64,000 bases of DNA, taken from NCBI GenBank assembly GCA_026261815.1, contig JAMPIT010000697.1:1-64000 (forward strand). Direction: 5' to 3'. The translations under genes and the position numbers were made by a program. The stretch is from Monarcha castaneiventris obscurior. Lineage: Eukaryota > Chordata > Aves > Passeriformes > Monarchidae. How positions within the stretch are numbered: the stretch's first letter is position 1; the number at the start of each line of letters is the position of its first letter. The notes beneath the pieces were generated by a model. It did no database searches. It was not told where the DNA came from and worked only from the letters and a program-made list of their open reading frames with translations. Shown piece after piece: positions 1-64,000 of this stretch.

Positions 1-45
1 CCATTGTGACCCTGTGGGGCCCCGTGAAACCAAGGGAACATGGAA

Positions 46-500
46 CAGCTCTGGCTGCCTTGGCCTCCCGGGGGCCACCTGACAGGTCCTTCTGACCTTG
101 GCATGTCGAGGGCCACTGCTCATCTGCCCCTGCAGCACTGGGGCTCTGCGCTTTCCTTCCTATGGCAAAGAACCGTCCTTCTCCTCCCAGTGCCCATAGC
201 CAAAATTGGGATTCCTCCTCCAAATTTCCTTATGTGCAAAGATTGTTCCCACATGAAATCTGCCAGGACAGAAAGATCTGGCTGGCTTGGCCACCTGGGG
301 GCCACCTCTCATCTGCCTTGGGAACACTGGGACCATGTTCTTTTCTTTCCTATGGGAAAAAAGCACCTTTCATGTCCAGGTGCCCATGGCCAAAATTGGG
401 CCTCTGCCTCCAGAATTCCCTAAATCCAAGGATAGCTCCCAGACAAAAGCTGCCAGGACTGACAGGTCTGGCCGGCCTTGGCTTCCTGAGGACTGGAACT
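46..500 (+). repeat. 190-bp tandem repeat array, unit A first block
   Basis: The array is made of degenerate copies of a monomer of about 180-190 bp. Landmarks recur in the same order: 'ctggccttggcctc', 'cactggggctctgtgctttc', 'tggaaaagaaccgtcc', 'cccatggccaaaattggg', 'ccctatatccaagga', 'acaaaagctgccagg'. The first monomer (from 46) nearly matches the start of the unit D array at 43467, so unit A begins with the same repeat order. Several frames stay open through the monomer, which produces many short ORFs; I see no start, splice or codon evidence that they are genes. The first 45 bases are the end of a 37-bp repeat block. Confidence 0.85.
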
Positions 501-865
501 CGTCTGTCACTCTTCTCACCGCAGACGAGTAGAGAAACGACACAAAGTCCAGGCTCAGGGTTAAATGAAAGCGATTTAATAATTTTTCCAAAGGCTTTTA
601 TATGTTAGTTTGCAAGAGTGTGTTAAATGGCATAAGGTAATTGCTCTTTTGGCCTTCCACCCCTTGAGGGGATTGGTCAAGTTCTAAGGTACCCATTCCT
701 AAATATTTACCTAGTTAAAACCACAAATATACTGCAAAACAACCTGCAGGTACAAGAAATTTACAATACTGTAACATTGTTTAAGATAATCTGCATGAGA
801 AAGACAGAACTCTCACAAAATGCTGCAGAGAGCTGAAGAGACTCTCTGCTGAAGCTCTTTCAGTG
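501..865. mobile_element. AT-rich insertion splitting the 190-bp array (possible LTR-type element)
   Basis: A stretch of about 365 bp, unlike the flanking repeat, sits inside one 190-bp monomer. The left part of the monomer ends near 'ggcttcctgaggac' and the right part resumes at 'actcatctgcctttgaaacc'. In intact copies (for example near 43910) those parts are almost adjacent. The insert is AT-rich, with no ORF of note. Size and behaviour fit a solo LTR or a short retroelement, but I could not fix TG/CA ends or a target duplication. Confidence 0.4.
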
Positions 866-1490
866 TCCATACTCATCTGCCTTTGAAACCCTGTGGCTCT
901 GTGCTTTCCTTCCTAATGAAAAGAATTCTCCTTCACATCCAGGTGCCCATGGTGAAAATTAAGAATCTGCCGCCGGAATTCCCTATATCCAAGAACATCC
1001 CCAAGACAAAAGCTGCCAGGACAGACAGGTCTGGCTGCCCTTGGCCTCTTGGCAGCTGCCACTCTCCTGCTATTGAAAGACGGGGACCTGGTGCTTTCCT
1101 TCCAATGGAAAAGACTTTTCTGCGTAGAAATGGTGGAATTTGGGATTCCACCTCCAAAATTCCCTATATCCAAGGGTTGCTTTCAGACAAAAGCTACCAG
1201 GGCAGAGGGGTCTGTCTGGCCTTGGCCTCTGATGGCCGCCTTTCATCTGCCCCTGAAACACCGGTGTTCTGTGCTTTCCTTCCTATGGAAAAGAACTGTC
1301 CTTCTCTTTCAGGCGTCCCTCTACGAAATTGGGATTTCGCCTTTAAAATTCTGTATATCCAAGGGTCCCTCCTAGACAAAATCTGCCAGTACTGTCTAAT
1401 CTGGCTGGCCTTGGCCTCTGGTGACTGCCCCTCATCTGCCCCTGAAGCCCTGGGGCTCGGTCGTTTCCTTCCTATGGAGCCCATGGGGAC
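866..1490 (+). repeat. 190-bp tandem repeat array, unit A second block
   Basis: About three and a half further monomers of the 190-bp family, with the same internal landmarks. Spacing between successive 'acaaaagctgccagg' landmarks is near 181 bp here, slightly shorter than the 189 bp seen in unit D. The block ends near 1490, where 37-bp repeat sequence begins ('ggacacggtgaggacc'). Confidence 0.85.
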
Positions 1491-1690
1491 ACGGTGAGGA
1501 CCTTGTGGAGCCATGGAGACCATAATGACACCTCGGGGCCCTGTGAAATGAAGGGGCCATTGTGACACTGCAGGGCACCGTGGGTCCATGGAGAGCATTG
1601 TGGCATTGCAAGGCCCCATGGAATTGTGGAGACCATTGTGACACTGTGGGGCCCCATGGAACCAAGGGAACATGGAACAGCTCTGGATGC
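1491..1690 (+). repeat. 37-bp repeat block (degenerate)
   Basis: Degenerate copies of a unit of about 37 bp whose consensus runs 'ccattgtgacactgcagg' then 'gcctcatggaaccaagggg'. This short block lies between two blocks of the 190-bp repeat and is near-identical to 45050-45250 in unit D. The alternation of both families is therefore part of the duplicated unit. Confidence 0.85.
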
Positions 1691-2325
1691 CTTGGCCTCT
1701 GGGGGGCCCCCTGACAGGTCTGGCTGACCTTGGAATGTTGAGGGTCGCTTCTCATCAGCCCCTGAAGCAGTGGAGCTCCTTGCTTTCCTTCCTATGGAAT
1801 AGAACTGTCCTTTTTTCATATGTCCATGGCCAAATCTGGTACTTCCCTTAAAAAAATTCCCTGTGTTCAAGGGTTTCTCCCAGACAAAAGCTGCCAGGAC
1901 AGACAGCTCTGGCTGGCCTTGGCCTCTGGTGGTCACCTCTCATCAGCACCTGAAACACCAGGGATCTGTGCTTTCCCTCCTACAGAAAAGAACCATCCTT
2001 CACATCCAGGCACCCATGGATGAAATAGGATTTGGCCTCCAAAATCCCATATAGCCAAGGATTGCTCCCAGCAGAAACTTCCAGGAGAGACAAGTGTGGC
2101 TGGTTTGGCCTCCCGAGGGCTGCCTCTCATCTACCACCAAAACACTGGGGCTCTGTGCTTTCCTTCCAGTGGAAAAGAACCGTCCTTCTTGTCTACGTGT
2201 CCATGGCCGATACTGATATTCTACTTCCCAATTTCCATCTATCCAAGGATTGCTCCCAGACAAAAGCTGCCATTACAGACAGGTCTGGCTGGCCTTGGCC
2301 TCTGGGGATTTTCTTAGACTATGAC
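1691..2325 (+). repeat. 190-bp tandem repeat array, unit A third block
   Basis: Roughly three and a half monomers of the 190-bp family, closely matching 45250-45885 (unit D) and the reverse complement of 33290-33925 (unit C). The array stops at 'ggggattttcttagactatgaccagaatg', where the OR-associated module starts. Confidence 0.85.
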
Positions 2326-2329
2326 CAGA

Positions 2330-3770
2330 ATGTTTTCATAGGCCAACACATTGAAGAGGGCTCAGAGATCTGCCAAGGTGGGGTTTGGAGGCCTCAAGCC
2401 CATGACCACTATATAGGGACAAAGGAGCTCTGTGCTCAGTGGAGTGGAGACTGAGAACAGTGGAGGAGAGCCCTGGGAGGGATTGAAGGGCAGTTTCAGA
2501 GATGGTGGATCCTTCTGACATAGCAGAGAACAGCTGGAGGAAGAAAGAATTAATGCCAAGGGCAGCTGGGGAGGTCCAGACTGGACATGAGGAGAAAGGA
2601 ATTTCTGTCCTAGGGCAGGGCTGTGGTGCAACACGTCCCCCAGAAGGAGTCTGGAGCAGCCCAAGGCTTTGTGTGCCCAGGCAGAGGCAGGCAGGACGCA
2701 GAGCTGCCAGCAAAGGAAGGGGCCAGCGAGCTGGGGCAGCCGGGGGGATGACGACAGCCTGCAGGGACAGAGGCACAGGGCAGGGACACCGTGGCACAGC
2801 CTGGGCTGGAGAGGGCACAGGGATGGGCAGCAGCTGCAAGGCCCTGCCAGAGCCAACTTGTGCAGCACTTTGGCCACGGCTGCTGGCCCTGGGCCTGAGG
2901 CCAGCAGGAGACAAGTGACCCTTGCAGCCCTGGGGCCTCAGTGCCTCCTTGGCCCTGCTCAGCAGCCTGGCAGGGGCCGCCCCATGGTGCTGCCCTTGGC
3001 ATTGCACATGCCCACATCCCAGTGCCCCGGGAAGAGCCCTGAGCACTGAGGGAGGGACAGGATGTGCCTTGCCAGGGGCTGGGGCTCAGGCCTTGGCCCT
3101 TTGCGTTCCTCAAACGCATCCAGTTTGCTCAGCATCAGAGACACCTTTCCCTTGTGTGTCCCCCCCTGTCATCACTGCCTCCAGTGTTCTGCTCTGACTG
3201 GAGCCTGGGGACACTTTCTCAGTCCTGTCCCTCACTGGGACCCATTAAAACTTCAAGAAACTTTGGAGTTTTTTTGTGACTTTGAATTCTGGAGAGGTTT
3301 CTTCAGCTCCCTCTCAGGGACTGATGTTCAGGGCCTCAGCACCAAAGCCCTGAGAGGGTCATTAAAGTCCTTGTGCTGTGTCTGTGCTGCTGAGCTGGGC
3401 CGGGCTCCTGGCACAGAGGCAGCTCCTGGCAAGCGGCAGCGCTGCAGAGAGACAGCTCTGGCCAGGAGCAGCTCCTGTGCACAGCCCAGCAGGGCTGGGG
3501 CACTGCCTGCAGCCAGCCCGGGCACAGCACAGAGGCACAGAGAGCTTCAGTCAGTCAGAGCTGGGAATGTGCTGAGAAGTGACTGGGGGAGAATCACTGC
3601 CAGCCCTTCACACAGGAAGCCTCTGGCTGCAGGACAAAGCAGCTGCAGTTCCTGGAGGCATCTCCTAAAGCTGGACCATCCCAATGCCTACAGAGTCTGT
3701 AAGTACAACTCTGAGTGTTTTTGGTTTAGAGGCAGAGGAGCTCAGAGCTTCAGCTGAGTATTCTCCAGAA
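2330..3770 (+). repeat. OR-upstream module, copy A
   Basis: A sequence of about 1.4 kb found five times in the window, four of them between the 190-bp array and an OR (or its expected position). The part from about 2587 to 3110 is a core that differs from copies B, C and D at only a handful of positions. The flanks diverge much more. A TATA-like TATATA (2410-2415) lies about 90 bp before an ATG (2502) that opens a 138-codon + strand frame ending at 2918. A 236-codon - strand frame (2336-3046) also stays open in most copies. Neither frame resembles a protein I know; they may be by-products of GC-rich composition. It may instead be a promoter or leader exon for the OR downstream. Confidence 0.6.
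2410..2415 (+). promoter_or_regulatory. possible TATA box in module A
   Basis: TATATA sits in 'gaccactatatagggac'. The same place reads TATAAA (on the - strand) in unit C near 33200, but TACATA in units D (45969-45974) and E (57381-57386). It is about 2.4 kb upstream of the OR coding exon, a plausible distance for an OR 5' leader exon. No transcript evidence is available from sequence. Confidence 0.25.
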
Positions 3771-4760
3771 TATTTCCACACGAATAAGAGGGATAAATTT
3801 TTTTAAAATTACTAATTTTGACAAAGACTGAGACATTGGAACTGTTCCTTTGAGCCATCAGTAGGCCTGCAGGGGTTTCCTCAAGTGCTTTCTGCCCATG
3901 GACAGCACCAGCATCACCTTTGCTGGACCCATCAGGCTCAGTCTGAGCTGTCCTTTCTCCCACCTGCAAACGGAACCTGTCCCCAGCCAGTGCCCTGCAA
4001 ACAGGAGGTTTCTGTAGGGCCAAGGAGAGTGCACAGAGATTTGGGGTCTGTGAGTGCTGGCAGGGAGAGATCAGGCACAGGGAAACACCGCCAGGGGAAA
4101 AATCTCCAGGAAGCAGAGAGATCAGGCAGTGAGAGAAAACAAAACCCAGAATGTTGTGTCGGGGAGAGTTTAGAGATCTCCACAGGATCCCCTCCAGTGC
4201 AGCCCCCTTGGGCTTGTCTCTCTGAGATGTCTTTCCAAGCTGGGAGCTTTTCTCCAGGATGCCACCCTATGCTAGAGCATCTTTGTGTTATCTGAAAGAC
4301 CCACAGGGAAAGGCAGAGATGTTATGACAGTGAAATGCTGTTGGGGTGGTGAAATGAGCCACATGAGTCCTTGGCTACAAATGTGGTGTCAGACTGTGGT
4401 GGAACCATCTGTTCTCAGCAGTACCTGGTGGTTTTTAAGGGAATCACAGGAGGGTGATCACTTTTTACCTGAGAAAGGTTAAAGCCCAGAGAAACTGTGA
4501 AAAGGTCAGAATGACAGACCACCTATCCTACCTCTCCGCTCCTTACTTTGCCTCAGAGAACTCCCTCTACTCTCCATGAGGGCAGCAGAAATGCTGAGGG
4601 TTTCTGACAACCCAGGGGAGATGGGTGGAGGTTTAAAAGAAAACCCATAGAATGCTAAAACACTAAAGGCTGTGTCTGTGTGTTACAGGCGAGGGTTTAT
4701 AAAAAATAACTTTAACTTTGGTAAAACAGATCTCCAACTCTACTTTCTTTTTCTCTATGA
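3771..4760 (+). other. OR upstream intron-like region, A/C type
   Basis: No gene is visible. The stretch is homologous in reverse complement to about 31860-30790 in unit C and different from the corresponding region of units D and E. It ends in a strong pyrimidine tract and AG, 'ctttttctctatgacag' (about 4748-4764), that reads as a splice acceptor just before the OR coding exon. Confidence 0.6.
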
Positions 4761-4786
4761 CAGAACCCAATGCCCAGAGACAGCAA

Positions 4787-5742
4787 ATGTGCAACAGCAG
4801 CTCCATCAGCCACTTCCTCCTGCTGGCATTGGCAGACACGCGGCAGCTGCAGCTCCTGCACTTCTGCCTCTTGCTGGGCATCTCCCTGGCTGCCCTCCTG
4901 GGCAACGGCCTCATCATCAGCGCCGTAGCCTGCGGCCAGCACCTGCACACCCCCATGTTCTTCTTCCTGCTCAACCTGGCCCTCACCGACCTGGGCTGCA
5001 TCTGCACCACTGTCCCCAAAGCCATGCACAATTCCCTCTGGGGCACCAGGCACATCTCCTACTCAGGATGTGCTGCACAGCTCTTTTTCTTGGATTTTTC
5101 ATGTCAGCAGAGTATTTCCTCCTGACCATCATGTGCTACGACCGCTACGTGTCCATCTGCAAACCCCTGCACTACGGGACCCTCCTGGGCAGCAGAGCTT
5201 GTGCCCACATGGCAGCAGCTGCCTGGGCCAGTGGCTTTCTCACTGCTCTGCTGCACACAGCCAATACATTTTCCCTGCCCCTGTGCCAGGGCAATGCCCT
5301 GGGCCAGTTCTTCTGTGAAATCCCACACATCCTCAAGCTCTCCTGCTCCAAATCCTACCTCAGGGAATTTGGGCTTCTTGCTCTTAGTGCCTGTTTAGCC
5401 TTTGGCTGTTTTGTGTTCATTGTTTTCTCCTATGTGCAGATCTTCAGGGTTGTGCTGAGGATCCCCTCTGAGCAGGGACGGCACAAAGCCTTTTCCACGT
5501 GCCTCCCTCACCTGGCCGTGGTCTCCTTGTTCCTCAGCAGTGCAACATTTGCCTACCTGAAGCCCCCCTCCATCTCGTCTCCATCCCTGGATCTGGCCCT
5601 GTCAGTTCTGTACTCGGTGGTGCCTCCAGCCCTGAACCCCCTCATCTACAGCCTGAGGAACCAGGAGCTCAAGGATGCCCTGAGGAATTTGATGACTGGA
5701 TGCTTTTCAGAAGCAACAAATTGCCTGTTTTCTTCTGCATAG
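4787..5742 (+). pseudogene. olfactory receptor family 14-like pseudogene (unit A)
   Basis: The frame encodes a class A odorant GPCR of the bird-expanded OR14 type. From the ATG at 4787 it reads the N-terminal NSS sequon, the TM1 GN motif, LHTPM and the end of TM2. Near 5090-5100 (TM3) one base is missing compared with the intact copies at 49260 and 29821, and the frame leaves register. The remainder continues in the next frame, with CYDRY, KAFSTC and PALNPLIYSLRN. One extra base near 5710 then replaces the usual tail with a longer unrelated one ending at 5742. These lesions make it a pseudogene by inspection; the rest is well preserved, so loss looks recent. A one-base assembly error is the main alternative. 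Confidence 0.88.
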
Positions 5743-8214
5743 TTTTTGGAATGGAACTTGTGACAGGGCCTACCAGCCTTCAGGGGTCTTTGGTAGTGGT
5801 CTGGGTTTTTCCATCATAAAGTTTTTCTCAATTAAATTATTTAATTGCCGCCATCTAATGAATTGTCTGCCTCTTGAATTTGACCTAGAACTCTGTAAAC
5901 AAGGATTTGTGGTTTTGCTACATTTGAAGAGAATAAACTACCTTGCACAGCCTGGTTTATCTGGGATCCCAACTCTGTGACCTGCATGAAGTTAGAGGGG
6001 AGAAAGGGAAAAGACTCCAAGCACAGCAGCACGGGCAGGGAGAAGCAGCGCTTGGTCTTTCCACATCTGCTCTTCCCAACTCCACCCTCTCCTTCCCAAC
6101 CCTTCTGTGGCTCTAAGGCCGGAGTGCTCGGGCAGCTTGGTCACTGTCCTGCTGCGTGTCCGTGCTGTGACCACAGGCAGGGACAGGCCACGGGCACTGC
6201 TGGGACACAGCTGGGCTCCAGCACAGCAGCTCCATCAGCAAAGGGCATCTCCTGAGGGCAGGGCAGGAAGGCTTCGCTCTCCCTCCAGAGTCACTCTCAG
6301 GGACGGGTCGAAGGCACAGACTCTAAAAAGACTCCTTGTGCTCCTTGTGCTCCCAGGGCTCAGTGGGATGAGATCAGGGTCCCAGGGTGGCCTTCAGGGG
6401 ACTCAGGAATGGGTCAGGTTTTGCTTGTTGGTGGCCAGTGCCCATCAGATGGGGAATGGTCAGTGCTGAACCTTCCTGGGGCTCTCCAGCTTGTGCCAGG
6501 GCTGATGGCGGGGGAATGTTTGTCTGGAGGGCCTTGGCAGCTGCCAGGAGAACACAGGGGAGCTGCAGGGACAGTGTGTGCCAGGGCTCAGCAGGGAGTG
6601 GAGCTCACTGGGCACAGGCCTGTCCAGGCTGGGGTCACCCAGAGATAAAGCACTGAATGTCTGCTGTGAGCCAGGAGAGCTCTGCAGCCCAGGGGACACA
6701 GCAGGCACAGGGAAAGGAGTCTGGGCACTGACCAGTCTGACCCTCAGGGAACTTCCCCAGGAGGATGCAGGGCAGCCCCAAGGCCACGGGGCAGCCCTGG
6801 AACAAGGCAGGCAGCCCTGAGCAGCCTCCATGGGCACAGCAGAGCCTGTGTGGGAGGGGGTCAGTGCAGGCAGCAGCAGCAGCTGCCTCTGGCTCCCAGC
6901 TGGAGCAGCAGAGCCCAGCAGAGCCAGCCCAGGGCCCCGGGCAGCACAGCCCCCGTGCTCTGCAGAGCAGCACCCCCAGCTCGGGGGCTCTGGGCAGCAG
7001 GGCAGGGCTGCAGCAAGGGCTGCTCAGGCCAGCACAGACGTGTTCCCCTGGCAAAGGCTCTGTGGGCAGCTGGCGTGGGCCAGGAGCAGAGCAGGAGCCC
7101 GTGTGTGTGCACAGGAGCCCTGGCAAGAGGCTGCCCTGGGCCTGGGCCAGCAGGAGCTGCCTGAGGAGCCCCGGGGCCAACTCTCTGCTGCTGTGCTGGC
7201 CAGCGGGGCTGGCCCTGGGGCTGCAGGAGCTGCCTGAGCTGAGCATCTCCTGAGCATTGCAGACACAGAGTGGCTGTCCCTGCCCTGCAGTGCCTCCAGT
7301 TCCTGCTGCAGGCCCAGACAGGACTGGGCTGCTCTGCGGGGCTGGACATGGGACATGGATTTCAGTGCTGGGAGAGGGAGACAAGGAGCAGATTCAAGCA
7401 AGGCTGTGCCTGGGACAGCTTGGGTGCCACGGGAGCTTGAGCAGGGTGTGGGTAGAAGGCAGGCATTGGCAATGCCACAGGAATTGGCCATTCCTCGGCC
7501 AAACACAGCTTTTTGTTTGGAGCAACAGCGAGGGAGGACACAGGGACATCAGGAAAGCTTTGGGAACTCCCAGGCTCAGAGGGAGATGGGGAAATGGGGC
7601 GCTGGGTAAAGGCTGCAAGGGAACCAGCACAGGCCTAGGCCAGGGGAGGAGAGCTGCAGTGGGGGTGGCCAAAGGCCTTGGCGGGGCTGGGACCACCCCC
7701 TGCCCACAGCAGTGAGATTTGTGTCCCCTGGCTGTGGCTGCTGTCCCTTGTACTCAGGCCCATGAGCAGACACCAGCTCATGCCAGCCCCAGGGCTTGTG
7801 GCCTCCTCTCCCAGCCCACAGAGCTTTGGAGGGCTCCTGCTGCTCTCCTGCCCTCACCATCCCACACCCCACATGCCACTGCTCCGGGACAGCCTCGAGC
7901 ATCCCGTGAGGCCACCGATGCCCATTCCCAGGGGATGGGGTCAGGGCTTGGCTGTGCTGCTTGGCCAAGCCCAGGCAGGGCTTTGACAGCCACATTCCAG
8001 AGTCCATTTCCCACCTGGAGCCGGGGGTGCCTCTGAGTTCCTGCTTCCCCAGCCCCAGGGACGCTCTCCTTGTCTGCTCATTGCCCCCACGGTCTCCTGG
8101 CAGGGATGGCCTCAGTGGGGGCTGCTGACACCCTCAGCAACTTGGAACTTGCTGCTGAATTTTACCTTGTTCAGCCTTCAGCTCTTCAGTTCAGGAATTC
8201 AGTGACAAAGAACC
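5743..8214. other. no recognisable gene (3' flank of OR pseudogene, GC-rich)
   Basis: GC- and CAG/CTG-rich sequence with long frames open on both strands (for example around 6635-7384). They overlap each other, lack splice context and match no family I recognise. I read it as non-coding. Confidence 0.5.
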
Positions 8215-8565
8215 ATTAACATTCAAAACACCCTAACAAGACAAGCCCCCGGGAATCATTTAGGTCTTCAGTTCTTTTGTGGTTAATTAGAGCGAGTCTG
8301 GAAGTGTTTTTAAAGTGAATATATTAAATTAAAAAAACAATGAACGAGTATCTATTTTCCCAGTTATTTTTTTCCTGTTTATACATTAACAATTCAAAAC
8401 ACCCTAAGAAGAAAAGCCCCTGGGAATAATTTATGCCTTCAATTCTTTTGTGGTTCTATAGACAGATTTCAGAAGTCCATTCAAAGTGAATATACTGTGT
8501 TAACAATACAAGGAGAAATTATTTCTCTTCTGTGCCCTGTTTACCTTTTTCCTGTTATACACTGG
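8215..8565. repeat. two-copy tandem duplication, about 170 bp, AT-rich
   Basis: 'attcaaaacaccctaa' recurs at about 8221 and about 8392. Each is followed by 'gggaat', 'catttaggtcttcagttc' or a close variant, and 'ttcttttgtggtt', then an AT-rich tail. The copies differ at many positions, so the duplication is old. No coding potential. Confidence 0.7.
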
Positions 8566-8889
8566 TATCAGCGATCTCCAGCTGATATTGATCCCCAGCA
8601 CCTCCTAATGCAGTCTGAATAGATGTGAACATCAAGCCCCTTTATGGCTGACAATCAATCACACTTTGTCCCTACCCCCTCCCCAGCATTTCCCTCATCC
8701 AACCCCTGGGACTCAGAGCAGCCTTGTGCAAATCTCAGCTTCCTCCAGTCCAGGCTGTGCCTGCAGCTTTCAGCTCCTTGGCACCAACTCCCAGCTGCTC
8801 TCCTTGGAGAAGGAGCTGCCCGAGACGCAGAGGGATGTCCATTTCTTGTCAGCAAACAAACCCAGGGAAGGCACAGCTCCATAAAAAAC

Positions 8890-9165
8890 ACAAGTCCAGC
8901 CCAAGGAGTGCTGGGCAATGGAGTCACAGCCAGGGCTGTCCCCAGGGCTCAGCACTGAGGCCAGGTCAGTTCAATCTCTTTCTTGCTGATCTGGACGAGG
9001 GCATCGAGGGCACCCTCAGTCAGGTCCCAGCTGACCCCAAGCTGGGTGGGAGTGTGGCTGTGCTGGAGGGCAGGAAGCTCTGCAGAGGGATCTGGACAGG
9101 CTGCAGCCATGGGCCCAGGACAGTTGGATGAGGTTCACCAAGGCCAAGGGCCGGGTCCTGCCCTG
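8890..9165 (+). mobile_element. CR1 LINE fragment (reverse-transcriptase end region)
   Basis: The stretch carries sequence typical of the 3' part of avian CR1 ORF2: 'gatctggacgagggcatcgag', 'ctgaccccaagctgggtggg', 'ctctgcagagggatctggac', 'gatgaggttcaccaaggcc'. It is 5'-truncated and full of small changes, the usual state of CR1 copies. Confidence 0.8.
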
Positions 9166-10039
9166 GCCTCACAACCACCCCCAATCCCTGGCCGTGCCCT
9201 GCCCCTGATCCCCACAGCCTGTCCCATTCCCTTCATCCCTCCATTGCCAGGCACTTTCTGGGACAGTGGAGCTCTGCTCTGGGTATGGAGGGAGGTCCAA
9301 GTGCAGCCACTGGAGTGGGAACCACGATTCATCAGGTTTGTGTCCTTTGGGGGTCAGGAACTGCTGAGACTCAGAGGCACAGAAACTTTCTCTTCATGGC
9401 CAACATAAAAAAATGTAAACATGATACAATTTAATAACCATCAAAACTCTTCCCTCAGCAATGTGAGACATCCCAGCAGCATCTGACGTGTCCACCATTC
9501 TCAAGGGATTTCCATAAAGGAACAGTTTTAGACAAAGACATTAGAAAAGGTGATTCTAAAAGATATAAACACAATTAAGATGTTGACTGATGAGTTATTT
9601 TAACTTCTGAAACCCTGGGAAACTCCCTGAAGCTCAAAGGGTGAAGCCAGTCAATTGTGAGGCATTGGAATGACTGGAGAGGAACTAGAGGAGGAAAAAT
9701 GGGAGCAATGGAAAGGACACAGATCCTGCTGGGCTGGTGTAGAGATGTCCTTAGACATGGCCATTAAACAGGAGAGGTGGAAGCATCTGAAGGAAGAGGG
9801 ACATCAAATAATAAACAGAATAGTGGTGACACAAGTGGAGGGGAAGGTCAATATTTCTTCTGCCATCCGTACACTTCCAGAAAATTCCTGTTCTCTCCTG
9901 GTGGGAAAATTTGCCATTTCCTAAAAGCACTCAAATGACCCAGCTAATGAGGATGTGCTCGTGCACCTCGCAAGCTGCAGGTCCCCTACAGCCCCAGAGG
10001 GCTCCTGTCCCATAAACATCTGCTCTGCTCCAGTCTGAA
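9166..10039. other. no recognisable gene
   Basis: Unassigned sequence. An 84-codon frame at 9670-9924 is rich in Glu and Lys but has no family signature that I recognise. No tandem repeats or LTR ends are seen. Confidence 0.4.
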
Positions 10040-10330
10040 ACAGGGACCAGCATCATCCTGGGACCATTGGAGAGCTGAGGTTGGAAGGGACCTCAGCAAG
10101 TCTGCAGCCCAACCTGTCAGAAACAGGCCCAGACCAAGTAGCTCAAGGCTTGATTTGGTTGGGACTGGAAAATCCCAAAGGACAGGCACAGGGCAGCATC
10201 TCAGCACCTGGCTGAGCCCATCGGAACAAAGGCTTCCTCCTGTCCAGGCTGATCTCCCCTCTTTCCCCTTCCAGCCATTGTCATTTGTCTCCCACCAGGC
10301 ACCCTGGTGAAGAGCCTGGCTCTGTGTTCT
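10040..10330 (-). mobile_element. probable CR1 3'-end fragments
   Basis: 'gagctgaggttggaagggacctc' (near 10072) is the reverse complement of a typical CR1 3' terminus. 'gcaccctggtgaagagcctggctctgtgttctcc' nearby reads on the - strand like an upstream CR1 segment. Divergence is high and limits are approximate. Confidence 0.5.
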
Positions 10331-12322
10331 CCATCACCTCCTCGGTGCCACTGCCTCAGTCTCCAAAGCACTGAGCTCAGGGATCTCAGCCTCCATATCC
10401 TGATCCTGTACTTGAGGTCTCTAAGTCCCATCAGTCTTTAATTCCTATTTTACCAACTGCTTCTCCACAGAGCTGCAAATACCTACTTACACCATGTCAG
10501 CATTTTCATCTCCCCTAATCCCCAACATTTCCATGAAAATCAAAGGACTGCCATACCAGGGACATGAATTGCCATATTTGTGCAGAAACAATTCAAAATT
10601 CAGAAAGTCTAAGACAAATCAGAGAATGTTCCAACATTTCTGCATGAAAGATTCCCCAAGTGGGTCAGTGGCCAAATCCCCCAGGATGACCTCAGGATGA
10701 GGATGGGGTTTATGCCTCTGGGTCTGAGACTCATGGAGGTCAGACAGAAAGAGCATTTTCCAGACTTCCTGTGGAATGCCTAGAAAAGGATACAGGAAGG
10801 GAAAGGAAGGGATCGTGGTGGTTTATAGAGGCACAAGCATGAGAAAACAGAGAGAGAATGGGATGAAGGGAGCTGGTAGCTCTGCATCTTCTCCTGCCAT
10901 GGCAGAGCACACAAACAGCCCATCCCTGGGTCCCTTTCCCCACTGGCTGGGCTTTGGCCCGGCCTGGAAACCTCCCGAGGTGCCTCCCAGGAGGAGTCCC
11001 TGTGCATGTCCCTCCCCCATGGCTCTGCCCTTCCTGATCCAGCAGCTGTGGGGCAGCAGAGCTGGGGCAGGGCAGGGACAGGGCTGGCTCTGGCAGGGGC
11101 CATGGAGCCACTGCCAGGAGGTGACAGCAGGGACAGTCTGCAGTGGGGAAATGCAGAAATGGTGACTTTGTTGTTTTGAGGCACGGAAAGCTTGGCTGGA
11201 GCAGGTGAGGAGGATGAAAGACAAGGGGTGTTGGGTGAAACAGGGGATGTTCAGCCAGGAGATGAGGAAAGATTTTGCCCCGGTTGCAGGGCTGGTGCAG
11301 GGCAGGGTGGCCATGAGCCCGGCCGGCCTCCCTGTGTGCCAGGGCTGCTCGGGTTGTGTAACAGAGGTGCCCCAGAATCAGAGCCCAGGTGGGGCCTCTC
11401 CCTCCTGCCTCACTCCTTCACCTCCCCAGGGATGGAATTCCTGTTGTGTGGGGTCTCTGGTGTGCTGGGTGACCTCACAGTGCCTCCTGGCCAGGATGTC
11501 TGCTGAGGGCCAGCCAGGCTGCTGCAGTGGCAGTGACCTCACAGCCATCACCATTCCAGCCCTGTCCCCTGGGCCTGCCTCTCCCCTTTCCTCTGCCCCT
11601 GTCTTGTCTCTGCTGGCATGAGCAGTTTTGTGATTAATATCTTGTCCCCAGGTTATGGGGCCAACTGCTTCCCAACCAGGCTCCTGGAGCAGGATTGGCT
11701 TCACAGTCCACATGTGAGCACTGAGAGACAAAGGGCAAATGGGAAATTAGAGCAGGTTGTGGTTGGAAAGGGGCTGTGTGGATGTGGGGCAGCACCTTTC
11801 TGGGGAAAATGTGGGGCACAATGGGTTGTAAAGCACCAGATCTGCACAGAGCAGGTTGGAAGCGACTTTGATCTGAGCATTTGCTGTCCCAGGGACAGAG
11901 CCCCTGGGCACAGTGCCTTGGTCTGCTCATGTGGCTGTGGGACCTCACCCTGGGCATATTCCCATCCGTGCTCCTCTCAGGGATCTTTTCCAGAGCAGGG
12001 AGAGGGACCAGGATTGCTTTGTTGCTGTACTGTGGGATATCAGTGTATGATGTGAGAACATCAAGGGCAGTGAGGGTCATTTGGGATGTGTCTCCAGTGC
12101 TGCTCTCCTGCCCTGGCCTCGGGTGCTGCCTCTGGGAATTCATTAATAATCGTGCCCAGCCTGTGGGGGAAACAGGGGAGGATGATTTTGCCCAGCCTTT
12201 CGCCCCCTTCTCCTCCTTCAGGCCTGTTCCAACAGCTTTTGAGAATTCTGAATTCCCTCTGGATGTTAAGGAAAGCCTGTTCTTGCTGCTGAGCCTGCTG
12301 GGTCCTCACTGGGGTCCACACC
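10331..12322. other. no recognisable gene
   Basis: Moderately GC-rich sequence with overlapping short frames on both strands. I see no conserved domain, LTR ends or tandem array. Confidence 0.4.
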
Positions 12323-12850
12323 ATGTTTAGGGTCAGAACAGAGATTTCCAGGAAGGTCATTCAGAGATCTGCCCCAAGGGTGGATAGTCAGGAGTGGCAT
12401 GGAATGGGGGAGGGAATGGGCCAGTATTTGGAGGACTCCTCTCCTCCAATGGTTCAGAAGTTCACCTCTGAACAGCTACAGGACCCCGTTAAAGTGACAA
12501 AATATGTGAAGCAGAAATGCTGCCACAGCTCCAGAGAGGTGCAAAGTGATGCAGCCTGCTGGGCCCTGGCTGCTGTTTCCGGGACACTGCTGGTCACTGG
12601 ACAGCACCCTCAGGGGGAGGAGGAGGAAAGCAGAGCAACAGCACCGTGGGCACTCCAACTTCAGCTGAGCCAGGGAACAGCCCCTGCCGGGAGCAGCTCC
12701 TGCTATACAGGAGAAGAAATCCAAGACCAAATCATCACCAATCCCTCAGTGAGGGAGGAAGAGGAAGCAGGGCCCTTACAAGAGGAGGAAGAGGCAAGGC
12801 CAGAGATAATCACCCGCTCCCTGTCCTCAGGAGAGCTGCGAGATGTGTGA
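12323..12850 (+). other. 175-codon open frame, function unknown
   Basis: An open frame from ATG to TGA with a hydrophilic product. It has a middle Lys/Cys-rich part (near residues 57-70) and an acidic C-terminal third with runs of Glu. I recognise no family, and nearby sequence gives no clear splice sites linking it to the CCDC81-like gene that starts 580 bp downstream. It could be an exon of an unrecognised gene or a chance frame. Confidence 0.2.
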
Positions 12851-13079
12851 AAAGGTTTCAGCCGCCCGTCGGGAGAGCCCCTGGTGACCCGGCTGCTCCG
12901 TGCTGGGATATCGCGGCTCCCATGTGGAGCTGGATGGTGGTGAAGCCAAGGAACCGGGATCCCTGTCCCGGGATTTGGGCATTGACCAGGTGTAAGGAGC
13001 TGGTAATAAGAAAAATGCCTCAAAAATGGCTTTGTCATTGGGTCTGCTTATTGTAATCTCTTTGAACACCTGGAGACTG

Positions 13080-13230
13080 TGTCCCCCATGTTTCCCTTGT
13101 CCCCCATTCTGTGTCCCCCATCCAACATCCTCCAAGTCCTCCCTCCATGTCCCCCATTCCATGTCCCCCATATCCCCCATGTCCCCCATTTCATGTCCCC
13201 CATTCCATGTCCCCCATTCCATGTTCCATC
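13080..13230. repeat. minisatellite of 'tgtcccccattcca' type
   Basis: About ten loosely spaced copies of 'tgtcccccat' with variable spacers, on the 5' side of the CCDC81-like gene, about 200 bp before its proposed start codon. It makes the strand bias strong (C-rich on +). Confidence 0.8.
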
Positions 13231-13433
13231 CCTCCTCCCTGCCCCAGCCCTGTATCCCCACCCCTGTCCCCGCGGTGTCACCACGACATCACAGAGGCCC
13301 CACCAAAGTCACAGTGCCACCAGCAGCGTCACCGAGTGTCCTGGGACACAACAGGAGCTAGTCTGGTGGTGGGACATCCCAGACCCCACACCCCGATCCC
13401 ACATCCTGATCCCAAATCCCAAGAGAGTGCAGA

Positions 13434-16400
13434 ATGAGCTCTCGCCCTCCCACCGCCAGGAGGACCAAGGTGGAGCTCTGGGGGAGGACAGAGGTGGTTT
13501 CAGCCACCACCCCCAAAGGTACCAGCACTCCTTGGACCCATGGGAATGTCAGGATCTGTCAGGATCCTGACTCAGTTTCCCTCAATTCCCAGAGCGGAAG
13601 GAAATTTGGGATGTGGTGGCCGACTTCGTCCTGGACCAGCTCCTGCTGCAAAACAAGGTCACCCCAATTCCCCTGCCGTGTCCCCTCCTGGGGGTCGAGG
13701 TCACCTCTAGCTCATTCCAAAATCCTGAAATTCCACTTCTGGGGGGAGCAGATCCCAAAATCCCCAAATTCTGCTTGCAGAGGGTGCAGATCTCAAGATC
13801 CCAAAATTCCAGTTCCATGGAGTGTGGACCCCAAAATCCAAAATTTCCACTTCAAAATCCCAGAATTCCACTTCTGGGGGGAAGTAGGTCACAAATTCCC
13901 AAAAACTCTGGTTGCAGGGGGTGCGGATCCCGACCCTTGGCACCCTGGATGTGGTGCCCTGGCGGGCGCAGGTTGGGAACATGGAGGTGACAACACAGAG
14001 GCCGATTTTTTGCCTGGCCAGGAATTTGGTCCAGAGCCACAATTTGATGGATGACTGGGAATTCCAGCCCGGTAGGACCATGGGCATTCCAAGGTGGACA
14101 TGGATGGAGGGGGAGGGTTGAGGGAAGGGGTGGAAAATGGGGACTTGAAAGGTGTGAGAAGAAACCAAAAAAATGGGAGGAGACCCTAAAAATCCATGAG
14201 GAGATCCCAAAAAACCACAAGAAGACCCCAAAAAAACACGAGGAGATCCCAAAAATCACAAGGAAATCTCCCAAAAAACCAAGAAGAGATCTCAAAAAAT
14301 GCATGAGGAGCCCCCAAAACCCAGGAGGACACCCTAAAAAGCCCTGTGAGAAGAACCCAAAAATCACAAGGAGCCCCCAAAAAACTGTGAGGAGACACAA
14401 AAATATATTACAAGACCCCAAAAAAGCACATAGCAAGAACCCAAAAAACTGTAAGAAGACCCCATAAACCCATGAGAAAATCCCCCAAAAAACCCATAAG
14501 AAGAACCCAAAAAGCCATGAGAAGCACACAAAAATCATAAGGAGACCCCCAAAAACCCCAAGAAGACCCCCAAAAAGCACACAGAGACACCATAAAACCA
14601 TGAGAAGACCCCAAACAACCATGAGGAGACCCCCAAAATACATTACAAGACCTTGAAAAAGCATGTGGCAAGACCCAAAAAACCAAGAGACCACAAAAAA
14701 CCGTAAGACCTCAAAACCAAAAGGAGATCCCATGAAACCATGAGGAGACACCCCAAAATATAGGGATACCCTATAAAACCATGAGAAGCCCCAAAAAAAC
14801 ACAGGAAGACCTCAAAACCCACAAGAAGACCCCCAAAAAATGAGAAGATCCCCTAAAAGTCATGAGAAGAGCCAAAAAAACCCACAAGGAGACCACCAAA
14901 TTCACAAGGAGAACCCAAAAAACATGAGGAGATGTTGGAACCCAAGACACGCCTCGGGCTGCCCTGGGAGGTCAGGAGCCCCAGCAAGGGGGTCCCAGAC
15001 CCTGGCAAGAAGCCCAGAATGACACCGGCTTTGATCTCAGCCCATGGGAAAAATTGCCAACGCAGCGCGAGGCATTGCAGAACAAGAGAAGGTGAAAATG
15101 AGTAGTGGTTTAGGATTTTACAAGGTAAAAAGTAGATTTTAGGATTTTTAATATGAGGATGAAGGGTCTAAGATGGAAGATTTTGGGTGTTGCCCTGTTC
15201 TTCCTCTTTTTCTCCTTTTCCTCCATCTTCTCTTGTAGTGTTGGCATAAAATGATTGGTAGAATGAAAAAGAGGTAGAAATTACATGTCTAGAATAGGTG
15301 CAAATTAATTGGTATAGAATAGTAAATAATAAATCCATTGTGAAGAATGGTTGGATCATGGAAAGGGCACAAAAAGGACGGGACAGCCCAAGACTGGGCA
15401 GTTCCCACTCGGACACGGCTGGCATCAGATGTGCGGCCGGAGCTCAGAGCTGGCAGAGATAAGAAGAACTAAACAACCTGAAACAACATCTGCAGGCTTT
15501 TCTCATCTGTTCGGGCTCAAGGTAAAGCGTCCCAGAGGCGAAGATAAGAACCTGTACTTGTGCGGAGCACCTAACTCCCACAAGGAGACCCCAAAATCCC
15601 CATGAGAAGTTCCTAAAAATCACAAGACCCTAAAACCCATGAGGAACCCCAAAAATCTTGTGGAGACCATAAAAACGACAAGAAGACCCCGGAACTCACA
15701 AGGACACCCCAAAAAACCATGAGGAGACCCAAAAAATACACAGTAAGACCACAAAAAAAAAAAAGACAAGACCCTGAAAACCACAAGGAAAACCCCAAAA
15801 ACCACAAGAAGACCCTAAAAATAACTAAGAGACCCCAAAACACCATCAGGTGACCCTTACACCCATGAGGAGACCCCCCAAAACACAAGAGCCTCCCAGA
15901 AATCATGAGAACACCCCACAAAAGCACATAAATCATTGAGGACCCCATAAATCAATGAGGAGACCCCAAAAAATACAGGGATATCCCCTAAAACCATGAG
16001 AAGACCCCAAAACCCAGAAGACCCAATAGAAACATGAGAAAACCTCAAAAACCCACAAGAAAACCCCCCCAGACATGAGAAGACTCCAAAACCCCTAAGG
16101 AAATGCCAAAAAAACTAAAAAAAATCATGTGGACATCCCCAAAAAACATGAGGAGACCCCAAATGAGCATGAGAAAATCCCATAAAGCCACAAGAAGACC
16201 TCAAAAACCACAAGGAGACCAAAACAACCCCACAAGAAGACCCCAAAACACCCACAGAAGTCTCCAAAACACCCTGAGAAATCTCAAAAAACCATGAGAG
16301 GACCCCAACAGCCACAAGGAGACCCCATAAAACCTTGAGAAACCCCCAAAACCCCACCAGAAAACCCCAAACCCCCTGAGGATACCCAATTCCCCCCACC

Positions 16401-19400
16401 TTCCATGTCCTCCCAGGGAACCTGGATCCCCTCCGGACGTTTGCGGTGGCAGCGGCACTGGGACGGCCCCGGCGCAGGGTGGAGGGCGCCCTCCAGGCCA
16501 CCACGTCCCTCCTGTCGCGGTGCTTGGGGACAGGTCAGGACGTGGCCCTGGTCCTGAGGGACATTGGAGTCCTGCTGGTGGAGCGGCGCAAGGTCCGGAT
16601 GAGGTTCTACCACGACTTCCTGGGGGCGGTGGCCGGGAAGGAGAACCTGGAAAAGGGGGTCTTCAAGGTGAGGGGGTTGAGGGGATTGAGGGAGGGGAGT
16701 GGGGTGGTCCTTTAAAATTCCCTCATCCATGGGGAGAAGGTCCCACCGTCTTTGGGGTCCTCAAGTCCCTCGGCCATGTTGAGGAGATCCCACCATTTTT
16801 GGGATCCTCCAGCATTTCCTCATCCACATGGAGAAAGTCCCAACGTCTTTAAAGTCCTCTTTGGCCTCCTCCAACACTGAGTTCCTCATCCTTGGGGAGG
16901 AGATCCCACCATCTCTGGGCTCCTTCAGTGTTGAGTTCCTCATCCACATTGAGGAGATCCCACTATCTCTGGGCTCCTCCAACATGCCCTCACCCATTTC
17001 AAGGAGGTCCCACCATCTCTGGGGTCCTCTTTGGGCTCCTTCAACACCGGGTTCCTCATCTTTGGGGTCTTCCATCACTGAGGTCCTCATCCATGGTAGG
17101 AAGCTCCGGCCATCTTGGGGCTCCTCCAACGCTGAGTTCCTCATCCATGATGACAAGATCCCACCATATCTGGGGCCTTCTAATGTTGAGCTCCTCATCC
17201 CCATGGAGAAGGTCTCATCCCTGTTCTCTTCCGTTGCAGATCCAGGAGCTCCTGGACATGGTGGTGCCCCGGGGGGTCCCCGTGGCTGCCCTGACCTCGT
17301 CTGGCTCCGTCATCGTCTTCCCCGAGTGCGTCCGGGGGCGATCCCGGGGCTCTGGGAATGGGGGGACGCTGGGGTGGGACCGGAACAGGGTCCAACCCAA
17401 CCCGCTCCAGGATGCCTTGGATTTAGGGGGCCTGGAATTCTGCACTGGGTGGGTCTGGGGGATGGTGGATCTTGGGAAAACTGTGGTAGATTTTGGGAAA
17501 ATGTGGTGGATTTGAGGAAATGGGGTGGATTTGGGGGAACGTGGTGGATTTTAGAAAATAACAAATGGATTAAGGAAAATATGGTGGATTTGGGAAAATG
17601 TGATGGATTTAGGAAAAACAAGGTAGATTTGTGGAAAAAAAAGTATACAAAGGAAAATGTGTTGGATTTGGGGGAAAACAAGGTGGATTTGCAGAAAATG
17701 TGATGGATTTGGGGATAATGGGGGATTTGAGAAAAACATGGTGGATTTGTGGAAAACGGTGGTGGATATGTGTAAAATAAGGTGAATTTGGGAAAAAAGG
17801 CGGATTTGGGGAGAACACGGTGGATTTGGGGAAAAAAACAAGGTGGATTAGGGGAAATGTGGTGAATTGAGGGGCAAATGTCATGGATTTGGGGAAAACC
17901 ATGGTGATTCCAGGGTGATTCCGGGGTGATCCCGGTGTTTCCTGCCCAGGTTCGAGAGGGAAATGGTCCAGGCCCCGCTTCCGAGGGTGCTGCTGCTCCA
18001 GAGCCTCCAGAACCTCCCCAAGGAGACCCCACGTCCCAGGGGGAAATTGGGGCTACGGATCAAGAAAGATGGGAAAGGCAGGAAAATTGGGAGAGACAGA
18101 AACGGTAAAACTCAAAAATAATGGGGAAAAATGCAAAGAAATGGGGAAAAACCAAAACAAAATGGTGGAATAGGAAAAAAAAAAGGGGGGAATGGGAATT
18201 AATTGGGATGATAAAGTACAGGAATGCAGGAAAGAAATACAGGAAAAAATCGAGGAAAAGGGGGGAAATAGCAAAAAATGGGGACAATGGGTATTTTTGG
18301 GGATAATAAAGTGTCTTGGTTTTGGAGACAAATTTCAGGAGGAAGCACCCTGGAATGAGCATCTAGGGGGAAAGGGCTTCAGTAACTCCCTTTTCTTTGG
18401 CCAGTGAGAGAAATGGATGCCAGGGGATGAAAGTGAGAAAAAAGTAGAACTGTTTATTAACAAAGCAAGATTCCCACAAAGCACAGGAAAGAAAGAAAAT
18501 TGAACCTTACACCCACCCCCACCTTGCCACATGGCCGAGAGGCAAAGGTGGCGGCTGCCCTTCTTTGTCCCTGGGAAGGGGGGAGAAAAGAAGGAGTTCA
18601 CGCAGCAGCTGGGACCTGTTGGATTTCTGGCGTGGGTCTCCTCCTGGCAGCAGGCGAAGCTGATGGACTTCAATGTCCCTTCTTTCCCTGGCTCGGTCTA
18701 TTCGGGGTTCGGACCGGCCGGGGCCGCCTCCAGGCTCCTCAGGCCAAAGAAAGAAATGAACTGAGACAGTTCAAGGGAAAAAATCCCAAAAAGCCACCTA
18801 AAGGATTTACCAGTGAAAAGCCTCCAGGCCAGGGGAAGGGAAAACAAAACCCAAAACCCCAGAAGCTTCTTGCCTAAATTGGCGAAAAGAATCCAGCAAA
18901 GGCAGCGAAGTAACAACGCGTGCAGCCGCCGACCGCGCCGGAGAGAGATTGAACCGAACCGCGCAGGAGCCCAAGGCTCCGGCCCCACCCCTGGGCCCAG
19001 CCTAAAGCTGCAGCAGCCGTTTTCTGGGCACAAAGCAGACAGTTAGGGAATAAAGCATCATCATAAAATCACCCCAAAACATAAAGCAGAAAAAATGGGG
19101 AAAAATCGAGGAAAGGGGGGAAATAGCAAAACACAGGGAAATGGAACTTAATTGGGATAATAAAGAAAATATGTGGATGGAAAGGAAAGAAATTGGAGAA
19201 AAAACAAAGAAAAGAGGGAAAACAGCAAAAAATGGGGAACATGGGAATTTTTGGGGATAATAAAGCAAATAAATGGGCAAAAGGAAAGAAATTGGGGAAA
19301 AATCAAGGCAAAACGGAAAACAGGAAAAAATGGGGGAAGGGCAAAGGGGGAATGAGTGAAAAGGCAAAGAAATGAGGGAAAATGCAAAGGAATGGATAAA

Positions 19401-19878
19401 AAATGGGAAAGAAAAGGGAGAAAAGCAAAGGAATGGGGAAAGAGCAGAGCAATGTGGGCAAAAAGGGAAGAAATGGGACAAGTGATGTCATCTCTGACTT
19501 AGTCTCTCCTTTCCAGTTCCAGAGGCAGCTTCTGGAATACCAGGAGCAGAGGAACAACCTCAGGAAGAGACTGCAGAAAACCAGAAAGCCCAAGGGAGGA
19601 AGGGGATGGAGAGGCAGTCGGAAACAGAGCTGGCAAAGAAGGAGAAAAAGTCCGGAGAGTTGGAAACCAAATTGGGGAAAAAGAAGTTGGAAACTGAATT
19701 TGAGTGGAAGGAAAAATCAGGAAAGTCAGAAACTGAACTGGGGAAAAAGAAGCTGGAAACTGAATTGGGGAGGAAGGAGAAGTCAGAAAAGTCAGAATCC
19801 AAAGGGATGAAGGAAAAGCTAGAAAAGTCGGAAAAGTTGGAGAAGTCGGAAACTGAGGGGAGGAAGAAGAAGTCGTAG
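13434..19878 (+). CDS. CCDC81: CCDC81-like protein, seven coding exons
   Basis: Proposed exons: 13434-13518, 13593-13657, 13918-14071, 16417-16667, 17240-17325, 17950-18104, 19517-19878. All six introns are GT-AG and every junction keeps phase, giving 1158 nt (385 aa plus TAG). Exon 2 starts the first HU-type domain (IWDVVADFVLDQLLLQNK). Exon 3 has the family motif VRIPTLGTLDV. Exon 4 has VALVLRDIGVLLVE and MRFYHDFL with GKENLEK. Exon 5 ends VIVFPE. These are hallmarks of the paired HU-CCDC81 domains, known from the centrosome-associated CCDC81 family, which has many bird paralogs. The last exon is a Lys/Glu-rich low-complexity tail instead of the long coiled coil of typical CCDC81, so the protein is short. 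Exon 1 (28 residues) is the least certain. The ATG has A at -3. Confidence 0.8.
13658..13917 (+). repeat. degenerate repeat in intron 2 of the CCDC81-like gene
   Basis: The 260-bp intron repeats phrases of the kind 'cccaaaatcc', 'aaattccacttctggggg' and 'gcagatccc', with a loose period near 50 bp. It has a GT donor after 'caaaacaag' and an AG acceptor in 'ctctggttgcag'. Confidence 0.6.
14150..14932 (+). repeat. intron 3 minisatellite, left part
   Basis: About 25-30 degenerate copies of a unit of roughly 28-30 bp built on 'accccaaaaaaccacaagaag' or 'catgaggagacc'. The same array resumes at 15583, so one array was split by the element at 14933-15582. Confidence 0.88.
14933..15582 (+). mobile_element. 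solo LTR (650 bp) in intron 3
   Basis: The element begins TGTTGG and ends CCCACA, with AGGAGA directly before (14927-14932) and after (15583-15588). It breaks the minisatellite cleanly and shares no sequence with it. An AATAAA lies near 15329. Because AGGAGA is part of the host repeat unit, the duplication could be coincidental and the exact edges are less secure. No retroviral coding sequence is present, so it reads as a solo LTR. Confidence 0.6.
15583..16385 (+). repeat. intron 3 minisatellite, right part
   Basis: Continuation of the 28-30 bp array, with about 27 copies of variants of 'accccaaaaaccacaagaag'. It ends 30 bp before the exon 4 acceptor ('ccttccatgtcctcccag'). A-rich on + strand, poor in T. 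Confidence 0.88.
16720..17215 (+). repeat. intron 4 minisatellite (about 60-70 bp unit)
   Basis: Repeated phrases 'tcctcatccatggggagaag', 'gatcccaccatctctgggctcctcc' and 'aacactgagttcctcatc' fill nearly all of the 572-bp intron 4. The unit is unrelated to those of the other introns. Confidence 0.85.
17463..17905 (+). repeat. intron 5 minisatellite (about 20 bp unit)
   Basis: About 20 copies of 'ggtggatttggggaaaatgt' variants. G/A-rich on the + strand and T/C-rich on the - strand, where it makes long spurious Ser/Pro/Phe frames. Confidence 0.9.
18110..18311 (+). repeat. intron 6 purine-rich repeat, left part
   Basis: Loose repeats of 'aaatggggaaaaa' and 'ggataataaag'. They continue after the solo LTR at 19082-19470, showing one array split by insertion. 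Confidence 0.75.
18312..19081 (+). mobile_element. solo LTR (770 bp) in intron 6
   Basis: Starts TGTCTTGG and ends CCCCAAAACA, flanked on both sides by TAAAG (18307-18311 and 19082-19086). A 5-bp duplication is typical of ERVL-class integration. The start 'tgtcttggttt' resembles that of the LTR at 20589. No internal retroviral sequence remains, so this is a recombination-derived solo LTR. It lies in the 1.4-kb intron before the last coding exon. Confidence 0.75.
19087..19475 (+). repeat. intron 6 purine-rich repeat, right part
   Basis: About 390 bp of repeated 'aaatggggaaaa', 'gcaaaggaatgg' and 'ttttggggataataaag'. It directly continues the array left of the solo LTR. Confidence 0.8.
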
Positions 19879-20360
19879 AAGTCCCTGGACAGGTGAGGCC
19901 GAAGGCTTGGGGACAATCTGGTGTCCCCCAGCTTGGGATGACCTTTCTCGTTGGATCCTTCCAGGGATCATCCCAAGATTCCAAAGGCCGGACAGCGCCG
20001 GGACCGCTCCAGGCGCCGGCGCCAGATGCGCACGGCCAAAAATCCATGCTCCAGAGGAGGAAGAGGAGGAGACGGGGAAGAGGTGAAGAAGAAGGAGAAA
20101 TCCAAGTGGATCCGTTCTTGGGATCCCTGGAGCTTCCAAACGCTGGTGATCGCGGTGCTGTCGGCGTCCAGCTCCGGCTCTGGCATTCCTGCGGATCCCG
20201 ATCCCAAGGAGCTCCCGCCCAGCCCTGCGAGGCCAAAGACAATGAGGACGAGCAATGAGAACTTCTGGCCAGTGCTGGAGGTGTCTCTGGAGTAGTTGGG
20301 AATCTTTGGGAATCTCCAGGAATCTCCATGAGTGTCCAGGAGCCATCAATAAATGCCTCT
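19879..20360 (+). other. 3' region of the CCDC81-like gene with poly(A) signal
   Basis: After the TAG at 19876-19878, a GT-AG pair (donor at 19893, acceptor ending 19964) would remove a 72-bp intron. The following exon is open in the phase-compatible frame to a TAG at 20293-20295, encoding a very basic segment and then a hydrophobic stretch. AATAAA lies at 20348-20353. Either this is a spliced 3' UTR, or the TAG at 19876 cut off a longer ancestral C-terminus. Confidence 0.5.
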
Positions 20361-20450
20361 GGTTGGGGACAGTTGAGGGATGACTGGGAGGAGCTTCCTT
20401 CCCTCAGGATCCATTGGGATATTCCTGGTTTTCACCCAGAATTTGCCCTT

Positions 20451-20588
20451 TTTGCCCCAAATCCCATCAGATGGAACCCCAAATCCCAGCAGATCCAACC
20501 CAAAATCCCATCGGATCCAACTCCAAATCCCAACAGATCCAAGCCCAAATCCCAATGGATCCAGGCCCAAATGCCATTGGATCCAACC
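20451..20588 (+). repeat. 22-bp minisatellite, left part
   Basis: Six to seven copies of a unit like 'aaatcccaatggatccaagccc', continued at 21247-21295. It ends where the LTR begins. Confidence 0.85.
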
Positions 20589-21246
20589 TGTCTTGGTTTG
20601 AAAGACAGGTGTCTGCTAAGGAAGGCAGGAGCCTCCCCTGGCATGGAAAACGTAACCCCCCTTTCCTCCAAATTATTCTAATTTTGAAATTAAGGGGCTT
20701 TCAGGCAAAGATATGAGAAATAGGAATAACAGCTCTTTACTGATACATATACAACAAGGCAATAATACACAGACACTGGCTTAACCCCGACAGAGTCAGG
20801 ATACGAGCTGACACCCTGCCGGGCAGGGGGGTGGTAGCAGTGCGATTAAGTGGTGGCTGCAGTCCTCTTGGGATGACGGATATGGTTCTGTTGAAGCAGT
20901 GATCCTGTAGAAGGGTCTGGTCTTCCTCTGAAGGTCCTGTGGTGCCTGTGTAGCTCTTGTCCTCTGGGAATCCTGGAGGTAAGGGCTGCTTGTGGTGTCC
21001 CAAACCTCAGATTATATCCAGGTAGGAATTCTTGGCTCCTCCCATGGGCGGAGCATCTCACAGTGGGATGATATAATTTTGTGAGTCATGCAGTGAGGCT
21101 GGATGGCCCATTAACAGAAGATGTCCCTCCGGAGGCAGTTTTCAGGGATGTGTCATCGAAGAGATAAAAACCCTGCCCCACCAGGTTTCAACAGATGGTG
21201 ACAGAATACATACTTTTGGTTATATCTTACATTGTAGCCTAAGACA
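20589..21246 (-). mobile_element. ERVL-type solo LTR (658 bp)
   Basis: The element begins TGTCTTGG and ends CTAAGACA, a good inverted terminal match. It is flanked by CAACC on both sides (20584-20588 and 21247-21251), a 5-bp duplication as in ERVL. It splits the 22-bp minisatellite. On the - strand a TATA-like 'ggatataatc' is present near 21014. Related LTRs lie in the opposite orientation at 21297-21983 and about 52800-53558. Confidence 0.8.
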
Positions 21247-21296
21247 CAACCCAAAATCCCAGTGGATCCAAAACCAAATCCCATCGGCCCCAGCCC
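21247..21296 (+). repeat. 22-bp minisatellite, right part
   Basis: Two further copies ('aaaatcccagtggatccaaaacc') of the array left of the LTR. Confidence 0.75.
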
Positions 21297-21983
21297 TGTC
21301 TCTCAGGGTGGCTCAGTTATTTGTGCTGGGAATTGTCACTGTCGCCCACGGACCTCCCACATTTGGGGGATATCGCCAGAGGCGTGAGCTCGGCCGGGAC
21401 CCTGCGGGGGCGGGTCTGGGGCTGCCCCTTCCCTTCCGTTCGGGATCGAGGAGCGGCCGCGTGGGTGACGGGGTGAGTGTGGCTGGCCCGGGTACTGCTG
21501 CCCTGGGGTTCTGGGCACTGCCACCGAAGCCTGCCCGCTCCTCCCTGCTCCCTGCTCCCTGCTCCCTGCCGCCCGGGGCCCGGAGCCAGCGCGGGCGGTG
21601 CCGCCTGGGCCGGGGCCGTCCCCGCCGGGTCCCTTTCTCCGCCATCACCGCCCGGGGAGGCCCCGCCCCACTACCGGAGCGCCCCCTGCTGGCCGCGAGA
21701 CAGCGCCCGCCCCGCCCCGCCGGGGCCCCCAGCGCCCCCTGCCGGGTGTGGCCAGAACTGCGCCCAAGGGGGAAGGGGAGCCTGACAGGGAACTCTGTCA
21801 CTGCTCGGCTGCTGTTCGACCTCTTCTGATTGATGTATTTATATTTTGTTATTCCTTTTCCCAAATTTTTGCCTGGGAGCCCCTGGTATCACAAAGTGAT
21901 GATTCCAAATGAGGGGGTCATCTTTCCATTCCAGGAAAGTTCCCGCCTTCCTGGGCAGACATCTGTTCTTTTAAACCAAGACA
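21297..21983 (+). mobile_element. LTR-like element with CpG-rich body
   Basis: The right end 'tttaaaccaagaca' matches the end of the 52800-53558 LTR and the inverted start of the 20589 LTR. The left end TGTCTC gives a TGTCT/AGACA pair. The middle is CpG-rich with 'gagcgccccctgc' phrases shared with the 53-kb copy. No target duplication is seen, so the left limit is tentative. Long frames here (for example 21308-21829) are by-products of GC content. Confidence 0.5.
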
Positions 21984-22017
21984 TTAATCTACCCAGGGAC
22001 CTCACACAGCCGCCCCT

Positions 22018-22262
22018 GTGATGTCACAGTGTGCTCTGTGATGTCACACCACCTCTCTGTGATGTTAGAGTCTGTGCTGTGATGTCACACAGCTGTCCCG
22101 TGACCTCACAGCCCACTCCTTGATGTCATTCAGTCACAGCCTGGTCTGTGATGTCACAGGTGGCATCACAGGTGCCCTGTGATGTAACGGAGCACTCTGT
22201 GATGTCACACAGCCCCTCCATGATGTCATAGCCGCTCTGTGATTTCACAGCCCTCTCTCTGG
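22018..22262. repeat. tandem array of TGATGTCA-containing units
   Basis: Roughly 24-34 bp units built around 'ctgtgatgtcacac'; seven exact TGATGTCA copies and several variants in 245 bp. TGATGTCA is one base from the CRE palindrome. No gene is present. Confidence 0.75.
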
Positions 22263-22280
22263 GACATCCCCTGGTGTCAC

Positions 22281-23723
22281 CTTTTGGGTGGGAAGGACAG
22301 GCAGCCTCCAGGTGCATTTCAGCCTCCTGTGCCTGCAGTCCCTGGCGCCCGGAGGTGCCCAGAAGCTCCCCCAGGCTGCAGAACCTCCACGCCACCCCTG
22401 ACAGCCACAAGTGCCCATCCGCACCCTGGCGTACCTGGCACCGTTTGGAATCCTGTCCAGAGAGCGGCTGTGGAGTGACCACTGGGCTCAGCAGGGTGGG
22501 GACCCCCGGGGCCTCCCCAAACCCCCCAGCTCCCAGCACCCGGCTGTCTGCCTTGGGGAGGGTGACGAGCCGGGTCCCCATGGGGCCGCCCTCCCGGCTC
22601 GCCGCCTGCTCGGGGCTGATGTCGGCCATGTCGGGGAAGTCGCACAAGTGCTGGCGCCTCTGTGGGGACACCACCAGGGTCACACCGCCGCCACCCACGT
22701 CCCCACACTGCGGGAACCCTGCCACAGCCACCACCAGCACCTCGGAGCCGCTGCAGCTCCAGGACACGCCGCTGTCTCCGGCCATGGGGATGGCGATGGA
22801 TCCTGGGCAGGGGACATGGAGTCTCCTCGAGCCAGCAGCGCTGGAGCCACTCCAGGGCCAGCAGGGACTGGAGCTTCAGGCGGGGTCTGTCCATCCGGCA
22901 GCCCCCAAGCTCCCGCAGGGATTTGCGGAGGCGCTGGCAGGGGAGGAAGTTGTGCCACTGGATCTGGCTCTGCAACGGTGCTGGGATCCGGGACATGGAT
23001 ATCCTGTGCCCAGGATAGGAGGCACAGGTGGCAGGCAGGGTGCCCCCAGGGATGTTGGACAGTCCCCAGGGATGTCAGGCTGTCCCCAGGGATGCCAGAA
23101 TGTCCCCATGGGTGTCAGGCTCTCCCAGGGGATGCCAGGTTGTCCCCATGGATGCCAGGCTGTCCCCAAGGGCATCACTCTGTCCCCATGGGTGCCAGTC
23201 TGTCCTGACAGATGCTGGGCTATCCCCATGGGTGCCACACTCTCCCCCTGGGTGCCAGACTGTCCAGTGGCTGCCCGGCTGTCCCCAGCAATGCCGGACT
23301 GTCCTTATGGGTTCCAGGCTGTCCGTGTCAGGCTGTCCCCATGGGTGCCACTCTGTCCCCATGGGTGCCAGGCTTTCCTGACGGATGCCAAGCCGTCCCT
23401 GTGGGTGTCACACTGTCCTCACGGGTGCTAGGCTGTCCTGATGGATGCTAGGCTCTCCCAAGGGTGTCACATAATGCTCATCTCGGCAATCTGGGGTGCC
23501 CCATGCCCACTGTGGGATGGCCATGGGCAGCTCCAGATGAGTCAGCTAAGAGGATCCACGTCCCACAGGCACTGGTGGGCACTAGATGAGGAGGAGGAGG
23601 AAGAGGAGGAGGGGGAGAAGTAGGAGGTAGCCTGGCAGGGTTCACCTGGGCAAAAAGGTAATCAGTGACAGGGTAGTCCAGGACAGGACTGGCCCGGTCG
23701 TTCAGCAGCTGGAAGCGCTGGGA
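22281..23723 (-). pseudogene. JAK3: JAK-family (JAK3-like) FERM-SH2 gene fragment
   Basis: Exon-like pieces occur in the right order on the - strand. 23723-23646 encodes the FERM F1 end (SPVLDYPVTDYLFAQ, then GT donor). 22969 downward encodes F2 (IQWHNFLPCQRLRKSL, then LKLQSLLALEWLQ). 22802-22741 and 22659 to about 22541 join in frame in F3 (GVSWSCSGSE, then CDFPDMADISPEQ and GTRLVTLPKADSRVL). 22467-22281 matches the SH2 C-terminal half (DSKRCQVRQ, FCSLGELLGT, PSHPKG). CDFP is closest to JAK3 among the JAKs as I know them. About 130 residues between F3 and SH2 are absent, some F1-F2 sequence is missing, and no pseudokinase or kinase follows. Introns are retained, so it is a duplicated genomic fragment rather than a retrocopy. 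A piece at 23905-23800 may be an earlier exon. Confidence 0.68.
23036..23470. repeat. minisatellite of 'ggctgtccccatgggtgcca' type
   Basis: About 20 copies of a unit near 21 bp with third-position variants (caggctgtccccatgggtgc). It lies between F1 and F2 pieces of the JAK fragment, so it expanded within an intron. Confidence 0.9.
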
Positions 23724-23905
23724 CTGTCTCAGTCCTCACCAGATGGGGAAGAAGAACCTGATGGGGACAGTGGAGGGGTTTCAGTGCTGCGTCCCCCAGA
23801 GAGCACAACCCAAATCAGCCCTCAGAGAGTCCCAGGCAGCCGGGCTGGGGCTGTTCCTGATCCTGTACACCATGATCTGGTGTGCACAGGAACAGGAGAT
23901 ACCCT

Positions 23906-24019
23906 GAAATTCCTTCAGGAATGTGGGGATACCCCAGAACTCACTCAAAAAAAGGGTACCACACGGCCTCACTATCCCAAGCCAATGCCTGTCTCATCCA
24001 GGCCCCATCCCACCCTCAC
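23906..24019. other. short unassigned spacer
   Basis: No feature seen between the JAK fragment and the CR1 remnant. Confidence 0.4.
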
Positions 24020-24290
24020 AATTCCCCCCCAACACATCCCAGCCCTCCTGGGCAGGAAGCCCTCTTCAGCCTGGCCTGGAACACTTCCAGGGATCCAGGG
24101 GCAGCCACAGCTTCTCTGGGCAACCTGTGCCAGAGCCTCACCACCCTCACAGGGAAGAATTCCTTTCCAAAATCCCATCTCACCCTGCTCTGAGGCAGTG
24201 GGAAGCCATTCGCCCTTGTCCTGTCTCTCCAGGCCCTTGGAAAGAGTCTCTCTTACCCACAAATTGCTGCTCCTCCCCGTTGCTGGGCAA
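24020..24290 (-). mobile_element. CR1 LINE fragment
   Basis: The + strand reads 'cctggaacacttccaggga', 'cagccacagcttctctgggc' and 'aacctgtgccagagcctcac', the reverse complement of a well-known CR1 3' segment. It is truncated at both ends. Confidence 0.75.
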
Positions 24291-24419
24291 AAGCTGGAAG
24301 CTGATTTTCTCCCAGTGGCTGCGGCCCAGCCCTGAGCCGGGGGCAGGACCTTGCCCCGGAGTTCTGAGGGCGCTGGGTTTGCTCAGCCCCAGCAGAGCAG
24401 GCGCAGCTCAGAGCTCCCC

Positions 24420-24755
24420 GGGGGCTGCGGCTCCTCCCGAGGGGCAGCGCGGGGGCAGCTCCGACCTCTGCCCGGGGGAGCAGGGACAGGGCCCGAGGGA
24501 ACGGCTGGGGCTGGGCCAGGGCAGGGCTGAGCTGGAGAGCAGGAGAAGCTTCTTCCCCCACAGGGGGCTCGGGCACTGACCAGGCTCCCCAGGGAATGGG
24601 CGCGGCCCCGAGGCTGCCGCAGCTCCAGGAGCCTTTGGACACCGCTCCCAGGCCCAGGCTGGGATTGTTGGGCTGTCTGGGCAGGGCCAAGGCTTGGACT
24701 CGATGATCCCGGTGGGTCCCTCCCAGCTCAGCCCATTGTGCAATTCTCAGCCTTT
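24420..24755 (+). mobile_element. CR1 3'-terminal fragment
   Basis: Reads in + orientation through 'gaagcttcttcccccac', 'ggctgtctgggcagggcc' and 'ttggactcgatgatcccggtgggtccc', then ends in 'cattgtgcaattct', the form of a CR1 3' tail. Divergent. Confidence 0.6.
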
Positions 24756-25687
24756 GGCTCAGCCTTTCTGTCCCCACGAGGGGCTGGCAGAGCTGTGGGG
24801 GTGGGACAGGAGCAGGGCAGCCCCGGCGTTCCCGTCTGTGTGACACAGCAGTGGCAGCCCCAGCATTCCATCCCTGGAGATGCTCCAAGAGAAGCGTCCA
24901 GAGCCGCCTCCAGCCAACAGAACTGACCGGCCCCTGACCCTGAGTGACCATGGCCCTGCCAGCTCGGGCCAGTGCTGTGGCAGCCGCATGTCAGCCGTGT
25001 CCCAGCTCCTGCAGCCCTTCCTCTGCCCCGACCCCTCCTGCACCACAGCGAGGGCTCATTTCGGTGCCCCTCGGGGGTCTCCTCTGGGGGTCGTAGGACA
25101 TTCGGCAATGGAACCTTGGGATAAAAAGTAGCGATTTTGGTCCTCCCTGGCAAGGCCAGAGCTGAAACTTTGTTCCTTTTGCCTGGGTGCCTTGGAGGCC
25201 CCCGGGGCGTTTTCTGCACTGAGTTCAGCCCCCAGCGCTCGCTGAAGGTGCTCCCTGCAAATGTCCCACGGCCAGTGCCCTGTCCTTGTGTCACCTGCTG
25301 TGGCTGGGCATGAACAGAGCTCCTGGACTGCATTTCCAGCTGCTGTGCAACCAAAACTGAGGGACCTGGAGCTGCCTGAATGCAAAAACTGGACTATGAG
25401 CATCACTCGAGGGAGAAATCTCCCCCTCCTGTACCACCCTGTGGGAATGCTGGAATTCTCCTGCTGGGGAATTCAGGGTGTCTGGCTGAGCAGGAAAGGT
25501 GACCCTGAGCCAGGAGCTTTCCTTGGCTGAAGCAAAGCCTGGGCATGGAAAGACCTTCCCAGCGTTGAGCCCCTGGCCAGGAGGGATTGTGCCACCAGAG
25601 CTGTCCCTGCCCTGCTGGGATGGACATCAATGTCCTGGTGCCATCCTTTCCTTCCCTCCAGCCCTCAGCTGGAGCTTGCGTTGAACA
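24756..25687. other. no recognisable gene
   Basis: Unique-looking sequence that ends abruptly at 25687/25688, where module B begins. No family match recognised; frames on both strands are short and unsupported. Confidence 0.4.
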
Positions 25688-26630
25688 GGGACATGAGGAG
25701 AAAGGAATTTCTGTCCCAGGGCAGGGCTGTGGTGCAACACGTCCCCCAGAAGGAGTCTGGAGCAGCCCAAGGCTTTGTGTGCCCAGGCAGAGGCAGGCAG
25801 GACGCAGAGCTGCCAGCAAAGGAAGGGGCCAGCGAGCTGGGGCAGCCGGGGGGATGACGACAGCCTGCAGGGACAGAGGCACAGGGCAGGGACACCGTGG
25901 CACAGCCTGGGCTGGAGAGGGCACAGGGATGGGCAGCAGCTGCAAGGCCCTGCCAGAGCCAACTTGTGCAGCACTTTGGCCACGGCTGCTGGCCCTGGGC
26001 CTGAGGCCAGCAGGAGACAAGTGACCCTTGCAGCCCTGGGGCCTCAGTGCCTCCTTGGCCCTGCTCAGCAGCCTGGCAGGGGCCGCCCCATGGTGCTGCC
26101 CTTGGCATTGCACATGCCCACATCCCAGTGCCCCGGGAAGAGCCCTGAGCACTGAGGGAGGGACAGGATGTGCCTTGCCAGGGGCTGGGGCTCAGGCCTT
26201 GGCCCTTTGCATTCCTCAAACACATCCAGCTTTGCTCAGCATCAGAGACACCTTTCCCTTGCTTGTCCCCCCCGTCATCACTGCCTCCAGTGTTCTGCTC
26301 TGACTGGAACATGGGGACACTTTCTCAGTCCTGTTCCACCGTGGGACCCATTAAAACTAAAAGTAACTTTGGAGTTTGTTTCTGATTTTGAGTTCTTGAG
26401 AAGTTTTTTGAAGACACTCTCAGGGACTGAGTCTGATGTAAACAACACCAAAGCCCCGGGAGGGTCATTAAAGTCCTTGTACAGTGTCTGTGCTGCTGAG
26501 CTGGGCCGGGCTCCTGGCACAGAGGGAGCTCCCAAGCTCTTGGACACCAAGAAGAGCTCCAAAATTGCAGCTCTGATGAGGAACAGCTCCTCTGCAGAGC
26601 CCAGCAGAGGAGTGATGCAGATGGAGGCTT
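25688..26630 (+). repeat. OR-upstream module, copy B (fragment, no OR)
   Basis: Nearly identical to 2585-3120 of copy A, then about 500 bp with increasing divergence. The left break is sharp: sequence before 25688 does not match any other copy. The right side runs into a CR1 fragment and a 37-bp array instead of an OR. It is therefore a truncated duplicate. Confidence 0.75.
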
Positions 26631-26635
26631 AAAGC

Positions 26636-26895
26636 ACACTGCTGGCTCATGTCCAGCCTGCTGTCCATCAGTGCCCCAGGTCCCTTTCTGCCTGGCCACT
26701 TCCCAGCCACTCTGTCCCCAGCCTGTAGCGCTGCAGGGGTTGTTGTGGCCAAAGTGCAGGACCTGGCACTTGGTCTTGTTGAACCTCACATTGTTGGATT
26801 TGGCCCCTGGATCCAGCCTGTCCAGGTCCCTCTGCAGAGCCCTCCTACCCTCCAGCAGATCCACACTCACACACAGCTTGATGTCAGTGTGGTTC
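26636..26895 (-). mobile_element. CR1 LINE fragment
   Basis: The reverse complement of CR1 phrases: 'ctggctcatgtccagcctgctgtcc', 'gtgcaggacctggcacttggtc', 'ctgtccaggtccctctgcagagccctcc'. It overlaps in content with the CR1 at 27660-28228 but lies in the opposite orientation, so the two CR1 pieces flank the 37-bp array as an inverted pair. Confidence 0.85.
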
Positions 26896-27645
26896 CATGA
26901 GTCCATGGAGTGTCACAATGATCTCGGTGATTCCAGGAGGCTCCGTAGTGTCACAATGTCCCTGGATTCCTTGGGCCCCCCAGTGTCACAATGGCCCTTT
27001 GGTTCCCTGGGCCCTGCAGTGTCACAATGGATCCTTGGTTCCATGAGGTCTCACAGTGCAGCAATGGTCTCCTTGGTTCCACAGTGTCACCATGGCCTCC
27101 TGGTGCCATGGGGCCCTGTGGTGTCAAAATTGTTTCCTTCATTCCATGAGTCCCTGGAGAGTAACAACGGCCCCTTGGTTATACGAGGTCCTGCAGGGTC
27201 ACCATGGTCTCCGTGGTTCCGTGAGGCCCCACAGAGTAACGCTGAACTCCTTGCTTCCATGGGGCCCTGCAGTATCGTGATGGCCCCGTCGCTACACGAG
27301 GCCACTCAGTGTCACAAGGGTCTTCTTGATTCCATGAGGCCCCACCGTGTTACAATGGACTCCTTGGTGGCACAGTGTCACATTGGAGCCCTGGTTACAC
27401 AAGATTCTGCAGTGTCCCAATGGCCCCTTGCTTCCATGGGGCACCACAGTGTCCAAATTGTTTCCTTAGTGCTATGAGTCCCTGCAGTGTAACAATGTCC
27501 CCTTGGTTCCATTGGGCCCTGGAATCTCACAAGGGTGTCCTTTGTTCTGCACTGTCAAAATGGCCCCTGGGTTCAACAAGGCCCCACAGTGTCACAATGG
27601 CCCCTTGCTTTCCCAGGGCCCTGCAGTGTCACAGCCATCACAGAA
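26896..27645 (-). repeat. 37-bp tandem repeat array
   Basis: About 20 degenerate units; on the + strand they read 'cagtgtcacaatggcccctt' then 'ggttccatgaggccc', the reverse complement of the unit in the other arrays. No gene. Confidence 0.9.
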
Positions 27646-27654
27646 TCACAGGAA

Positions 27655-28228
27655 CATCCAGGTTGGAAAAGACCTTTGAAATCCAATGAAAATTACGGCC
27701 GAATCCAACAATGTGAGATTCAACAAGACCAAGTGCCAGGTCCTGCACTTTGGCCACAACAACCCCTGCAGCGCTACAGGCTGGGGACAGAGTGGCTGGA
27801 CAGCAGCCAGGCAGAAAGGGACCTGGGGGCACTGATGGACAGCAGGCTGGACATGAGCCAGCAGTGTGCCCACGTGGCCAAGAAGGCCAATGGCACCTGG
27901 CCTGGATCAGGAATGGTGTGGCCAGCAGGACCAGGGCAGGGATTCTTCCCCTGCACTCAGCACTGGTGAGGCCGCACCTTGAGTGCTGTGTCCCAGTTCT
28001 GGGCCCCCCAATTTAGGAAGGACAATGAGGGGCTGGAGCATGTCCAGAGAAGGGCAACAAGGCTGGTGAGGGATCTGGGACACAAGTGCTGTAAGGAGCA
28101 GCTGGGAGAGCTGGGGTTGTTTATCCTGGAGAAGAGGAGGCTCAGGGGACACAAGGAGGTGTTAGGGCACAGGTTGGACTTGATGATCGCCAAGATCTTT
28201 TCCAACCCGGTTGGTTCTGGGATTATCT
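27655..28228 (+). mobile_element. CR1 LINE 3' fragment
   Basis: About 570 bp of typical CR1 3' sequence: 'caagtgccaggtcctgcac', 'gctggacatgagccagcagtg', 'ggccaagaaggccaatgg', 'ctggagcatgtccagagaag', 'ctggagaagaggaggctcag', ending 'caacccggttggttctggg'. It is 5'-truncated and carries stops and deletions, so it is inactive. Confidence 0.9.
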
Positions 28229-29815
28229 GAAACCAACCTTGAAGCAGCTGCAGGATGAGCCCTGGGCCTCCTCTTCAGAAGGTCCAGCAGCCCCTGGCCC
28301 TCAGCTTCTCCACACAGGCCCCAAAGCCCCTCCTGTCAGTCCTTCAGAGCCTCTCCAGCTCCTCCTCACTGGCCCACAACAGAGAGCCCCACACCCAGAC
28401 ACAGCAGCCCAGATGTGCCCCCCTGGCCTGTGGTGCCTCTGGCAAGGGAACAGCACGAGGCACTGCAGGGCCCTGCAGAAAATTCCTGAAGCACTTGAGG
28501 GATGATCCTGCTCCCCAAGGGACGTTCCCATGGTGCCAAGGCAGGAACTGAAGTGGGGAATGGGGCCAGAGAGGAAAGGGCAAGCAGGGATGGGCTGTTT
28601 GCAGGGGAGGGGACAGGGCTGGGCAAGAGGACGAAATGTGGAGCAGGAAAGAGGAAAGAAAGCAAAGGTGAAGCAAAGGAAATGCTGAGGGCTGTTTGGG
28701 GGTGGCTGCCAGGCAGCCCTGGCTCTGAGCAACAACGTCTGCAGTGGGACAGCAAACTCCCAGCTCATGGAACAAACTTTCTGGCTGACTTCAGAGGCCA
28801 CGACCAAGCTGAGTGGTTTCCCTGCCGTCCCACAGCCCTTGCTGGCCCCAGGGGCTGATGGCATTTGTGCTCACTCAGCTTCATCTCCCCACAGCAACAG
28901 CGTGGGGGTGCTGAGGCCTGGGCTGTGCAATGCAAACAGGGGCTCCTGAGGCAGTGCTGCCGTGTCTCTGCCTGCAAGGATGCAGCCCCTCTCTGAGCTG
29001 GGGAGAGGCCAGGGCTGCACAGGGGGGATGTTGCTGGCAGCTGCATGAGGCCGCTCTGGGACGCTGCCCTGGGCTGTCCAGCGCAGGGGGGATGGATCAG
29101 CCCCTGCTCTGCTGCTCCTTCCCGGCTCCCCCAGGGACCTTGCAGAGCACCAGCCATGCTGTTTGCCCCCACCCTGCCCACGGCCACCCTGGGGCTGCTC
29201 ACGGGGCTTTTCTCTGCTCAGCACTGGCCTGGGCGTGTTCTTGAGAGAGCCTGGGCAAGGAGCCTCGAGCTCCCAGGCCCTGCCCTGAGGCGTCAGCGCT
29301 GCCCCAGCAGTGCCCATGGCCTGGCCCTGCTGCAGCCCCGGCACTGCCAGCCCAGGGCTGGGAGCCAGCCCGAGAGCACTCAGGCCCTGCAGCAACACGA
29401 GGGCCAGGAGGGCAGCGGGGCAGTGCCACAGGAGCAGCACTGGCAACACCAAGGGCTGCTGCTCCTGGGCACAGCTGCTGTGCCAGCCCTGATCTGCCCC
29501 CAGCTCTGCACACAGACATTGCTGCTGCAGCTCCAGAGAGGGGAACTAAAGGGGCATCTCTGCTGGAAACTTTGCTGGGAGATCCTTTAGTTCTTTTAAA
29601 GGCACTGAGAGCACAGCTCATCATTGACACAGTCTGGGGCCATAGCAAAGAAGGAGAGAAACAAAATGAGAAATGGAATAAATAATGACAGAATCAATGG
29701 ACTTGGTTTGTAGAATACATTAAAAACTAAAATATAGGAAATAAAGCCAAGAACCAAACCTACAAGAACTATCAAAGATGAGTTTTATTAAAAAAAAATT
29801 TGCAGAAATTGGCCA
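28229..29815. other. no recognisable gene (3' flank of OR in unit C)
   Basis: GC-rich sequence with overlapping frames on both strands, for example 28871-29452 on the - strand and 29045-29590 on the + strand. None has a family signature. Confidence 0.45.
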
Positions 29816-29820
29816 GCAGT

Positions 29821-30753
29821 TTAATGTTTCTGAAACTGTCCAGTCATCAGTGTCCACAGGGCAGCCTTGAGCTCCTGGTTCCTCAGGCTGTAGATGAGGG
29901 AGTTCAGGGCTGGAGGCACCACCGAGTACAGAACTGACAGAGCCAGATCCAGGGATGGGGACAAGATGGAGGGGGGCTTAAGGTAGTTAAAAATACCAGT
30001 GCTGAGGAAGAGGGAGACCACAGCCAGGTGAGGGAGGCACGTGGAAAAGGCTTTGTGCTGGCCCTGCTCAGAGGGGATCCTCAGCACAACCCTGAAGATC
30101 TGCACATAGGAGAAAACCATGAACACAAAACAGCCAAAGGCTAAACAGGCACTAACAGCAAGAAGCCCAAATTCCCTGAGGCTGGAGTGTGAGCAGGAGA
30201 GCTTGAGGATCTGTGGGATTTCACAGAAGAACTGGCCTAGGGCATTGCCCTGGCACAGGGGCAGGGAAAATGTATTGGCTGTGTGCAGCAGAGCATTGAG
30301 AAAGCCACTGGCCCAGGCAGCTGCTGCCATGTGGGCACAAGCTCTGCTGCCCAGGAGGGTCCCGTAGTGCAGGGGTTTGCAGATGGACACGTAGCGGTCA
30401 TAGCACATGATGGTCAGGAGGGAATATTCTGATGTGATGAAAAACAGGAACAGAAATAGCTGTGCAGCACATGCTGTGTAGGAGATGTGCCTGGTGCCCC
30501 AGAGGGAATTGTGCATGGCTTTGGGGACAGTGGTGCAGATGGAGCCCAGGTCGGTGAGGGCCAGGTTGAGCAGGAAGAAGAACATGGGGGTGTGCAGGTG
30601 CTGGCCGCAGGCTACGGCGCTGATGATGAGGCCGTTGCCCAGGAGGGCAGCCAGGGAGATGCCCAGCAAGAGGCAGAAGTGCAGGAGCTGCAGCTGCCGC
30701 GTGTCTGCCAATGCCAGCAGGAGGAAGTGGCTGATGGAGCTGCTGTTGGACAT
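29821..30753 (-). CDS. olfactory receptor, family 14-like (unit C)
   Basis: A single-exon odorant GPCR of 310 residues, intact from ATG (30753) to TAA. It has seven hydrophobic segments, the N-terminal NSS sequon, GN in TM1, LHTPMFFF before TM2, MCYDRYVSIC at the TM3 end, KAFSTC before TM6 and SLRNQ at the C-terminus. It acts at the olfactory cilium membrane through the Golf-cAMP path, as known for the family. Odd: the TM7 NPxIY motif reads NSLIY, so the proline is replaced by serine. An upstream in-frame ATG (30783) adds ten residues, but it overlaps an apparent splice acceptor ('tctctatgacag'), so the inner start, matching unit D, is preferred. Confidence 0.92.
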   Translation of the reverse strand: MSNSSSISHFLLLALADTRQLQLLHFCLLLGISLAALLGNGLIISAVACGQHLHTPMFFFLLNLALTDLGSICTTVPKAMHNSLWGTRHISYTACAAQLFLFLFFITSEYSLLTIMCYDRYVSICKPLHYGTLLGSRACAHMAAAAWASGFLNALLHTANTFSLPLCQGNALGQFFCEIPQILKLSCSHSSLREFGLLAVSACLAFGCFVFMVFSYVQIFRVVLRIPSEQGQHKAFSTCLPHLAVVSLFLSTGIFNYLKPPSILSPSLDLALSVLYSVVPPALNSLIYSLRNQELKAALWTLMTGQFQKH

Positions 30754-30764
30754 TTGCTGGGTCT

Positions 30765-31860
30765 GGGCATTGGGTTCTGTCATAGAGAAAAAGAAAGTAA
30801 AGAGTTAGAGGAGATCTATGTTACCAAAATTAAAGCCATTTCCTATAAACCCTCGCCTGTAACACACAGACAGAGCCCTAAGTGCTTTAGCATTCTATGG
30901 GGTATTTTTTAGACCTCCAACCATCTCTCCTGGGTTGTCAGTAACCCTCAGCATTTCTGCTGCCCTCAGAGAGAACAGAGGGAGTTCTCTGAGGCAAAGT
31001 GAGGAGCAGAGAGGTAGGATAAGTGGTTTGTCATTCCGACCTTTTCACAGTTTCTCTGGGCTTTAACCTTTCTCAGGTAAAAAGTGATCACCTTTGCATG
31101 TTTTCCCTAAAAACCACCAGGTACTGCTGAGATCAGATGGATCCACCACAGTCTGACACCACATTTGTAGCCAAGGACTCGTCGCTCATTTCACCATCCA
31201 TACAGCATTTCTCTGTCATAACACCTCTGCCTTTCCCTGTGGGTCTTTCAGATAACACAAAGATGCTCTAGGACAGGTTTGCGTCTTGGAGAAAAGCTCC
31301 CATCTCAGCGAGACAAGCCCAAGGGGGTGCACTGGAGGGGATCCTGTGGAGATCTCTAAACTCTCCCTGACACAACATTTCTGAGTTTTGTTTTCTCTCA
31401 TTGCATGATCTTCTCTCTGCTTCCTGGAGATTTTCTCCCTGGAGGTGTTTCCCTGTGCCTGATCTCTCCCTGCCAGCACTCACAGACCCCAAATCTCTGT
31501 GCACTCTCCTTGGCCCTACAGAAACCTCCTGTTTGCAGGGCAGTGGCTGGGGGCAGGTTCTGTTTGCAGGTGGGAGAAAGGACAGCTCAGCCTGAGCCTG
31601 ATGGGTCCAGCAAAGGTGATGCTGGTGCTGTCCATGGGCAGAGGAGTGGCAGAAAGCACATTAGGAAACTCCTGCAGACATAGTGATGACTCAAAGGAAC
31701 AGTTCTGATGTCTCAGGCATTTGTCAAAATTAATAATTTAAAAATAATTTATCCCTCCTATTGCCCAAGAGTAGGAAATTGAAAACACAATCTCAGGAAG
31801 TTTCCTTAACTTTAAAATTATCCTTGTCATGGAAATATTCTGGGAGTGAGCTGAAGCTCT
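30765..31860 (-). other. OR upstream intron-like region, unit C
   Basis: Inverted counterpart of 3771-4760 in unit A. The pyrimidine-rich acceptor next to the OR is kept. No gene is seen; two short - strand frames (31216-31479, 31268-31504) are not conserved in frame with unit A. Confidence 0.6.
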
Positions 31861-33289
31861 GAACACATTCTCCTCTGCCTCTAAACCAGGAACACTCAGA
31901 GAGTTGTACTCACAGAATCTGTAGGCATTGGGGTGTTCCAGCTTTAGGAGATCCTCCAGGAACTGCAGCTGCTTTGACCTGCAGCCAGAGGCTTCCTATG
32001 TCAAGGGCTGGCAGTGATTCCCCTGCAGTCACTTCTCAGCACATTCCCAGCCCTGACTGACTGAAGCTCTCTGTGCCTCTGTGCTGTGCCCGGGCTGGCT
32101 GCAGGCAGTGCCCCAGCCCTGCTGGGCTGTGCACAGGAGCTGCTCCTGGCCAGAGCTGTCTCTCTGCAGCGCTGCCGCTTGCCAGGAGCTGCCTCTGTGC
32201 CAGGAGCCAGGCCCAGCTCAGCAGCACAGACACAGCACAAGGACTTTAATGAACCTCTCAGAGCTTTGGTGCTGAGGCCGTGAACATCAGTCCCTGAGAG
32301 GGAGCTGAAGAAACCTCTCCAGAATTCAAAGTCACAATCAAACTCCAAAGTTTCTTGAAGTTTTAATGGGTCCCACGGAGGAACACGACTGAGAAAGTGT
32401 CCCCAGGTTCCAGTCAGAGCAGAACACTGGAGGCAGTGATGACAGGGGGGGACAAGCAAGGGAAAGGTGTCTCTGATGCGGAGCAGAGCTGGATGTGTTT
32501 GAGGAATGCAAAGGGCCAAGGCCTGAGCCCCAGCCCCTGGCAAGGCACATCCTGTCCCTCCCTCAGTGCTCAGGGCTCTTCCCGGGGCACTGGGATGTGG
32601 GCATGTGCAATGCCAAGGGCAGCACCATGGGGCGGCCCCTGCCAGGCTGCTGAGCAGGGCCAAGGAGGCACTGAGGCCCCAGGGCTGCAAGGGTCACTTG
32701 TCTCCTGCTGGCCTCAGGCCCAGGGCCAGCAGCCATGGCCAAAGTGCTGCACAAGTTGGCTCTGGCAGGGCCTTGCAGCTGCTGCCCATCCCTGTGCCCT
32801 CTCCAGCCCAGGCTGTGCCACGGTGTCCCTGCCCTGTGCCTCTGTCCCTGCAGGCTGTCGTCATCCCCCCGGCTGCCCCAGCTCGCTGGCCCCTTCCTTT
32901 GCTGGCAACTCTGCGTCCTGCCTGCCTCTGCCTGGGCACACAAAGCCTTGGGCTGCTCCAGACTCCTTCTGGGGGACATGTTGCACCACAGCCCTGCCCT
33001 GGGACAGAATTTCCCTTCTCTTCTTGTTGTGTCTTGACCTCCCCAGCTGCCCTTGGCATTAATTCTTTCTTTCTCCAGCTGTTCTCTGCTATGTCAAAAG
33101 GATCCACCATCTCTGAAACCGCCCTTCAATCCCTCCCAGGGCTCTCCTCTGCTGTCCTCAGTCTCCACTCCACTGAGCACAGAACTCCTTTGTCCCTTTA
33201 TAGTGGTCATGGGCTTGAGGCCTCCAAACCCCACCTTGGCAGATCTCTGAGCCCTCTTCAATGTGTTGGCCAATGAAAACATTCTGCTC
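31861..33289 (-). repeat. OR-upstream module, copy C
   Basis: Reverse-complement counterpart of copy A. The core (about 32500-33030) is again nearly unchanged. Both conserved frames persist in their inverted positions: 236 codons on + (32566-33276) and 138 codons on - (32694-33110). TATAAA on the - strand lies near 33200. Confidence 0.65.
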
Positions 33290-33925
33290 ATAGCCTAAGA
33301 AAATCCCCAGAGGCCAAGGCCAGCCAGACCTGTCTGTAATGGCAGCTTTTGTCTGAGAGCAATCCTTGGATAGATGGAATTTGGGAGGTAGAATATCAAT
33401 TTTGTCCATGGACACCTAGACGAGAAGGACGGTTCTTTTGCACTGGAAGGAAAGCACGGAGCCCCAGTGTTTTGGTGGTAGACAAGAAGCAGCCATCAGG
33501 AGGCCAAACGAGCCACACTTTTTTCTCCTGGAAGTTTCTGCTGGGAGCAATCCTTGGCTATACGGGGTTTTGGTGGACAAATCCTATTTCATCCATGGGT
33601 GCCTGGATGAGAAGGATGGTTCTTTTCCGTACGAGGGAAAGCAGAGATCCCTGGTGTTTCAGGGGCAGATGAGAGGTGACCACCAGAGGCCAAGGCCAGC
33701 CAGAGCTGTCTGTCCTGGCAGCTTTTGTCTGGAAGAAACCCTTGCTCACAGGGAATTTTTTTAAGGCAAGTGCCAGTTTCGGCCATGGATATATGAAAAA
33801 AGGACAGTTGTTTTCCATAGGAAGGAAAGCAAGGAGCTCCAGTACTTCAGGGGCTGATGAGCAGCAGCCCTCAACATTCCAAGGTCAGCCAGACCTGTCA
33901 GGCGGCCCCGAGAGGCCAAGGCAGC
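33290..33925 (-). repeat. 190-bp tandem repeat array, unit C
   Basis: About three and a half monomers in reverse orientation, closely matching 1691-2325. Confidence 0.85.
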
Positions 33926-34180
33926 CTGACCTGTTCCATGTTCCCTTGGTTCCATGGGACCCCACAGTGTCACAATGGTCTCCACAATTCCATGGGGCCT
34001 TGCAATGCCACAATGCTCTCCATGGATCCACGGTGCCCCGCAGGATCACAACGGCCCTTTGGCTCCTCGATATGATACAACAATGGCCTCTTGGTTCCAC
34101 AAAGCCCTGCTGCTTCACACTGGCCCCTTGGGACCATGCGGCCCAACAGTGCCACAGGGATCCCCTTGGTTCCACGAGGG
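33926..34180 (-). repeat. 37-bp repeat block, unit C
   Basis: Degenerate 37-bp units in reverse orientation. The block ends abruptly at about 34180, where retroviral gag sequence starts. Confidence 0.85.
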
Positions 34181-35332
34181 CTCTTTTATGCGATCCACGA
34201 AGGCTAAGAAAGGTTCATCCTGTTTCTGCTTAATGTGTAAATAGGGCTGTTTTGGTTTCCCTACTTGCGGCAGCACAGAAAAGGCATCTAAAGGTGCTAA
34301 CTTAGATTGCGATAGAACACGAGGATGTATGGCAGCCTGGCGCTGTGGATCACGAAAAGCGCCGTTTCCCATTAACTGATCAAGTGATGCTACCCGCAAA
34401 GGATCTCCACCGGGTAGCTCTAAATTAGACAGCTGCAACACTTCCAATCGCTCTTGCCACTTATTAAGGAATAGCATGTAACTTGTAGGACCTAAAATCA
34501 GTTCAAAAATACTTTTGATATCAGCAGGCACTAAATTCTGATATTTAATTACAGCTTCCACTTGCCTGCGAACAAGGCGATTGTCAATACCATAGTCCAT
34601 TACAGCCTTTTGTAATTTAGCAATTGTGGTCCAATCTAGTGGTGCCCAGTCATCTCCCACTGTTGTGGAAATGGCAGGTGCAGCAACAAATTGAAAATCT
34701 CCGGTCATTTCTGCATTTGTTATAATGCTTTTCCAACGTTTATGCATGTCAAAAGTAGGATCTGTCGGAGGCAATGTGACTCCTCCTTGTCCTAGTTCTT
34801 GGCGTTTGTCTCCTTGTATCCACTTTTTAAACCGTTCACTAAGACAGTCTGACACAGTGTCCTGATTCATGCCGCGACTTTGTTCGTGGCATCTCTGTAT
34901 GGATTCCTTTTCTGCTATAGTGATCCCAGCACTGGGGCCATAGCTACTTCGCAGAAAGAAATCTGCTGATTCCAGGGAGATGTCCCCTGCTTTTACAGCT
35001 TGAATAATTTTTTCTCGGGTGTTTTGTACCCAAATCTCTTGCTGCCGCCTATTATCACCTTCTAATTCTGTGAGTTGTGTCTCAATGTTCTTGAGCCCTT
35101 CCACTACTGCCTGATGAGCCTTTTTATATGCATCTTTCACTTGCTTTGATTTTGCCCCTCTGTCTAACCTTTGCATTTCATTTAACAAGTCTGTCATGGC
35201 TGCGGTTTGTTTACCCAGTAGCTCACGCAGCTTAGCATCTGCAATGTCCTCCGGCAGTGGAACAGAAGCTGGATCAACGTCCATAGGTGCCGGGGGGGGG
35301 AGACGGAGGGGCAGAAGGAGGAGCGACTGCAC
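34181..35332 (-). pseudogene. gag: ERV gag, capsid region (truncated)
   Basis: An open frame of about 380 retroviral codons. The N-terminal part is a charged coiled-coil-like linker (QLTELEGDNRRQQEIW). Then comes an alpha/beta-retrovirus-type capsid, ending in the major homology region (IKQKQDEPFLAFVDRI). The apparent last 20 residues are translated satellite, not gag. Upstream it is out of register with the matrix frame because of one extra base in the nine-base C run (G on + strand, 35292-35300). No nucleocapsid zinc knuckles remain. Confidence 0.82.
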
Positions 35333-35384
35333 CTTGAGCTAATTGTTTAGGTGGTTCTTTAACAGGTTCAGAGGGGATACCATC

Positions 35385-35801
35385 CTATGGAATAAGTACA
35401 TCATCATAAGGCCCTTGTGCTGGGGCAGCAACAGTATCTGCCGGCAGCGGAATGGCTGCGGCAGTTCTCTCTTCTGCTGTTCGAAAAATGTCTTTTACTA
35501 CAGCTTGCACATCTGCTTCAGCGTGAATATGTTCAATTAAATGCCGGACCTGCCGGTAAATCTTTGCTAGACTTTTAGCCTCTTTATGGTCAGATTGAAT
35601 AGCTTCCCACAGTTCTGTGCCCACTTGGACCCAGGCATCTTTTGAAAAGACTTGCGCCGTATCTGTAATCAGCCCTCTCCGCTTCACACAGTGTAGTAAA
35701 TTAGTCAAATCAGCACGGTCAAGTGGAGAGTCCCGTTTCTGCCCTACACGAACAAGGGCTTCCACGGTGGCTTTTTCCACTGCCAATACGGCATTCCCCA
35801 T
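35385..35801 (-). pseudogene. gag: ERV gag, matrix region
   Basis: The frame starts with ATG-Gly (35801), giving the glycine at position 2 expected for myristoylation, and runs 138 codons with a helical matrix-like profile (MGNAVLAVEKA, LWEAIQSDHKEA). It ends at an in-frame TAG (35385-35387) in the proline-rich linker. That stop and the downstream frame slip separate it from the capsid part. Together they show a dead gag. Confidence 0.78.
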
Positions 35802-35942
35802 CCCGCTCTATTCTTTTTCTTTCGACTCACCGGTCGACGTGGCCACAACGCGTCACTCTCGAACGCCCGGTCGCAACCACAGCGGGGTTTCTTCTCCTTG
35901 GCCTCTCCCGACTTTGTAAAACGACACCGCTCTGGTCACAGT

Positions 35943-35960
35943 ATCACATCGGGGTCACCA
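35943..35960 (-). other. retroviral primer binding site, tRNA-Trp type
   Basis: On the - strand the sequence is TGGTGACCCCGATGTGAT. It lies directly after the LTR end and differs at one position from the 18-nt primer site complementary to tRNA-Trp, as known in avian alpharetroviruses. Confidence 0.85.
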
Positions 35961-36361
35961 TGGTAACAAGGGTAGAGGCAGGAATCAGACAGCAAATCAA
36001 TATGATTTGGAACTGAGACCTTTATTCTCTGTTTCCTTGCTACTTTTCTATAAAATCACTCAAAAGCCTTGCACTACGTGATTACATTACATTGGTTCAT
36101 TTAGCTACATGTCCAGCCCCGCAAATGTTACAACACTCCTGATTGGTTAGGTATAACACAGGGAACTAGGTATTTTCTTATCAGAAGAGTGCCTCTCCAG
36201 ATGTCCAGCTCCCCTAAACTGTGCATTCCTTCGTGCGATTTATAGCCTTGTTTACCATCTTACTTTTCTCAAGGGCGAACTGCCCTTGAGAAGCTGCACG
36301 TACCAATATTTGCAGTCACAAAAGTTTTCTGTACATAGGCTGCAGGCTGATTGCACCCACA
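35961..36361 (-). mobile_element. ERV 5' LTR (about 401 bp)
   Basis: Reads TGTGGG...TTACCA on the - strand. It holds a TATAAAT box (36238-36244) and AATAAA (36021-36026) in the right order. The inner edge is fixed by the primer site; the outer edge is inferred from a TG start just before satellite-like sequence resumes. Confidence 0.7.
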
Positions 36362-36377
36362 AAGGCCCCGACATGAA

Positions 36378-36656
36378 GAACCTCATGGGACCAAAGGTCC
36401 GTTGTGACACTGTGGGGCCCTGTGGAACCAAGGGGACCACAGTGACATTTCAGGGCTTCATGGAACAATGGAGACCATTATGACACTTTGGGACCCACTG
36501 GAACCATGGGGCCATTGTGACACTGCAGGGCCTCATGGAATCAAGGGGACCACAGTGACACTGTGGGGCTCCATGGAATGAAGGGTCCATTCTGACACCG
36601 TGGAACCAAGGAGACCATTGTTGCACTAAAGGGCATCTTGGAACCAAGGAAGCCAT
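36378..36656 (+). repeat. 37-bp repeat block
   Basis: Seven to eight degenerate units ('ccattgtgacactgcagg', 'gcctcatggaatcaagggg') between the ERV LTR and the next LTR-like element. Confidence 0.85.
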
Positions 36657-37150
36657 TGTCAGGAAAAGTAATCCACAAACACCAGAGGTTTATGTCCAAA
36701 AAAGGAGACAGAGGAGTCCCATTACTTTATTTGAATAAAGGGAGAGGCCATGGGGCATTCCCCTGGGGTCTCTCTAGTTGTTAGAGGATGTAGCCTCATT
36801 TCTCTCCGAATTTCCTGGCCGCATTTCCCTCTCTATTCCCCCATTGGCTGAAGTACTTGAGAGGTACAGACTTCTCAAATCACTTAATACAGACCCCCAT
36901 CTAATGTAAAATCCTGCCTTTTTCTTTTCCTATGGAATTTATGGTTCTTCCCATTGCTGCTTTCATCTCTCAGGATCTATCTTTACCTATCAGCAGACCC
37001 CCAGTTGGTTTGTAAAGACAAATCCCTCTCACTCCATTCATCAGTCAGTGGAATTCCTCCCACTGTTTCTTTGACCTCTCAGTATCTAGCTTTTACCTAT
37101 CAGCAGACCCACAGTTTGTTTGTAAAGACAAATCTATCTCATTCCTTTCA
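36657..37150 (-). mobile_element. probable solo LTR with internal duplication
   Basis: About 490 bp unlike the surrounding 37-bp repeats, starting near TGTCAGG. It carries AATAAA on the - strand (tttatt at about 36726). A segment of about 110 bp is repeated inside: 'tttacctatcagcagaccc' and 'gtttgtaaagacaaatc' occur twice (around 36983 and 37094). Ends and target duplication are not resolved. Confidence 0.5.
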
Positions 37151-37989
37151 CCAGTATGAGCCAGTGGGGCTTCATGGAACCATGCAGAGCATTGTGACAC
37201 TCTGAGGCCTCGTGGAACCAAAGGACCATTGTGGCCCTGCAGGGCCTCGTGAACCAAGGGCACAATAGTGACACTGTGAGGCTCCAAGGGACCAAGGGGG
37301 CATTCTTACGCTGCAGAACCAAGGGTCCATTGTGGCAGCAGGGCCTCAAGAAACCATGGAGGCCATTTTTACACTTTGAGGCCTTGCGAAACCAAAGGGC
37401 CATTGTGGCACTTCAGGGCCTTGTGGAGCCAAGGGGACCACAGTGACACTGTGGGGCTCAATGGAACCAAGGGGCCATTGTGACACTGTGGGGTCTCATG
37501 GAGCCAATGGTTTGTTGTGACATTGCAGAGCCTTATGGAATCATGGAGACTATTGTGACACCACAGGCCTCACTGAACCAAGGGGCCATTGAGACACTTT
37601 GCAGCCCCATGAAACAAAGGAGTCCATTGTGATACTACAGGGCCCCATGAAACTAAGAATTCATGTAACGGTGTGGGGACTCATGGAATCCAAGGTCCAA
37701 TGTGGTATTGCAGGGCCTCATGGAATCCTGAAGACCATGATGACACTTTGAGGCCTTGTTGAATCAAGGGGCTCCGCAGGACCTTGTGGAACCAAGGAGA
37801 CCCTTCTGACATTGTGAATCCCTATGGAACCAAGAGTCCATTGTGATGCTGTGGCACCAAGGAGACCCCTGTGACACTGCAAGGCCTCATGGAAGCAAGG
37901 GGGGACCATTGTGACACTATGGGGCCCCATGGAAACAAGGGGCCAGTGTGACAGAGCAAGGCCTCATGGAACCAAGGGAATAGGCAACA
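37151..37989 (+). repeat. 37-bp tandem repeat array
   Basis: About 22 degenerate units. Ends at 'ggaaccaagggaataggcaacagg', followed by 190-bp repeat sequence, the same 37-to-190 junction seen elsewhere. Confidence 0.88.
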
Positions 37990-38500
37990 GGTGTGGTTGA
38001 CTTGGCCTGACTGGTCCAACTGACCTTGGCACATCAAGGGTCTCTTTCATGTGCCCCTGAAACACTGGGGTTCTGGGTTTTTCTTCAGTGGGAAAAGAAC
38101 TGTCCTTGTCATCCAGGCATCCGTGGCTGAAATGGGATTCTGCCTCCAAAATTGCCCATATCCAGGGATTGCTCCTAGACAAAAGCTGCCATTGCCAACA
38201 AGTCTGGCTGCACTTGGCTTCCTGAAGCTGGCTCTCACTTGCCTTCAAACACTGGGGCTCTGTGTTTTCCTTCCTATGGAAAAGAACTGTCCTGCCTGTC
38301 CAGGCACCCACGGCCAAAATTGGTACTTCTCTTCCAAAGTTCCCTATATGCAAGAGTTTCTCCCAGACACAAAAAAAGGAGCTGTAAGGACAGACAGCTC
38401 TGGCTGCCCTTGGCCTCTGGTTGTTGCCTCTAATCTGCCCCTGAAACACTGGGGCTCTGTGCTGTTCTTCCTATGGGAAAGAACCATCCCTGACCAGGTA
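37990..38500 (+). repeat. 190-bp tandem repeat block (orphan)
   Basis: About two and a half divergent monomers with no OR module after them. It ends near 'gggaaagaaccatccctgacc'. Confidence 0.8.
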
Positions 38501-39639
38501 TTGGGAGAGTCCCAGACTGGTCAGGCTCAGCAGGGAAGGGGAGGTGGCAAATCCTCCTGCAGCCAATCCAGGCCCTGGCAGGACAAGGCAGGGATTGCAG
38601 AGCCCCTGTGGGAGGGAAAAGAAGGGGATGTTGTGTGCCCACACTTCAGCCAGGCCTGTGCCAGGCTCTGCTGGGGTCTCCTCAGAGCCAGGTTGGTGAG
38701 AGCTGGGCTGAAGAAATGGAACATGGGGTGGGTGGGAATTTGGCTGAACAATGAGGCTCAAATGTCATCCATGGTACAGAGTCCTCTTGGCAGCCACTCC
38801 CTGGTGACATCCCTCAGTGAGCAGCCCTTGACCACCACTGTGGAACATTTCTATGGTCTCTACAATGGGATGAAATGCACTTTCAACACCTTTGTGGATG
38901 CTGCCAAGTTGCAGGGAGTCTGTGACCAAACTCATCTAGTTAATGGTGGCTGCAAAACATAATTGGGCAAGAGGACTGAGCTGCATAAATTTGTCTTGCC
39001 ATCAGGTGCCAACCAATCCACAAGAAAAGGAAGAAAAACCTTATGTATTAGAAGAAAGGCAATTCAGTAGGGACAAAAACCAAAACGCAGCCAAAAATAC
39101 CAAAGCAAAACCCACCCACAATACAATAAAATCCCCACAAACAAACCAACCACAAAAAGCAAAGGCCACTAACAGAAGCAAAGGAAATCCACAGGAAATC
39201 TCTTATCAGCTGAAAATGTTCAACCACCTTGTGGCAGGAGAGGATTCTGTATGTGTAGGTGCTGTTTGAAAGAAAAATGTCTTTAAAAAGAAATTAATGC
39301 CCTCCATCCCCTGCTTCTCTCAGTTGATTGCTGATCATTGTGTGACATGGAATGGAACATCCCTTGGGTCAGTCCAGCCCAGCTGCTCCATCCCTGTTCC
39401 CTCAGGAACACTTGCCCACCCCAAGCCCACTGGCTTTGGGGGGTTGCAGACACCCCTCGTGTGGGGCGAGCACTGTGACAAGGACAGGAGAACAGAACAA
39501 CATGAACTCTTATCAAGGACAGGAGAACAGAACAGCACAGCCTTGGAGAAACAGATAAAGGATGTAACTCAGGCAAACAGAAGTCCCACAGAACACAAGC
39601 AGGATTCCATCTCAGCTCTGCAAGGCTGACAAAGCAGGA
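38501..39639. other. no recognisable gene
   Basis: Unassigned. Includes an A-rich stretch (39060-39200) and a tandem pair of 'aaggacaggagaacagaaca' (39479 and 39516). A + strand frame at 38051-38962 is mostly 190-bp repeat and is not supported as a gene. Confidence 0.4.
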
Positions 39640-39978
39640 ATTATGCAAAACAACGATACTGCCCTTACTGAAAAGCGGGGGTCAAGAAACAGCCCCCTAA
39701 AAAAGGACACCGGATGTTGAAGACAGACCCCAAACAACCATATAAGGACTTGCAATAAGGGGTACAACTATGTCAAATAAAGTCAAAGGAAATGGTGATA
39801 GCTAATGAATATGTAATCAGTGTGTCTGATAAAAACTCTGTTCCGCAATGCTCAGTGCACTCAAATGGAGGAAGGATCACCCGAGTGACCACCATGCTGT
39901 AATAAAGAATAGCTGCTTTCAAATACTCAAAACTGTGTGAGAAGGTTTCTCTCCAGCAGATTTCAGTTATCAGTGATG
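39640..39978 (+). mobile_element. probable LTR fragment
   Basis: The stretch has 'catataaggacttgc' (TATA-like, near 39740) and AATAAAG about 160 bp later (39901), then ends near 'ccagcagatttcag' where 37-bp satellite begins. The arrangement is that of a retroviral U3-R-U5. The left end and target duplication are not defined. Confidence 0.45.
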
Positions 39979-39984
39979 TCCTTG

Positions 39985-41215
39985 ATTCCATTATGCCCCA
40001 CAGTTTCACAATGGCTCCCTGGTTTCAGGAGGCCCTGCTGTATAACAATGGACCCTTGGTTCCATTAGGGTCCATACTGTCAAAATGGCCTCCTTGGTTC
40101 TGCACTGCCACAATGCTCTCCTTGGTTCCAGGAGGCCTTGGTGTGTCACAACGGCCCCTTGGTTCCATGAACTTCCATAGTGTCACCACGGTCTCTTGGA
40201 TCCGCAGTATTGCAGTCGGTTACAAGCAGCCCCACTGTGTCACAATGAATATTTGGGTCCACAGGGCCCCACAGTGTCACAATGGACCCTTGGTTCCTTG
40301 TGGTCTGTACCATCAACAATTGTCTCCTTGGTTCCGTAGTGTGAAAATGGCCCATTGGTTCCATAAGGTTCCTCAGTGTGCTCTCCTTGGCTCCATGAGG
40401 CTCTGCAGTGTCACAATGTCCCAAAGTTTCCATGAGTTTCATTACTAACAACAATGTCCTTTTTCCATCGAGGCCCACAGTGTCATAGTGGCTCCTTGGT
40501 TCCATAAGGCCCCAGAGTTCCACAATGATCTCCTTGATTCAATGAAGCCCCACAGTGTCACAATGGCCCCTTGGTTCCATGAGGCCCTGCTGTGTCACAA
40601 GGGCCCCTTGGTTTCATACGTTTTATACTGTAACAATGGAATCCTTGGTTCTATGGGCTACCCTGCTCTTTGCAGTGCTTTCTTTGGTTCCAGCAAGGCT
40701 CCACTGTGTCTCAAGGCACCCTTGGTTCCATGAGGATCTGGAGTATCACAAAGGCTCCTTGGTTCCACGAAGTCCTGCTGTGTTGCAATGGATCCTCTGT
40801 TCCAGGAGGCCCTACAGAGTCATAAATGGATTCTTGGTTCTATGAGGTTCCATCGTGTCCCAGTGGTCACCTTGGTTACATGAGTTTCCTTAGTGTCACA
40901 GTGCTCTCCATGGTTCCATCAGGCCCTGCTCTGTCACAATGGTCCCCTTGGTTCCAGCGAGGCCCTGCTGGGCCACAAAGGACCCTTGGTTCCATGAGGC
41001 CCCGCTGTGTCAGAGTGGACCGATTTTTCCATGAAGTTCCATAGTGTCACCATGGTCTCCTTGGCTCTGTGAGGCCCTGCAGGGTCACAATGGACGTATG
41101 GTTCCATGAGGTTCCCTAGTGTCACCATGGTCTCCTTGAATCCACAGTGTAACAATGGACCCTTGGTTCCATGAGGCCTGGCAGAGTCACAGGGGTCTCC
41201 TTGGTTCCATGAGGA
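39985..41215 (-). repeat. 37-bp tandem repeat array
   Basis: About 33 degenerate units in reverse orientation ('ggttccatgaggccctgc', 'tgtcacaatggcccctt'). This is one of the two longest blocks in the window. Confidence 0.9.
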
Positions 41216-42369
41216 TACAAAAGCTTTGCATAAACACTGAGCAACACCTGCTGAACACACCTGGGAACATCTGCTTGCATCAAAAGAGGGCTTAAAGCTG
41301 AGAATGGCACCAGCAGCTTCCATCTGCAACAGAGACCCAGGGAAAGCACAGGGACAGAGAATTCAGCTGAAAGACTCAGAGAATGCTGCTCACAGAGATC
41401 ATTCCTGGTCCACTGTCCCTTGTAGAAAGGTGACATCATTCCAGGCAGCCTGTATTGAGCATGGGGTTCCTGAGTGGGGTTTGTTGTTCAGGAAACCTGC
41501 TCAGGCTTTTCCATTCTTTCCTTCCAAACAGGAAAACTTCTCCTGGGCCTGTGTGCAGGCAGAGCCCTGAGGAGAGCAGGTGGGGCATGGTGCAGTGGGC
41601 TGGGACACACAGCTGCAGAGCTCAGGGACAAGGTTCTGATGCAGGGAACAGGGATGTCAGTGCCAGGTGGGCGATGTCAGACATGCTGAGGTTGGGGGCG
41701 AGGAGCAGCTTGTCCAAACAGGGTCAGCCTGCAAGAGGCTCATTCTTCTCCGTGCCCAGACCTCCTAAGGAGACATTCAGCATCCAGATCACTTGGGGAA
41801 TGCTTCTGTCACCTCTTCTCTGAACTGGAAAACAAAACAAACACTCAGTTCATTAAAAAACAAAAAGTCATGAGGTGCACTTTGAAATCTCCATCCTTTA
41901 CAGAACTCCAAACTGACTCCAATCAGCTGCACAAGCCCTGGAGACTTGAAGACAATTCAAGGAAGACAAGGAGCTCCTGAGGGCTTTCTGTATTTTAAGG
42001 AGCCCCACCAGTGAATTTGGGGCTGAGTCCAGGACCCTCAGGCTCTGAGAGAATGATGAAGAAGTTGCTCAAGGAGTCAGAAGCCAAACTCCAAGTCCCT
42101 TGGAGCACCAATGGGCCCCACTGAGGGCAGGGACTGCCAAAGCCTCCCCAGGGACTCATGAGAGCAGATCCTTGAGCTGTGCTAGGATTGCAGGGAGCCA
42201 AAGGCTCTGAGCAGGGAACTGCAATGCTGAGAAAGCCCTGGGCTGCTTGGAGGAAGCAGAAAGGCCCAGCCCTGAGCCCAGGCCTGGCACAGCAGGACCT
42301 GTCCCTCCCGGGTGGCTCGGGGCTCTTTGTGGGGCAGTGGGATGTGAGGGGGAGGAAGGACAAATGCCA
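41216..42369. other. no recognisable gene
   Basis: Unassigned sequence. I found no domain, LTR ends or tandem array. Confidence 0.4.
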
Positions 42370-42430
42370 TAAACCTGTGTGACCCTCCAGATCCTCATGG
42401 AACCGAGGGGCCAGTGTGACACTGTGGGGC

Positions 42431-43022
42431 TGTAACACCCCAGAACACTCAAATGCTGGGGGTAACCCAAGGCTCCTTGACTCCAGTTTGGTGCACAGGA
42501 GAAACACCAACCAGATATTCTCAAGATGTCAAAATGGCGCAGAATTTGCTTGTTGGAAACCATGGCAAACTTAGGCAAAGCATTTTATACAACATCCAAT
42601 TCCACAAAAAACACTAATCCTAGCATTAACTTTACTGACTTAAGCATTTGACCTAGAAACCTTTAAACCCTTAGGATGTTAAGTCAGCAAGAAATCTTCC
42701 CGGTTCAGAGGATTAGAAAAAGAAAAAAGACAGAAAGACAGGAGATCTATAGAAAGACACACACAGAGCTACCAATTCCCAGGGTTTCAGCATGGGTGAC
42801 AGAAACTCCAGAAAAAGGCAGGGTCCAGACCAGGGACAGATCTCGTGCTCCATCTTTTAACTCCCTGGGCCCTTCGTGGGCGTCCTGCCAGGTGGGACTT
42901 CTGGTTGGTCACCCAATCAGGGGCTGGGTTAGCACTGCCTATTGCGTGATTGATTGATTGATTGATTGATTGACAGCTCATCCCAAGATGACTCCAGACA
43001 TTGATCTCATCCAGCCTCTGAC
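42431..43022. mobile_element. possible LTR insertion within a 37-bp repeat block
   Basis: About 590 bp of non-satellite sequence sits between 37-bp repeat on the left (to 42430) and on the right (from about 43025). It begins TGTAACACCCC and has 'caaaatggcgc' and 'ttttatacaaca' phrases of LTR type. Right end and target duplication are not resolved. Confidence 0.4.
42947..42973. repeat. (GATT)n microsatellite
   Basis: Nearly seven perfect GATT units. Confidence 0.95.
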
Positions 43023-43029
43023 AGCGACC

Positions 43030-43466
43030 ATGGTGACACTGCAGAACCTCATGGAACCAAAGGGCCTCTGTGACACATCAAGGCCTCAGTGGAACAAAGG
43101 AACTGTTGTTGACAGCACAGAAACTCATGGAACCAAGGGGCCACTGTGACAATGCAGATCCAGGGGCACCATGGGGACACTGTGGAACCTCATGGAACCA
43201 CAGAGACCATTGTGACACTCTGGTGCCTCGTGGAATCAAGGAGAGCATTGTGAAACTCAGGGGCCCTGTGGAACCAAGGGTCAGTGATCAAACTCTGGGG
43301 CCCATAGAAGCAAGGAGCCACAGGGACACTGTTGGGCCCCATGGAGCCAAGGGGCCATTGGGACACTTCAGGGCTTTGTGGAACCAAGGGGCCATTGGGA
43401 CATTGCAAGGCCTCATGGAAGCAAGGGGCCATTGTGACCCTGTGGGGCCCCGTGAAACCAAGGGAA
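43030..43466 (+). repeat. 37-bp tandem repeat array, unit D
   Basis: About 12 units leading into the 190-bp array at 'ccaagggaacatggaacagc', the same junction as at position 40-46 of unit A. Confidence 0.9.
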
Positions 43467-45049
43467 CATGGAACAGCTCTGGCTGGCTTGGCCTCCCGGG
43501 GGCCACCTGACAGGTCTGTCTGACTTTGGCATGTCGAGGGCCACTGCTCATCTGCCCCTGCAGCACTGGGGCTCTGTGCTTTCCTTCCTGTGGAAAAGAA
43601 CCGTCTTTCTCCTTCAGGTGTCCATGGCCAAAATTGGAATTCTTCCTCATAATTTCCATCTGTCCAAGCTTTGTGCCCTGTTGAAGTCTGCCAGGACAGA
43701 CAGATCTGGCTGGCTTGGCCACCTGGGGGCCACCTCTCATCTGCCTTTGAAACTCTGGGACCATGTGCTTTTCTTTCCGATGGGATAAAAGCACCTTCCA
43801 CATCCAGGTGCCCATGGCCAAAATTGGGAATCTGCCTCCAGAATTCCCTATATCCAAGGATAGCTCCCAGACAAAAACTGCCAGGACTGACAAGTCTGGC
43901 TGGCCTTGGCTTCCTGAGGGCTGACTCTCATCTGCCTTTGAAGCACTGGGGCTCTGTGCTTTCCTTCCTAATGAAAGGAACTCTTCTTTCTGTCCAGGAA
44001 CCTAAGGCAAAATTGAGATTCCACCTCCAAAATTCCCTATATCCAAGGATTTCCCCCAGATGAAAGGTGCCAGGAGAGACAGGTCTGGCTGGCTTGGTCT
44101 GGGTAGCCACCTCTCATCTTCTTCCAAAACATTTGGACTTTGCACTTACATTTCCTATGGGAAAACCCGTCCATCTCGACCATGCGCCCATGGCCAACAA
44201 TGGGATTCCAACTCCAACACTCTGCACATCCAAGGATTTCTCCCAAGTGAAAGCTGCCAGGACCCTTGGCCTTCGCACTTTTTCTTCTGATGGAAAAGAA
44301 CCATCCTTCTCATCCAGGCACCCATGACAGAAATTTGGATTCCATTTCCAAAATTCTATATATCCAAGGATTGCTCCCGCATGAAAGCTGCCATTACAGA
44401 CAGGTCTGGCTGTCCTTGGCCTCTTGGGGGCTGCCTCTCAGCTCCTTTTGAAACACTGGGGCTCGGTGCTTTCCTTCCAATGGAAAAGAACCGTCATTCT
44501 TGTCAAGGTATCCATGGTCGAAATTGAGATTCTGCCTCTCAAATTCTGTGTATCCAAGGATTCCTCTGTGACAAAAGCTGCCAGGAGAAACAGGTCTGGC
44601 TGGCCTTGGCTTCCCAGGAGCAATCTCTCATCTGCCTTTGAAGCACTGGGGCTCTGTGCTTTCCTTTCTGTGGAAAGAACTGTATTACTTACAAACGCAA
44701 AATGGCCAAAGTTGGGATTCCACCTCCAAAATTCCCTATATCCAAGGGTTTCTTTCAGCCAAAAGCTTCCAGGATACAGGGGTCTGTCTGGCCTTGGCCT
44801 CTGATGGCCGCCTTTACCTTGCCCCTGAAACACCAGTGTATCGTGCTTTCCTTCCTATGGAAAAGAACCGTCCTTCTACTCCAAGTGTCCCTGTCCGAAA
44901 TTGGGATTCTGCCTCTAAAATTCCTTGAATCCAGGGATTGCTCGCAGACAAAATCTGCCAGTACTGTCTAGTCTGGCTGGCCTTGGCCCCTGGTGACTGC
45001 CCCTCATCTGCCCCTGAAGCCCTGGGGCTCGGTTGTTTCCTTCCTATGG
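43467..45049 (+). repeat. 190-bp tandem repeat array, unit D first block
   Basis: About eight to nine monomers; adjacent 'ctgccagga' landmarks are about 189 bp apart (43885 and 44074). This is the longest uninterrupted run in the window and the best reference for the unit. Confidence 0.92.
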
Positions 45050-45250
45050 AGACCATGGGGACACGGTGAGGACCTTGTGGAACCATGGAGACCATAATGA
45101 CACCTCGGGGCCCTGTGAAATGAAGGGGCCATTGTGACACTGCGGGGCACCGTGGATCCATGGAGAGCATTGTGGCATTGCAAGGCCCCATGGAATTGTG
45201 GAGACCATTGTGACCCTGTGGGGCCCCATGGAACCAAGAGAACATGGAAC
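45050..45250 (+). repeat. 37-bp repeat block inside unit D
   Basis: Near-identical to 1491-1690. Confidence 0.85.
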
Positions 45251-45885
45251 AGGTCTGGATGCCTTGGCCTCTCGGGGGCCGCCTGACAGGTCTGGCTGAC
45301 CTTGGAATGTTGAGGGCTGCTGCTCATCAGCTCCTGAAGTACTGGAGCTCCTTGCTTTCCTTCCTATGGAAAACAACTTTTTTCATATGTCTATGGCCAA
45401 AACTGGTACTTCCCTTATGAAAATTCCCTGTGTGCAAGGGTTTCTCCCAGACAAAAGCTGCCAGGACAGACAGCTCTGGCGTTGGCCTTGGCCTCTGGTG
45501 GTCACCTCTCCCTGAAACACCAGGGATCTGTGCTTTCCCTCCTACGGAAAATAATCATCCTTCTCATCTGGCTCCCATTGATGAAATAGGATTTGGCCTC
45601 CAAAATCCCATATAGCCAAGGATTGCTCCCAGCAGAAACTTCCAGGAGAGACAAGTGTGGCTGGTTTGGCCTCCCGAGGGCTGCCTCTCATCTACCACCA
45701 AAACACTGGGGCTCTGTGCTTTCCTTCCAGTGGAAAAGAACCGTCCTTCTTCTTTAGGTGTCCAAGGCCAAAACTGATATTCTACTTCCCAATTTCCATC
45801 TATCCAAGGATTGCTCCCACACAAAAGCTGCCCTTACAGATAGGTCTGGCTGGCCTTGGCCTCTGGGGATTTTCTTAGACTATGA
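45251..45885 (+). repeat. 190-bp tandem repeat array, unit D second block
   Basis: Three and a half monomers, near-identical to 1691-2325. Confidence 0.85.
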
Positions 45886-46880
45886 GCAGAATGTTTTCAT
45901 TTGCCAGCACCTTGGAGAGGGTCCAGAGATCTGCCAAGGTGGGGTTTGGCTGCCTCAAGCCCATGACCACTACATAGGGACAAAGGAAATCTGTGCTCAG
46001 TGGAGAGGAGACTGAGGACAGCAGAGGAGAGCCCGGGGAGGGATTGAAGGGTGGTTTCAGAGATGGTGGATCCTTTTGACATGGTAGAGAACAGCTGGAG
46101 AAAGAAAGAATTCATGCCAAGGGCAGCTGGAGAGGTCCAGACTGGACACAAAGAAAGAAGAATTTCTGTCCCAGGGCAGGGCTGTGGTGCAACACGTCCC
46201 CCAGAAGGAGTCTGGAGCAGCCCAAGGCTTTGTGTGCCCAGGCAGAGGCAGGCAGGATGCAGAGCTGCCAGCAAAGGAAGGGGCCCGCGAGCTGGGGCAG
46301 CCGGGGGGATGATGACAGCCTGCAGGGACAGAGGCACAGGGCAGGGACACCGTGGCACAGCCTGGGCTGGAGAGGGCACAGGGATGGGCAGCAGCTGCAA
46401 GGCCCTGCCAGAGCCAACTTGTGCAGCACTTTGGCCACGGCTGCTGGCCCTGGGCCTGAGGCCAGCAGGAGACAAGTGACCCTTGCAGCCCTGGGGCCTC
46501 AGTGCCTCCTTGGCCCTGCTCAGCAGCCTGGCAGGGGCCGCCCCATGGTGCTGCCCTTGGCATTGCACATCCCCACATCCCAGTGCCCCGGGAAGAGCCC
46601 TGAGCACTGAGGGAGGGACAGGATGTGCCTTGCCAGGGGCTGGGGCTCAGGCCTTGGCCCTTTGCATTCCTCAAACACATCCAGCTTTTCTCAGCATCAG
46701 AGACACCTTTCCCTTGCTTGTCCCCACATGTCATCACTGCCTCCAGTGTTCTGCTCTGACTGGAACCTGGGGACACTTTCTCAATCGATTCCCTCAGTGG
46801 GATCCATTAAAAGTAAAAGAAAGTGTAGAGTTTTATTCTGACTTTGAGTTCTTGAGAAGTTTTTTACAAACATTCAGGGA
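45886..46880 (+). repeat. OR-upstream module, copy D
   Basis: Matches copy A, with the core (about 46145-46670) differing at roughly four or five positions. The frames of 142 codons (+, 46051-46479) and 236 codons (-, 45897-46607) are both kept. The TATA-like site of unit A reads TACATA here. Confidence 0.65.
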
Positions 46881-49238
46881 CTGAGTCTGATGTAAACAAC
46901 AGCAAAGCCCTGAGAGGGTCATTAAAGTTCTTGTACTTTGTCTGTGCTGCTGAGCTGGGCTGGGCTCCTGGCACAGAGGGAGCTCCCAAGCTCTTGGACA
47001 ACAAGAAGAGCTTAGAAGAGGCAGGTCTGCCCAGGAGCAGCTCCTTTCCCAGCCCAGCAGGACTGAGGGCACTGCCTGCTGCTACCTGGGAGGAGTGAAG
47101 AAGACAGAGGCTTAAAGCAGCTGGAAGGACAATTCTGAGCTCATCCATGGAGAAATCTTCACCACTCCTGACACAGTGAGTCTCTGGCTGCAGAGATCTT
47201 CTAAAGCTGACCCATGACACAGCTGCCAGGGCTGTAAGGATGGCTCTGCTGCCGTTTCTGGTTTGGGGGAGGATGTGCTGCAGAGCAGGGCTGCCCTGGG
47301 CACCGTCAGAGGGACAGGGCAGGACAGCTCCTGCTGCCAGGGCTGGCTGCAGGCTGGGAAGGTGGGGCTGCAGCCAGGGGTGCCCAGGGCTGTCCTGCAG
47401 AGCAGCTCCTTCAGCCCTGAGGGCTCTTTGCCAGGCCAGGGGATCTGCCACCTGCCAGGGGCAGCTCTCAGCCTGCCTGGCAGCTCCCCATGGGCGCTGG
47501 AGGGGAGCTGTGGCTGCAAGGAGTGACTCCTGCCAGGGCAGGTCCTGCTGCTGTGGAGAGGCTGCTGTTGGGGCCAGGGCTGCTCAGAGCTCCAGTTCAT
47601 GCCCAGCTCATTTCTGAGGGGGCTTTTCATGAGCTCCTTCAGGGCAGGGGTTTCCTGCTTGAGTCTCTGCCTTCCTCAGTCTGTGCTCCCACTTGTCCCT
47701 GGCTCAGCTTGGTGGCAATGGAAACTCAGCTGATCAGGCAGAGCAGGGGCTGAGGCTCTTCAACCATCACGCTGAGGATTCCTGGCAGCCTCAGCAAGTG
47801 CCTGCACCTCGGCAGCCTCCAGATGCATCCAGCATCACCTTTCCATGGTGCCCAGGCGTGGGGGAGCTGTTCTTTGATCCCTGCAGCCCCGAGCGGCTGC
47901 AGGGCAGAGCTGGCCCAGGGGCTGGGCTGGGCTCTGGCAGCCCTGGCAGGGACGGAGCCCGGGCCACAGGAGCAGCTCCCGGCTGGGCCAGCTCCAGCAG
48001 CAGAGCCGTGGGCAGGGAGGGAGGGAGGCAGTGCTGAGGGAAGCCCTGCTGCAGGGGACATGTGGCAGCTGCCGGGCCTGGCCTGCAGTGCAGACACTGC
48101 CCTGAGCAGCACAGCTCCGGTGTCCCCTGGCAGCCAGCACAGCCCTCAGCCCGGGGGCTCGGGGCCCTCAGTGCCCTCCTGGGCCGGCAGAGCAGCAGCA
48201 CAGATGAAGGGCATCTCTGCGGCCCTGTGCCCGTTCCCTGCTGACCAGGGCCTGAGGGCCACTGTCCTGCCCTGCTGCTGCCTGCCAGGGGCTGGCCAGG
48301 GCTGGCCAGGGAAAGGCTTTTCCTCAGGGCCCGGCTCTCTCTCCTTGCCCTGCTCAGCTGCTCCTGCCCTTGCTGACGGGCTCTCTGGGAATGGCAGTTC
48401 CAGCTGCAGGCTCAGGCCCAGCCCTGGGGCTCCTCCTGTGCAGGCTGAGCACAGCAATGGGGTGTCCCAGCTCCCTCTGCCCGAGGAGCTCTGGGCAGGC
48501 CAGGCTGCGATGCTGCCAATGAGCCGGCTCTCCTCCAGCAGTGCCATGGACAGGAGCCTTGCTGTGTCCTCGGGATGCCATCCAAGCTGTGAGCTGCCTT
48601 CCAGGAGACACTGGGGGCCAGGAGTGTCCTTGGCCAGCAGTGGGGCTGAGACCCTGAGAAAGGCTGAGCCACTTTGCTCTGCTCTGGGTCCTTCTGCTCT
48701 CCGCTGTGTCAGGCTGATTTTCAGGGGAACACAGTGACTGCCCTCGATCTCAGAAAGGGCAGCTGGGGATAGATGGAGCAACAGAGCAGCTCCCCTCACC
48801 CTTCCCTGAGTTACAGCCAATGCTCTTGCATTGCACAGTTCTCTCTGCTCTCCCTGGGCACAGCAGGAAACCCTCTCAAAGTGCCTTTGGCCATCACCGT
48901 TCCTTAACCCTGGCACAGGAGATGCTGCCCAGATCCTGTGCCTCAGGAGCAGTTTGGGCTGATGGAGTCCAGCCCCAGGACTGGCCCCTGTCCCCCTGTC
49001 CCATGGCCCCAGTGCTGCAGAGCAGAGCTGACTCCTCGGTGTCCATGGGCACAGCCCCTGCTCGTCAGAGCAACGGGGCCAGATCCCAGCAGAGCTCCAG
49101 GCATGGGGCTGAGGGAAGGGCTCTGAGAAAAGGAAAATGGGGTGGCACAGAGTGGCAGGGGCAGGGCTGGGAGAAAGGGCTTGGGCATTGCTCAGGAAAG
49201 TGTCCCCTGACTTGTCACTGTCTCCTCCTTGAACAGGT
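46881..49238 (+). other. OR upstream region, D/E type; no gene seen
   Basis: About 2.3 kb shared with 62200-64000 of unit E at very high identity but absent from units A and C. Ends with a probable splice acceptor ('gtctcctccttgaacag') just before the OR exon. Long frames here, including a 460-codon one on the - strand (48146-49528), partly run antisense through the OR and have no support as genes. Confidence 0.55.
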
Positions 49239-49259
49239 GCCCATGGCCAGAGGCAGCAA

Positions 49260-50192
49260 ATGTCCAACAGCAGCTCCATCAGCCACTTCCTCCTGCTGGC
49301 ATTGGCAGACACGCGGCAGCTGCAGCTCCTGCACTTCTGCCTCTTGCTGGGCATCTCCCTGGCTGCCCTCCTGGGCAACGGCCTCATCATCAGCGCCGTA
49401 GCCTGCGGCCAGCACCTGCACACCCCCATGTTCTTCTTCCTGCTCAACCTGGCCCTCACCGACCTGGGCTCCATCTGCACCACTGTCCCCAAAGCCATGC
49501 ACAATTCCCTCTGGGACACCAGGCACATCTCCTACTCAGGATGTGCTGCACAGCTCTTTTTCTTTGTCTTTTTCATCTCAGCAGAGTTTTCTCTCCTGAC
49601 CATCATGTGCTATGACCGCTACGTGTCCATCTGCAAACCCCTGCACTACGGGACCCTCCTGGGCAGCAGAGCTTGTGCCCACATGGCAGCAGCTGCCTGG
49701 GCCAGTGGCTTTCTCAATGCTCTGCTGCACACGGCCAATACATTTTCCCTGCCCCTGTGCCAGGGCAATGCCCTTGGCCAGTTCTTCTGTGAAATCCCAC
49801 AGATCCTCAAGCTCTCCTGCTCACACTCCTCCTTTAGAAAAACTGGGATTTCTTTGGTTGCTGTCTGTTTAGCCTTTGGCTGTTTTGTGTTCATTGTTTT
49901 CTCCTATGTGCAGATCTTCAAGGTTGTGCTGAGGATCCCCTCTGAGCAGGGACGGCACAAAGCCTTTTCCACGTGCCTCCCTCACCTGACCGTCGTCTCC
50001 CTGTTTGTCAGCAGTTCAGCATTTGCCTACCTGAAGCCCCCCTCCATCTCCTCGCCATCCCTGGATCTGGCCCTGTCACTTCTGTACTCGGTGGTGCCTC
50101 CAGCCCTGAACCCCCTCATCTACAGCCTGAGGAACCAGGAGCTCAAGGATGCCCTGAGGAAAATGATCTCAGGTGGTTTTCAGAAGCAATAA
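49260..50192 (+). CDS. olfactory receptor, family 14-like (unit D)
   Basis: An intact single-exon OR of 310 residues. Landmarks: N3 sequon (NSS), GN at 39-40, LHTPM at 53-57, Cys95 and Cys177 as the likely disulfide pair, MCYDRY at 116-121, KAFSTC at 234-239, NPLIY at 284-288, then SLRNQELKDAL. It is predicted to be an odorant-sensing G-protein-coupled receptor in olfactory neuron cilia. The N-terminal third is almost identical to the other two copies. A short block at residues 190-203 (end of extracellular loop 2 and start of TM5) is clearly different, as expected for gene conversion with local replacement. An out-of-frame ATG lies 15 nt before the start. Confidence 0.95.
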   Translation: MSNSSSISHFLLLALADTRQLQLLHFCLLLGISLAALLGNGLIISAVACGQHLHTPMFFFLLNLALTDLGSICTTVPKAMHNSLWDTRHISYSGCAAQLFFFVFFISAEFSLLTIMCYDRYVSICKPLHYGTLLGSRACAHMAAAAWASGFLNALLHTANTFSLPLCQGNALGQFFCEIPQILKLSCSHSSFRKTGISLVAVCLAFGCFVFIVFSYVQIFKVVLRIPSEQGRHKAFSTCLPHLTVVSLFVSSSAFAYLKPPSISSPSLDLALSLLYSVVPPALNPLIYSLRNQELKDALRKMISGGFQKQ

Positions 50193-51344
50193 ACTGTCAT
50201 TTTCCTGCAGAGCTGTTGTGATGTTTCTCATTAATGCCCACTCTTTTACCTGTATTTTTTGCTGCTGACACAGGGGTTACACTTCTGTGAATTTGTTCGC
50301 ACAAAAATTTTTGACTCTACTATTTTTAATTTATTATTTGTCTTTCTAGTGGCACCCGGAGACTCTAAAACCAGGAGCTGTACTACATATGTGCTTAAAC
50401 AAAATAAAAACTCAGCATTGTCTTGTTGGCCTGACACCTTTCCTCCCTGACTTCTCTGGAGCTGCAGGGTGGGCGCCTCTGGACAGAGCTGGGGGAGAAA
50501 AGGGAACGCCCTGCAGAGGAAAGCAGCAGTGACCAGCAAAAGTGTGGCAGTGTTCAGGGTGGGGGCCCCCAGCAGTGCCCTGGCAAAGCCAGCGCCGCTG
50601 CCAGCAGTGGCCTCTGTCCCCAGGTCACAGAGGTTGTTCTTCCCTCCATGGAGGGACATCCAGTGAGCGGGTCAGGAGTCCGTGTTTGCAGTGCACGGAC
50701 AAGACACAGCCCTGAACATCCTCTGTGGGTGTGAGGGGACATAAACCCAGCGAGCACAAACCCCTTCAGCTGTTGCTGGAGTTTGCAGAGAGTGCCGTCC
50801 CCTGGGAACCCCCTGGATGCAGGGCTGGGATGAGCTCCTGTGCACAGAGCTCCCCGTGCCCATCCCTGCGGCCGTGGGGCACCTCGGGCAGGGGCAGGGC
50901 AGGGTGAGCCCCGCAGGGCTGAGGTCCCTGCCAGGCTCTGGCAGTGGCAGCAGAGCCCAGGGAGCTGCTGCCCGTGCTGCAATGAACTGTCTGTGAGTGT
51001 GCCAGGGAAGGACTCGTGTCCCTGAGCAGCCCTGGGGCTGTGAGCAGGGCATGAGCCCAGCTCAGGGCTGGGCACCTGACAGAGCCCTGACCTTCCTGGG
51101 TGTGACTGCAGCAACAACCCCCAGTGTCACAGTGATTTTCATCTCAGCTGCCTTGGACAGGGCCATTGCAAACGTCTCTCCCTGGCATCTCTCTCCTCTG
51201 CCTTTCTTGCCTTGTCTGTCACCCCACACCAGGAAAGCAGCCCCGTGTGGGGAGCATCTCTCCTGTGCTCTCACAAGGGGTTCTGCAGGCACGAGTGCCA
51301 TTGCCCTCTAGCAGATGGCACCGTTACCCTGACAAAGCACAGAG
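50193..51344. other. no recognisable gene (3' flank of OR in unit D)
   Basis: Early part AT-rich with AATAAA-like motifs (for example 'aaaataaaaact', 50401). The rest is GC-rich with unsupported frames on both strands. Confidence 0.45.
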
Positions 51345-51950
51345 CACATTTAGGAAATAGAAATATACCCAGGGGTGCAGTAATCACGCAAGGGCATGGA
51401 CCTCGCACACAAGGTGGAGAAGTGCAAAGCCGTTTATTGGGCAGTCAGAATTCCCTAAATGCCAGCACACACAGAATATAACACCATATAAACAGGAAAG
51501 TTGTTCACCCCAGTGTCCCCCAGTCACCCGGGGTATTACACAGATATTTTCTAATATGGTAATAAACAATACCCTATAATGCCACAAACTACAATTATCA
51601 CTTCCCATATGTCCAACACAGTCCACAAACCCACAATCCTTTCTCAGGCCATCCCCAGTGACCTGGATGCACTCCCAGGGTCACCTCCGGGCCCTGGAAA
51701 GAGGCTCTCTCTCTGCTCCTCAGGGCCTATCTCTTTACCACCACATAATTTACGGCAACACAGGGGCTCACACACTGCTTGTTTCCACTCTGCGAACCTC
51801 TTACACAGGATTTTAGCAGCTAAGAGAGACAGAAATGTTCTTGCTCACAGCCCTCCTACCAGGACAGAGCAGACAAGAAGGGCCCCGACCTTCCCTGGAG
51901 AAAGGGGAATGAGATGATCAGAACTCATCAGTGCTGTTCCCATTGTGTGA
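51345..51950 (-). mobile_element. probable solo LTR
   Basis: A block of about 600 bp before a 37-bp array. 'aagccgtttattgggcag' (51427) gives AATAAACGG on the - strand, a typical LTR poly(A) setting. The composition differs from both neighbours. Ends are not resolved. Confidence 0.45.
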
Positions 51951-51954
51951 GTGA

Positions 51955-52300
51955 CACATGAGACCAAGGTGACCCTGTGACACTGCAGGGCCTCATGGTG
52001 CCCAGGGGCCATTGTGACACTGTGGGGGACATGGAACCAAGAGGCAATTGTGACACTGCAGGGCCTCATGGAACCCACAGAACCTTGTGACACTGCAGGG
52101 CCTCATGGAACCAAGGGGATCATGTGGCACTCCAGACACTCTTGGTGGCCAGGGGCCCCTGTGACACTGCAGGGCCGGGTTGAACCAAGTGTCCATTGCA
52201 ATAATGGGGCCTCATGGTGCCCAGGGGGCTCTGTGACACTGCAGGGCCTCATGGAACCAAGTGGACACTGTGACACTGCAGGGCCTTATCATCATCAATC
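51955..52300 (+). repeat. 37-bp tandem repeat array
   Basis: About nine units, many with 'gtgacactgcagggcctcatgg' nearly unchanged; one of the more uniform blocks. Confidence 0.9.
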
Positions 52301-52799
52301 TCGTCTGAAAGTTGTGTGCATCTACAGGGAGGAAAAACAGGGGAGCCTGAGCCTGGTGATCCCAAATACTCCCATCTTCATTTGAGCATGTGTCCTGGGG
52401 ATGGTTTGGGGATGGTTTATATCCCATGTCCATGTTTGGGTTTGTTTTTGTTTTGTTTCCAGAATGGTCACTGCCTCCCCTTACAAATTTTATAGAAGGT
52501 TGTGGGTGTTATGGGGCGGTCGGAGGTGGCTGCTGTGTTCCCCAAACTGCCTTGTGAGAGAGACAAATTCGGGTGCAGTCAAGGCTGCTAGCACAGCTGA
52601 TGGGGTTTAGGAGTTGTCCTGTTTTCTTTTTCTCTTCAAGAATTTTCCCCATATATGTTGCCAGGGCAACAAATTACTGAGTGCTTAAGAAAAACAAAAG
52701 ACCTGGCCACAGGGGCAGGGTCCAACTGGCCACCCTTCTTTCACCTGGGGGTTGGGGTAGACCCAGGGGCTGGCTGCTGTTCTCGGCGTTCAGACAGAG
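52301..52799. other. no recognisable gene
   Basis: Unassigned. 'tttgtttttgttttgtttcc' at 52441 is a simple T-rich run. Confidence 0.4.
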
Positions 52800-53558
52800 A
52801 GCTGCCACCATGGTGGAAGGTTTTCATCAGCACTGCAAGCTTCTGCTTTTTCGGCTGCTTGCTTTCTATGGGAAAAACCCCAGGATTCCCAAGCCCGCCT
52901 TTCCCTGCCCCGCTGGGAGCCGGGCTGCAGCTGCTCTGCCCCCGCCATTGCTTGGAGCCTTCGCTCCATCGCAGCCCGCAGGCCCTGCCGGCCGAGACCT
53001 GCCGGGGTTCCTGCTGCAGCTCCGCACTTTGATCCATCTCGCTGCCACCCGGGATCTGTGCTCGCCCCTGCTGTTCCAGCCTGCTGTTCCCTAGGGCCCG
53101 GCCGGGCACCGGGATCAGCTGCCCAGGGGTTTGTGAAGCTTTTTGTCCATCTCTTCCCGGGAGCCCAGGCCGCCATTGCCGGGTGCTCCCCGAGCTCGCT
53201 CCGGAGCGCCCCCTGCAGCCGCGGGGGAACCATCGCACCCGCCCTGCTCACCGGGAGCCACCAGCGCCCCTGCCGGCCGTGAGCGGAACTGCACCCAAGG
53301 GAAAGGGCCTGAGGCCGAGAGAAGCCGCACTGGGTTTGGGCTGCTGTTTGCTGTCACTGCCACAGTTACTGGGTTTTTTTTGTGCTGTTATACATCTATA
53401 TATATTAGTAAAGAACTGTTATTCCTATCCCTCATATCTTTGCCTGAAAGCCCCTTAATTTCAAATTTGTAATAATTCGGAGGGAAGGGGGTTGCATTTT
53501 TCATTTCAGGAGAGGCTCCTGCTTTCCTTGACAGACACCTGTCTTTCAAACCAAGACA
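52800..53558 (+). mobile_element. ERVL-type LTR, CpG-rich variant
   Basis: The right end 'acacctgtctttcaaaccaagaca' is the reverse complement of the start of the 20589 LTR, and about 200 bp before it also match ('atatctttgcctgaaagcc', 'ttaatttcaaa'). A TATA-like run 'tatatatatta' lies near 53397. The left half is CpG-rich and shared in part with 21297-21983. The left edge is approximate and no target duplication was found. Confidence 0.6.
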
Positions 53559-53559
53559 G

Positions 53560-53590
<31 letters not shown>
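53559..53590. repeat. (CAGGAG)n short tandem repeat
   Basis: Five units of CAGGAG/GCAGGA next to the LTR edge. Confidence 0.9.
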
Positions 53591-53594
<4 letters not shown>

Positions 53595-53812
53595 GGGCCA
53601 CAGGACATTCCATCTGCACTGCTGCCCCGCAATCGGCAGCTGTGCCCAGGGCTCTGGGCCTGGCCCCGCGTGTGCTGAGCTCCTGACACTGCGGGAGCTG
53701 CCCCGGCTGGGATCAGGTTCCGCTGGGACTCTGCCGCAGGCTGGGCTCCAGCTGGGATCAGCAGCTGCAAACACTTCTGGGCATCTCCATTTTCTGCTGC
53801 TGGGAAGCAGCA

Positions 53813-54237
53813 ATGAAGTGAGTCAAGAAGTTCTGGTTTTTCTTTCTCCTGGTGGATTTCTTCATTTTATTTGACACTCCAGAGGCATTTTCTGTGATGG
53901 CCTCTGTAAGTGGATTCTATTTCAGCAGCACCAGCAACAGGGCTGTGTTTGAGTGCTGCAAATGTGGCCTGTGTGGCTTGAATTCTCCTTGGCTTTGTGC
54001 TCAGGGACTTGTGAATGTTTCAAGATCTGCTAATCGTGATGCCTGCACCAAAAAGCCTGAGTTCCCTGTCACAAAAGCACTGTGGATAGCAGAGATTGAA
54101 AGAGGCAATTGCAGTTTTATGGATAAAATTCAAGTGGCAACCGGAAGAGGGCAAGAGCAACTGTGATTTCCAGTTCCCAAGGCAAAGGCAACAAAAGCCT
54201 CCTCAGAAGTCGCCTCAGGGTAGTAAAACAGTGCTGA
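53813..54237 (+). pseudogene. PA-domain E3 ubiquitin ligase relic (RNF128/RNF133/RNF148-like)
   Basis: Starting ATG-AAG at 53813, codon 3 is TGA, after which the frame reads a signal-peptide-like hydrophobic segment (KKFWFFFLLVDFFILF). Then comes a protease-associated domain signature: CGLCGLNSP, LWIAEIERGNCSFMDKIQVA. At 54149-54151 one G appears missing; the next frame carries on the family pattern (RATVISSSQGKGNK) to a stop at 54235-54237. The transmembrane and RING parts are absent. The family places RING-type ligases in endosomal membranes. One nonsense codon, one frameshift and truncation make this a pseudogene; the single-exon layout fits the intronless RNF133/RNF148 branch or a retrocopy. 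Confidence 0.6.
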
Positions 54238-54640
54238 AAACAGTGCTGGAACCTGACCCTTTCTTTCTCTGAAGGCTGGGTCAGGGCAGCACAGCCGGGC
54301 CCTGAGGAATCAGGGCTGTTCGTGGGTGATTGTTGCTCTACTCCAGAAATTCAGCAGGAAAAACCCCTTGGGGCTGCGCTGCGGCTCCTGCTCCTGCCAG
54401 AGCCGGGCGGGACTCGGGGACAGGGAATGGGCACGGGGGACAGCAAAGGCCTTGGGGGCTGCAGGGATGTTCGTGCTCGGGCCAGTGCCAGCACAGAGCT
54501 TCAGCCCTGCAGTTAACCCAGAGGGGAACGCTGGGGAAAGGCTCCATTTCAGCCTTTCTTTGCTCATCGCTGTGAAGTGACTGAAATAAAAGGAGAACAA
54601 GCAGGGCCCGAGCACTTCTCCTTCAGGAGGAGCCCTGTGC
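54238..54640. other. no recognisable gene
   Basis: Unassigned GC-rich sequence between the RNF relic and the minisatellite. Overlapping frames in three + strand phases are unsupported. Confidence 0.4.
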
Positions 54641-54888
54641 CTGGGGCTGTGAGGGGCCATGAGGGGCTGTGAGGGGCCATGAGGGTTTGTTAGGGGCTGT
54701 GAAGGGTCATGAGGGGCCATGGGCCATGAGGGGCTGTGAAGGGCCGTGAGAGGCTGTGAGGGGCCATGAGGGTTTGTTAGGGGCTGTGAAGGGTCATGAG
54801 GGGCCATGGGCCATGAGGGCTTGTGAGGGGCAATAAGGGGCTGTGAGTGGCTGTGAGGGACCATCAGGGGCCATGAGGGGCCATGAGG
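54641..54888 (+). repeat. 'gaggggccatgaggggctgt' minisatellite, left part
   Basis: About 16-18 copies of a 14-15 bp unit. Higher-order duplication is visible: 'gccatgagggtttgttaggggctgtgaag' occurs twice, 99 bp apart. Continues at 55286-55345. Confidence 0.92.
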
Positions 54889-55285
54889 TGTTGTGGATGC
54901 TGAGTTTAGCTTAGCAGCTGCAGCTTTCTCTAGGAGCTGTGCTGGAGCTTCTTAGGGCAGGCAGCCATTCTGCCCTCCCGTAGTCCATTCCGGACTGCCC
55001 CGCACCCTTGCTCCTTTAGCTGTCAGCCTCACAACACAGTGATAGGGAAGGAGGTAGAGAAGGGACTCTCATGGTGGCCCCTCATGGTTTTATTGATGCA
55101 TCTTGTCCAGCCAGTTCTCAGGGGCTGAGAGACCACGTGGCCAGGGAGCAGGGGCTTTTTTCCTGGGACTCAGGGGCGGTATCAGGGCGGAGTTGGGGTA
55201 CAGGAACCAAGAGGAAGAGGCCGAGGAAGTGGCCAGGGCTAGGGACAAGGGAAAGGTGGGGGAACAATGTAAACCAAACCCCACA
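54889..55285 (-). mobile_element. solo LTR (397 bp) in minisatellite
   Basis: Begins TGTTGTGG and ends CCCCACA, flanked by ATGAGG on both sides (54883-54888 and 55286-55291). AATAAA on the - strand at 55094-55089. It splits the minisatellite. Because ATGAGG also occurs in the host repeat unit, the target duplication is suggestive only. Confidence 0.65.
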
Positions 55286-55344
55286 ATGAGGGGCTGTGAG
55301 GGGCAGTGAGGGGCCATAAGGGTCTGTGAGGGGCTGTGGGAGGC
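55286..55344 (+). repeat. 'gaggggctgtgagg' minisatellite, right part
   Basis: Four to five more units, then 37-bp repeat sequence starts ('gtgtggaaccaagggtc'). Confidence 0.85.
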
Positions 55345-56460
55345 CGGGCACCGTGTGGAACCAAGGGTCAGTTATGACACTGCGGAACCAAGGAGACTGT
55401 TGGTGGTGGTACGAAAGCCCATGGAACCAAAGGTCCATTGTGACATTGCGAGACCTCATGGAACCATGGAGACCATTATGACACTTCGGGACCCATTGGA
55501 ACCAAGGGGTCATTGTGACACTTCAGAGGTGTCATTGTAGGACGGCAGGGCCACATGGAATCAAGGGGATCGCAGTGACACTGTGGGGCTCCATGAGACC
55601 ACAGGGCCATTCTGGCTCTGTGCTACCAAGGACACCATTGTTACACTACAGGGCATCATGGAACCAAGGAGGCCATTGTGAACCAGCAGGGGAACCCGCT
55701 GAGACCATTATGACACTTCAAGGGCTTGTGACACCAAAGGGCCATTGTGGAACTGCAGGGCTCCATGGAACTAAGAACTCGTGTAACAGTGAGGAGCCCA
55801 ATGGAATCAAGGGGCCATTCTGTACTTCAGGGCTTCATGGAACTAAGGTGCCGTTGTGACACTGTGGAACCAAAAGAGACCATTGTGACACTGCGGGGCC
55901 TCATGGAATCCTGGAGACCATTATGACACTTAGAGGCCTCGTTGACTCAAGCGGCTCTGCAGGGCCTTGTGGAACCAAGGAGCCCCTTGTGACACCACAG
56001 GGCCTCACGGGGCCAGTGAGACCATTCTGATGCTGTGAGTTCCCATGGAAGCAAGGGGCCATTGTGACACTGCAAGGCCTCATGGAAGCAAGGGGCCATT
56101 GTGACACTGCAAGGCCTCATGGAAGCAAGGGGCCATTGTGACACTATGGGTGCCCATGGAGCAGGGGTTGTGACACTGCAAGGCCTATGGGCAGGGGCAT
56201 TGTGCAGCCAGGCCTTGTGGAACCAAGGGGCCATTGTGATCCTGGGGAACCCAATAGAACCGAGGGACAATTGTGACACCACAGGACCTTATGGAACCAA
56301 GGAAACCATTTTGACACTGCAGGGCCTCAGGGAAGCAAGGGGCCATTATGACATTGCTGGGCCTCATAGAAACAAGTCTCTATTGTGATACTTCAGGGCC
56401 TCATGGAACCAAGGGGCAATTGTGATGCTACGGGGCCCCAAGGATCCAAGGAACATGGAA
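55345..56460 (+). repeat. 37-bp tandem repeat array, unit E
   Basis: About 30 units. Two adjacent copies at 56054-56130 are perfect or nearly so and fix the period at 37 bp. Confidence 0.92.
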
Positions 56461-57360
56461 TAGGTCTGGTTGGCTTGGCCTCCTGGGGGCCACCTGACTG
56501 GTCCAGCTGACTGTGGAACGTTGAGGGTTGCTTCTCATCTGCCCCTGAAACCCTGTAGCTCTGTGCTTTACTTCCTCTGGGAAAGAACTGTCCTCCTACA
56601 GGGGCCCGTGGCCAAAACTGGGATTCTATCTCCAAATTTGATTATATCCAAGGATTGTTCCCATATGAAACCTGCCAAGACAGACAGTTCTGGCTGGCTT
56701 TGGCCTCTTGGGGCCTCCTCCCATCTGCCTTTAAAACACTGGGGTGCCTGTGCTTTTCTTCAAATGGAAAAAAAACCATCTTTCAAGTCCAGGCATCCAT
56801 GGCCAAAACTGGGAAGCCGCCTCCAAAATTCCTTATATCCAAGCATAGCTCCCAGACAAAAGCTGCCTGGAATGTCCAGGTTCCCTTGGCTTCCTGAGGC
56901 CAGCTCTCATCTGCCTTTGAAACACTGGGGCTCTGTACTTTCCTTCTTGTAGAAAAGAACTGTCCTTCCTATCCAGATGCCCATGGACAAAACTGGGATT
57001 GGGCTTCCCAAATTCCATCTATCCAAGGACTGCTCCCATAAAACAGCTGCCAAGACAAACAGGTCTGGCTGGCCTTGGCGTCCATGGGGCCACCTCTAAT
57101 CGGCCTTTGAAACACCGGGGCTCCATATTTTCCTTCCTGTGGGGAAGAACTGTCTTTCAGGTACAGGCACCCACAGCTGAAATGGAGTTCCACCTCCCAA
57201 CCTTCCCATAAATCCAAGGGCTGCTTTCAGGCAAAAGCTGCAAAGAAAGACAGGTCTGGCCTGCCTTGGTCTCTGGTGACTGCCTCTCATCTGCCTTCAA
57301 AACACTGGGGTTCTTTGGTTTCTTTCCTGGGTAAAAGAATCGTCCTTGTCCAGGTGCCCA
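56461..57360 (+). repeat. 190-bp tandem repeat array, unit E
   Basis: About five monomers, more diverged than those of unit D. Confidence 0.88.
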
Positions 57361-57884
57361 TGTCCTCAAGCCCATGACCACTACATAGGGACAAAGGAGC
57401 TCTGTGCTCAGTGGAGTGGAGACTGAGGACAGCAGAGGAGAGCCCTGGGAGGGATTGAAGAGTGGTTTCAGAGTTCGTGGATCCTCTTGACATAGTAGAG
57501 AACAGCTGGAGAAAGAAAGAATTCATGCCAAGGGCAGCTGGGGAGATCCAGACTATATAAGAAGAGAAAGGAATTTCTGTCCCAGGACAGGGCTGTGGTG
57601 CAACACGTCCCCCAGAAGGAGTCTGGAGCAGCCCAAGGCTTTGTGTGCCCAGGCAGAGGCAGGCAGGACGCAGAGCTGCCAGCAAAGGAAGGGGCCAGCG
57701 AGCTGGGGCAGCCGGGGGGATGACGACAGCCTGCAGGGACAGAGGCGCAGGGCAGGGACACCGTGGCACAGCCTGGGCTGGAGAGGGCACAGGGATGGGC
57801 AGCAGCTGCAAGGCCCTGCCAGAGCCAACTTGTGCAGCACTTTGGCCACGGCTGCTGGCCCTGGGCCTGAGGCCAGCAGGAGAC
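57361..57884 (+). repeat. OR-upstream module, copy E, left part
   Basis: Corresponds to about 2396-2912 of copy A. Ends at the first GGAGAC of the retroviral target duplication (57879-57884); module sequence resumes at 61799. The TATA-like site reads TACATA, as in unit D. Confidence 0.8.
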
Positions 57885-58249
57885 TGATGCCTCTCGGTAT
57901 GTGAGGCAATGGCGACCTGGTTCAAGAACCCAGCACGGCAGCTCGGCCTAGCCCCCCGAGCTGCTCGGACCACAGACACACAGCACCAATATGGCAGATG
58001 GTCAAAATGGCGCTTTATTGTTCTACTTCGTGGGGTTATATAGTCGAGGTGGTTTCTCTACGTCAGGAGGGGGGACGGTGGGATGGTAAAAGTTAGTAAG
58101 GGGTGGAAAGCTACTGGGGTTATGAAGGGCTGTATTGTTTAGAGTAACTCTTATCACAGAGGAATGAAGGGGAGGAAGGTTACACGCTGCTTTCTGCTTT
58201 CCGTCACATCACGAAATCTTCCGTTCGCTCTTGTCCCTGTTTTACTACA
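57885..58249 (-). mobile_element. ERV 3' LTR (365 bp)
   Basis: TGTAGTA...GGCATCA on the - strand. TATATAA at 58042-58036 and AATAAA at 58019-58014 are spaced about 20 bp apart. Differs from the 5' LTR at 57896, 58062, 58223 and 58242. Confidence 0.93.
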
Positions 58250-58266
58250 TTTCCCCCCCTCCCTTT
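58250..58266 (-). other. polypurine tract
   Basis: AAAGGGAGGGGGGGAAA on the - strand, directly next to the 3' LTR, the normal place for second-strand priming. Confidence 0.92.
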
Positions 58267-58373
58267 ACAAAAGAACGAGGTAGCCATACATACAGGCATA
58301 AAGATGAGGCACAAGGTAGCAACCTGAGAAGAGGAAGGCGTTTGGTACACGTGAGTAGTGTGTACAGTTTTGT

Positions 58374-61028
58374 TCACAGCATTTGTTGGTGGCCTAAAAA
58401 CAGAATGTTGGCCCGTTCTAGACGGGTCTGGACAAAAGAGACCAGTTTGTTCAGCAGGCACGGTCCAAAGGTAAAAGTTAAAAGTAACATTGCTAATGGA
58501 CTTATTAAGGTGGAAATCAGTGTGGTGAGCCATGGCGATTGATTGAACCAGGACTCAAACCAACTCTGCTGAGCTTCCCTGTCTTTCTGTCTCTGAGCCA
58601 GTCTATCTCGGAGTTCTGCCATGGAGTCTCTGACGACTCCCGTGTGATCTGCATAAAAGCAGCATTCCTCTTTCAAGGCAGCACACAAGCCCCGCTGTTG
58701 CATGAACAAGAGGTCCAGACCTCGCCTGTTCTGTAAGACTACCTCTGAAAGTGAGGAAACTGATTTTTCCAGAAAGGAGATGGATTTCTCGATTCTCTGC
58801 AAGTCCTCATCGATTGTCATTTGTAGCTGAGACAGTCCTTGGTGTCGGGTCGCAAGGGCTGAGACACCCGTGGCCGTTCTGGCTGCTCCCAGGCCAAGCA
58901 GCATTGCAATAGTGATGCCTGTTATTAATTCTCTCTTGTGGCGTCGGCCGGGTTCCTCAAAAAGGTGGTACACCTCCTCGTCTGAATGGTACAGGACCCT
59001 AGGAACAATTAGAACTTGGACACAAAAATCAGTAGAATCATTGAACTTGGTAAGAGACACACAAGGACTCACTCCAGATCGCTGACAAACCCACATCCCA
59101 GATGCAGAGGGAACCACCCACTTATTTTTTCTGTTGGGCTTGACAACTTTGGTGCAGATGTTGCCTTTCTTTGCTAAAGTTGCATTGCCAAAACATCTGC
59201 CCTTGCCCGTGACTTGACTCAGGGTGATTCCTCTTCGGGGAGTGTCCCACCTGCACTGGTGAGGTGCGTCGGCTGTGGAGTAACTGAAGGGGATTTCTAA
59301 AGCAATTCCTTCATAGAAAGGGGGTTTAACATCATAGCAAAGCCAGCAGGAATTAGTTAGGTTCGGGTTGGATTCGTTCAGGGATAGAAAAGTAGCTTCT
59401 AACATTAGAAAGACTGGATCTGGGTCAGATCCGGCTAGACTTATTTGGGAGGCATCTGCATGACCGATCAGGGTATCAGTGACTTCTGTGGGCAAGGCTT
59501 TGGAGTGGGTTGTGTTTTTCCCTTTCAGCACATCTTTAATAACTTTGTTGGGCCCGACCACTCGGGATGCTCGTGGCTGAAGCTTGATAATTCGCACATT
59601 CACCCACTCCTTTGACCCTTGAATGACTACTGTCCATATCCTGCCTGTGGCCCAACTAGGTTGATTTGGCTGCAAAACGGTCATGTTATAGTCAGTGCAC
59701 CTCCGAACTCTAGAGAATTTGTGACAGTTCCGATAGAATTTTTCATGAAGGACGGCGGGTTGTTTGCAACCGGTGGGTGCCCAGGTGAATTGTAAAAATT
59801 CATCGGGGTCTTGAGGTTCCCACCCAGGTCCTGATGGTCTGGCATCTGTAACAATGGTTTCACAGCCCCAGTACCCACAATATCCCCACCCCAGGTAATT
59901 GCAGTACTTTTTCCTTGGGTTTGAGGCTGGGCACCAGTAGGACAGGTGTATGCGTGTGACATGAGGGGAATAGGGGTTTATTTTTGGTTTTCCCGGGAAC
60001 AGATCGGAAATGCGAATCACAAAAGATGGGGTGTTTGGTGTGGTGGTTTCTTTGATCACCTTGTCATTTGAAAGGTGTTGCATGACCCACCTGAACGGCT
60101 GATGGGGGTAATGTTCTGGGCTGGCTTGTCCTGTGGTGACAAGCCCTAACAGCAAAATGATTTTTATTTTTCCCCAATCAGTGAATTTGTATTGTGGTTG
60201 CTTTCTGGCACGGTTTAAGGCTTTGTTCGTCTTCGCTTTAAACCGCGTTGGTCCTGCTCTCTCCGTCTCTGAGTCCGAGTCGGACTCCGAGGGCTCCGTG
60301 GAGCTTTCGCAGCTGCTCTTGCTAGGCTCAGAGTCGGAAGCGAACTGGCAAAGCACTTCCAGTTTTCTGCGCGTTTTCAGGCAGCTCCGGCCCCGCTCCT
60401 CCCCTCGGGGGTGGTGCTGATCCCGCTCCCTGGGCTGGCCCTGCCTCCCGCAGGGGGAGGTCTCTCCCTTGAATGGCAGCAGCATTGAGCACGGCTCCCG
60501 ACTGGGCACGCGCCCTCTGCTGTTCTCCCGCGCACGCGCAACAGCCAACATCCGGGGCTCACATCCGAGCATGCGCAATTCCTCCTCTCTTTGTCTCTCC
60601 TCACCGGGAACCTCCGGGCCCCGCCCCTCCTCTCGGTAGGGGGGGGGCGCCGGGACCCGCACCGTCTCCTCAGCCTCCCTCAACCCTTCTCTAGCCGTTC
60701 TTTTTACTTCCTTGGCTTCCCGTGTTAACTCCTTCCAAAATGATCCCTCAGGCTGTTGTGTTTCCAGCGGTGGGCTACCCATGTGCGGGGGGGAATCGGG
60801 TGGGGGAACCGCAGGGGTTTGGGAATGTTCCGCGGGGGGGTGTGGACCCGACGAGCTTGGCGAGAGGGTCGGGGGGTTTCCCGGGGGCCCCGGGGAATCT
60901 GGGGTCGAGCTCGAGGGGGAGGGGAGCGCGCCCGGTCCCCGCGAGTCCCCGCACTCAGAGAATCCGCTTTCTGTCTCAGTTTGCGTCGTGGCCCCCACCC
61001 CCAGCTTGGGAGTGGCCAATAGGCACAC
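58374..61028 (-). CDS. env: ERV gag-env fused open frame; full-length gamma-type envelope
   Basis: An uninterrupted frame of 884 codons. The first codon listed is GTG; the frame is open from about 61140, so the true start is uncertain (in-frame ATG at 60485 gives 703 codons). Residues 1-180: Pro/Ser-rich with the late-domain motif PPPY (128-131). Residues 181-285: Arg-rich and Ser/Asp/Glu-rich leader. Then a signal segment (IKIILLLGLVTTG), surface subunit with CWLC (561-564), five sequons in 448-663, furin site RHKR (696-699), fusion peptide (about 701-727), CX6CC (782-790) and a membrane anchor (about 833-857) with a short tail. CWLC plus CX6CC mark a gamma-type envelope with linked subunits. 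No stop or frameshift occurs in it. Confidence 0.88.
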   Translation of the reverse strand: MCLLATPKLGVGATTQTETESGFSECGDSRGPGALPSPSSSTPDSPGPPGNPPTLSPSSSGPHPPAEHSQTPAVPPPDSPPHMGSPPLETQQPEGSFWKELTREAKEVKRTAREGLREAEETVRVPAPPPYREEGRGPEVPGEERQREEELRMLGCEPRMLAVARARENSRGRVPSREPCSMLLPFKGETSPCGRQGQPRERDQHHPRGEERGRSCLKTRRKLEVLCQFASDSEPSKSSCESSTEPSESDSDSETERAGPTRFKAKTNKALNRARKQPQYKFTDWGKIKIILLLGLVTTGQASPEHYPHQPFRWVMQHLSNDKVIKETTTPNTPSFVIRISDLFPGKPKINPYSPHVTRIHLSYWCPASNPRKKYCNYLGWGYCGYWGCETIVTDARPSGPGWEPQDPDEFLQFTWAPTGCKQPAVLHEKFYRNCHKFSRVRRCTDYNMTVLQPNQPSWATGRIWTVVIQGSKEWVNVRIIKLQPRASRVVGPNKVIKDVLKGKNTTHSKALPTEVTDTLIGHADASQISLAGSDPDPVFLMLEATFLSLNESNPNLTNSCWLCYDVKPPFYEGIALEIPFSYSTADAPHQCRWDTPRRGITLSQVTGKGRCFGNATLAKKGNICTKVVKPNRKNKWVVPSASGMWVCQRSGVSPCVSLTKFNDSTDFCVQVLIVPRVLYHSDEEVYHLFEEPGRRHKRELITGITIAMLLGLGAARTATGVSALATRHQGLSQLQMTIDEDLQRIEKSISFLEKSVSSLSEVVLQNRRGLDLLFMQQRGLCAALKEECCFYADHTGVVRDSMAELRDRLAQRQKDREAQQSWFESWFNQSPWLTTLISTLISPLAMLLLTFTFGPCLLNKLVSFVQTRLERANILFLGHQQML

Positions 61029-61307
61029 GCGCGCAGCGCTCCAGATTTGTTGTTGCTCTAAAGCTTTGCGTAGGGCCTGTTCTACTTTCCCCCCCGCCTT
61101 AAGGGCTTTTCCGCTCCCTGAGGTTTTTCGTTTCCTCAGCTAATGCGGCTGTACACTTCTCCCAGATTTCTGAATGTAGTATTTCTACAGGACGACCAAT
61201 TGCTCCAAGCTCCATAAGTCTTGCAATAGCAAGATTAAAATCTTTGAGCTTGCACTCTTTCCCCACTGTTTATGAAGTAAACTCACGACCTTCGCGACAG
61301 CGTCCAT
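61029..61307 (-). pseudogene. gag: ERV gag start, matrix remnant
   Basis: An ATG at 61307, about 105 nt beyond the primer site, opens 40 codons (MDAVAKVVSLL) to a TAG at 61187-61185. The family-like pattern continues in another frame (LAIARLMELGAI, EIWEKCTAALAEE), and a third frame leads into the fused frame. At least two indels therefore break it. The profile is that of an alpha/beta-retrovirus matrix domain. Confidence 0.65.
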
Positions 61308-61411
61308 GCTTTTCGCTGGTCCGGGGACGTCTCCCCCGCTGCACTAGTCCAGCTGTGCAGCCGCCGGTGTCTCAGTCCAGGCGATCCCCAAATCCCGGGT
61401 TGTACTCAGCC

Positions 61412-61431
61412 TCCTGGGTTTTTCAGCACCA
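61412..61431 (-). other. retroviral primer binding site (tRNA-Phe-like, tentative)
   Basis: On the - strand TGGTGCTGAAAAACCCAGG follows the 5' LTR after two A bases. It resembles a tRNA-Phe primer site with an internal two-base insertion and two substitutions; the tRNA assignment is uncertain. Confidence 0.55.
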
Positions 61432-61433
61432 TT

Positions 61434-61798
61434 TGATGCCTCTCCGTATGTGAGGCAATGGCGACCTGGTTCAAGAACCCAGCACGGCAGCTCGGCCTAG
61501 CCCCCCGAGCTGCTCGGACCACAGACACACAGCACCAATATGGCAGATGGTCAAAATGGCGCTTTATTGTTCTACTTCGTGGGGTTATATAGTCGAGGTG
61601 GTTTCTCTACATCAGGAGGGGGGACGGTGGGATGGTAAAAGTTAGTAAGGGGTGGAAAGCTACTGGGGTTATGAAGGGCTGTATTGTTTAGAGTAACTCT
61701 TATCACAGAGGAATGAAGGGGAGGAAGGTTACACGCTGCTTTCTGCTTTCCGTCACATCACGAAATCTTCCATTCGCTCTTGTCCCTGTTCTACTACA
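61434..61798 (-). mobile_element. ERV 5' LTR (365 bp)
   Basis: Same length as the 3' LTR. TATATAA at 61591-61585, AATAAA at 61568-61563. Its outer end is followed by the GGAGAC duplication. Confidence 0.93.
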
Positions 61799-62200
61799 GG
61801 AGACAAGTGACCCTTGCAGCCCTGGGGCCTCAGTGCCTCCTTGGCCCTGCTCAGCAGCCTGGCAGGGGCTGCCCCATGGTGCTGCCCTTGGCATTGCACA
61901 TCCCCACATCCCAGTGCCCCGGGAAGAGCCCTGAGCACTGAGGGAGGGACAGGATGTGCCTTGCCAGGGGCTGGGGCTCAGGCCTTGGCCCTTTGCATTC
62001 CTCAAACACATCCAGCTTTGCTCAGCATCAGAGACACCTTTCCTTGCTTGTCCCCACATGTCATCACTGCCTCCAGTGTTCTGCTCTGACTGGAACCTGG
62101 GGAAACTTTGTCAGTCGTATCCCTCCATGGGACCCATTAGAACTTCAAGAAACTTTGGACTTTTCATCTGACTTTGAGTTCTTGGGAAGTTTTTTGAACA
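61799..62200 (+). repeat. OR-upstream module, copy E, right part
   Basis: Continues copy E after the retroviral insertion, matching 2910-3300 of copy A and 46471-46860 of copy D. Confidence 0.8.
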
Positions 62201-64000
62201 AACATTCACGTTCTGAGTCTGATGTAAACAACAGCAAAGCCCTGAGAGGGTCATTAAAGTCCTTGTGCTGTGTCTGTGCTGCTGAGCTGGGCCGGGCTCC
62301 TGGCACAGAGGGAGCTCCCAAGCCCTTGGACAGCAAGAAGAGCTTAGAAGAGGCAGGTCTGCCCAGGAGCAGCTCCTTTCCCAGCCCAGCAGGGCTGAGG
62401 GCACTGCCTGCTGCTGCCTGGGAGGAGTGAAGCAGACAGAGGCTTGAAGCAGCTGGAAGGACAATTCTGAGCTCATCCATGGAGAAATCTTCACCACTCC
62501 TGACACAGTGAGTCTCTGGCTGCAGGGATCTTCTAAAGCTGACCCATGACACAGCTGCCAGGGCTGTAAGGATGGCTCTGCTGCAGTTTCTGGTTTGGGG
62601 GAGGATGTGCTGCAGAGCGGGGCTGCCCTGGGCACCGTCAGAGGGACAGGGCAGGACGGTTCCTGCTGCCAGGGCTGGCTGCAGGCTGGGAAGGTGGGGC
62701 TGCAGCCAGGGGTGCCCAGGGCTGTCCTGCAGAGCAGCTCCTGCAGCCCTGAGGGCTCTTTGCCAGGCCAGGGGATCTGCCACCTGCCAGGGGCAGCTCT
62801 CAGCCTGCCTGGCAGCTCCCCATGGGCACTGGAGGGGAGCTGTGGCTGCAAGGAGTGACTCCTGCCAGGGCAGGTCCTGCTGCTGTGGAGAGGCTGCTGT
62901 GGGGGCCAGGGCTGCTCAGAGCTCCAGCTCATGCCCAGCTCATTTCTGAGGGGGCTTTTCATGAGCTCATTCAGGGCAGGGGTTTCCTGCTTGAGTCTCT
63001 GCTTTCCTCAGTCTGTGCTCCCACTTGTCCCTGGCTCAGCTTGGTGGCAATGGAAACTCAGCTGATCAGGCAGAGCAGGGGCTGAGGCTCTTCAACCATC
63101 ACGCTGAGGATTCCTGGCAGCCTCAGCAAGTGCCTGCACCTCGGCAGCCTCCAGATGCATCCAGCATCACCTTTCCATGGTGCCCAGGCGTGGGGGAGCT
63201 GTTCTTTGATCCCTGCAGCCCCGAGCGGCTGCAGGGCAGAGCTGGCCCAGGGGCTGGGCTGGGCTCTGGCAGCCCTGGCAGGGACGGAGCCCGGGCCACA
63301 GGAGCAGCTCCCGGCTGGGCCAGCTCCAGCAGCAGAGCCGTGGGCAGGGAGGGAGGGAGGCAGTGCTGAGGGAAGCCCTGCTGCAGGGGACATGTGGCAG
63401 CTGCCGGGCCTGGCCTGCAGTGCAGACACTGCCCTGAGCAGCACAGCTCCGGTGTCCCCTGGCAGCCAGCACAGCCCTCAGCCCGGGGGCTCGGGGCCCT
63501 CAGTGCCCTCCTGGGCCGGCAGAGCAGCAGCACAGATGAAGGGCATCTCTGCGGCCCTGTGCCCGTTCCCTGCTGACCAGGGCCTGAGGGCCACTGTCCT
63601 GCCCTGCTGCTGCCTGCCAGGGGCTGGCCAGGGCTGGCCAGGGAAAGGCTTTTCCTCAGGGCCCGGCTCTCTCTCTCCTTGCCCTGCTCAGCTGCTCCTG
63701 CCCTTGCTGACGGGCTCTCTGGGAATGGCAGTTCCAGCTGCAGGCTCAGGCCCAGCCCTGGGGCTCCTCCTGTGCAGGCTGAGCACAGCAATGGGGTGTC
63801 CCAGCTCCCTCTGCCCAGGGAGCTCTGGGCAGGCCAGGCTGCGATGCTGCCAATGAGCCGGCTCTCCTCCAGCAGTGCCATGGACAGGAGCCTTGCTGTG
63901 TCCTCGGGATGCCATCCAAGCTGGGAGCTGCCTTCCAGGGGACACTGGGGGCCAGGAGTGTCCTTGGCCAGCAGTGGGGCTGAGACTCTGAGAAAGGCTG
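62201..64000 (+). other. OR upstream region, D/E type; no gene in the window
   Basis: Matches 46870-48670 of unit D with few differences. By that alignment an OR coding exon would start about 590 bp beyond the window end. The long frames in both strands here are the same unsupported frames as in unit D. Confidence 0.6.

What the first reader, a model, noticed from the sequence alone, without database searches (positions are those of the whole stretch)
57885..61798. Pol-less retrovirus with intact gamma-type env between matching LTRs
Seen: 365-bp LTRs with four differences, GGAGAC on both sides, primer site, polypurine tract, no pol, and an envelope with CWLC, RHKR, CX6CC and membrane anchor but no stop. 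An old dead provirus would normally have lost env. A short element that shed everything but env could be a trans-mobilised defective family or an env kept for host use (syncytin-like or receptor-interference role).
Basis: partly seen in the sequence, partly recalled or inferred. Interest (0 to 1): 0.88.

Follow-up and report, generated by a model that had tools for sequence, protein, structure and literature searches.

The report
Pol-less bird retrovirus copied in trans
This is one of at least seven separately inserted copies, in one genome, of a shortened retrovirus that lost its enzyme genes and has the start of gag fused in frame to env; it was most likely spread by enzymes borrowed from full-length relatives, and its open envelope gene looks like a young neutral leftover, probably not a gene kept for the host.

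Summary
In detail: a 3,914-bp minus-strand provirus, 365-bp LTRs with 4 differences, GGAGAC on both sides, no pol match, and an open MLV-type env. It did not shed everything but env: the first third of gag remains, and its frame runs into the env signal peptide (884-aa open frame) across a 3-base homology (ATC). An own-genome search found seven places with this exact junction, each with its own 6-bp target duplication (two with one mismatch) and unrelated flanks. The seven are no clade in leader, gag or env trees; alleles track the junction only in the last ~90 bp of gag (permutation p 0.005). This fits one deletion, spread in trans and shuffled by recombination with full-length helpers. Host use is not supported: env is open in 2 of 7 copies, dN/dS (0.28) is close to that of pol-bearing copies (0.26), and the window's private env changes (11 nonsynonymous, 5 synonymous) are near neutral. 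A second pol-less junction, which keeps the env splice acceptor, occurs at seven further places. Capsid and integrase of relatives are Rous-like and env is MLV-like, as described for TgERV-F. The new part is the multi-copy pol-less, in-frame Gag-Env lineage. Translation of the fusion is untested.

The parts
57879..57884 (.). target-site duplication GGAGAC, left copy
57885..58249 (-). 3' LTR, 365 bp
58250..58266 (-). polypurine tract
   Evidence: read
58374..60161 (-). env (signal-peptide core, SU, TM, stop), open; native leader and start absent
60159..60161 (-). gag-env junction: shared codon ATC, in frame, identical in seven copies
60162..61307 (-). gag remnant: MA (two frame breaks in this copy), PPPY, p10-like, first residues of CA; ATG at 61307
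61414..61431 (-). primer binding site, variant shared with full-length copy L058; resembles a tRNA-Phe site (recalled)
61434..61798 (-). 5' LTR, 365 bp, 4 differences from the 3' LTR
61799..61804 (.). target-site duplication GGAGAC, right copy

Best explanation
This is one of at least seven separately integrated copies of a pol-less retroviral element that arose, most likely, from a single deletion of about 4.3-4.5 kb at a 3-base homology and was likely copied by proteins supplied in trans by full-length, TgERV-F-like relatives. Shown: compared with full-length copies the deletion joins gag, at the start of CA, in frame to the hydrophobic core of the env signal peptide, and removes the stretch from CA through pol together with the env splice-acceptor-like site and leader. 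LTRs, primer site, leader and polypurine tract remain, which are the parts needed in cis (established retrovirology). Shown: the seven copies have distinct 6-bp duplications and unrelated flanks. Inferred: each therefore came by reverse transcription and integration with borrowed enzymes, and their RNAs were packaged with helper RNAs and recombined with them, which is why only the stretch beside the junction marks the lineage. Inferred: the window copy integrated roughly 2 million years ago, probably with its gag start already broken, and its env has drifted neutrally since.
For: Seven full matches across the junction (40 scored of 320 candidates); five exact and two one-mismatch 6-bp duplications; 0 of 14 flanks alike; identical junction with ATC homology; pol in 18 of 24 comparison env copies; the seven never unite in four trees; allele-junction association only beside the junction, permutation p 0.005 against 0.64 for the rest of that segment; window leader/MA nearly equal to full-length copy L058/L030, including one of its two MA frame breaks and the primer-site variant; a second pol-less junction at seven places. 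Precedent for trans-complemented defective ERVs: PMC10924933, passages seen.
Against: No helper protein, particle or RNA was seen; trans supply is inferred. Many tree supports are low (for example 46 for L044 with L002), and the permutation test ignores relatedness, so recurrence of the same deletion is not fully excluded. Family-wide private env changes (35 N, 26 S, 3 stop) have fewer N than the neutral expectation, though pol-bearing copies are similar (75, 50, 14).
Confidence: 0.84

Rival explanations
1. The same deletion happened several times at one hotspot, so the seven copies are separate deletion derivatives and not one mobile lineage.
For: The copies interleave with pol-bearing copies in all four trees, and both env variants next to the junction (TTAGGG, TTGGGG) occur in them.
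Against: Exact same base in seven copies with only a 3-base homology; one core haplotype beside the junction; known recombinant tract in the window copy.
Confidence: 0.09
2. The window env is kept for host use (syncytin-like or receptor interference).
For: Env is open although gag MA is broken; SU, cleavage-site and TM motifs are present.
Against: Private changes 11 N to 5 S against a neutral 0.68 to 0.28; env dN/dS close to that of pol-bearing copies; five of seven sister copies broken in env; native env leader and acceptor-like site lost; Gly-to-Arg changes in the fusion peptide and beside the CX6CC motif at sites conserved in the aligned relatives that cover them.
Confidence: 0.04
3. The junction is an assembly artefact.
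For: Collapsed repeats can create false joins (general knowledge; reads not available here).
Against: The same junction lies at six other places on six other contigs, with target duplications.
Confidence: 0.02

Closest known systems
TgERV-F (songbird alpharetrovirus with a gamma-type env; PMC10536682, passages seen; original paper not held)
   Same: Relatives have Rous-like capsid and integrase with an MLV-like env, in songbirds.
   Different: The lineage here lacks CA to pol and the env leader, and has an in-frame gag-env junction. No direct sequence comparison with TgERV-F was possible.
Cattle ERVK[2-1-LTR] D-type elements, with ETn/MusD and RecKoRV/KoRV as named in the same paper (PMC10924933, passages seen)
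   Same: Defective copies that keep LTRs and parts of gag and env spread with full-length helpers.
   Different: The cattle D-type carries a foreign central piece and no intact genes; here there is a clean junction and gag and env share one frame.
EAV-HP / ev-J and ART-CH of chicken (recalled; one search was a listing only)
   Same: Avian pol-deleted, multi-copy elements.
   Different: Not compared by sequence; another env type and, as far as recalled, no gag-env fusion.
Syncytins (domesticated gamma-type env)
   Same: Same type of Env by sequence (Syncytin-1 and -2 among the hits).
   Different: No sign here of host-level constraint or of one retained locus.

Membership tests
TgERV-F-like alpha/gamma recombinant retrovirus | alpharetroviral gag and pol | tested here: met
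   Integrase of relative P0010 matches Rous sarcoma virus integrase best (1.6e-56, above MMTV-type integrase entries near 1e-32); capsid of relative P0021 matches Rous sarcoma virus best. Tested on relatives, since the window lacks both.
TgERV-F-like alpha/gamma recombinant retrovirus | MLV-like gamma-type env | tested here: met
   TLV_coat 3.2e-117; MLV-related TM 6.6e-35.
TgERV-F-like alpha/gamma recombinant retrovirus | sequence clade with published TgERV-F | not testable with these tools
   Original paper and sequences not held.
Trans-mobilised (non-autonomous) ERV lineage | several independent integrations of one defective form | tested here: met
   Seven copies, separate duplications, unrelated flanks.
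Trans-mobilised (non-autonomous) ERV lineage | related full-length copies in the same genome, and recombination with them | tested here: met
   Pol in 18 of 24 comparison copies; mosaic tract with L058 and interleaved trees.
Trans-mobilised (non-autonomous) ERV lineage | enzymes demonstrably supplied in trans | not testable with these tools
   Needs experiment; referred.
Domesticated env (syncytin-like) | purifying selection on env after integration | tested here: not met
   Window private changes 11 N, 5 S; family dN/dS close to that of pol-bearing copies.
Domesticated env (syncytin-like) | expression and orthologous conservation across species | not testable with these tools
   One assembly, no RNA data.

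The most novel reading that the evidence does not exclude
The in-frame fusion is itself the working part: a defective retrovirus lineage makes Env straight from unspliced RNA as one Gag(MA-late domain)-Env polyprotein that rides in, and perhaps steers, the particles of its full-length helper. Both multi-copy pol-less lineages keep a route to Env, one by keeping the splice acceptor out of frame, the other by losing it in frame; and the three fusions seen that drop the acceptor (this one, L009 and the Prinia protein P0121) are all in frame.
Probability: 0.12. Interest if true: 0.78.

Novelty: new variant of a known kind. Interest (0 to 1): 0.48.

Why it matters
Pol-less proviruses are usually set aside as dead. 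Here sequence alone points to a pol-less deletion copied at least seven times and trading segments with its helpers, so the hitch-hiking of defective retroviruses in birds can be followed copy by copy. It also shows why an open env in a young provirus is weak evidence for host use, and it flags a Gag-Env fusion (P0121) that carries a gene-model name in annotation.

Tried and rejected
Host use of env: rejected on private-change counts, similar dN/dS and decay in sister copies. Leaning the other way: across the seven, private changes are 35 N, 26 S, 3 stop, fewer N than neutral (0.681, 0.276, 0.043), and L010 alone has 6 N, 7 S, 0 stop with its frame open; pol-bearing copies show 75, 50, 14, so I read this as a signal of the viral phase. 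Segmental duplication: rejected for the seven. Splicing as origin of the junction: rejected, since the removed stretch neither begins with GT or GC-AG fashion nor ends in AG (read). Viral-contig search: 6 pattern matches, none confirmed. Junction of L009: 1 of 40 scored (328 candidates) matches throughout, L009 itself. Rfam and tRNA scans of the window: nothing. Print: 'gag-env fusion' with 'endogenous retrovirus' 0 papers; a set on pol deletion and gag-env 0 papers; a set on non-autonomous ERVs 68 papers, 15 listed, two opened as passages, neither on such an element; so I saw no report of one, within these searches.

Full report
Observation. The window holds a 3,914-bp provirus on the minus strand, 57885-61798, with 365-bp LTRs differing at 4 positions and GGAGAC on both sides. 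An 884-aa open frame at 61028-58374 ends in a gamma-type env. The closest proteins are bird env: Taeniopygia guttata 77%, Geospiza parvula 79%, Serinus canaria 70% identity (480 hits at E <= 0.001 among 7,979 scored, best 120 listed).

What the open frame is. Aligned with relatives that carry gag (P0121, P0022, P0043, P0021), the frame begins near the end of MA, passes a PPPY motif and a p10-like stretch, reaches the start of CA (TDWGKIKI) and continues as ILLLGLV, the core of the env signal peptide. In pol-bearing copy L002 the env leader follows a splice-acceptor-like CTGTTTACAG and reads MLVGRPRN before the same core. The window element lacks all of that. Paired gag-side and env-side hits on two contigs (C467, C328) put the lost stretch at about 4.3-4.5 kb. 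Gag sides of 14 full-length copies read on from ATC into GCTTGTGC, and env sides reach ATC from TTTGT; the break falls in the shared ATC and stays in frame.

A family, not a single relic. A 201-bp query across the junction gave 7 full matches and 33 one-sided ones (40 scored of 320 candidates, so a lower bound). Target duplications: GTCTCC (window, read on the minus strand), AGCAGG (L010), AACGAG (L044), GGGGCT (L045), AGCCCC (L046) exact; L047 and L048 with one mismatch. None of 14 flanks of up to 800 bp resembles another. Six of the seven have two LTRs, differing by 4 (window), 8 (L010), 5 (L044), 2 (L047), 2 plus a gap (L045) and 3 (L048) substitutions. With recalled bird rates of 1.9-3.3e-9 per site per year this is about 1.7-2.9 million years for the window and 0.8-5.9 over the six. 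So the deletion form was itself integrated repeatedly although it encodes no enzyme.

Helpers and mosaicism. Of the 78 env matches scored (724 candidates), 53 were classified upstream: 45 with pol or integrase (one weakly), 5 with gag, 3 with neither. Of 20 copies asked for their 5' part at the full-length spacing, 14 gave gag, 1 an LTR only and 5 nothing; four of those five proved pol-less. Maximum-likelihood trees of leader/MA, two gag segments (21 rows each) and env (38 rows) never unite the seven; in env L046 falls with L033 (support 95) and L044 with L002 (46). Alleles separate the seven from full-length copies only next to the junction: mean frequency difference 0.49 at 8 sites in the last 90 columns of gag, 0.14-0.15 in the rest of that segment, 0.16 and 0.17 in the other gag segments, 0.15 in env (0.22 in its first 150 columns). 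In 5,000 label permutations p is 0.005 beside the junction and 0.64 for the rest; 0.003 and 0.46 within one subfamily of 17 rows. Permutation ignores relatedness, so these are rough. The window's U5-leader-MA tract nearly equals full-length copy L058/L030 (4 differences in 450 columns), with the same primer-site variant and one of the window's two MA frame breaks, and then diverges. The simplest reading is one deletion, then repeated co-packaging and template switching with full-length RNAs.

Is env kept? From the gag ATG the frame reaches the junction point in 2 of 7 junction copies and in 4 of 14 full-length rows (one row without a recognised ATG counted as not open). It runs to the env stop in 1 of 7 (L010, 979 aa). 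Env alone is open in 2 of 7 (window, L010). Three copies (L044, L047, L048) share a 63-bp duplication and a frame break at one aligned place, which suggests that an already broken copy was a template; alignment there is uncertain. Pooled pairwise env dN/dS: 0.280 among the seven, 0.258 among 18 pol-bearing copies, 0.276 between them, 0.371 among 6 other pol-less copies (7 rows of other subfamilies were left out). Private changes: window 11 N, 5 S, 0 stop; the neutral chance of an open window env is about 0.23. Nothing here asks for host selection.

Placement. Integrase of relative P0010 and capsid of relative P0021 match Rous sarcoma virus best, while env is MLV-like. This is the make-up described for TgERV-F (PMC10536682, passages). 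Spread of defective ERVs with helpers is documented in cattle (PMC10924933, passages).

Other fusions. A second pol-less junction, which keeps the env acceptor-like site and is not in frame in L003, is shared by L003, L035, L036, L037, L038, L042 and L105; their flanks were not compared, and L036 and L105 lie about 53 kb apart on one contig. L009 (LTRs identical over about 360 bp, duplication AGGAGT) joins gag CA to env at almost the same env bases, in frame, and appears single. Prinia subflava protein P0121 is a 1,222-aa Gag-Env gene model with another junction. The in-frame pattern is tempting, but L009 and P0121 were noticed because of long open frames or proteins, so it is biased.

Limits. 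That the host is a songbird is inferred from the nearest relatives.

Noticed in passing
L046 (C378), near the polypurine tract: This copy has a 5' LTR but no 3' LTR: the target duplication AGCCCC directly abuts the polypurine tract, as if the right LTR were precisely missing.
   Followed up: partly
L003, L035, L036, L037, L038, L042, L105: A second pol-less gag-env junction at seven places, keeping the env splice-acceptor-like site.
   Followed up: partly
L009 (C125): A young single copy with identical LTRs and another in-frame gag-env junction at almost the same env bases.
   Followed up: partly
P0121, P0022 (Prinia subflava proteins): A Gag-Env fusion is listed under gene-model names such as uncharacterized protein LOC134565166 and serine/arginine repetitive matrix protein 2-like.
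   Followed up: partly
gag p10-like region of window copies and relatives: A 63-bp unit varies in copy number among copies.
   Followed up: no
window 58377-60161, TM part: Gly-to-Arg changes in the fusion peptide and just before the CX6CC motif, at sites conserved in the aligned relatives that cover them.
   Followed up: no
window 36404-45050, 51976-52286, 55957-57158: Diverged minisatellites of about 37/75 bp and about 190 bp recur before the element.
   Followed up: no
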